Source of the DNA: Strix aluco | Taxonomy: Eukaryota > Chordata > Aves > Strigiformes > Strigidae | Reading direction: 5' to 3' | Assembly (NCBI RefSeq): GCF_031877795.1 | Contig: NC_133971.1 | Coordinates: forward strand, 84,778,446 to 84,842,445 | DNA length: 64,000 nucleotides | Shown: positions 1-64,000 of the stretch, piece after piece | Numbering within the stretch: the first letter of the stretch is position 1 | Layout of the letters: every line of letters starts with the position of its first letter | Translations under genes and position numbers: made by a program | Notes under the pieces: model-generated | Seen by the model: only the letters and a program-made list of their open reading frames with translations | What the model was told of the DNA's origin: nothing | The model's database searches: none

Positions 1-1308
1 ATCCTGGGTATCATCACACAACACCTGCGGGGCAACCAGATGATCAGGCCCAGTCAGCATGGGTTTGTGAAAGGCAGGTCCTGATTGACAAACCTGGTCT
101 CCTTCCACGACAGGGCGACCTGCTTATTGGATGAGAGAAAGGCTGTGGATGCTGTTTGCCTTGACTTCAGTAAGGCCTTTGACACCGTTTCCCACAGCAT
201 TCTCCTGGCAAAACTGGCTGCTCGCGGCTTGGATGGGCACACGCTTTGCTGGGTAAAAAACTGGCTGGATGGCCGGGCCCAAAGAGTTGTGGTGAACGGA
301 GTTAAATCCAGTTGGCAGCCGGTCACGAGTGGTGTCCCCCAGGGCTTGGTTTTGGGGCCACTCCTGTTTAACATCTTTATTGATGTTCTAGACGAGGGGA
401 TCGAGTGCACCCTCAGTAAATTTGCAGATGACACCAAGTTGGGTGGGAGTGTTGATCTGCTCGAGGGTAGGGAGGCTCTGCAGAGAGACCTGGACAGGCT
501 GGAGCGATGGGCTGAGGCCAACTGTAGGAGTTTCAATAAGGCCAAATGGCGGGTGCTGCACTTGGGCCACAACAACCCCCAGCAGCGCCACAGGCTTGGG
601 GAGGAGTGGCTGGAGAGCTGCCAGTCAGAGAGGGACCTGGGGGTGTTGATTGACAGCTGGCTGAACATGAGCCAGCAGTGTGCCCAGGTGGCCAAGAAGG
701 CCAATGGTATCCTGGCTTGTATCAGAAATAGTGTGGCCAGCAGGGACAGGGAAGGGATCTTACCCCTGTACTCAGCACTGGTGAGGCCGCACCTCGATTC
801 CTGTGTTCAGTTTTGGGCCCCTCACTACAAAAAGGACATTGAATTACTCGAGTGTGTCCAGAGAAGGGCAACGAAGCTGGTGAAGGGTCTGGAGCACAGG
901 TCGTAGGAGGAGTGGCTGAGGGAACTGGGGTTGTTTAGTCTGGAGAAGAGGAGGCTGAGGGGAGACCTCATCGCCCTTTACAGCTACCTGAAAGGAGGTT
1001 GCAGAGAGCTGGGGATGAGTCTCTTTAACCAAGTAACAAGCAATAGGACAAGAGGGAATGGCCTGAAGTTGTGCCAGGGAAGGTTTAGACTGGATATTAG
1101 GAAGCATTTCTTTACAGAACGGGTTGTTAGGTGTTGGAATGGGCTGCCCAGGGAGGTGGTGGAGTCCCCATCCCTGGAGGTGTTCAAGAGGCAGGCTGAC
1201 ATAGCGCTGAGGGATATGGTGTAGTTGGGAACTGTCAATGTTAGGTTAACGGTTGGACTAGATGATCTTCAAGGTCTTTTCCAACCTAGACGGTTCTGTG
1301 ATTCTGTG
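1..1308 (+). mobile_element. CR1 LINE, 3' half, cut by the window edge
   Basis: The plus strand encodes the C-terminal half of a CR1 reverse transcriptase. Visible pieces are the palm motif around [12 protein letters not shown] (about 160-200), SGVPQG (about 330), the catalytic-box motif FADDTKL (about 420-440) and the downstream block [18 protein letters not shown] (about 1130-1185). The reading is interrupted by an in-frame stop near 83 and another near 904, so it is not an active copy. It ends in the typical CR1 tail: a GATGATCTTCAAGG-type segment and short ATTCTGTG direct repeats near 1290-1310. The 5' part lies outside the window. CR1 is the dominant LINE of birds. Confidence 0.93.
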
Positions 1309-1311
1309 ATT

Positions 1312-1668
1312 TGCCCTTAGTGAAGCCATGTTGGCTGTCACCAATCACCTCTTTATTTTCCATGTGCCCTACCATAGTTTCCAGGAGGATCTGATCCACG
1401 ATCTTGCCAGGCACAGAGGTGAGACTGACTGTCCTGTTGTTCCCCAGCTCTTCCCTTTTCCCCTTTTTAAAAATAGGGTTATGTTTCTTCTTCTCCAGTC
1501 AGCGGGAACTTCATCAGACTTCTCAAATATGATGGATAGTGGCTCAGCCACTTCATCTGCCAGTTCCCTCAGGACGCATGGATGCATCCCATCAGGTCCC
1601 ATGGACTTGTGCATCTTCAGGTCCCTTAGATGGTCTCAAACCTGATCTCCTACAGACCAGGGGGACCC
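1312..1668 (-). mobile_element. CR1 LINE fragment, inverted
   Basis: Read on the minus strand this piece encodes CR1 ORF2 sequence just upstream of the palm, including [20 protein letters not shown] (about 1605-1545) and the [13 protein letters not shown] block. It is truncated at both ends, frame-broken, and sits directly against the 3' tail of the preceding plus-strand CR1. It covers an earlier part of ORF2 than the first copy. A separate insertion is the simplest reading. Confidence 0.85.
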
Positions 1669-4600
1669 CCAGTGCACCACAGATTTTGTTCCCAAAGCTG
1701 TGCTTAGCTTCCAGTCAAGCAAAAACATTTGGCAAATTAGGATGTTGGATAATTAGGAAGAAAAACCACATCACAGTGTCAGGAGACCTGGAAGAGTGTA
1801 TCAAAGGGCTTCTCCTGCTGCTTTTGTGCTTTGGAGGTGTCCGCCAGCAACTGAGCCCTGCTGTGGCTGGTGTAGCAGGCATCAGCACAGCTGCTGAGTC
1901 TCTGCTAAAAGTGTCTTCTCACCCAAATACTGTCCGGGCTGCAATGACAGCAACCACACAGCAAGGGCCTGCCAAGCTGAGGCTGCACCAGCCTCACCCT
2001 GCTGCAAGCACTGTGCTGCGAGGAGAGTGGGCGGGTAGTGGAGGTACTGTGGGAGCTCTACACAGCCCAAGGACAGCGTGGTGGCTCCCCTGGAGGAACT
2101 GAGGCCATGACACCATGCAGATCCTAGTTAGGAGTAGGCAGTTTATTGCTCTCTTTTAAGGCTGTAAGAGATAACTTGTGTGTTTGTATGCCTACAAGTT
2201 GCTGTTATGCTGGATGGGGAATGGACTGCAGTCCCAATGGGTTAGGTATTGGCAAGTATTTGCCAATGCAAGGACACAGAAATGCTTCTGCAGAAGCCAG
2301 CCTGGATCTGGCATGGTCACCCCTGATCCAGAGCTGCTATGCCTAACATGAGCTGTTTCCTGCAGCGCTGTTTTAATGTGTCTGCTGTGCTTCCTAAAGC
2401 CAAAGCTTGGGGCGGGGTGTTAGCATGGGTGCTGCTCCGGCTCCAAGCCAGCTCTGCACCATGCTGCTGGCATTGGCCAGGAGTGTGGGGCACCATGTGG
2501 CCTCTGCACAGAGCTGCACAGGTGTCTTAGTACACAGGTACTTGCTTCAGTTCTCATGAAAAAGCAGCTGAGATTTTTCTAGCCTGGAAAGCAAACTATA
2601 AAGATGTTTACTATGTCTTGGCTATGGATGGAGCCACTTCTGTGTCTTCACATCTGCAGCATGGTTAATCTACAAACTGTGCTCAAACAAGGGAGAGTTA
2701 GATTTTCAGAGGGGACTTTGTATTTGAGATAGTGCTGCAAAACATGACCCTGTGCCATAGCCAACATTCAGTAACATTTGCCTTTAGCTTTCAATTGCAG
2801 TTTTGTTCTGGTTTCATCCAAATTGAGGTGGTTGTTCTGGTTCTCAGTATCTAAATGCAGGACTTCCAGCTCTAGTTCCGCTTCTCCATAACTGAATTTT
2901 TCATTCCGCTGTAACCTGTCTCAGAGAAAGAAGAAAGGAAGCTTCTCTGAAAGCATCTGATTTCCATGAAGAAACCTCCAAGAAGAGGTGCCATTTTTTC
3001 TCAAGACCAGTGCAATGAGCCTGTCTAGTGCATGCGTGCTCTAGCTCTGTAGACCTGCTGCAAACTCAGGCCATTCCTCTGGTTCTGGGGTGAAGGAAGC
3101 TTGGCCGCTTTTCAGCCAGATGGCTAACGGCTGGGACAGGGGACGGCAGTGCTAACACTGCATCAAAGGCTTAATGAATTCCAAAATCATGTGCTCCACG
3201 TGACAGCACTAATGCTACCCTTCAGCAGCTCATTTGGGATTCAGTTAAAAACACATTTGTCTGACAAGTTCCCAGAGCTTGTTACTGCTCTTTTGATCCT
3301 GTTATCCCCTCGTGGTTCTGCTACAGCAAGAATGAGAGGCCAGGGCTGGGTCTCGGCTGGGCTGAGCTCTCCACGGGCCCCACAGCTGTCCCTGGGCATT
3401 AGCCTGGAAACAAGCAGCAGAGCAAGCCGAGCAAGGCCACCGAGGCTGCTCTGCCGACAGACAGGGGACACGGGAGTCCTGGTTCTGGCTGGGGTTTCCT
3501 GGTTGTTTTGCTGGGGTTTGCGAACTTTTTCAGTTTTTCTCGGACAGACTTCTATCCTCCGTAGAGGATACAGTTTGAGAAAGAGGCCGCAGTCTGCAGT
3601 TTAATAATAAATGGCCTAGGTTTCTCTGCAGCGTGTGCAGATGACTTTGCAGTTGTCCAGGTTTTGTTCTTAACACCTCCTGCATTCTTCTTGCACTGGT
3701 CAAACTCAGTGTGATGTGTTTTACAGAGCTTTTCTACTTCCTGTTCTCATACACACATATGTATATATGTAAAAGTCACATAGTTCTGTGTTCTTTCTAA
3801 GTTTCAGTGATTAACATGTTTGTTCAATTTTATCTTCCCACTGTGTTCACACTGATTTGTTATTCTGTGTGCAAGAGCAATTAGCACTTAAATGAGTTCC
3901 TCTCTGCCTCTCCCCAATCCGTAACAGCCAGGTTGCTCTTCCTTTGCCTCCTTTGTGTAAACTGTATCCCTTTCTGTAGAGACTGCTGCCAAAGGAGATG
4001 GTTGATCCAGTTGGACTGGAGTAGGAGAGGAGAATCTACTGTTTGCAGAGGGAGGGTTTTCCTTTGTCAGCTGGGGACTGTCTTTAGGTTTGAAATTCTA
4101 GCATGAGCTTTGGCTTGGCAGAGTCCTGTCTCTGCTGACCTGGCAGGAGCTGAAAGGTCTGGAGCTTCTTGGAAGGGACAGTGTCAGTCCAGATCAAATG
4201 CAAGGGGTCTTTATTGCTCTAAAATCTTGGATGCATATAATGTCCATCAGTAACAACAGCTCGATGTAGCACTGAAGAGCCTTTCTGCAGGAAGATCTAG
4301 ATAAATTAGAGCATTAGGTCTCAGCTCTGTGATTGCCTGACTTAATGACACTTAATTTGTTATTGCTAAGTGTTTTGCTAACTCTTTTCCCCTCTAAGAA
4401 AATGGAATCTGATGTGTCAGACAAATAAAATGCTGGAAGACTGATTGTGGGTGGAGGGAATAACCGGCATCTGATGGAACTAAAACTGTACTCTCTGCAT
4501 TCCTGCTGTAATTATACCTGCTAGAGAAAGAGTCTCTGTGTAACAGGAAGGTCTATTTAAATTGCCACCAGGAAAGGACTTGTCAATTCATCTTGTATTA

Positions 4601-7600
4601 AGCCCATAAGGGACCACAGGGTCACCTGGCCAGACCTCACAGATGGCCCAGGGGAAGGCTTTCATGCAGTCCTCACCACATCGTGCAAGGCCTCCTCCCA
4701 GGGCTCAGGAGGACCCAGGGTACATGTCAGCTTTGCTGCTAACAGGTGGCTCATGCCAGCTCATTTTTCTGTCTTCTCAGACCATCCACCTGGGGCTCCG
4801 TTCGTGCAGCAGCCTGTTCCCAATGCCCTAGGCCACCTCCCCACTCAGGGAGTCTTCGGCCCTGGTGTCTCTGGGCTGTTCTGGCATCGCTGCAGCAGTG
4901 GGAACTGGTTGCTCCCATCTGCACGGTGCAGAGCATCTGTCGTACTTCTGCTTCCCTGGGCAGCTCTGTCCTACCAGCTGCAGTCGCCTGCTGATAGCAC
5001 CCAGGTGTCTCTCTCCTGGGAGCACGTTGTTATGCAGCACCTGCACAGACTTGCAGTCTTGCCGGTTTGGGCTCTTCCATTTTCCCAGCAGGTCAGGACA
5101 AATGGACACTCGTGTTGTGCAGGGCTGTGGGTTTTCTCATGCTGCTGATTCTCTTCGTCTTGCATTCTTGCCTGGGGCAGCATCACTGGTTACGCTTGCC
5201 ACAGTATGTTGCAGCATGCTCTGAGCACCAACCCACACCACGTCCTCAGGAGCTCCTCTTGCCCTTGCCTACGTGGAGATGCAGTCCCTCTAGCAGTGAC
5301 AAAGCATCCCAGGGGAACCCGGTGCCTTCTGTTAGCATTTGGAGCAAGGGGTGCCTGGTCTGGAGCACATTGATGGCAAAACTGTTGCTAAAAAAAGCCT
5401 TGAGAGGTTATGAAGGGTTTCAGGTAAGAAAGTACCAGGAGAACACTGTGCAGAGAGCTGCATGGGATCAGGCCTCCAGCTGCTATATGAGCATCCTGGG
5501 AGCACTCCTGCTGCATTTCACCAGCAGCATCAGCTTCCTTAGGCATCACATGTGATAGGAGTCAACGTGACTGAAGAGGAAATCCAGGCACAACTGGGTC
5601 AGAGACCTGCAAGGGCCAGCTTGGTTGATAACACTCGTTTGGTGAGCTAATGAGGCTGTAGGAGGATTTGTTAGGAAGTCTTCTCATTCTGCAGGAGGCA
5701 GAAATAATGGGTGGTCTCTAACACCACAGGGGGGTATAAGTAGGTGTCCCCAGACTGAGCTGTGTGGCCCTGGGACACCCCAAAGCCCTTGTGCTCTGGG
5801 AGTGCTTCCCACAGCTTAGGGCCAGCACTGCTGAATAACATCCCTTCTGCCTTGTGCTGCTGCTAGCCAAAAGGCACGGATTAGGGTAGCGAAGGAACCT
5901 GGTTCATGTGATACCAAGGTCCTGCCAAGAAACCTGGGAAACAAAATGATTTTGCGAGAGCACCTTGTTCGGGTATGCCAGCAGTAAATGCAGAGCTTAA
6001 GCTGAGGAAAATCAGGAGGAGGGCAGGCAGGGAGGGGCAGAACCAGCTGGGGAAAAACAGCAATTTACTAATAGATGCTGCGGTGAATTGAGACATCCTC
6101 ACCTCCTCTTCCCAGTGTCCTCCCAGGAGTCGTCAGTGCCATCACCACCACATGGCTGTGAGTAGGAGTGACACCAGGCATAGCTGGCTCACACGCGTCC
6201 CTGCTGCCTTGCACCCTGTGTCCTGCTCCAGCCGTCATCCAAATTCTGGGCGGTGGGCCCCTCCGCCCTCTTTCAGGAAGTAGCTCTTCAGAGGTTGTGC
6301 AAGGGCCTCCCCAAGAACTGCTGTCACTGCTAGCAGCAGCACATTTCTGCAGGCTTTCCCCCCCGCTCTTCGCCATCTCAGCTCATACTGTGCTGCTGAT
6401 CACGTCCACCCCAACACCCCGCTGGCATAGTTATCTGTGGGTTTTATCGCCCAACAATGCGTGCAATGTTATTGTGCTAAAAAGAAAACAAACCCTAATC
6501 CATTTTAAATTAAAACAGTGCCCCAGTGTCATGCAACTGATGCAGACATGGTCTGGCTGTGCAGTCCTGCTGGCTCCCCAAGGGCTTCACCCCGGAGGTG
6601 CTGAGCTGTCCGCTCTGCTCCCAGCAGGCATCAGCTGTAGCCTTCAGGCTGGGACGGCTGGTTTGCACAGGCCCCTCTGGTCCAAAGCCTCTGGGATCTC
6701 CTGTCTCCTGAAGAGCTGCATCGCTTTGGGTGAGGGGCAAAGCATTGCCGTGTGCCAGAAGTTAGCAACAGACAGAAACCAGAGAAGAGAGTTCGGGGGT
6801 CCTTCCATGGTGGTATAAGACTGCCATAGAGCCTTGGCCAGGTCTGGCCTAGGGTTTATAAAGTCTCAAACGATCTGAAGAGAAGGTGAGCCAAGGGTAT
6901 GGTGTTTGCAAAGCAGGGCAGTGGTCCTTTCAGCCCAAGACACCATTTTTTGGCTATACTGCTTGTATTCTAAGAAATTAGTTTCTATGATGGCCTCTTG
7001 CAGCTGCATTTGTCACCCAGCAATATTACGGAGCCCGCTCAGGAGGCAAGGCTGGCGTGGGGGTGCTGCCTAGTGGGAGCGCTTTCCCAGCCCTTCTCCA
7101 GCGTGATTTTGTTTCCAGCTGATCTGTGCGTGGACACTGGCCACGGATGTTGTGCCGGGCAGACCCATGGTGCCCACTCTGGGTTGCACAGTAGAAAGCA
7201 ATGTTTTGTGGTTGTGATGAGCAGGCTCACCTCCCCCTTTTCTTCACCCCTGAATCTGGCAAGATTAATAAAGTTTCATCCCATTGTGATGGGGGACATA
7301 CTGTGCCCCAGCAGCTCTGCTGGGCTGGGCAGAGTCATTTGGCTGGCTTGATCTATATCTCTGTTACGAGCTCTGTGCAGCAGCCATGGGCGTGGGCTTC
7401 ACCCAGTTAACTATCACATTGCAGCGGGTCTTGACAGTGGGAGCTCTGGCTGCAAATCTCTTCCGAGATCCCCGCCTGTCTGCTCTTCTGCTGCTTGTCA
7501 CTGCATGCAGGAGGGCCTGGCCCCTAGGCACAGGCTGCAGAAGATCAAGGCTTGCATGTGCTGACGGGTCTGGAGACCCGTTAGCTTTTTATAAGCCTGA

Positions 7601-8560
7601 TTTGGGCAATTAAGCCAGGTGGCCATGAGTAAAATCTCTTTTGTGTGCTACATCTCTCTGCATCAGACCAGTGCCCTTCTGTGAAAGATGCAGCGTCCGT
7701 CAGGCAGCTGTGCATCTGCACCTGGCACTAAGGCAGGAGAGAGGATGGGTGCTGCGGAGCCGTGCACCTTGGGGGTGAGCCCTGGGCTGTGCTGGGATGT
7801 GCTAGTGCGCTGCCTCGGGGAAGCCTGTTTGGTGTATGGCAGAGCCTCACAATTTCTTGTGGCTTTCTGACTGCGCTCTTGGCTCTCCTCTCTCGTGTCA
7901 CAATCCAGCAAGCGTCATTTGCGAATCTGACTTCCTTTTCTTCAGCCTGTTTTGCCAGCTCATCTCTGAAGATGATGATGATTAAGAACAGACATGAAAG
8001 AGTGTACTGGATCTCCCCTGACTCTGCGGTACCCTGGCCTGCTACATGCTAATGACACCTCTTATTTTCTGTCTGCTGGCTTCCACACAAGTGGCACCAG
8101 AGATGCTCAGGCCATCTAAGCTCCAGAACTCAGTTTGTGAAGATGTTTGACGGCTGAACAGTTCCCTCTCCTTGTGAAATGCCCTGCCGGGCTGACTGTT
8201 AGGAGTTCTGCAGTCTGGCTCTAGGTGGGAGTAATCTCTGTTTTGGAGGTTAATACAAGGGCCCTCTGGTAAAATCCCAGCTGTGCTCAAAGGCTGGTAA
8301 AGTGAGGATTTACTGTGAGGCCTGAGTGGCCTGGATCTCTTTGAAAGCATGGCCCATGAAAGCCAAGCATGTGGGCAGGGAGCAGGGCAGGCTTAGGAAA
8401 TTAAGTTTTTCCTGGAAATCCATGGGCTGGAAAAGATCTTGAGTCCTCTTAAGCAGAATGGTATGAATTCCTATGAGGATGCTTTGCCAGAAGGAGCTAA
8501 TGCTTTTCCAGCCCAGGATCTTGGACCAGTAAGTGGGAACAGGGAAGGGATTCTTCCTTC
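1669..8560. other. Gene-poor flank, no supported gene
   Basis: No open frame here resembles a known protein or forms a convincing exon chain. The stretch is moderately AT-rich unique DNA with short simple-sequence patches, for example alternating purine-pyrimidine CATATGTATATATG near 3755-3770. Human CA9 has ARHGEF39 and CCDC107 upstream; I could not recognise exons of either. Diverged repeats or regulatory elements may be present but cannot be supported by eye. Confidence 0.5.
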
Positions 8561-8985
8561 ATGAGCAGTTTTGGTGAAGCTGTGACTGACGTAAAGGGTC
8601 CTGCTCTGGCATCCACATCTTTGAAATAACTTTGATGGAAAATTGGAGAGGGCACAGGAAAAAATTACAGACTGCTCTAAGGCTGGGAAAGTGCCCTCCA
8701 GAGAGAAATTTAAAGGGCTTCATTTGATTAGTTTATCGAGGTGGTTATTGAGAGGTCCTTTGAATAGGATATGGGAAAATACATGGGGACTGTTCAGAAT
8801 CCTGGACTAGCAACACAACAGAATGATAACCAGCAGCGCGGTGTTACTGTCAGACTAATGAGAAACAGGTATGAAGTGTGTCATTTCAACATCCATTGGA
8901 AGATATTACCAAGGGAAATCCTAAATACCCCAAAGTTTTTGGAGCTCAATCGTTTGAAGGTTTCTGATCAAACCATGTGTTTCCC
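8560..8985 (+). mobile_element. Ancient CR1/L3-type LINE remnant
   Basis: The order of recognisable segments follows the C-terminal end of old amniote CR1/L3 elements: AGAGGGCACAGGAAAAAATT near 8647, the AGAGAGAAATTTAAAGGGCTT block near 8700, TTAGTTTATCGAGGTGGTTATTGAGAGGT near 8729, then CCATTGGAAGATATTACCAAGGG near 8893 and a decayed stretch downstream. No open frame survives, so the insertion is old. The assignment comes from remembered consensus order, not from a search. Confidence 0.6.
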
Positions 8986-10599
8986 AGAAGCAAAGACTGA
9001 ATCACGCACAAGCTGCTGGGCTCAGTGCCGGGGGTGGCTGGGTAAGGTGATGCATAGCCAGGCAGAGTGGTCTAGTGAGTCTTTCCACAGCTGTAAGTCT
9101 ATAACCACAAACTCCTCTGCTTGTTCTGCCACAAGGGTATCCTATCCCCATCCCAGGTACTTCCTATTTTGATTTTACTGCTTTAGATTAATAAGATATT
9201 GTCACAGGAATTCAGAGTGGTTATTTTTAACTTGCTGTCCCACAAATTCCCCTTCCTTTAGATATCTGGCTTGTGGTCTTATGGCCCCAACAGAAGTTTT
9301 GTTAGTCCATTTCCCTTTTTGGAGAAGCTTTTAAGGAAGAAAAAGTCACCATGCATGATACCATGCAGTCATTCCTCACGCTAGTGATCTCTCTGAGTAG
9401 CTCTAACCAGCAAATACCTTCTAAGTAGTGAAACATGTTTGGTTTCTAGGGGTATGAAGTTTGCAGTTCTGGGGAAATGTTTACCAGGAAGCATTTCACA
9501 ACTTTCTGTAAATTACAGACAAGATCCTCAACTCTGCTAATTTCTTATTCATTGAGACATTGTTTCTCTTTCCTTAATGCCAGTTCACACTGCAGCAACA
9601 GATGTGGGAGTAGCTTGGTAGTTTCCTGTGACTATAACACAATCTAGAGTTTGCTAGTGGCTTCTAACAGAAGCCACTTGCACCAGCCACTGCTTGCTCA
9701 ATTTAAAAATCCAGGGAACCAGCCTGAGATGATGGTCATTAGCATTGTGTCTTCGATGTGGGGAAATTATTGTATACAAGCTTGTTAGAGAAAATAACCT
9801 TATATTGAGTAACAAAATTTTAATTACACAAAGTAGAAGGTTAAAAATGTTTACAGTCATCATTCTTAATTTCAAGGACAGAAATTAGAGAAATAAATTA
9901 CAGAAACTAGTTAATGAAGTCACCTGGATTGAGAAGCACGAGGACTTGGCATGGAATAAAGAGTGGCATGGAATTTTTTGTTCACTCAGTACAAAAGCCA
10001 TTTTGAAACCTGTGTCTTGAATAATGTGTAAATATTTTGGGTGGCGTCCCCAGCCCTCGGTAGTTGTATGACTATGTTGAATGATACTGAGAATGAACAA
10101 AGAATCTGCTAGCAGTAGTAAAAGAGGTGGATCAGCAAAGGATGCTGTGGCTTGGAAGTGAAGATGCACATGGAAAATCTGGAATTGTTCCCAGTCGAGA
10201 CCCTGCAGAGGAAACTCTAATACTCCACAAAACGTCTTTAGTAGTATTTGGAGGAGACTGTGGGGACAACAGAGGGGATATGTCTTCTATTTAAAGATTA
10301 AAACTTAAACATTAGGTGTGACTCCACAACTGAGCAAGTATCTGCCTCCATGTTGCTAGACGTAGGAGCAGAAGCAGAGGACCCAACAAAAACCATGTAC
10401 AAGGACAGGCCACCCCATCCAAAATAAAGCTTGGAGATTAAGGTATTCAAATGGCTTGGAGTTCACAACCTGAGAGCTGAAAGAAGCGACAATCAGCTTG
10501 CAGGTCTGGTGTCCAGCTGGAGGTGGTGCCATATGAGAGAAAAATAAATGTACCTCACTTTCGCTGGAGAAAAGGGATCTGGATATCTTTGGAAGAAGT

Positions 10600-11590
10600 A
10601 AAGTTATAGAATAAGCAAGAAGAGGATAAAACGGAATATGTACTTGATAAATTTTGTTTGTACCAAGCTAATCTAGTATCTCTCTGGACAAAGGAAGTGT
10701 TCTGGGTTACTTTACCAGGATTCAGGTGTGAGTATTAATTAAAGTGAAGAGGATAAAGACTGTAAAGTAAAGATTCAATAAAACAGGGAAAAATAATAGG
10801 TCATCTCAAGAAAAGAGGCACTGCATAGTAAAGAGGGTATTACTGGAACCCAGTGAAGTGGGTTTTAGGACCCACTTTCATATTGTCATTGGGAACCTTC
10901 ACGAAGTGCAAGAATATGCCAATGACAGGAAGCTGGGAAACACTGACATTGCAGCTGAAAATCAAGCTGTTGCAGCAGGGTTGTGGGACTGTCTGTAGTA
11001 GCAGGAAAGCTTGTATTCCTGAGTGCTGGTGAGCTGCTAATGAGAGCTCCTTGTATCAACTACTTTAGGAAAACAGAAAAGAAGAATAGGCAAACCACCT
11101 GATTGTGTGTTTACTATGCGCAGTGTCACATGTAGCAGGAGAACTATTTTCCATATAGGCTAGACATAAAATTTAGCATGTGTACATTCAGAAAAGGTTA
11201 ATTAAAACTTGAAGAGGTACAGAGGGTTAATGCAATCCAGAGAAGAAGGGGCATTTATTTTCTGATAAGCTAAGCTCTTTTAGACTTCTAACATTTCAAA
11301 AAACAGTTTGAGAAGGGATAGAGTTGCTGCCTATAAATACATCAGGGAATAAATGCTACCAAAAGAGGAACCTTCACATAGGAACAAATAAATACAATTT
11401 AATGGAAAAAATCAAAGATTCGTAAACACTGATGTTTTATAATAAGCCCAAGGAAGTACAGGGCAGGAGGACCACTGCTTTCCACATATAGCTTGATCAA
11501 GTTGTGAGGGAGGCCACATAGCTGCTTTTTAACAAAGGGGGAATCAGACTCAGTGCCAAGGCAAGTGCTGTCATTCCTAATTTGCACATA
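10600..11590 (+). mobile_element. Probable ancient CR1/L3-type LINE remnants
   Basis: Near 10865-10960 a decayed stretch resembles the CR1/L3 region around the catalytic box (TTCATATTGTCATTGGGAA, then AAGAATATGCCAATGACAGG). Near 11230-11385 the pattern CCAGAGAAGAAGGGG, TATAAATACATCAGGGAATAAATG, GGAACAAATAAATAC matches the 3' coding end of the same kind of element. These could be one copy or two. All frames are broken. Exact ends are uncertain. Confidence 0.45.
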
Positions 11591-14500
11591 GCTATAGGTA
11601 AAATCTTGTTCTGTTTGCTGTAATTAAAAAGATTGACTTATTCACTGCTTGACAGAGATCGTGGTGCAGCTCAGTGCTCTTGGAAGTATTTGCTAGCTCT
11701 GACTCTCCACATTTTTTATCCTGCTGGGACAGCGCTATAGCTGGTGTTTGCCAGCAGCTGCTGGGGAGGCTGCTTGCCTACCTGGAACAGACTGACACAG
11801 GGGTCCAGAGGCTCCTACATAGACCTTGCCTGAAGTCAGACTTTCTAGCTTCCAGAAGTTTTGATATTTTGAAACTCAGATTTGGAAGCAAGTCTCTTAA
11901 AATAAAATTCAGTTTCTCATTAATCAAAATTTTATTTTTTTTTAGTTTTTACTAATAGGTAACAATGGATGTGTAAATATTATACATTGTAATTGCATAT
12001 AGAATCACACAAATGTATATTTTAAAACCATCCCTACTAGAGCTGCTAGAATTCACAGCTCCAAAGCAGCTGCCATACCACAGGGTGGCCCTGGTCCAGG
12101 AGATCCCAGGCCAGCTGGCTCCTCTGGCTACCTGCTTCCTACAGCTCAGTTACAGAGAAGAGCAGGCCAAGATCTGGCCAGACTGGGACTAGAATCCCAT
12201 AACACAAGTGCTGGGGTTACTCTGAAACTAGGATCTATTATTCTAGAAAATCAAGGGACAGCAACAAGCTAATTAACACTCCCACCTCAAAATATTCCTT
12301 GCCATCCTACCCTTAGGCAAGTTGGTTATTGGCTGGAGATAAGCCATGCACTGTGGTGGTGGAGGGCTTGGGCAGTCGATGGTACCAGCACAATAAATGT
12401 ACAGCTATAGAGATGAAAATAAAAAGTTGCTAGGAGACATTTTATGAGACTTTTGCAATTGCAAAGCAGAGTCTAACATCACCTTGAAGGAAAGATTATT
12501 ATTTAAGCAATTCTAACCAAACCTCGGTAACAAACTACAAACTGCAGGTGCTGGTGTCTGGGATTCACCTTGGTGAATGGCATAGATCAGCCTGGTTTAA
12601 TTTGGAAGTCATCCAGGGTACTTCTAAAACGTGAATAGGCACAACAACAGCACTCATGAACTAGTGCCCGTTGCTGTTACATTAAAAGTAATCGACAATA
12701 AGCCAGCAAAAGAGCTCAGGAATTCATTACTATATCCCGTGGGAAAGGATTACTGGTACAAATTTGAAACAGGCCCAGAGTCCCAAAGTTCTTCTAGACG
12801 TCCAAGCCTTTCCTTAGCATGAGTTAATTTTCCCGGGAATTACATCTTTTTCCTGAGAATAAACCCTTCTGCAAGCATTTAGAGGTCATCCCTCCCCACA
12901 GCACTGAAGCTAAAACAAGACCAGCCAGTGTTTCCAGAAGTACATCCACTCTAACTCAGCCCAGTGTGTCTTGTGCTGCTGAGGATCAGAGAAGCTCCCT
13001 GGTACGTCGGTGCTTTGTGCCTCAGGCTGGATCTGAGCAGAGGCTTGATGCTGTGCATTTCAAGATACTTCATAACAAGGAAGGGCACAGAGCTGGGCTG
13101 CTTACAGGGGCCTGAATTCAGCTGATCAGATCTTGACAGAATTCTACCCAATTGACAGAATTGACAGAATTCTACCAGAGAAGCCCGATGGATATTACAT
13201 GGGTGTGAACGTTGTACAGGAGGACAAACGCTGTGCTCTTCCACTTGGCCTGCAAGGCTCATGGAACGGGGCTGAGACCCACAGCGCCCAGCATTCCCAG
13301 AAGGCACATCCAGACAAAGTGCCCTGATGGTGGAGTCACCTTTCATCCTAACAGTGTCCCCAGCTGACAAGTATCATCTCTACAAAAAAGCTGACAAAGT
13401 ATAAGAGAACATAGCTGGAAGAAGACATGTGCAATTACGGCTTCTGTGATATGATATGCTCAGCCTCAAAAAGCAATGAAGAGGGAAGACAATGAAACCT
13501 AAGATAGAGCAGCAAAGGTGATGGCTCCACGATTACTCCATTTGTGCAGAGTCGAAGCAGGGAATGCAGGGTAACCTCTCTGGGGAAGCAAACAGAAGGG
13601 ATATACTCAGCTGTGAGGTGGGAACCGCATAGGGCTTGTCCTAAAAAAGGGATAGAGTGACCCTGTCCTTCCTCTGCCATATCCATCTGCCTTCTTCCTT
13701 TTCATTCAGGATAAAGATCATTAAAATGATAAACCACAGGAACATGAGAAGGAAAGAGCATTGGAATTGTGGTTTATGGTTTATTTTCCTCCCCCAGTCT
13801 TGTTTCCTTGAGCCTTGATAAATGAGTGTCTTCTTATCTGATGGTTCAGTTTATCTGGTGTTGTAAGGAACAAGGTGAATCAGGGTAAAGTCTGCAGTTT
13901 GAGAGTGCATTGATCCTATCTGCAGGTCACCACAGGAGACAGGGCTCTCCGGAGAGGCCAGGTACAAGGGAATGTCTCTGGTGAAGCAGAGGGCTGGAGC
14001 CCATGGTGCCAGGTTGCCAAGAGTCAGTGGCTTGTGTTCCCAGCTGCCAGCTTCTCAGGAGAGGTTTCTTCTGCTTGGCACAAAATCCAGCCCCAGCCCT
14101 AGCAGAATCTTCTGTACTGCTTGACAGGTCTTGAGCCCTCTTGCAGTGATGGCAGGGCTGTGGCTGCAGATGTATTCACATGGGCTATGCCGAGCACATT
14201 CATAAAGGAAGATGCTGGGATGACCAGTGATATGGGCTGGGAAACAGCTGGGCAAACTGGTTCAGCAGAGGTGTGGGGCCTATGGGGCATGGCACAGAGC
14301 TGGGACTGTGGCAGCACCATGGGGCAAGGAGTCCATTAACTTTTCCAATATCTTCTTGCATGTGCACAAATTGCATGTTTGGGAAAAGGAGTTCCTCCAT
14401 TCCCTTCTGCACCACATGAAAAAATATTTTGCTGGTTGGACTCAAGCTTCCTGTTTGATGATTTCAGTTGATTGTGCTATAAATCCGCTATCCTGAGAAA

Positions 14501-15435
14501 GTAAGTGCTCATTCCCGGCTCCCCAGTCCCGTACAAGCTGGGATATTACAGGCACAGACTTCACTTCACCCATCTGGACAGCTTTGCTCCTTCCTTGCTT
14601 GAAAACCACCCCTGCCCCCGAACAGCCCTGAGGCCCCACACCTGCTGTTTCTCATTCTGACCCTTTTGTGACGGGAGAAACAAAACCATGGGCAATAACT
14701 GAGAGGAGGTTTCACCCAAGATTTGTACAACAGCAGGACACGGGTTTTTTGTTTTGTGCTTTCTTTCTCGATAATCCCTGAGATTTACTTCACTTTTTTT
14801 CTTGGCAAGCAGTGAGCTGACATCACCATGACTCTCTGATCTCTGTTCTGTGAGTTGCATTAGCTAATTTAAGTCCACCCTCAAGCCGTCCATCCTTGAT
14901 TACACCACCTGTGCATCACTTTGCCTCTACCAACATGGACTGCAATCTGCCATTGATGTGCCCCGTCACTCAGCACCATTATTGCCCCCTTGAACTCTCC
15001 AAGGCAGCTTCAGTCCTTTACTGCCTTAGTGTCGCAACTAATTCTGTCCCACCACCGCTCGTGTTCTTTGTCAGACAATTTATGAAGATGCTGAAAAGCA
15101 CAAGTGCTGAAAAGCACAAGCCCTAGTGCAGCTCCTGAGGAAAGTATCTCAGGTACCTCCCTTCCCCTTGAAAACTGACCTGTTATCCTACCTTCCATTG
15201 CCTGTTTGCTTAACCATGGAGACCAGCATCTTATAACATGAGATGGATTAAGAAGATTTGGTGCAGGACCTTGTTCAAAGCTTTTTGGGATCCAAGCACA
15301 CTATGTACATACACTGAGCTGCACCCACATGCTTCCTGCCACCTCTGAGGAAGAGCAGAAAGGCAAGACTTCTGCCCAGAGCAGAGTTGTGTCTTCCTCT
15401 AGCCTCAAGAAATGCTTTTCTTAAGTGTACATCAC
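11591..15435. other. Intergenic DNA upstream of CA9, no supported gene
   Basis: No coding exon chain is visible. A short duplication of TTGACAGAATTCTACC occurs near 13131-13170, and GTGCTGAAAAGCACAAG is duplicated near 15090-15121. Neither looks functional. This is probably the distal upstream region of CA9. Confidence 0.45.
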
Positions 15436-15439
15436 TGAG

Positions 15440-16116
15440 AGGGGACACTCACTGCTGAGGGATCCTTCACCCACCACTGAGGAGACACCCACTGCTGAGG
15501 GGTCCATTGCCCACTGCTGAGGGGACAACCACCACAGAGGGATCCTTCACCTGATGCTGAGGGGGGACACCCAGGCTGAGGGATCCTTCACCCCTCGCTG
15601 AGGAGAGGGGACACCCAGGCTGAGGGATCCTTCACCCCTCGCTGAGGAGAGGGGACACCCAGGCTGAGGGATCCTTCACCCCTCGCTGAGGAGAGGGGAC
15701 ACCCAGGCTGAGGGATCCTTCACCCCTCGCTGAGGAGAGGGGACACCCAGGCTGAGGGATCCTTCACCCACCACTGAGGAGAGGGGACACCCAAGGCTGA
15801 GGAATCCTTCACCCCTTGCTGAGGAGAGGGGACACCCAGGCTGAGGGATCCTTCACCCCTTGCTGAGGAGAGGTGACACCCAGGCTGAGGGATCCTTCAC
15901 CCCTCGCTGAGGAGAGGGGACACCCAGGCTGAGGGATCCTTCACCCCTCGCTGAGGAGAGGGGACACCCAGGCTGAGGGATCCTTCACCCCTCGCTGAGG
16001 AGAGGGGACACCCAGGCTGAGGGATCCTTCACCCCTCGCTGAGGAGAGGGGACACCCAGGCTGAGGGATCCTTCACCCCCGCTGAGGAGAGGGGACACCC
16101 AGGCTGAGGGGTCCGC
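15440..16116. repeat. 44-bp minisatellite just upstream of the CA9 promoter
   Basis: From about 15563 to 16115 there are about 13 head-to-tail units of 44 bp. Each carries GGGACACCCAGGCTGAGGG, then ATCCTTCACCC, then CTCGCTGAGGAGA. Most copies are near-identical; a few differ by one to three bases (for example near 15790). From 15440 to 15560 the array decays into shorter divergent units, so homogenisation seems most recent on the promoter side. It ends about 175 bp before the CA9 TATA box. It has no spacers and so is not a CRISPR array. Confidence 0.95.
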
Positions 16117-16240
16117 TCAGTCGACGGGGCTCCCCCGCCCACCGCGCAGGGGCCCCAGGAATGTGCCGGCGGGGCCCCGGGCTGGGGTCGGGACGGCCCC
16201 CGGCGGGGTCCCCGGTTCGAGTCCCGCGTCTCACCTGGCC

Positions 16241-16263
16241 GGGCCGGGCCGGGCCGGGCCGGG
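16241..16263 (+). promoter_or_regulatory. GGGCC pentamer run, predicted G-quadruplex
   Basis: Five G3 runs separated by CC fit the standard G-quadruplex pattern (four or more G3 runs with short loops). It ends 26 bp before the TATA box of CA9, inside the GC-rich proximal promoter. Whether it folds in cells cannot be told from sequence. Confidence 0.7.
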
Positions 16264-16289
16264 CGACGGCAGACTTTGCCTCCAGCCCC

Positions 16290-16316
16290 TATAAAAGGTA
16301 ACGGCGGAGTGAGTCA
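16290..16316 (+). promoter_or_regulatory. CA9: CA9 core promoter: TATA box and AP-1 site
   Basis: TATAAAAG at 16290-16297 is a good TATA box about 115 bp before the start codon, predicting transcription start near 16320. A perfect AP-1 core TGAGTCA lies at 16310-16316, between TATA box and predicted start. As I recall, human CA9 uses AP-1 and SP1 but has no TATA box, so the avian promoter may be built differently. Start-site placement is inferred. Confidence 0.75.
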
Positions 16317-16344
16317 GAGCCGCCGCCTCCTCCCCGCCTGCTCT

Positions 16345-16350
16345 CACGTA
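16345..16350 (-). promoter_or_regulatory. CA9: Candidate hypoxia-response element of CA9
   Basis: CACGTA on the plus strand reads TACGTG on the minus strand, which fits the HIF core RCGTG. Human CA9 is one of the best-known HIF-1 targets and has a TACGTG core on the antisense strand within about 10 bp of its transcription start. Here the same core, in the same orientation, lies about 25-30 bp after the predicted start. A six-base match in GC-rich DNA is weak alone; orientation and placement raise it. Confidence 0.5.
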
Positions 16351-16411
16351 CGCGCGGCCAGGCAGGCACGGAGCCGCCGCCGGCCGTCCCGCACCCGCGC
16401 ACTTGCTGGAG

Positions 16412-19400
16412 ATGAGCCGCGCCGCGCTGCGGGTCTCCCTCCTGCTCCTGGCCGCCCTGGGCCGCGCCGGCAGCGAGCACGACCAGGAGCACGGCGGCGA
16501 GGACCCCCCGCACTCCCGGGAGAAAGGTGAGCGGGGGTCCCCCCGTACGCGGGGCGCCCCGAGGCGTGGAGCACCCCGCGGCTGCGTCTGGGGTCCCCCG
16601 TGCACGCGGCACCCTGATGCACGGTGCGCTCCGGATGCTGGGTTTGGGGTCCCTGGTGCGTGGGCATCCTGATGCGTGGAGCACCCCAATACTGCGTTTG
16701 GGGTCCCTGGTGTATGGGGTGCCCCGATGCATGGGGTTCTCCCCTTGCTGGGTTTGGGATCCTTGATGCATGGGGTACCCCAATGCATGGGGTGCTGGGT
16801 TCGGGATGCCTAATGTTTTGGGGGGTCCCCAATGCTGGGGAGCTCTCCCTTTGCTTGGTTGGGGGGGGGGCTGCTGTACTGCTGCACCCCTGTTAGGGGC
16901 CCAAGTCTGGGGTGCTCCTGTGGGGCTGTGCCCCCCCCCCCCCCCCCGCATCGCCCAGCTGCGGGAGCTGCCTCCCCCCGCCCCCCAGCACGTCCCTGCC
17001 TTTGTCCCCGCTCCCGCCAACTCCTGTGCGGCCCGACCCCTGCCCAGGGGCTGGGGGCCCCCGCCTTTTGTGCAGCTCTTTTCCTCCACTGTGTCCCGTT
17101 TGCATCAGATTAGGGGGCTCACAGCGGCTGGTGTGGGGGTAGCCGGGGCTGTGCAACAAGCAGCGCCTTGCCGGGACTGCCCGGAGGGTCCAGCCCCGGA
17201 CCCCGGTGTGGCGGGACGGCAGCCGGTCCCCTTTGTCCTGCAGCATGGCCTCTTCCCAGCGGGGTCCACTGTGCCTGGCCCTGCATCCACGTTGCCCCCC
17301 CACAGCCCAGCGAGGACGGCGTCTGACCCCACTGCGAGGTTGTTCCATGGCCGACGATGGGGAATGGGGGACGTGCCTGAACTCAGGGCTGGGTGGTGTT
17401 GTGTGCCCCCCCCTCCTCAAGAGTTTTGCTGGTGGTGTGGGGGCTTTCAGATTTCAGGGTCACTGTTTTGGGATAGAAGTCCTGGGTCTTTGGTCTCTGT
17501 CCCTTTTCTGACTCGGTACTGTGGCACTGCCAAGCACTCGGCAGGGATTTTGGGGCAGTGCCATGCGTTTGCTCTCGTGAGGCTGAACGCTGCACTGGGA
17601 TGATCCTGTCCCTGGCTACGCTCCTTGTCCCAGCTTTGCCTGTGGGTTTGTTTCCCGGGCTCAGCCTCATAGTGTGTCCTTGGTTTTGCCTCTGGTAAGG
17701 ACTTGCTCTGACCTGTGCCAGGACAGCTGCCCTGTGGTACGACCGACAATTGTTTGGTGCCAGGAGCTGCTTTTGTTATTGCAGTGAATCACATTTCTTA
17801 CTAGAGCTGCTCCTGCCGGGCTGAGCACTGGACAGAGATGGGGACGCGGATGGTCCTTGCCACAGAGATGAAGTAACCCAGGCCACAGGGTGGGAGGGCA
17901 TCAGTCGTTCAGCATACCGGTGTGGTGCACTGGCAGCAAGTGGTTGGGCACTGCATGGGGTTTGGGATGGGTGGGTGGGGAGACTGGGATGGAGATGGGA
18001 AAAGGAGGTGAAGGGTGGGAAGTGGCAGGGAGGTAGGTAGGGAACAGACAGCCTGGCCCATGCTTGTACCAGTGTTAAGAGGATGAAGATCTGGCTGGAG
18101 TCCTGTGAAGGAGCAGGTCTTGGCAGGCACCCACCAAGGCTCCTGCCGGGCGCTAGAAGCTGCATAGTACCACTGCCGGGCGACGTGCTGGCTCACTCTT
18201 CCTCGAGGCTTGTGCACAAGGCAAGGCTGGTGGTCCCCCAGGACTGGGTGCTCAACACAAGCCGGGGTGGGGTTGCCACTGAGGTTTTGCCATGGGGTTG
18301 CTCTCTGAGGAGCATCTGACTTGCCTAGAGACCTGAGTCTGTGGATGTCTTTGGGATACCATAACTCCCTTTCACACTGCAGCCTGTTTCTTCTCCCCCT
18401 CCTATTCAGACGTATCCTGCTCTCCATGTCGTCTTCTTGGTCATTCCCTGATGCCCTTTTTCTGCCGCTGAGTCCATTTCTCTTGCTTAATATTCCTTAC
18501 TCATCTCATTCCCCAGCTCCAAGCACTGATCTGGGATTTCCCCATTTTTATCCCTTCTGCTGGGGTGGCCCTTTCTCTGCAGCGCTCCGTGATTGTTTCC
18601 TCTTTCCCCTGCCACTTGTTGGGGCAGTTGGGTTCACAGGGAGCAGGAATGTGCCCTGGAGTAAAGCCTGCCCTATGCCTTCCTCTACCCAAACCCTTGC
18701 CGCTTTGTGGGGGGACCTGGCCCAGTCTTGGGCCCTGCAGCCCGAGCAGCCCTCCCCCAGGAGGGGGGAGCACAAAGAACAATCCCCACAGTGACCTGTG
18801 CTACCAGTGGCAGATTAAAGGCTGATCCCAAAGGCTTGCAGTGGGTCAGGGTTTATAAACACAAAGGGGCTTTAATGCAGCCAGGCTTGGGAGGGATCAG
18901 TGCTCCCATGGGATGGTGTTCTGGGCTGAAAGGGCATGGATGTTGCATGGGGCATGTGTCTGGATGGAGAAGCCAGGGCTGTGCTGGTGGATGTAGGGCT
19001 GGGATGGCACAGCTCTCCCATAGAGAGGCTCTTCATGGTGCTTGGCAGAAGGATGTTGGGTTGTACACCCCACTGCCTGGATCCCATGCCTGTGCCGTGC
19101 TTGCCACAGACTGGCCTGAGGAGCTGGCTGTGGGCAGCATGAGCACAGTGACACAGCCTGGGTACCATGATCAGGTTATTGCTTTCAATGCTTGGATGTC
19201 TTTTGTAGGCTGGGACCTGGCTGCTGTGGCTGGTCCCTGCTTTGGGACCTGCACTCTGTGTATCTCTGCATGTCCTGGTACCTCCTGGCTCCGCATCAGG
19301 AATAACATCCTGCTTTCCCTCTTCTCTGGGCCATGGGCTCCACTGGTCCCCCCACAACCTGGGACTGATCTGCAGACAGGGCTTCTTACTCAGGGGCACA

Positions 19401-22400
19401 GCAAGGTGGTCCTGCCCTGGCATCCCCTGCGAACTGGCCTCATCCCACAGGGCTTTGACCCAGGTCTGGCCCAGAGCTGGGTCCCAACAGGGAGAAGAGG
19501 CTCTGGCAGTATCCCAGTGCTCCCAGTGACTGAGCTCAGGGCATGGTGTGCCCAGTCGATAGGAGAGCGGGATGTCTGAGCTAGACACAAGCCCGCTGCC
19601 CTGCCCACCACACACAAGCCATCGAACTTTTGCTGGAATTCAAGGCGAGCAGGCAGCACCAATGGTTGTGTTGGTGCCAGGCAGCATCCACGTGGTGAAT
19701 GGCAGACATGTTTCAGTGTTGTCAGGTACCCTGCAGCAGCTTCAGGCTGTGTACCCCCTAAAATGTCAAAAGCTGAGGATGGAGGGGTCAGACCTGTAGG
19801 GCAGACCCTCTGTTCTCCCTCCTTATGCCTGGCTTTGCCAAGGGGTATCTCTTGCTTAGTGCAAATGATCCTGAGTCCCTTGGGTCCATCCCTATGTCCC
19901 CATGGTGAGGTTTCCCAGAGCAGCCTGCTGCATTGGTGCCTTTCCTACGTGGGATTAGCAGCGGCCTGCGGTTGTGCTGGCTCCTCACCCTGCCGAAAGC
20001 TGCTCCTACCCTTCCTCCCCAGCTGCAGGACATGCTGAGCAGCACGCTGGTAATGGCAGCGTCTGCCTGGACGCGGCAGGAAAGTGTTGTTGGATGGTGT
20101 TAGATGTCAAGGAGGGAAGGGAGCTGGCGCTTCGGCAGCGCCAGTATCCCAAAATGGGAGGGCCGAGAGGGCGTGAGCAACGGGAGAAAGCACGAAGGAG
20201 GGAGTGAGTGAAAGGGGGAGACTCGGCTGGATTGCAGGCTGCTGGGGGAAGGGGGGTCGCATTTAGTGCTCAGCTGGACTGGAGGGACTCTGTGTGACTG
20301 AGCATGGAGGATTTCTCACCTGCAAGGGCAGGCAGCTCCTGTTGATACCCTACTACGTTTTCCTGCTGGGACCCCTGCAAGGAGTCCTCTTCTTGCATGT
20401 TACATCCCAGTGTGCTCACAGCAGCAGCAAGGTCCCCCCACGCTTTTGGGAGTGCTTTGTAGTCCCTCCCAGGCCTGTGGGTGCTCAGAGGTAGGGCAAG
20501 GTGTGCAAAGAGCTGCAGCACCCACTGCTGAGGTGCAGCCACATCTGTTGTGGTGAGTGGCAGCAGTTCAGCAGAAAGGAGACTTGGCACCACACAGCTT
20601 TCCAAGGGAGAAGACGTGCTCCGGCGGGGAGCGTGGGAGGCAGTCTGAAATTATGCAAATCGACATTTGGGCAGGGCAGTGGGTTAATGTTCATGGCAAA
20701 GGGCTGTGAGATTGCAAATGCCCCCACGTGGAAGGGACCGGAGTATTGCAGGGCTCCTCCGAACCACACTGAGGTCGGGGCAGATGCTGAGAGCCCGACT
20801 CACCGCCTGGGCTGGACTCGCCTCGATCCTCTCCTGCAGCGCTCGGTGCATATGCCAAGGGGCACCAACCGTTCACAGCTGGGCTTGGGAGATGCCTTCC
20901 TGAGTGGGTGACCTGGCTGTGCTGTAAGCTGCGCACAGATCCACAGGATGGGGAAAACATATTTGTGTGGCTTCACTGCATAAATAAGTTCTCGTGGGTC
21001 CTCTTGGCTCTGATGCCCAGGAAAGTCTGTTGCGTTGTGGTGGATCGATCCAACTCCTGGGTGCACTGCAGCCTTCGGGGTGTTCAAAGCTGCTGCGCTG
21101 AGCTGGCAGGAAGCTGCAAGGAGGGTCTGGAACCCCCTTGGCTGTGGGAACAGACAGACACAGGGTGACGTGGGAGCCTGAGGTGGATGGCACAGTGCTG
21201 ACACAGCAGGGCAGGTGCCAGCACGGTGCCATTGTTCTAATCTACGATACGAAGTTTGAGTTGCTTTCTGTCAAGGCAGCGTCCCTGGAGGTGAGCAGAA
21301 GGCGAGGTGCTGGGGCGGGCCGTGCCGGTTGAGGCATGTGCAGTGAGCCAAGGCACTGTGTGCCAAACCCAGGCTGCTGTGCCTTACCTGTGCCAGGACT
21401 GCCCCGATGTGAGTGCCCCTTGGGGGGGCTCCCCATGCCAATAGGCACTCTCGTAGGAAGCAGCAAACGTGGCTCTTGTGTGCAAGCCATGACCACCTCA
21501 TGCAGACAGTGCCAGGTGGGGCAGGAGAGGGGGGACAGGGTGAGGGAAGATATAGGGTGTTTCCAGAGGAGGGTCGGTGTAGTCTCAATTTTGATGCGTA
21601 ATCAGTGACCGGAGAGCAGGTTACCTTTGTGTGAGCAGGGTGGGCAGGATGAATCTCAGCTTGCTGCAGCACAGCTGGGTGCATCCCAGAGCAGCGCTGT
21701 AGGCATGGAGAGGGCACTGCAGCCTGTCCCAGAGCTCACGTGTTCCTGCCTGATGCAGGCAGCCGTGGCTTGCCCAAGCCCTTTGCTTTCTGCCCCTTCT
21801 TTATATGCCTTTGGGAGTACCCCGTGCCTGGGCAAGTGAATCCTGAGCGTCAGAACCGCTGTAGGGATGAGTCACTGGCAATGCTGGAGGGAACCCCAAG
21901 GGCTGTTCCCATCTCTGCAACTCCCAGTGCCCCTAAGCACCCTCCAGCCCTTCCCAGCCCAGTTTTGCTGTGGCCATCCACTCTCCGAGGCAGCAGCTCC
22001 ACCAAAGGTCCCCAGCAGCACCCATGCCTGGATCCTTGCTGCGAGGAGGGCAGGATCCCGCTGGGCTTGGGCCTCGTATAGGACATCTGGGCCTGGGAAA
22101 GTGTGCCTCTTCCTTTCTCACCCCTGAGCTGGAATCTGCTTCTATTAATAGCAAGTGGCTGTCGATAGCTGTTGTCAGCAACAACGATGGGGATGGGAGC
22201 AGTGCCTGCTGAGCCCCTCCTGCCTCCTGGGCAGGCTGGCAGGCATCTGGCCCTACCAAGGAATAGAGATGGTATCAGGGCTGGACTGTACCTGCTAAAT
22301 GCGCCTTCATGTCCCTGCACCCTGGGGAGCTGATGGAATTGGGTGTAGATGCTGCCCCTTACTGCATGCAACCCTTCACCCCAAGCCTGTCATGACCTGG

Positions 22401-25400
22401 CACCCTCCATTCGTGCCCTTCTGGACTGGGATGTGCCAACAGCCTTGTCCGCAGTGACGAGCATGCTCATAAGGACAGGTCAGGGGAGGAGCCCGTGAAT
22501 TACCTGTTGTGCCAGTCAGGGCAGGGGCATAATCCTTATGGGCCAGGTTTCTCTGTAAATGCAAGCCCTGCATCCAAAACCCCGCAAATCCAAATCCCCC
22601 GCAAAGGGTTGCCTGGAGCTGGTTGCATGCAGAAGGGCTGGTGACAGCCAAGGTGTTTTGGTCAGGGGCATCTGAGAAGAGTTTCTGAGGCATCTCTAAG
22701 GCCAGCTCTAGCAACATGCTGGGAGCCTGAGCTGTGCTGGCAGCTCTAGAGGAGAGTGATGGTGCAAGGGCTGGTGTGTGGAGCACTGCTGTACGCTCAG
22801 GAGCTGCCCCAGGAGGGCTTTGCTCCCTCTAGATCTGCAGACTGGGGACACCCTGAGCCGTGGGAGGCTCAGGGCACACCAGGGCCTGCCATGGCCACAG
22901 GGTGCTCCATGGGGGACATGGGACATGCAGAGGTCCTGGCACGGGCTCCTCCATCCCCTCTCCTGCTTTTCCTAGAGAAGGGTTTGTGCATGGTAGGACC
23001 CTCATGTAACTCTGCATGGGGATTTGGGTGGTCGAGTGAGTTGGGGCAGGAGGCTGCTGTGACAGGAGCCGGGTGTTTGGTCTGGCACATTTTCCTGTGG
23101 CAGTCTGCCCCCATCGTAGGGGCACTCGCTGTTGAAGAAGACAAGGTTTTGGTGCTGATTTGCTTCCTCTGCTGTGAGTCCCAGGGCTGCTTTCTCTGGT
23201 GGGAGGAGGGTGTCTGCACAGTGCAATGCTGCTTGCTGCTCAAGCTCCTTATGGTGTGGGAGCTGCTCTTCCCCACACCCTCTCCAGTGCTTCAGCATTG
23301 CAGGAGTGTCACCAGGACAGCCGCTTCCCTGGCTGCACTTGCTTACAGAACCTGAACAGGGAAGCTGCAGACCTGCCTGCCTCATTAAAGTGCTTTGTCT
23401 TGGGATGTGGGATGTTTTGGCTGCTCCGGAGCTGCAAGAGCACTGGTACAGCTGCTCAGTGACGGAAGCCAGTATCTCTGATTTTTCCATTATAAGGATG
23501 ATAACAAAGTGTCAAACCCTGGAGTTTTCCTTCTGGCCAACAACTTCGGGAGACCTGGCCCTGCTAAGAGGAGGCAGTGCCCTCTAGGAGTATCCCCCTT
23601 GCTGGGGCAGGGGGAAAAGTGGGAAGGCGAAGGCAGGGAGGGGGATTGAAGGCAGTGGGAGCCCGAGACCTGCTGCCAGGGCTGGGAGCACTGCCTCGCA
23701 GAGGTGTGTTTGCTGCCAACCTTTCCCTTCCATTCATGTGTTTTTTTCCTTTTTTTTTTTTTTTTTTTCAAGGTCCTGGCCACAGTCACTGGAGCTATGA
23801 AGGTAAATACCCTGCAGTTACTCCTGCTTTTTTCCTACCACCTGGCAGACTCTGGGCCTGAGCCAGCCACGGTTAATGATTACAGGGCTCCTGTGCGCAC
23901 TCCATGGCTCACCCTTCCCACCTACCTGACCCTGATGCTTCAGCGGTGCCCAAACCTGGGCATGGATGGGCTGAAGAGCTGGGGATTGCTCTGATTTGAG
24001 CAGGAAGCAGCGGCTCCGCCAAGGGTTTCCCCAGCCCCCTGGGTGTGGGGGGAATGCTCCTTGGGCAAGGCTCCTCCCTGAACAGGAGCTCTCCTGATCC
24101 TGTGCCAAGTGGGAAAGCAGCTGGGCTCTCCAGACTGGACTTGCAGCCCATGCTGGGACTTTGACCTGCCCAGGGATTATCTTGTGTCCTCACCCCTGTC
24201 CTCTGTCACCCTCCCTCCCCACCCTGCCTGGCCCTGCCCACCCATCATGGCTTGGAGGGCTTCTCCACAGCCCCCATGATGGGCATTACTGCAGTGCTAG
24301 CACAAACACATCCCTTCCTGCTGCAGTGGTGGGCCAGGCCCCAGCACTGTCACTCTGCTTGGGACCAGGGCCTGGCTTTGACCTGCTAATGCCCAGCTCC
24401 ATTTTTATGGGGTTCCTGCAAGGGCCCGGACTGGGCATGATCCTGGGTTTGCACTGAGGTGTGCTAGAAGCAGCCCCCTGCAGTGCACGGAGAAGTTTCT
24501 GGGCCATCAGCCGTGCTTATCCGAGCTATGGCACTGGGAAGAGGTGACAGTTTAAACAGCCACCACAGCTATGTGAGCTGGCCCTTTGCAGGACTGTATC
24601 AGTGCAGTTAACAGCCGGGAACCTGTCCTGTGGCTGTGGGCTTGCGTGATCCCAGCGACACTGTGGTACCTCGCTTGAGTAGCAGTGCTGGTGAAGCGGT
24701 GGGTCAATACCTGCCAGGGGCCAGGCTGTGCAAGGCAGCAAGCGTGTGATGAGCTGCAGAGCAGCAGCTACTCAGCTTGCCAAGTCCACTTGTAAATGAT
24801 CTTCTCGCACTCTTTCCAAACACCCCAAAAATAGACTTTCCTGGCACTCACCATGCTCCGAGACCTTTCCCGATACAGCTGCATGCAGTCACATGGTGGC
24901 ACAGAGCTGCTTGATGGAAACTAACCTTACATGCATGGCTTATTTCCTGGCCAGTGCCTGTCCCCTTCCCCACCACCCACCAAACCTCATCTCTGGCGGG
25001 CTCCTTGCCCGGGCAGTCTCACTGGCACTCCCTCCCTTCCTCCTTGTACCAGACCGGGAGCACTGGGGTGTGGACTACCTGGACTGCGGGGGCAACGTGC
25101 AGTCACCGATCAACATTGACACAGCCAAGACCATCTTCAGCCCACAGCTGCGGCCGATCCAGCTCTCTGGCTACAGCCTGCCCGCCAATGAAAAGCTCAG
25201 CCTGAGGAACAACGGGCACACAGGTGGGTGCAAAGACACAGGCAGAGGCTGGAACGCAAGCAGAGGCTGCTCAGCATCTCCCAGCAGAACGGGGCTTGTC
25301 TGATGCCCTTCCCCTGGGCTCTGGGAAGGGGCTTCTCTTGCAGGCTGCAGTCATGTTGCCTTCAAGGCCAAAAGGGAAGCATCGGGCTGTTGAACCTTCA

Positions 25401-28400
25401 CAGGTCCATATGCTGTCCTGGCTGGAGGGAGAAACCAGGAGATGGAGAATTTGCCACTCACTGCCTTTGGGAGCTGGCTCCAGGAATTTGTTAAAACCCA
25501 CGTTTCCTTTAAAAATGTGTCCCTGGTATTTCTGATGTGGGTTGGCAGTCACTGTTCCTCCCCTGCATTTCACTTTCAAAGGACTAGTCAGTATCTGATG
25601 TGACTTAGCCTTTAAGGTACCTATCTCTCAGTCTTCTAGGACACATCATTGGCCAACTTCTTTAACTCTGTGCTTCAGGTTGCTATCTCAAGATCTTAAG
25701 AAATTTTTATAGGTCTTTTGTTTCCCATGTCCAGTTTTATAATTTTTTTTGGAAGGTCTGGACACAACTCACAGTATTTTATTGTCAGTCTCACCATGCC
25801 AGATATGGAGGAAAACCACATCTTCCCTCTCAGCACCCCACAGCTGGGGATCCTGGTTGCTACTAGCTTTTTCTGGGAGCAAGCCGAGTGTTTTGTGCAC
25901 GCTGGTGTCTGCCAGTCCCCAAGCTAAGAAAAGGTGGTGGAGAAAGGGACTTGAAAACTCACTGACAGTGTGATAAGGCACCCCCTTGCCCTGGTAGCTA
26001 GCAAAATGGAGCTGACCTGTGTATACAGCAAACTCAACAGGTTGGACTTGCCGTGCATGGTCAGATCAGCCGCACTCTGCATGCACAGAGCTTTATATTA
26101 TGGCCTTCTGCCCTAGCGTGCCTGCAGAGTTAAACAAGTTGAGCTCAGTAGTTGCTATTTTAGACACCCTGGCATCTGGTGTTGCTTGGTGTTTAGAAAA
26201 GCATTTTCATTGGGGTGGGGAAGTAGTTTCTCACATGCTTTAAGATGCCTTTTTTTATTCTGGCAACTAGCTGTCTGCTTTATGAAAAGCCATAAATAAA
26301 TAAAAAGTTGCAAGTCCAGTAAGATACTTGTACAGTCACTCCTTTTTGTAATATAAAGTGTGTATGCTGTGTAAGCTTTTTCAAGGTCCTGAAAATGGCT
26401 CAGGTAGCTAGTAGAAGGAATGCAGTGATTTAGATATCTGCTTTTACATTTCTTTTGTATAAATTCCCAGGTAGGGAGCAGTCTCCCACTTCCTGTATTT
26501 GAGTTTTGTATCTCTGAACCCAGTGGCAGGGAACACAGGAGAGGACAAATGACTCATCACAGCCCTGTTACGTAGATAATCCTGAATCTGTGCCCTAGCT
26601 CGGTGATGTGACTAAGGGACACTTCACCTATAAAGAGGGAGAAAGGAAAAGTGTTGATATTAAAAATGAGGAAAAGGTGCTTAGAAGCACCTAGAAAGGT
26701 GCTGAGAAGCCTTTCTCAGGTCCAAGAATGCTTCTGGTATTTTTGCCATGTGTCCGGGTAACTCAGCTTTTAGATTTGCCACACTGCTGCATGAGTCCAA
26801 GATAGTTGGCTAAACCACATGAAAGTAAAAGGTAAAACCAAGTATATATTTACCATGCCCAAAGCGGCAAAATTTTAGCTCTTAATGCTTTCAAAAGATT
26901 TAATGCTTCTGTGCCACCAGTGCTGTCAGACACTCACAGGCTGCTTTATGTGAAAGGTCCCAGCTTGACAAGTGCTGCAGCACTCTGTCCAACTGCCCTG
27001 CTCTTATAGGTATTCATCACTCTGCCAGTATCTTTCCCCATGAATTTTGTCCACGATCTCTTTTTATATTATTCTCACTTACTGAATAAATTGTTGGATA
27101 ACATTTGACTTGGAGCTGGCCCCTGTGAGTCTCTGCAGAGGGGCTCTTCCCTTTTCAGCGTTTTCATAGCAGCTATTTTTGAAGCTTATGTATGTACTGA
27201 GATGTCCTGCAACCTGAAGTTGAAAGTTGAACCCTGCTGCATTGGCACAGGTCTGGGTATTGGCTTGCCTGTAGCCTCATGAAAGATGGAAAGCAAGTTT
27301 GCTGTGACCAATTTCCAGAAGCTGAGGGTGACTCTCTCCCTTGAGATATCTCCTCTGTGTACCTGTGGGATGGACTGGGCTTTGTGTTTTACTGACCAAC
27401 CTCTTCCTTCTGTTTCTGCAGTTCTCCTTGAGCTGCCCCAATCACTGGCCATCACTGGCGGCTATGCCCAGCAGTACCGAGCCGTGCAGCTGCACCTGCA
27501 CTGGGGCTCCTCGTCGGGACCTGGCTCAGAGCACACTATCGATGGGCGCCGCTTTGCTGCAGAGGTAAGGAACCCTCATAGTGGTGGATGCATCCTCCCC
27601 TCTCCTGGCGCTGGGCAGGGAAGGTACTGGAGTGCTGTCTTGCTCCTAGCCCAGGGCTCTGACTGTCACTGGATGAACGCTGTAACCCCTGGCCAGGATC
27701 CCTTCTCCCTGGGCAGCTCTGCAGCAGTAGAGTTCAGTGTAGGAGGCCAAGCTTTGGTGCTGAGCCAGACTCACGCTGCGGCCTGTGGTGCAGAAGCGAG
27801 TGGGAGACCACCCTCCAGGATGCTCTGCCCGCAGGTGGGCTGGGGTTGGGCGAGTGTGAGTGGTGCAGCCTGTCCCCATGCCGCAGCCTGGCCCTGGGCT
27901 GATGGAGCAGGAGCTGCGGCAGTCCCTGGGCTGGGGGAGCCAGCTCCCCAGGCGGCTGTGAGCAGCCTGCTTTGGGAGCTGCAGGGAGTGTTTACTCTGT
28001 ACACACTGTCCTCCTGCTCTGCCAGCTCCCATCTGGTTTTATCTCTCCTTCTCTAGCTGCTGTCCTCAGACTGAGCCTCACTCTGCAGTATGACCCCCTG
28101 GTATCTAGGGCAGAGTGCTGGTTTGCTTTCCCTGACCAGGGAAGTTCCTGCAGGCAGACCTTCATGCTTGCTGCTTTGCAGCATCACATTTTCTTGGTCC
28201 CACCAGCATATTCCCCTCTTAGGAGAGGGTGCTCATTATGGGTGCATGTCTCTTCTGGCCCTTGCTCTGGCAGGCTGGAGCCCTGTAGTGGTGAGCACCT
28301 CCTGGAGGTGCCCGTCCTGCATCGGGATTGCACGGTTCCCTTCCAGATCCATGTGGTCCACTACAACACCAAGTATGACACCTTTAAGGAGGCAATGGTC

Positions 28401-31400
28401 CACCCAGATGGCCTGGCTGTACTGGGAGCCTTCCTGGAGGTGAGTTCCATAGATCATCCCTGGGTGAACAGAGAGAAGGCAGGACTGGGATGGGCAGAGT
28501 CAGGCACAGTTTTGGGGACTGACAAAGGTGCAAATGCTCCTGGGGAGAAGGGGAGAGAGGGCAGTTGAGAGGGCAGAGCAGCCCTGATTGGAGGAAGGGG
28601 TCACGAGGATTAGGGTGCCTCTCACAGGGAGAGACACCTTCCTGCTGGCACTGCCATCACCAGCCAGTCTCAGCCCCTGTCCTTGTCATTACTGTGGGGT
28701 CTCTGTGTTGCAGGTTGGGCCGAGGGAGAACCCATACTATCAGGAGATACTTGAGCATCTGCACAAAATCCAAAAAGAAGGTAAGGCCCTGCCCCACTTA
28801 GTACGTGTCTCAGGGGCTGCAGCCTAGCAGAGCAACCTGCTGCATGGCAGAGAGAGGCTGTGGCAGGCGTTTGCTGTGTGTATGTGAGAAGGGGAGCATT
28901 GTACAGCTTGTACAGAAACAGCTCTCCAAGGTGCCCTCTGCTCGCACGTGCTTTCCTCTGCCTCCAGGGCAAACCCACTGCTCCTTCTCCAGGGCAGCAG
29001 TGGCAGCAGTGTGGACCCTGGCACATGCAGTGCTGGGCTGCCTGGGATCCCCGTGCTGGTCCTGCCTGATGCCCTCCAAGGGGTTTCCGTGATCTCACTC
29101 CCATGGTGTTTCTTCTCCCAGGTGAGGAAGTCTTGGTGTCTGGATTCAACATTGCAGGTCTGCTGCCTACCAACCTGAAACTCTACTTTCACTACAACGG
29201 CTCTCTGACCACCCCTCCCTGCTACCAGACGGTGAAGTGGACGGTCTTCAACCAGACCATGCTACTCTCTCATGAACAGGTCCGTCAGAGCAATGAGCTC
29301 AGCCTCTCCCTGCAGGTGTGCACCATCCGTGCCAGTCACCTGGGGCTCACCTGGCTCCCAAAAGCAGGATGCACCCTGCTCTGCTCACGCCGTTCTCCTT
29401 ACAGATGTCAATACTGGTGATGAGCCTGAGAAATGACGACAACAAACCTCTGCAGAACAATTACCGGATGGTGCAGGACATGCACGGGCGACGGGTGCTG
29501 GCGAGTTTCCAGACCACCCTCTCTTCAGCGAAGCAGCTGCCTACTGGTAAGGAGCATGTGAGCGTGCTCAGGCTGCACCCAGCTGCAGGGGTGCAGAGAT
29601 GGAGTGAGGAGCAGGAGTCAAGGCTTGGCGTCTCCTACAAAAGTGCAGCATTTGCATGGGGTAGCCCTGCCTGGCAGGTGACTTACTGCAGCACTGGTCT
29701 TGGTGTCCTGCTCTCCCTCATTTCTGCACTTCTCTCACCCTGCCTGGGGAAGATTGGTTTCTAGGAACTATTTTATCCTTGGCCTTGCAGAAATAACAGT
29801 AGTGGGACTAGGGGGTGTGTATCATCAAGGTCCTAGCATCCCAGCTAGCTTCATCCCCAAACGCAATAGCTAAATTCAGTAAGAGCTGCAGAGGTACGGG
29901 CTTGCAGCAAGCACCCCACCGCCAAACCCTGTGGGAAGGGCAGTGCAGGGGACCCCTCCTTAAGGCTGTGCTCTGCCAGTGGGGCCATGCAGCCATCTGG
30001 CCAGGCACATGGTCCCCTGCCTGAGGCATCCCTGTCTGCCCATCCTCGGTTTGTCCTCGAAGGCCTTTCTTGCATTAGTGGCTTCCAGTGATGAGTAGAA
30101 ATTCCTGTTAATACTTAGGTGTGACTATCGCTCTGCATCACTGAATTCTTGCCTGTTGCTGCTCTCTGAGGTCACTGGGGTTTTTCTGTCCCAACATCCT
30201 GTTCCTTTTCTGTTTTGATAGCATTTTCTACACCTTGTGTCAAGGTGACTAATAGAAGCAGCACACAGGCTTGGTCCCAGGCCCTTGGGCAATGCCTCCG
30301 TAACCACACACCGTGGTGCAAGGCACTTCCCTTCACCGTCCCACCTGCAGCCAGCTCGCTAACAGCTGAAGGCTTTTAATCACCATGGTCTTCAGCCTGG
30401 CTAGCAGTTTCCCATGTGGCACTGCATCAAATGCTTCACTGAAGTCGGGAGAGATAAAATCTACCACATTTTCTTTGTCTAGAATATCACTTATCAAAGA
30501 AGGATATCGGGTTAGGCTGGCATGCTCTATCTTTGGTAAACCTGTTAGATACTTTATCATATTTTCCATTTACCTCCAAGCCTTTCTTTTACCACTTTCA
30601 TGCAGAAGCTGTTCCAAAGCCTCCAGCTGCCAAGGCTGGGGTGAGGGGGTAGTTACCCAGCTCACCTTTTTTTTTTTTTCCCCTTTCCTTATTTGTTATT
30701 TCTATCCAACAACTCCCACTTTAACAAAGCCACGAAGCCCTTATTCCTGGAGTGCCAGGACACTGTCCCAGTACTCCTGGGTGAGGTTACTGGACCCCAC
30801 CTTGCATGCATGAGGCTGTTGGGGTTCTCCTCACCTCGGTGCTGATAACTGCTTGCTTTATCCCTGGGGCCACTGAGCACCAAGACGGAGTGCTATGGGG
30901 TCACATATTGTTCCACTTGCAGCTGCACCTCCTGCGCCCACGCTTGTTGGTCTTTCCCCAGTCACCCCCAGTTCAGAACAGCCACTCCTGCCCCTGGCTG
31001 CTGGGTGAAGGCGGCGGCTTCCCCGCAGTGGCTATGCAGCTGAATACAGCCCACAGATAGTGCCACTCTGTGCGCAATACCCGAGCCGTGTACAGATGAT
31101 AATGCAGCTGTTTAAAAGCCACGCTGTCACGCTGGGTAAATATTAGCCCAGCACAGCTCCTGCCCAGCATGTCGGGCCACCGAGCCATCCCCGTGCAGGA
31201 TGCCCTGTCGGCAACAGCTGCTCACCTCCTCCTGGGCAGCTGCTCACCATCTCGCTGCAGGCAACTGTCCCCATGGTTGCTGCCTGCTGGGCTCACCCCA
31301 TGTTCCTCTCCGGGGTCTCCTGCAGGGTTTGGTGCATTCATGGGGTGCTGCAGCGCTCTGCACCCTCCCTGCCTGCTTCCCGGGCAGTGGCAACAGCAAT

Positions 31401-32336
31401 GGGGGCGTTTCTGACTGGGCTCAGCAAGGCTTTTGTGTGGGCTGTGATTCAGGGATACTTTTTTTTTTTCCACCTTCCCTCAATGCTTCTGGCAGGGTGT
31501 CAGGGCTAGGCTTCCTGCAGCAAGACGTTGCGAGCTGCTGGGGACCTGGCAGGCCGCTCTCCCCTGCCTGCTTACGGGCGATGGGCAGTCTTGCAGGCAG
31601 CCCTGCTTTGGTGGCGAGGCATGAAGCCCTGCAGGCTTGACACTTCCCTCCCCAAACACCTCAGGCAACCTGTTGACCATGCTGTCTCTCTTCTAGGTAA
31701 TGATGGCTCAGCAGCAACAGGTAGGTGAGGGGCTGGCCTGAAGGAGGGAAAGCGGCTGGGGGGTGTACCTGCCGGGGAAGGGGGGTCCTGGCAAGTGTGT
31801 GATGAGCTGGGGGGCAGGCAGCCACAGTGGCTTTGTGGGGCAGCCCTAGCATCTGTGCAGTTGGTTCTCATCCTCTCATCTTTGTCTCCTTTGCAGAGGG
31901 ACACTCCAGCTCTTCATTTCACGCAGGTAAGCGTCCTTTTGGGCTACAGGCCTGCCTCAGCTTTGCCCCATATCCCTCAGCCAGTAGCTTCAGGTGACCA
32001 TCCCCAGGGTAACATGCCTGTGCTTGGCTTGCAGGGGACGTGCTGGCTGTCCTCTTCGGGGTACTCTTTGCCATCACGGCACTGGCCTTCCTGCTATACA
32101 TCTACAAGCACCGCAGCCAGAACACACGGTGAGTGATGGGGAGCTGCAGGAGGAGAGGGCTCAGCAGGGTAGCACTGGTCTGGGGCATAAGAAGTAGGGG
32201 TTAAGAGCAGCCTCTTGGGCAGCAAGGTGGATTAGCCTGCTCTTAACACTCCCTCCCTTCCTCCCCCACCAGGCTGGACTCGCCAACCAAATCCAAGGTC
32301 ATCTACACAGCAGCCACCACGGAGAACACGGCGTGA
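16412..32336 (+). CDS. CA9: Carbonic anhydrase 9, membrane-anchored
   Basis: Twelve coding exons: 16412-16526, 23773-23802, 25053-25223, 27422-27564, 28347-28439, 28714-28780, 29122-29279, 29405-29546, 31697-31720, 31897-31926, 32035-32128, 32273-32336. Together they give 376 aa, with GT donors, AG acceptors and frame kept throughout. It should catalyse CO2 hydration outside the cell. Order: signal peptide (1 to about 20), short acidic stretch (21-38), alpha-carbonic anhydrase domain (about 45-300), short stalk, membrane helix (about 326-348), basic cytoplasmic tail. Zinc ligands are His130, His132 and His155; proton shuttle His104; Glu142 and Thr236 complete the active site; Cys60 and Cys240 can form the usual disulfide. 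Asn232 (NGS) and Asn250 (NQT) are glycosylation sites. The tail (KVIYTAATTENTA) also resembles CA14 and CA12, so the name CA9 rests mainly on the TPM2-TLN1 neighbourhood. Human CA9 has a much longer acidic proteoglycan-like domain. Confidence 0.92.
16540..16840. repeat. Degenerate minisatellite in CA9 intron 1
   Basis: Right after exon 1 a unit of roughly 50-55 bp recurs about five times, recognisable by TTTGGGGTCCCTGGTG followed by GATGCATGGGG and GCACCCC. Copies differ considerably, so the array is old or not homogenised. The long minus-strand open frame across it has repeat composition and is not taken as a gene. Confidence 0.75.
16841..23772. other. CA9 intron 1, no further gene recognised
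   Basis: This 7.2-kb GC-rich intron shows several long open frames on both strands, but none has recognisable protein similarity and all look composition-driven. Poly-C and poly-G runs occur near 16860 and 16930. A tract of about 22 consecutive T at 23748-23768 forms the polypyrimidine stretch of the next acceptor. Confidence 0.5.
23773..23802 (+). other. CA9: CA9 exon 2, 30-bp microexon
   Basis: The microexon adds GPGHSHWSYE, the HW.YE sequence that starts the carbonic anhydrase fold in CA9, CA12 and CA14. It enters and leaves in phase 1 and is a multiple of three, so skipping would keep frame. The acceptor is a long T tract ending in CAAG, with AAG instead of the commoner CAG or TAG. The donor is GTAAAT. 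Confidence 0.85.
25224..27421. other. CA9 intron 3, nothing further recognised
   Basis: A 2.2-kb intron, clearly more AT-rich than the flanking GC-rich exons (for example 25660-25760 and 26230-26400). No open frame with recognisable similarity and no clear repeat are seen. Confidence 0.45.
30330..30580 (-). mobile_element. Old LINE (CR1/L3-like) reverse transcriptase fragment in CA9 intron 8
   Basis: On the minus strand a conceptual frame carries FISPDFSEAFDAVPHGKLLA, a decayed version of the [12 protein letters not shown] palm motif of CR1-type reverse transcriptases. The flanks have the look of ancient L3/CR1 copies. It is short, truncated on both sides and degenerate. Confidence 0.65.
31697..31926 (+). 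other. CA9: CA9 stalk microexons 9 and 10
   Basis: Exon 9 (31697-31720, 24 bp, GNDGSAAT) and exon 10 (31897-31926, 30 bp, EGHSSSSFHA) encode the Ser/Thr/Gly-rich stalk between catalytic domain and membrane helix. Both are phase 1 at each end and multiples of three, so either or both can be skipped without frame change, altering the distance of the enzyme from the membrane. Their residues suit O-glycosylation. A frame-keeping alternative exon in this region is known for human CA12. Confidence 0.8.
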
Positions 32337-32509
32337 GCTGTGCACCTCTGCTGTGGTCCCAGCCCCGCTGGTTCGGTCTGCCATCCCACATCCCCTCCCT
32401 GCCCCCCTGGGCCAAGGAAGGGCCACTGCTCCAGCATCCCTCTGCTGCACGGGCTGCTCACACGGACTGTTTGCCTGGGGCAGCATCTGGCCCCAGTAGG
32501 TATTTTTGT

Positions 32510-32515
32510 TATAAA
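32510..32515 (+). terminator. CA9: Candidate poly(A) signal of CA9
   Basis: No AATAAA or ATTAAA is seen on the plus strand between the CA9 stop codon (32334-32336) and the end of the facing APH1 transcript. TATAAA at 32510-32515, a known weaker variant, precedes an A-rich stretch and gives a short 3'UTR of about 200 bp. Assignment is tentative. Confidence 0.4.
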
Positions 32516-33261
32516 AAAAGGTAAAAATGTGAGAGAAAAAAAAAAAGTAAAAGCCTCCCATGGTGCCAGTCCTCTCTGCTGTCCTTGTGCGAAGCCGAGG
32601 GGCAGGAAAGAGCACTGGTGGAGCTGGACCCACAGCAGAGAGGGGCACACAGGGACCCCTTCCCGAGCAGCAGAGACAGCCTTGGCCTCCATGCCCTGGG
32701 CAGAGCTCCAGAGCAAGCAGTGCAGGGCTCCTTGTACAGCCCAGCCCTGCCCTCCATCGCTCTGGGACTTCTTCCTCCTCCTATTTATGCAAAGCGTTGG
32801 AAAAACATAGCCGCATCTTCGTAGGTCTGGAGAAAGGCAGAGCTGAAGGTGGCAGAGCCGCTGCTTCCTCCCTGGTCAGCCCCCACCCCGCTCCCCTCTG
32901 GCTCTACCGTAGCTGGGGTGGTCCCAGATCCATGGCTGCCTCCCACCGTTCCTGGTGGCCCCACAGAACTCTATGGCCACACCAAAACCAAGAGAAACAG
33001 GCCAGGTCCAGGAGAGGGGAGGAACCTGCAGGTGTCCAGCTCTCACCAGCCTCCACCCCAAAGCTGTGAAACTGGAGCCCAGCCCCTGTTAGGATGGACA
33101 GAGCAGGAGCCAAGACCCCCAAGCAATGGGGGTTTGCAACTGCCAGACCGCCCCCCCTGCCAGCCACACCAGCACAAGCCACTGCTGCAGGGTGCTTGCA
33201 CCCTCCCCATGAGGGCAGCACCGCTGGCCACACGCAGCCCCGCTTGTCTGTGGTACTTCTT

Positions 33262-33267
33262 TTTATT
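33262..33267 (-). terminator. Poly(A) signal of the APH1 gene
   Basis: AATAAA on the minus strand (TTTATT on plus). It would end the APH1 transcript near 33245, giving a 3'UTR of about 0.9 kb after the stop at 34136. CA9 and this gene converge tail-to-tail with under 1 kb between their stop-proximal ends. Confidence 0.7.
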
Positions 33268-34135
33268 GGTATAAAAGCCCACTGTGGATAAAACTGCCTT
33301 CGAAGCCTGATGGCAGCTTCTCCCACCCAGCCCTGCGGCACAGCATCAGGGCTGGTGCCCGCCTGAAAATCCCCAAGTGCAGGAGAGGGCAATTATCCCC
33401 TGGAATGGCCCCTTGAACCCCCTCCCCAAGCTGTGCCAGCACCAGTTGCAGGGTTGCATCTCCTCCTAAGCCTTCCACCACCCTCCATGTCTGCTGGGCC
33501 CTTTGGGTACTGTCTTTTCCCCATCCTCCTCCCATCCTAGGTGCTGTCAGGCCCATTGGGCCCCAAGCACCATCCTCCCTGCACCAGGACGTCAGCTCCC
33601 TGCAGCTACTGCAATCCAGGGCTGCAGGCTCCCAGGGCAGCGAGGCTGGGCAAAGAGGCGGAGAAAGTAGCACCACAGCAGTCAGCCCCAACCCAGAGCA
33701 CGGCAGCACTTTGCGAAGCTGCTTCCTCCACCCTGCGGTGAGGAGGGGATGCGGGGGCCCCCTGCCTGGCACAGGGGACAGCACATCTTCTGCGGCCGGG
33801 GGGAGAAGTGATGGGTTTCTTTGGGCTCAGGCCTCCAGCAGTGCAAGGTAGCATTCTTCCCAGGCAGGCTAACTGGGACTCCGCTCGCAGCGGGGCCAGC
33901 AAAGCTGGGTTCCCCCAAAACTGAGTTGTTCTCTGGGGGCTCCCAAAGCGGTGTCAGAGCAAGCCACACCAGTTGGCTGGCTGCCACAGATGGACCCCAG
34001 TGCCTGCCCCACAGGGACTGGCTAGGGTCCCCCAGTCGAGGAGAAAAGATATTGCAGAGAAGGTGACGGCCACTCTTGCCACCAGGATGGAGGGAGGGGC
34101 GGGGATGGCTGGGGACAGGAACGTCCCGCAGGACC

Positions 34136-37100
34136 TCAGGATCCCGGCTGGGGGCTGGGTCCACTCCGTAGACCTGCAGGAACCAAGAGGAGAGGGGGTC
34201 ATTTTCAACAGACTCCTTATCCATCCACTTACCCCAGGAGAGGCAACAACCCGACTATAGCTCCAAAATCCAGCTTCTCCAGTCTCCAAGGGGATGACAA
34301 CCTCGTTCCAGCCCTGGGGCCACCCTCTGCCCCTCCCAATGCCAGTCCTGGTACCCAGAGGGACCCACAGGGTCCCCCATCCCCTTTACGGAGCAGGACT
34401 TACATAGCAGGAAGCGCCACAGGTTCTGGGCAGATCCCCCTGAGAGCAGGTAAGCCCAGGCAGCAGCAGTGGCCATCAGCAGGTAGGAGGGTACCAGGCT
34501 GCCCACATACAGGGGGTTGCAAAACGTCTGGGGAGAGAGGTGGGAGAGGAGAGGGGTTAGCAGGCAGGAGAGGAGAGAGAGAGAATCACCGCCTTGATGA
34601 GTGGAGCAGGACAGGGGACACCAGCTCCAGGATTCAGTTTGTGAAGGGGCAGCTGCAAATCCCCAAAACCCAACTGCTTTGCCAGTGCCAAAGGCTGTTC
34701 CCCTCCCCTGGCACAGGGACCAGCACACACCACAGATATCCCCAAATGTAGGTCCTGGCGCAGAGCTCTGTCCCAGCTACTCACCGACCCCGAAACAGCA
34801 AGGTGCATGACAACGACTGCCGTGATCTCCCACCAGCGCCGATGCTCACAGCCATGGAAGAAGAGGATTCCCCAGAAGGTGTGAAGGAAAATCAGCACCA
34901 TGGTCATAAAAGCTGCAGGGAGCAGCAGAGGAGTGTCACCAGGGAACCACCCGCCCTGACCTGGCCTGCAGGCTTAAGGAGGGATGGAGAGGATCTGGGA
35001 AAGGGGAGTCAGGCACTGCTGGGCTGGACTGGGGGGTGCTGGGGCAGACCCTGAGTGTGGGACAGATAGGGGAGAGGAGCAGGGAGGGTCACAGGAGACA
35101 GATGGGTTTGGCACAGAGAGATGTGATAGGGGACTGTAAGGGGCTCCAATAGGTAGAGGGTGCAGAACGGAGGGGAAACTCCAACCCCTGAGGTCTGCTG
35201 CCTCTGTGGTGGGGCAGAGACATGGGCAAAGGGTGCCAGTCACTCACCTGAGGTCAGGAAGTAGAGCTGTGAGTCCCCATGGATCCCCACAGTGCCGGGC
35301 CCTAACGCGTCTGCCAGGAGGTTGATCATGGAGAAGGCGCCACTCATAAGCCCAAATCCCACACCAGCCACTGCCGGGAGAGGGACATTGTCAGGCCCTG
35401 AGCCTCCCAGGGCCACCCCAGGCACCTCCCAGCCAGCTTTGAAACCTCCCTTTCCCCCCAGCACTGTGCCCAGCCCTGCCTGGGCTTGCCCCTGGCCCCG
35501 CGGTCGGGGTGCTCTGCTCTGTGCAGCACTTACCATATGCCATTTGCTGGATGGAAATGGGGGAGCAGCCGTCCTCGCTGAGGGCCACCAGCCCCTCAAT
35601 GGCCTTCCTGTGGGGTGAGAGCATGCTGGAGCCCAGCACAGCCCGGCCACCTCCCAGGGCATGGTGCAGCACCAAGATGGAGCAGACGGGACCGGGGTCT
35701 CACTCTGCACCCTCCCGGTAACCGCCCACCATGGAGAGCTTCCGCGTGACCACCCTGAACCATCAGACAAACCACGCATGTGAAAACCACGCAAAGCCAC
35801 ATAGCAAGATTTTCCACAGAGGAATGTGAGTGCCAGCCAGCCCCGCAGAGCAGGGCTTGGGGGAGCGGGACAGCGGGTGCAAAGCAAGCAGCACCCCCGC
35901 ACGGAAAGCAGCCCCAGTGCAGGCGTGGGAGGTGCATGCTGGGAGGGTGTACCTGATCCTGGCATTTATACTCTTTAGAAGATGTTGAAAAAAAAAATGG
36001 AGGGGGTGCAGAGAAGAGCTCAAAAAGCTAGGAAAATTCTTTGGGGAGAGAAACTGGGAGAGGTGGGATTCATCATTTTTATCAGCTAGAGGTGTGGTGG
36101 GTGAGGAGGACGCCTGATGGCTCCTCAGCCCGGGGAGGACAGCAGCGCTTGCAAGTGGAGATCCGCAGGGCAACTGAAACGCAGTGGTGCTGAAACTCCA
36201 TGGAGCTCTGCTACCCTCTGCCTGCCTGCCTCTGGCAGTGCCCTGCCGCAGGGAGCGGTGCCAGCCAGTGTACACGGCCTTCCCCAAACCCTCGCCAGCA
36301 CCCAGCTGGCCAGGAAGGCTCAGGGATATGAGGGATGCCAAACCCAGCACCACCTCCCCTTGTCTGCCTGCCCAGCCCCAGCGCAGTGTCCATCCGTCCG
36401 TCTGTCCGAACACAGGACGGGGGGGTGCAGTGCGTGCTCGCTCTGGGCTGGTGGCGCCAGGGAGGCCGGAAGCTGCTGAGGCTGCGCTGAGACTTTGCCC
36501 TGGGCTGGCCAGGGCACTGAGCACAGGGCTGGTGGCGATCTGTCACCCCACAGAGCCCCAAAACCACCTTCAGGCTGTCCCTGCTCACACAAAACTGTCC
36601 CTAAGAAAGGAATGAGACTTGCCAGGAGGCGACGGCAGATCCCTATCCCTTCTCTGTCCCCCACGCAGCAAAGCAAGCATTTCCCGGTGCCTGGCATCCC
36701 CACGGCGTTCCCCTGAGCTGCAGGAGCACTGCTGGTTCTAGTCACCAGGGCAGAGAGGATGTGACAGGTCCTGCAGCAGCCTAAACCCACAGCCTACCTG
36801 TCCCAAATTCAGGGAGATGCTACCAGCCACCTCAGCCCTAAGTCCTCCAGACCTTAGGGCTGCTCTGCTCCACCACCTGAGACCCACCCGAGGTCAACAT
36901 ACCAACACAGGTACCACCCGCGGCTCCCAACGAGGACTGAGGCGGCTTGGTGCCACACTTGGCAAACCCCCCAGCCCAGGAGCTCCCAGCCAAAATCTGG
37001 CACCCACCACGGCCAGGAGGACGGGCAGTGCTGGAGCAGGGTGGGAGATGCCCTTTACCTGAGGAGCTTGTAGTAGAGGAAGCGGAAGGCCTCCTGCAGC

Positions 37101-38454
37101 AGCACAGAGAACATCACCCCAAATATCAAGAGCCCCTTCTGCAACGGCTCATCCCGGGGGTCGCTGGCTTTAACCGCGATAAACCAGATGAGGGAGGAGA
37201 GCAGCAGGGACACCAGCCAGAAGAAAGCCCTGCAAGAGAGAGAGCGCCTGCTGGCACCAGTGCTGTGCTGGGACCAGTGCCGTGCCAGTGCCGGTGCCAA
37301 GCCCAGGCCCATCGGCACTACGCCTGCACCCCTCTGTGTTGGTACCGGCACTGGCAGCTGTGCCCCGCTCTCCTACTGGTACCAGTCTGGGCAGGTGGTG
37401 CCTGCACCAGTACTACTGCTGCGCCTGCACTCCTCCTCTGCTGGTAACCAGAACTGGCACCAGTGTCCGCATTGTGCCTACACCAGTACCAGGCTCATAC
37501 CCACACCAGTACCAGTACTATACCTGACTGATCCCACAGTAGTACTGGTACCAGTGCCCCTGCTGCACACATGCACCAGTAACACCACCAATCCTGCAAT
37601 GAGTGTCCCCGATGTACCCACAACAGCACTGGTACTGATCGCCCAGTTCTGCCTCCACCAGTATAAGTAATGTCACTGTCACACCCATACTGTCCTGTCC
37701 ATACTGGTACTAGCCCCTCTGTCATGTCCATACTGGTACCAGCACTAGTAGCAGCACCCCCATCACATCATACTAGTACCAGTAGCCTATTAAGCCCATA
37801 CCAGTACTGGCACTGGTACCAGTGCCGCCATCACATCCCTACTGGTACCAGTGCCGGCACTGGTACCAGCGTCCCATCACATCCCTACTGGTACCAGTAC
37901 TGGCACTGGTACCAGCGTCCTGTCATGCCCACACTGGTATCAACAGCAGCACTGGTACCAGCATCCCCATCGCACCCATACTGGTACCAGTGCCTGCACT
38001 CGTACCAGCGCCCCCATCAGACCCATACCGGTACCAGCACCCCCGCCGTACCCACACCGGTACCACTACCGGCACCGGTACCAGCGCCCCCGTCAGACCC
38101 ACAGTGGTACTAGTACCCCCGTCGCGCACATACTGGCACCAGTACCAGCACTGGCACCAGCACTCCTGTCACACCCATACCGGTACCAGTACCGGCACTG
38201 GCACCGGCACCCCCTCAGACCCATAGTGGTACCAGTACCGCCGTCGCGCCCATACTGGTACCAGTGCCGGTGCCCCCATTACAACCACACCAGTACCCAC
38301 AGTGGCACCAGTGCCCCTCCCGGTGCCGGTGCGGGACTGACCCGGCGATGAGGATGATGATGCGGAGGGGGTCGCGAGCGATGGTGAAGAGGAAGAGGCC
38401 GAGCGCCGGACCGAAGGCGATGAAGGTGCACCCGAAGAAGACGGCGAGCGTCAT
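34136..38454 (-). CDS. APH1 family gamma-secretase subunit, candidate third APH1 paralogue
   Basis: Seven minus-strand coding exons: 38342-38454, 37059-37229, 35534-35607, 35248-35370, 34785-34912, 34404-34527, 34136-34173. They give 256 aa with consensus splice sites and unbroken frame. APH1 is the seven-helix scaffold that assembles with nicastrin, presenilin and PEN2 into gamma-secretase. The family start MTLAVFFGCTFIAFGPAL is present. The helix-4 GxxxG residues Gly122, Gly126 and Gly130 and the essential His171 and His197 fall at the same numbers as in human APH1A. GPGTVGIHGDS is also conserved. Similarity is mixed: the N-terminus and SAFMT resemble APH1B, the SEDGCSPISIQQMAY loop resembles APH1A. 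Seven coding exons match APH1A. The C-terminus (CLRSGPSPQPGS) is unlike both and depends on the GTAAGT donor after 34404. Mammals have no APH1 between CA9 and TPM2. It could be a third ohnologue or a relocated APH1A. Confidence 0.93.
37250..38335. repeat. GGTACC-rich minisatellite filling APH1 intron 1
   Basis: Units built around the palindrome CTGGTACCAG or CCGGTACCAG alternate with CATCACATCCCTA- or CACCCATA-like spacers. At least fifteen GGTACC cores are seen between about 37340 and 38310, densest from 37730. Adjacent units often place two palindromes about 20 bp apart (for example 37840-37910), which would allow hairpins. The array ends only a few bases before exon 1. Long open frames across it encode low-complexity His-Trp-Tyr-Gln-Thr repeats and are artefacts. 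Confidence 0.92.
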
Positions 38455-38620
38455 GGCGGCGGGACCGGGGACGGGACCCGGAGGCTCGGACCGGCCCGGA
38501 CCGGCCCCGCGGCCCCTTTCCCCTCCCCTGCCCTTCCGGGGCCGCCTGACGTCACACGCCGCCTGCGCGCGCCGCCGCCGCCGGAAGCGACGGGTGGGGG
38601 CGTGGCCTGAGCCGGGATGG
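38455..38620 (-). promoter_or_regulatory. CpG-rich promoter region of the APH1 gene
   Basis: Sequence upstream of the APH1 start codon (rising coordinates) is very GC- and CpG-rich. It includes the palindromic core TGACGTCA at 38547-38554, a perfect CRE-type site, and alternating CGCGCGCC near 38565. No TATA box is seen. This fits a housekeeping CpG-island promoter, as expected for a ubiquitous gamma-secretase subunit. Confidence 0.6.
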
Positions 38621-38624
38621 GGCG

Positions 38625-39170
38625 GGCTAAGGGTGTCGGGCGGGGCTGTGGGCGGGGCTAGGGGCTGCCATGGCGGGGCTAGGGGCTGTCAGTCATGGTA
38701 GGACTAGGGGCTGTCAGTCATGGCAGGACTAGGGGCTGTGGGCGGGGCTAGGTGCTGTCAGTCATGGCGGGGCTAGGGGCTGTCGGTCATGGCAGGGCTA
38801 GGGGCTGTCATGGCGGGGCACGGCGTGCGGCGGGGGCTTGGGTCTGTCACGGTGCGGGGTGAGGCACACGGCCTGCGCTGAGGGGACACGGCCTGAACCC
38901 CGGCGCTCGGGCCTGTCACGGGGTGGTCCCTGGGCCTGTCATGAAGGGGCATGGCCTGCGCTGGGGGGCTCAGGCCTGTCACAGGGGACAAGGGCTGCAC
39001 TGGGGGGTCTCTCAGGGGGCAGGGCCTGGTCTGTGACTGGGGGTACAGCCAGCACTGGGGGGACATGGCCAGAGCCTGCGTGGGATGGGACCCAGTCCTG
39101 TCATGGAGGGACACGGCCTGTACCATGGGGACACGGCGAGCACCCAGGGGAGCTTGGTCCTGTCACCAGT
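38625..39170. repeat. GGGGCTAGGGGCTGT tandem repeats upstream of APH1
   Basis: From about 38625 to 38815 GGGGCTAGGGGCTGTCAGTCATGGC-type units of roughly 25-33 bp recur about seven times. Beyond that, to about 39170, the pattern decays into GGGGACACGGCCTG- and GGCCTGTCA-containing units. It starts next to the APH1 CpG-rich promoter. Confidence 0.8.
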
Positions 39171-39179
39171 GCCCTCACA

Positions 39180-41820
39180 GGGGCCCCCCCAGTGAGGGGG
39201 GCCCTGTGCTGCCCCCAGGATGCGGGCCAGCCAAGAGTGTTGGTGGTTAGGCGAGGTGTGCTGTCTGTCCTCAAGGGTCCCTAGCTGCCTGTCACCCACC
39301 ATAGGCCTTCCTCGCTGCAGGGGGGCTCTGGTGCTGCTCTCAGACCCCCTGCAGGTCTCCTGCACTGCCTGCTCCTCACTGACAGCTCAGGCAGCACAGC
39401 CCCCATGCGGGGTGCAGTAGCAAGCACTGCATGCAGGGTACGTAACCCGTACAGAAATGAGACAGCACTGTGTTGTTACAGCCGTCCATGTTTTCCTCTG
39501 GCTGCCTTGTCCTCTGCTGGGATCAACAAATCAGTAATATCGATCTGGAGACTGTGAGCTTTATGCAGCACTTGGCTTTAGGCAGGCTGACCTGTTCTGA
39601 AATCACCCAGAGCCCTGCAAAACCCACACAGCTCTGCAACATGGCTTGTCCTGCCCTCACCCAAACGTCTCGATCTGTAAATAGAGGGACTGGGGAATGT
39701 GGGACTAGGGGGTGGTGGTGGTCTGTGTCTGCTCTGCATGGCTCAACATGCTTCATCAAAATGTCTCTGCAACTCTATTCGTGTGGTCCTTCCCCTCCAG
39801 CGTGTAGTTCAAGGGTATTGAACAGGAGGCATTCAGAGATGAGATGAGGCACCAGAGTGATGAGAAAACTGGAGAAGAGAATGGAGGTGAGAGGCTGCTA
39901 GAGGTTAATGTGGTGATTTATCAATGGGGTGGCAGCCCACAACGGGGCTGAAAGCACTTTGGGGAGATCTTTGGTCTGTCAGGTCAAGATAAACAAATAC
40001 AAAGGTTGAAATTCAATGGGAGAGTGCAGGGGCAGGGATAGATGGAACTGGGCACTGTGGTCCTCAGCGTGAGTCTGAGTGACACATGTGGGGACATGTG
40101 CCTCCATGTCGAGCTCTCCTGCCTGCAGCTCCACAGTGCCCTGGCCTCCCAGAGCTTCCCCCAGCCTGTGTCATTCTCCAGGGCCACAGTGGGAGGGAGA
40201 TGGGTGGGAGGATGGAGAAAACACAAAGCTTTGATGAAACATGAAAAACAGTCTTTGGGGCAGAGCATCACTCAGGAACAGCAGCCAGGATCTCACTGCC
40301 AAACCGCAGAAAGTTCAAAGTGAAAAAAAGGGCCTTGCAGCAGGATGTAAACAGTTAAGTTAAATGTACTGGTCCAAACTAGGAGGCAGCAGCAGCTAAT
40401 GGGGAAAAACGGTGTGAAAGGGCTCTTTGTCCCAGCAGGAAGGCAGAGGGGCTGGGCACTGGGGACTCGCCCTGATAGGAACGCAGGGCAGGCTTGTTTG
40501 CAGTGCAGGGTGCAGGCTCCTGCAAAAGAGGTGGTTTTACACTCTTGTTCCTTTCGTAGCCAGACAAGCCCCTGCCTGGAAGGTGCTTTAACCAAACAAC
40601 AGAGTGGCTCAGCTGATGTTTTGCAGAAAAGCAAGGCGGACCCAAGGAGGAGCTCCAACCCTTGCACAGGGCCAGCTCGGCGGGCCTGGACAGCCGTGCC
40701 TGTCCTTCCCTCCAGCACGTCCAGGGCAGGAGGCTGCAGCTCACAGTGGGTCTCACACCCTGGGAGAACAACCAGAAAATGAACATCCCATGCAAGTGCA
40801 GCCCTTTTCCCTGTAGGAGAAGATCTCGGAGTGACAAACCAAAGGTGTTGGGCCAGGGCGAAGGCAGGAGACCGGCAGCACCTGAGCAGGAAAGAGATGC
40901 AATCTCACCACTCTCCTTTCCTGAGGTGAGAGTCGCAGCAAACAGAGGAAAGCAGATAACGAAAGCTATCCCTGCTGGCCACTCGATGGGGCAATGGCCC
41001 GGCTCGGCAAGGGGTCAGCATGAATTATGTTTCCTGGCAGCATGAGGCTGTGCTTTTAAAGGGATATCCGCCGGGTAGCATGGGACAACAGGCCTCAGCG
41101 CACATCATGGAGGGGCCCGAACCAGGGGGCAGGACTAGATCATGACTTTGGGCATCCCCAGGAAATCCAGCCCGTTTTGGTGACAGCGATGAGACACATC
41201 CTGCTGCTCCGCTCTTTGTGTTGGAGAAAATACAGCAAGCCAGGATGAAACTTCCTGAACACTTTAGGAAGTGGTTGCCTACTGCATTAATATTTGCTAG
41301 TTTATACAGCTGTCCCTCGGGCAGGTGTTCAGCAACTGATAATAGAAAATGCAACTAGTACACAGGATAAGACCTGGAGAAGACTCTGATAACTAATAAT
41401 GAGTGCATGCGTGGTCACATGCTTGTAAGCATCTTCAGATGGTGTCACAAACCATGAAGAGATCAAAGACCTTGTGGCTTTCCCAGGTGCCAGGCAGGTA
41501 ACATGCTGGCTGTGGAAGGGGACACACCAGTGACATATGTCTATCACTGTGCACTTGAAGAGGATGGTGAGTTTGGACTGAGCTCGAGACATGGAGGTTT
41601 CCTGTGCATCACAAGGAAGCGATAGGGACAAGGGAATTCAGCCCAAACCGTGTGCATTATTGCTCCCAGCCCCCCACAGCCACAGAGGACATCCTTACAC
41701 CGGCCATACCCACCCTGGACCCAAGCCCTGGAAGAACCTCCTTGCACGGACTGGGAAGGGAAACCCCCACCACATCTCCCAGTGCCTGTGCCCGCCCACA
41801 AGGACCAAGCGCACCCGTCC
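39180..41820. other. Intergenic DNA between APH1 and TPM2, no supported gene
   Basis: No exon chain or known repeat could be identified. Composition becomes ordinary after about 39420. The region separates the 5' end of APH1 from the 3' end of TPM2. Confidence 0.5.
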
Positions 41821-41835
41821 ATCTTGTCAAACTGC

Positions 41836-41841
41836 TTTAAT
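41836..41841 (-). terminator. TPM2: Poly(A) signal for TPM2 transcripts ending in exon 9d
   Basis: ATTAAA on the minus strand (TTTAAT on plus) lies about 200 bp after the exon 9d stop codon (42043-42045). It is the best candidate for the distal TPM2 cleavage site. Confidence 0.55.
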
Positions 41842-42042
41842 ATTTGGACATGAAGACAGGACAGAGCCAGTCAGGCTGTGCACAGACAAGATGTCCCTGA
41901 GCCACAGTGTAGGGCTGCAGGGTTTCCCTTCTCAATGGATGTGTGGATTTGGCCAAGATGCAGTTCAGCTGATGATGTCCTGAGCATGCCAGTGGGGTGC
42001 ACGTGGAGGGTAGGGAAGAGGGATGGGGCTCCCCAGTGCAGC

Positions 42043-42125
42043 TCAGAGGTTGTTCAGCTCCAACAAGGTCTGGTCCAAGACCTGGTGGATGCCCACGTTC
42101 TCCTCTTTGGCACTGGCCAGACTCT
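42043..42125 (-). other. TPM2: TPM2 alternative last exon 9d (smooth/non-muscle)
   Basis: After a CACAG acceptor the exon continues the exon 8 phase as ESLASAKEENVGIHQVLDQT and ends in LLELNNL plus stop. It matches the smooth-muscle and cytoplasmic C-terminus of vertebrate TPM2 almost residue for residue. It is the most distal of the three alternative ends. Confidence 0.93.
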
Positions 42126-43278
42126 CTGTGAATACAAGGGATGCCCAGCCACACACAGACACAGCCCAAGCATACCCAGGTGCAGCCGGACCCACACACA
42201 CCACACCAAGCACAGACACACACACAGATGGACGTTTCAGTATGGCAACAGCCTCCAGCCAAGCAGGGTGACCCTGCGGAGCAGAGTCCACGCAAGCACC
42301 CCTGTCACTGGCAGGAATGAGCCCAGCTGCTCTGGGACCTGCCGGGACAGCCAGGCTGGTCACTGGGGGCAGGCAGTCCCCGCTTTTCAGCATTCCACCC
42401 TCCCATGGTGCCCCATTGCCCATGGCTGGGCCCTCCACAGCACAGGTACTGGTGGTGGGTACCATTCCTTGGCCAGCCACCAGCACATCCTGCTCTGGGG
42501 CATCATCACTGGCTGTGGGCACGTGCACAAACCCTCGGCCAGCAAAAGAGGAGAGCCAGTGCCTGCTGCATGACCCAGCAGTGCTCCATGAAGAAAAGGA
42601 GTGAGACAGCAGCCCAGGAGGGCAGGCAAGGAGGACAGCAGAGAGAGAAGGAGCAGATCTAACACGGCTGCAGGGATGGGCTCTGCCAGGCAGCCTCCTC
42701 TGGTGTCCGCTTCCAAATGGCACCCTCATTCCCTCTAGAGACGAGGATGGGATGAGAGCCCTGCCTACCCAGCCCCATCTTCCAGCACTCCCTCCTGGGC
42801 TCTTCCCTGTTCCCTGCCTCAAATTTGGGGCAGCAGGTGCTGCTGGGTCCCCAGCTCATATCCCAGCCCTCCCAGCACCCTGCAGGGACCCCGCTCTGAG
42901 AGGATCCTCCCTGCGCAGTTTGGGGTGACCAGAACAAGGAGGAAGAGGCTGGCCACCGACTGGGACAAGGGGAGGAAGGCAGCAATCCAAACCACTGCAT
43001 CCCTCCCCGGCAGGGCCAGGCTCATGCCGCGGGACAGCAATCACTGCGTGGGCATCCCAGGACATCACAAAACCCCTCATTCCTCTCCCAAGAAAAACCG
43101 ATCAGCTCCAGAGGGGCTCCTTGTGCCCCCCAAGCAGGGCGGTTGCCCCCAGGGGGATAAACCAAGGCTCCACACCTTGCCTAGTCCTGGCAGGGACCAG
43201 GTAGGGGCTCCCAGCCCTGAGCCAGCCTGGCCAAAATGGAGCAGGGTGGCTGGGCTGGGACCAGGAGCTCTGGGCAGC

Positions 43279-43358
43279 TCAGTTGTTAAGTTCGGTAAGG
43301 ATGACCCGCAGCTCGTTAGTGAGAACGCGGTTTTTCTCGGCCTCCTGCCGGGAACGCT
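43279..43358 (-). other. TPM2: TPM2 candidate alternative last exon 9c
   Basis: After the acceptor TTTTCTCTAG an 80-bp stretch continues the exon 8 phase and encodes ERSRQEAEKNRVLTNELRV, then ILTELNN and a stop. This follows the brain-type exon 9c pattern of TPM1 and TPM3 (E-R....LERNRLLxNELKxTL). It lies exactly where 9c should, between 9a and 9d. Human TPM2 is generally described with only 9a and 9d. No clear poly(A) signal was found after it, so it may use a distal site or be little used. Confidence 0.75.
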
Positions 43359-44054
43359 CTAGAGAAAACAGAGACGTCAGCACAGCAGAGAGAAGAGAGA
43401 GAAAGGCGAGTTAGTGAAAAGAGACAGCATTCCCCAAAGCCCTCACTGGAAATCCCGCAGCTGCCCAGCCAGCAGCGGGGACAAGTTGGACTGGCAGGAG
43501 GAGGCAGCCGGTCCCGGGGCACGGATGGGGCTGAGGGTCCATCAGTTTGGGAGCTGGGTTCTGAGGCAGGGTAGGATGCTGAGGAAGGAGGAGGAGGAGG
43601 AATCAGGGACCCATTTAGGGATCGCTGCTGAAGGGTAGAGTCAGCCCCTTCATCGAGGGAGTGTGATGCAGGAGAGCTGTCAGGGCTGAGGTCACTGCTT
43701 GCAGGCAGTGTCTGGGAGTGGGGATGAGGAATGAATGGGACCAGGTCTAACCCTGCTATTTCAGGCCAAAAGAGTCATGGAGAAGATGGCACAAGATGAG
43801 GAAAGCTGTGTACGAGAGCCAGGGGGTGGTGGGGGTCATCCCCCAGGCCGAGGCACAAAGGGCCCCGTCCTGCTCAGCCTGGCAGTGTGGGAGCCACTCG
43901 GGGCCCAGCCACGGCCACCTGGGGGGTCCCATGGCTGCCAGCTGCCTGCAGCCACCTCCTACCACCCCGCTGCCAGCACCCGTGTGAGACAGGCAGGAGA
44001 TGAGGGACAGAGTGGCGTGAAGAAAACGAAAGAGAAACCAAGGAAAGAAAATGC

Positions 44055-44060
44055 TTTATT
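44055..44060 (-). terminator. TPM2: Poly(A) signal for TPM2 transcripts ending in exon 9a
   Basis: AATAAA on the minus strand (TTTATT on plus) lies about 0.7 kb after the exon 9a stop codon. It would end the striated-muscle transcript near 44040. Confidence 0.7.
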
Positions 44061-44752
44061 GAGACCAACTCAGTAACCCAGAGGGACAGAACATAAAAGA
44101 AAAGTCATGAAATGCAAACTGAAGAGCGATGTGCAGAGGACAGGAAGGAGGCAGGGGTAAGGGAGGAGCCAGGGGTCTTGGGGCTGCCTGCCTGCCTGGG
44201 AAAGGGCTGCCTGCACAGCCAGACCCGATGTTCTATCCCCTGGGTCTGAGCTTTGGCAGTGGAGGTGCTGCTTCCCCTGTGCGGGTTGTCCCCCACCCTG
44301 GGCCCCACAAGCAGCACGGGGGAGCTTTGCCCGGGGGATGTGGGGAGCAGGTGGGCCCAGAACTGCAGCATCCCCGGTGCTTCTGCTGCTGGGGAGCCAA
44401 GGAGGGGGCTGCTGGAGGGAAGGGCTCCTGGGCACAGCCGTGTTCCCCACTGGGCAATGCTGGGGCACGGACCTGCAACCACACAGGCACTGTCCGCCCC
44501 GCATGTGGGGTTTCCCTGCCCTGCCAAACACCCCTAAGCACCTACACCTTGTCTCCCCACAAAGAGGGGTATTGCGGGAACACCCCAGGCCAGCTCCTGT
44601 CCCATAGGAGCTGACGGACAGGCACAGGCTAGGAAGGTCAGAGGTGGACAGAGCGGGCAGGGAGAGCAATAGGACGGGCGGGCAGGCAAGTGGCCGAGCT
44701 GGGGAAGGGAGAAGCAGGTGGGGGGGTGCAGTGCTGGTGCCCTGCGAGGGGC

Positions 44753-57877
<13,125 letters not shown>

Positions 57878-57944
57878 CTAAGAGCCGGGGAGGGGCCGCG
57901 CCGGGCGGGGGCCGCCCCGGCAACTCCCCCGCCGCCCGCCAGCA

Positions 57945-57954
57945 CCTTTTAGGG
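57945..57954 (-). promoter_or_regulatory. TPM2: TATA-like / CArG-like element of the TPM2 exon 1a promoter
   Basis: CCCTAAAAGG on the minus strand lies about 175 bp before the exon 1a ATG in very GC-rich DNA. It could serve as a TATA-like element (TAAAAGG). It also differs by one base from the SRF consensus. It is the only AT-containing core-promoter candidate between the start codon and about 58050. Confidence 0.4.
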
Positions 57955-58069
57955 ACAGGCTCGCCACCGGCCGCCGCACCGAGCGGGGCGGGGGGGGGCT
58001 GGAGGGGCGGCACCCCCGCGGGCACCACCGCAGCCCCGGCGCCGGGCACCCACGGGGGCACCGAGCGAG

Positions 58070-59250
58070 GGACACCCCGGGGTACTGCACTAGGGGCACC
58101 CCGGGGGCAGTGCGAGAGGGGCACACGGGGTACCCCTGTGGCACCGGGCAAGGAACGCCCCGGGGCAATGCTCTAGGGGTGCCCCGGGTGAGGGACATCC
58201 CTGTGCGAGGGGCACCCCGGCGCACACACAGCGCTAGGGGTACCCGGGGGGACTGTGAAAGGGACACTGCAGAGCACGGCACTAGGGGTACCCTGGTGGC
58301 ACTGCACTGGGATACCTTGGTGGCACCGGGTGAGAGACACCCTTGTGCGAGGGATGCCCTGGGGCACTGTGGAAGGACACCCTGGGGCACTACCCCAGCT
58401 GGCACTGTGCTAGGGTACACCCCGGTGGCACTGAGTGAGGGACACTCCAGTGGTGCTGCACTAGATGTACCCCAGGGCACTGGACTAGGGACACCCCAGT
58501 GGCACTGGGCAACGGACACCCCGGGCCAGCGTAGAAGGGGTACCCCAGGGTCACTGTGCTACGGACACACCAGGGCACTGCGTTAGGGGCACCGTGGTGG
58601 CACTGGGTGAGGGACACCCCAGTGGCACTATGCTAGGGGTACCCTGGGGGCACTGGATTAGGGACAGCCCAGTGACACTGTGCTAGGGACACCCCAGACC
58701 ACTGCATTAGGGGCATTTCTGGTGGCACTTCCCCAGTGGCACTGGACTGGGGGGAACCCCTGTGGCCTCTCACCACTGTGGGGAACATGCTGTGTCTGGC
58801 CCTGGGCTTGGGGACTGCATGGGCTGGCAGCATGCTGTTACTGTGCCCCAGGGACACCATCAGCCACTCACCCCCAGGGTTTGAGACCTGCCTCTGCTCC
58901 AGCCAGGGCTGTCCCCGCACTGGAGGCACTGCCCTGGGCACACCCCATGCCCTGTCACTGCACCCGGGGCCTGAGGGACCCTGCTTGCTGGCACTGGCTT
59001 GGGGGCACCTCAGGGGCTGGCATAGCACTTGGGGACACCCGTGGGCTGGCACTGATGTCTTGGGGACACTCTCAGGCTGTGTTGCACTCCGGGATGCCCA
59101 CGGGCTGTGACTGCAGCGGGGGACACCCATAAGCTATGATTGCAATCAGGGACGTCACAGGCTGGCACTGCAGAGACTCCCACAGGCTGTGATTACACTC
59201 AGGGACACCCATGGGCTGTGGTTGCACTTAGGGACACTGTGGGCTGGCAC
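58070..59250. repeat. Minisatellite arrays upstream of TPM2
   Basis: From about 58070 to 58710 a unit of about 25 bp repeats many times, with consensus close to TGGCACTGNNCTAGGGACACC followed by CCAG. The last four units (58601-58700) keep the 25-bp period exactly. From about 58930 to 59250 a related but longer unit of about 30-34 bp appears, with GGGACACCCATGGGCTGTGA and TTGCACT. Copies are divergent. The first array begins about 300 bp upstream of TPM2 exon 1a. Confidence 0.85.
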
Positions 59251-59259
59251 TGCCCATGT

Positions 59260-61850
59260 GGGGAGAATCCCCCAGGAGAGAAGCATGCAGAGTCCCTGAC
59301 CTCTTCATCCAGCTCCTGCATCATGGTGGGGCAGGAGGGGCCCTAGCTCCATGCAGGATCCACTTCCCTACTGCCTTGCACCCTGGTGCCACCGTCCCCG
59401 GCACCCACAGGGACACCTGGCACATGTGCAGCCGCTAGGATGGCATTTCAGGGTGACACAGGGTGCATGGGCAGCCCACCACCCCTCTCCATCTTTCTGC
59501 TCTAAATAAAGTGTATTCCACAGGCAAAAAAATGCAAACCCTTCAGATCCCGTCTCCTCCAAAAATAACCCGGGCTTTAATAATGCTCGTAAATGCTTCT
59601 GGCGCATTCCCAGCTGCAGGGTGGGCTCTAGGCCGGGGGGGGTTGGAAAGAGCCGACAGAGGGGCCGCAGGAGCCGTGCGGCACGTGGGAAGGATGGGAT
59701 GAGACTGGGACACCCGGGAGGGGGGTGCAGGCTCCCCTGGCCCATCGCCCCAGGGCTGCATCCAGCCCTTGCCTGCTGCAACTTTTTGGCATCAGTGGTG
59801 CAAGCAGAGAGGAGCAAGAAGTTTTTGAGAGTTGGAGGAAGTGGCTTTCTAGGAGCCCTCAGCCCCCGGCTGTGGGGGGCATAGGAGGGACGGGAGGAGC
59901 CGAGGGGCTGCTGACGCCATGGGGAAAGCAGCAGAAGAGCCGTTGCTGGACTCTGGAGAGCAGCTATTAATACTGACAATTTAGGCACATATTTGGACAA
60001 GGAGAGTCAGTAACCACCAGCCCACGGCTTCTGAGGGGAGGGGGAAGATCCATCTCAAGTCATTCCTGGATGAGGATGGATAGTTTTCTGCAAGATGCTT
60101 TGGCCTGGAGCAAATTCATGGGCTTGGCGCACGGGGGAAAGATGATGCTGTGCATGGTGCAAGCGGCCAGGTAGTTGCACTGGAGCCAGGCAGGGCTTAA
60201 ACCCTCAGATGTCTCCTCGAGGATGCAGTTTTCCCTTGCTGCCCACTACCCTTTGCTCCAGACATCACAGCCACGTCCAACTGGCCCAGCTGGGCCCATC
60301 CTGGTGCCCAGGCCCATGAGTCTGCCCTCAAGGCTGTCCTTTGGGGTGACCTCTGGGACAAGGGCGTGCAGAGGCGTGTGGGTGTGCATCCCTCCCATTG
60401 CTGCCCCATGCCCAGCTCTGCCTTGGGCTAAGGTCTCCAAGGATCGGGATCCCCCTGCACTCCTGGGAAAGGCTTGTCCTGCCATTTAAAGGGAACTTCT
60501 CAGGTGCAACCCATGCTGCATCCTCCCATCCTGTCCCTGGGCTCCCTGAGAAGCTGGGCTGTGTCTTCCCTCTCTGCCTCCAATTTAGCTGGATTTGGGT
60601 CCCTGTGGAGGCAGTGGTGCCTCATGACTGTGGCGTCCCACCTCCAAGTCTCCAAGTCAATGTGTGCTTGCCCAAGCCTGCCTGCCAAAATAACCCCTCA
60701 CTCCGGAAGGCGAGATTTAGGGGACCGAGGTGAATCACACCCGATGTCCCTCCCCTGGCATTGATGCCACCACCTCTTGTCTGTACCCAGCCGGGAGGAC
60801 ACAGCAGTGGGTGCACTTGCAGCCCTGTGCCGGGGGTGCCGGAGCTCCCTTGGCCCGGGGATGCCGGGATGAGGCTGGGGCCGCTGCCACACTGTGCCAG
60901 CTCACTGTCCTTGCTGGCTGCTCAGAGGGGCCCCGTGCCCAGCCGGTACCTGGGTGAGAGCCGGGTGCTGGGTCAGGCCGGCGCAGATTGTCAGGGGACA
61001 GCTGGGAGGACTGGGATGCCTGCAAGAGCCACAAATCCACCCTGGAGCCTGGCCAGGGGTGAGCGTCCCAGGGGGGACAGCCCCTCCTCACCCCCAGGGA
61101 CGCGCCCGCAGGGGGACAGGGGTCACTGGCCGGGATGCTGCGGGGTGCTGCCCTCGCTGCTCGTGATGCTCGTAGCTCGCGCTACTGCAGACGTCTCCCA
61201 GAGGCAGGGGACATGTGCTGGCGGCCCTGCTCCACCCCGCAGCATCCTGCTCGCCCCGCCGCCGCTCAGGCCCCCCGAACCCCTGCTGAGTGACGGGGTG
61301 GGAACAGGTGGGGACACGCTCGGGGCAGCTGCTGCCCGCACAGGTCGGCCCTAGGGGGCTATTTTGGGGCGTGAGCTCAGCGCCGGCAGCCGGGAGGGCT
61401 CCGGCCACATTCCCGGACCCACAGCACGCCAAGGGCGGCCGCTTCCCCACCGGTGCGCCACCAGTAACCAGGGGGTCCCCCACCTGCACCCCTGTAGCAC
61501 CCTACACAGGGATATTTTCTGCTGGCAGCAGGGATGGGGCCAGGGGCCCAGCTGCAACCCCAACCCTGCCCTGCAGCCCAAATCCCCCAGCAACAAAATC
61601 CCCAGGGCCCCCTCCTGAGGTGGTGGCCCCCCGGCAGCACCTGCGAGGGCCGGCACATGGCTGGCAGCGGGGGTCGGGCCTGCCCGGTGCCTGGGGCTGG
61701 ACATGCCTCAAATATTTTCCGTGCTGTATAAGCACCCATGCTACGTTCCCCCGCGCCTCCGCCAGGAGGGCAGGTGCCCGCCGCCCCCCTGCCCACCAGC
61801 CCTCCCATTCTCCTGGGCAGTCCTGTTGATAACCAGGTGGCAAGAAAGCA
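59260..61850. other. Intergenic DNA between TPM2 and TLN1, no supported gene
   Basis: No exon chain is recognisable. Two muscle-type motifs are noted without assignment: CCAAAAATAACC at 59559-59570 (one base from a MEF2 core) and GCTATTTTGG near 61359 (one base from a CArG box). The region lies between the TPM2 promoter and the end of TLN1. Confidence 0.45.
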
Positions 61851-61862
61851 GGAAAACCAGAT

Positions 61863-61868
61863 TTTATT
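61863..61868 (-). terminator. TLN1: Poly(A) signal of TLN1
   Basis: AATAAA on the minus strand (TTTATT on plus). It implies a TLN1 3'UTR of about 1.1 kb from the stop at 62944-62946 to about 61850. Confidence 0.65.
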
Positions 61869-62943
61869 TGATAAACATGTCTGTCCAAGGAGACATCGGC
61901 AACCCCCACTCCATTCCGGAGCCTTAGGGGAAGCTGTTTTCCTTCAATGTTTAGTATGGGATGCTTAAAGTATCAAAATAGTGAAAGAAGCCTCAGCGAG
62001 TGCAAAGGGGGAGGGATGGGGGTCCTGGAGCCAAGGAAGTGGGACCCCGGCAAGAGCTCGTGTTAGTGGGCAAGGCACAAGCTGGGGAGGCGGGAATAAA
62101 TGAACTTTGAAAGCTGCAGGCTCAATACTAGAGAAATGGAAAAGTTACAAAAATACTGCAGATCTTGGAAAACGATGCAGGCACTTGGGAAGGAGGAGGA
62201 GGGCAGAGCTGGCTGGGGCCACGGGCGGGGGGAAGCCCTGCAGGAAGGCAAAGAGCAGCTCAGGGATGAACCCATTGCATCCCCCCCATCCTGAGTGGAG
62301 GCACTGTGGCTTCCAGCCCTGCCGTTTCCCAGAGAGGGCCAGGCTGAAGAAGATGCTTGGGGAGGGGGGGCTTAGTGCCTCCCAAGGAAGCTGCGGAGAA
62401 GGAGGAAGAGGAGAAGAGGAAGATTCAGCCAGCAATAAGGCATTGGAGGTGAAAGGCGGCTCTGTGCAAGAGCTGAGCGAGGGACCATGCTGCTCCCTGC
62501 ACCCCTCACACAGGAGAGGGCAAGCTGCCCGCCTCTCCCCATCCTGCGCGGAGGAGAGCGAAGCAAGGAGCACAAGTGGGAACAACAAAGGCACATGGAA
62601 AAATCCCCTGCATAAAAATCCCCATGGGGCTCTCCAGCCCCGCAGCCCAGGGCTGGCGGGCAAGCCCTGAGCTAGTTAGTACAGCCCCGGCTCCCACCCC
62701 AGCCGGGTCCCTCCGGGCGCTCTGGCTGTGCCGTGGGTGCGCGTGGGAAGGTGGGCTGGGCGGCGAAGCGGAGTTGCTGGTGCAGCGCCAGCTTGGAGTA
62801 GCAGCTGGGTTAGTCCCGGTGCTCTGGGTGCGGGCAGAGCTCTGGTCTAGCCCAGGCAGCCCTTCGCTTGAGGCGGGTTGTCTTAAATAGGAGCGGACGG
62901 GCGGGCAGCAGTCTGTGCGGTGAGCGGCGGGAGGGCGCGGGGC

Positions 62944-63822
62944 TCAGTTCTGCTCCTCGTCCCGCAGCTCCGAGGGCAGGAACTTGTACTGCTGCTGCCG
63001 AATCATGGCCAGCTTCTTCCGCGCCTCCTCCAGCTCCCGCTCCTTGCGCAGCATCTCCTCCTGGGCGGCGATGATCTGCCGGGAGAGAGCCCTGGGGTCA
63101 CGGCCGCCTCCAAATGGGATGGCAGGAGCCTCTGCTGCGGCAACGCTGACCCCAGAGCTGGGCTCTCTGGCTGCTGCTTCCCCCCAATCACAGCCACAGC
63201 CTCCCTGGGCTGCTGTGGCCCCGGGCATGAGAGCTGTTGTCCCTGTGGTGGGACCACAGTCCTCTGGCGACAATGAGCAGCACAGCTCCTGGGGCTCAGC
63301 CCCACACGCATATAGCCCGTGGCCAGGAGGCAGCGCTGGGACCTGTGGCAGCCGGTACCAGGCAGCTCTCACCCCTTACCCGATGCTCTGCCCTCCACAG
63401 GGGTCATGGACACAGGGATCGTGTGGGCACTGCACCAAGAAGCAGCCAGGGTGTTACTACACCCCCGGGAGTGTGCATCATCACCGGCTGTGCCCACTGC
63501 TACCCGTGGCAGGATGAGTGTGAAGTCAGTGTTTAACTGGGACTGGGTGGGATGGGTGCACCCACAGCATTTTCGTGAGGCTCTCTGGAGCCCTGTGCTG
63601 GTGGCGGTGGTAGGACACGCTCCTGGGATGGGCACACACAAGTTGAGGTGGCAGCCAGAGCCACCTCTGCCCCATCAGAGCAACCTCACTCCTCACCTGT
63701 GCAATTCCCCCGACCATCTTCTCCTTCACCACCACCGTTTCGTCGTGGTCCTGGAAGGCAGCTGCCTTCTGTGCTGCCTTCACCAGATTGTCAGATGCTC
63801 TCTTCACCGCGTTGCCAGCGGC
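62944..63822 (-). CDS. TLN1: Talin-1, last two coding exons (gene continues past the window)
   Basis: Minus-strand exons 63697-63822 (42 aa, in frame 0) and 62944-63075 (43 aa plus stop). They encode the end of the R13 helical bundle and the C-terminal dimerisation helix of talin, which with R13 forms actin-binding site 3. Talin links integrin tails to actin at focal adhesions. Recognisable: AVKRASDNLVKAAQKAAAF, DETVVVKEKMVGGIAQ, IIAAQEEMLRKERELEEARK and the end QQQYKFLPSELRDEEQN. TLN1 rather than TLN2 is indicated by TVVVKEKMV and FLPSELRDE. The loop before TVVV (AFQDHDE) is about one residue shorter than in human. The 3'UTR runs down to about 61850; the rest of this large gene lies beyond 64000. 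Confidence 0.96.
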
Positions 63823-64000
63823 CTGCAGCAGGGAAGGGAGGGGCAGCAGCGTTAAGTCACAGCCCCAGGGTAGGTCTGCTGCCCGGGGGGGTGCAAAAAC
63901 CCTGCCCCAGGCCGGGCTGGCAGGCAGGAGAGGCAGCCAGGAGTGCTGGGAGCTGCAGGCAGGGATTCCTTTACATGGCTCGATGCCTTGCCACCCGCTC

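Follow-up and report, generated by a model that had tools for sequence, protein, structure and literature searches.

The 64,000-nucleotide stretch of Strix aluco DNA analyzed here (the window) contains an APH1 gene that we interpret, with a probability of about 0.92, as a third vertebrate APH1, the C type: a genome-duplication copy, lost in mammals, that likely acts as an alternative scaffold of gamma-secretase and gives birds their second type of this enzyme. The third APH1 class is real, old, and intact; within the literature searched it is new as a described class, and it is ordinary in kind. APH1 is part of gamma-secretase, which cleaves Notch as well as the Alzheimer's precursor protein. 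The subunit forms an early scaffold with nicastrin and joins presenilin and PEN-2.

The gene is encoded on the minus strand, from 38454 to 34136, and comprises seven exons separated by six GT-AG introns (phases 2, 2, 1, 1, 0, and 1), which yield a 771-nt coding sequence for 256 amino acids without an inner stop. Exon 1 (38342..38454) begins with the ATG at 38454, in the start codon context CCCGCCGCCATGACG, and ends at a GT donor in phase 2; its first 36 amino acids match human APH1B/APH1A. The splice model placed exons 2 (37059..37229), 3 (35534..35607), and 6 (34404..34527); exon 4 (35248..35370) contains the residues G122, G126, and G130, exon 5 (34785..34912) contains H171 and H197, and exon 7 (34136..34173) encodes the short tail LRSGPSPQPGS and the stop codon. 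Downstream, an AATAAA at 33262..33267 on the minus strand is the probable poly(A) signal, identified purely as a sequence match. The protein matched the Pfam Aph-1 family (PF06105) with 308 bits (cut-off 25.6) over model positions 1-231 of 231, which places it within the family, and it carries all five of the glycine and histidine residues listed above, as expected of an Aph-1 protein. The splice model and the Pfam score confirm the original prediction of an intact seven-exon, 256-residue APH1 with these motifs. In a simple hydropathy scan, neither the window protein nor the alligator A and turtle B proteins gave a clean pattern of seven membrane segments, and the scan was set aside. Degenerate tandem arrays rich in GGTACCAGTACTGG, with periods of 17 to 122, were observed in intron 1 (37249-38312) and were densest at 37799-38312. 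Rfam searches at gathering thresholds gave no match anywhere in the window.

Examination of the flanking regions revealed a carbonic anhydrase, a tropomyosin, and a talin-1 gene, from which the order CA9 (+), APH1 (-), TPM2 (-), TLN1 (-) follows. CA9 (16412..32129, plus strand) is convergent with APH1 and was delimited from its probable ATG to its membrane segment, with approximate outer limits. Three joined exon pieces scored 156.4 bits with CA9, 141.6 with CA14, and 130.7 with CA12, and the membrane segment, which ends at 32129, resembles that of CA9. The exons of TPM2 (44756..57772, minus strand) were located with a TPM1 query. When joined, they scored highest with full-length TPM1 chains (448.7 bits), the TPM2 sequences matched being pieces only; for comparable pieces, however, the beta-chain (TPM2) scored higher than TPM1, with 291.0 versus 258.6 for residues 46-210 and 168.6 versus 93.9 for residues 1-98, and the gene is therefore read as TPM2. 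The 3' end of TLN1 (62947..64000, minus strand) was recognized by a last exon that matches talin-1, with the C-terminus at about 62947-63099, and by a further exon seen by eye; the gene continues past the window. These matches bear out the predicted placement of APH1 between CA9 and TPM2, and add TLN1 beyond TPM2. Three other features of the window were observed. A frame at 52729-52854 (minus strand), in the TPM2 region, resembles tropomyosin exon 1b, an exon that mammalian TPM2 is not known to have. Immediately upstream of the probable CA9 start, 15537-16114 holds 13.2 copies of a 44-bp unit with 95% matches. Long, reverse-transcriptase-like open frames on the plus strand (85-903 and 907-1221) appear by eye to be the end of a CR1-like LINE.

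Phylogenetic analysis was carried out with 67 proteins picked from match lists, namely the window protein, 25 further C rows, 22 A rows, and 19 B rows; the rows were sorted into A, B, and C from the match lists before the tree was built, and the groupings for the AU tests were set after the tree was seen. The unrooted tree resolved three clans, each with support of 100/99 and each split off intact by a branch in all 200 bootstrap trees. The window APH1 was located in the third clan (C), outside both the APH1A and the APH1B clans. Its companions in this clan are Callorhinchus, Amblyraja, Erpetoichthys, gar, bowfin, teleosts, Latimeria, a caecilian, two salamanders, squamates, a turtle, an alligator, and birds; on this sequence evidence, the C type is not bird-specific. 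All three clans include cartilaginous, ray-finned, and lobe-finned fishes, and the presence of cartilaginous fishes in every clan indicates that the A/B/C split predates the crown of jawed vertebrates. Adding seven further proteins left the three groups undivided. A fly APH1 outgroup attached near the base of C with a branch of 2.3, lowered several supports, and yielded no usable root. A further APH1, P0112, has a tail like that of B and branches off at the root of the B clan without falling among its 19 named rows (branch 0.46); our guess is that it may be a cyclostome sequence.

Because the tree is unrooted, timing with respect to the two genome duplications relies on synteny. The gene list excerpted from one cattle study gives USP3, CA12, APH1B, RAB8B, RPS27L, LACTB, TPM1, one unnamed Ensembl gene, and TLN2 (PMC10048491), and in human rs34714364, a synonymous CA14 variant, lies 3 kb from APH1A (PMC4740817). 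Two further excerpted cattle lists run ARHGEF39 (or C9orf100), CA9, TPM2, and TLN1, with APH1 absent (PMC10818672, PMC11112828), and to that extent they agree with the original prediction that mammals have no APH1 between CA9 and TPM2. In these excerpts, a block of linked families of the kind expected of ohnologs recurs around the known APH1 genes, with four families for APH1B and CA14 alone for APH1A. Given the carbonic anhydrase, tropomyosin, and talin genes in these lists, the window is laid out as a third such block should be, and it includes the APH1 gene missing from the cattle lists. On this reading, the early vertebrate genome duplications would have produced several related regions, of which the CA9-TPM2-TLN1 region holds the C-type APH1 and its sisters hold APH1B (CA12-APH1B-TPM1-TLN2) and APH1A (next to CA14); the C gene was presumably lost in the mammalian lineage. 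An old third class could also have arisen by a different duplication, for example a segmental copy made before or between the two genome duplications, and an unrooted tree cannot date the split. We nevertheless consider this origin improbable, because four linked families (CA, APH1, TPM, and TLN) recur around APH1B in the excerpted list, a recurrence for which block duplication is the simple account.

Residue comparisons were used to examine how the C type relates to the two named classes. Seven sites are fixed (at least 90%) with different letters in A and B; at four of these C has the B letter and at one the A letter, so that the mixed A-like and B-like signature suggested earlier was only partly borne out. 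At five sites (A59, R95, A121, G181, and S232), C is nearly invariant and has a letter other than those common in A and B. Of these, A121 lies beside G122 of the glycine motif and may be a site of altered helix packing. The glycine and histidine positions themselves are invariant across the three clans with two exceptions: position 130 is S in one of 22 A rows, and position 171 is N in one of 26 C rows. The classes are told apart most clearly by the cytosolic tail: A rows mostly end in the form VMVYSALQxPxED and B rows mostly in KDFLLxxxRxR, whereas C has neither, and sauropsid C rows frequently end in the form CLRSGxxPQxGS.

The four shared B letters, together with depositor names such as Aph-1b-like and APH1B secretase among the matches listed, would be the grounds for regarding the window gene as APH1B, as many bird and reptile depositors label it. 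This identity is very unlikely. Caretta, Mauremys, Geotrypetes, and Latimeria have a B type alongside C, the window protein is without the KDFLL...R tail, and forcing 14 tetrapod C rows together with 10 tetrapod B rows cost 86.1 log units (p-AU 1.4e-5), so the AU test rejects a misnamed APH1B. It is about as improbable that the gene is retained but non-functional or unexpressed. Against this reading, the frame and splice sites are intact and only W240 among the 256 residues is absent from the other 25 C-type rows in the set, so that a decayed copy is rejected, and identity to the alligator C protein is 90.2%. The other three bird C rows have 87.5-87.9% identity to alligator C, and six bird A rows have 72.1-88.3% identity to alligator A (the birds differing from those of the C set); from these values, birds seem to conserve the C type no less firmly than A. 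That the window gene is the bird's only APH1A, relocated, is extremely unlikely: the protein does score higher with the human APH1A chain of the solved complexes than with the APH1B chain (344.8 versus 295.6 bits), and some depositors label bird copies APH1A, but it lacks the A tail, birds have an A type besides, which falls with the A proteins of alligator and turtle, and the union of four bird C rows with six bird A rows was rejected by the AU test at a cost of 230.4 log units (p-AU 3.5e-46). The clans and both AU tests thus support the candidate proposed originally, a third vertebrate APH1 distinct from A and B.

The distribution of the three types was examined with three protein searches, clustered at 90% identity, of which the best 120 matches each were combined into 286 different proteins. 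The queries were the window protein (best 120 of 922 matches, list down to 352 bits), platypus APH1B (best 120 of 915, down to 380 bits), and alligator APH1A (best 120 of 777, down to 371 bits). Birds lead the matches listed for the window protein (with, for example, 96% identity across 99% of the query, and 99% across 90%), followed in the same list by alligator (90% across 100%) and a turtle (87% across 100%). One profile was built per clan and each of the 286 proteins was assigned to its best profile, the 66 profile-building proteins included; the margin was below 25 bits in only one of 286 (P0112). Organism groups were taken from the listed names, which 25 proteins lacked, and the counts refer to protein clusters including isoforms, not genes.

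Among the 286 matches listed, the A/B/C counts were 43/0/29 in birds, 2/0/1 in crocodilians, 11/0/13 in squamates, 2/6/6 in turtles, and 1/1/0 in the tuatara; mammals gave 13/36/0 (placentals), 2/2/0 (marsupials), and 1/2/0 (monotremes), and amphibians 8/0/0 (frogs), 1/0/2 (salamanders), and 2/4/1 (caecilians). Among the same matches listed, the fishes gave 1/1/1 for the coelacanth, 1/0/0 for lungfish, 1/1/1 for bichirs, 2/1/0 for sturgeon and paddlefish, 0/0/3 for gar and bowfins, 0/29/20 for teleosts, and 5/3/2 for cartilaginous fishes, and nameless entries gave 5/13/7. Among these 286 matches listed, the entries from birds (72), crocodilians (3), and squamates (24) thus include no B type, and the mammalian entries no C type; a zero means none among the best 120 of each search, and little should be read into the small zeros (tuatara C, gar A/B, lungfish B/C, and frog B/C). 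If mammals had a C, or birds a B, conserved like its relatives, it should appear among the matches listed, since such relatives score above the list ends (426 and 424 bits for two salamander C proteins with the window query; 482 and 465 bits for the turtle B proteins P0122 and P0124 with the platypus query); a strongly diverged or fragmentary copy, or one within 90% of a listed protein, escapes them. As a separate observation, the 8 listed frog entries are all A type and the 49 listed teleost entries all B or C, which may reflect further class losses.

Several species have more than one type among the matches listed. All three were found in Latimeria and Geotrypetes; A with C in the birds Ciconia maguari, C. 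boyciana, and Falco naumanni and in the reptiles Alligator, Heteronotia, Paroedura, and Pogona; B with C in Mauremys reevesii, Caretta, Erpetoichthys, Callorhinchus, Scleropages, and Megalops; and A with B in platypus, tuatara, and Heptranchias. In Apteryx, the C entry belongs to one species and the A entry to another. With both entries present in each of the three birds, the refuting case set out originally, an APH1A relocated in a bird that has no second one, does not apply to birds. An extra gamma-secretase type for birds, as first proposed, is not supported: with no B among the listed bird entries, birds seem to hold A and C where mammals hold A and B. Birds would therefore seem to keep two types like mammals, but a different pair, and for the window's own bird the presence of A and the absence of B are inferred from other birds. 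The different pairs that mammals and birds appear to retain are the strongest surprise of the analysis.

On balance, we favor a history in which an ancestor had three genes and the second types of mammals (APH1B) and of archosaurs and squamates (C) are not orthologous, although with appreciably less assurance than the identity of the gene itself. Mammals would have lost C, archosaurs and, separately, squamates would have lost B (birds, crocodilians, and squamates all seem to lack it), turtles would have retained all three, and teleosts would have dropped A. If this is true, the functions ascribed to APH1B in mice would be carried by a different gene in birds or be absent. The C-type protein would most likely take the APH1 scaffold position in gamma-secretase as an alternative subunit, together with presenilin, nicastrin, and PEN-2; as the same birds also have A, its complexes would constitute a second enzyme type, one not built on APH1A. 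That the choice of APH1 paralog can matter is suggested by work in mice, in which Aph1b-gamma-secretase reportedly had a selective role in Nrg1 signalling (PMC4073283). Birds are a natural test of the contribution of APH1B, and APH1 is a compact example of a three-copy set thinned differently in each vertebrate group.

Databases already carry the C-type gene, named Aph-1b-like, APH1B, or APH1A among the matches listed, and all 10 checked entries named APH1A, APH-1A, or APH-1A-like are of the C type. Given a third class that ranges from cartilaginous fishes to birds and has no mammalian entry among the matches listed, its name alone does not make an APH1 gene of chicken, lizard, or fish the counterpart of human APH1B. 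Accounts of gamma-secretase usually give it two alternative APH1 subunits, as in the excerpted text of a review (PMC4075077), and the available parts of this zebrafish review and of a 2026 table (PMC13050203) give aph1b or aph1 only. No description of a third APH1 class or of its mammalian loss was found in the literature searched, which omits most subscription journals.

Comparison with known systems places the C type beside, but apart from, the two human proteins. The human APH1A chain (5a63 and others) aligned without gaps with the window protein over residues 3-249, with the glycine and histidine positions common to both, and APH1A adjoins the carbonic anhydrase gene CA14 as the window APH1 adjoins CA9; the window protein nevertheless belongs to a separate clan, is without the VMVYSALQxPxED tail, and has R95 and A121 where APH1A has K and S. 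With APH1B (human chain, 8oqy) it shares T2, I36, M128, and M163, and the CA12-APH1B-TPM1-TLN2 region parallels the window block; here too the clan is separate, the KDFLL...R tail is missing, and G181 and S232 stand where most B rows have A. Mouse Aph1c is likewise an APH1 beyond the human pair, but its row sits inside the B clan, in keeping with its description, in the excerpted source, as a rodent duplicate of Aph1b (PMC4073283), and it is not of the C type. A copy of APH1B of this rodent kind is rejected for the window gene by its position in the tree outside B.
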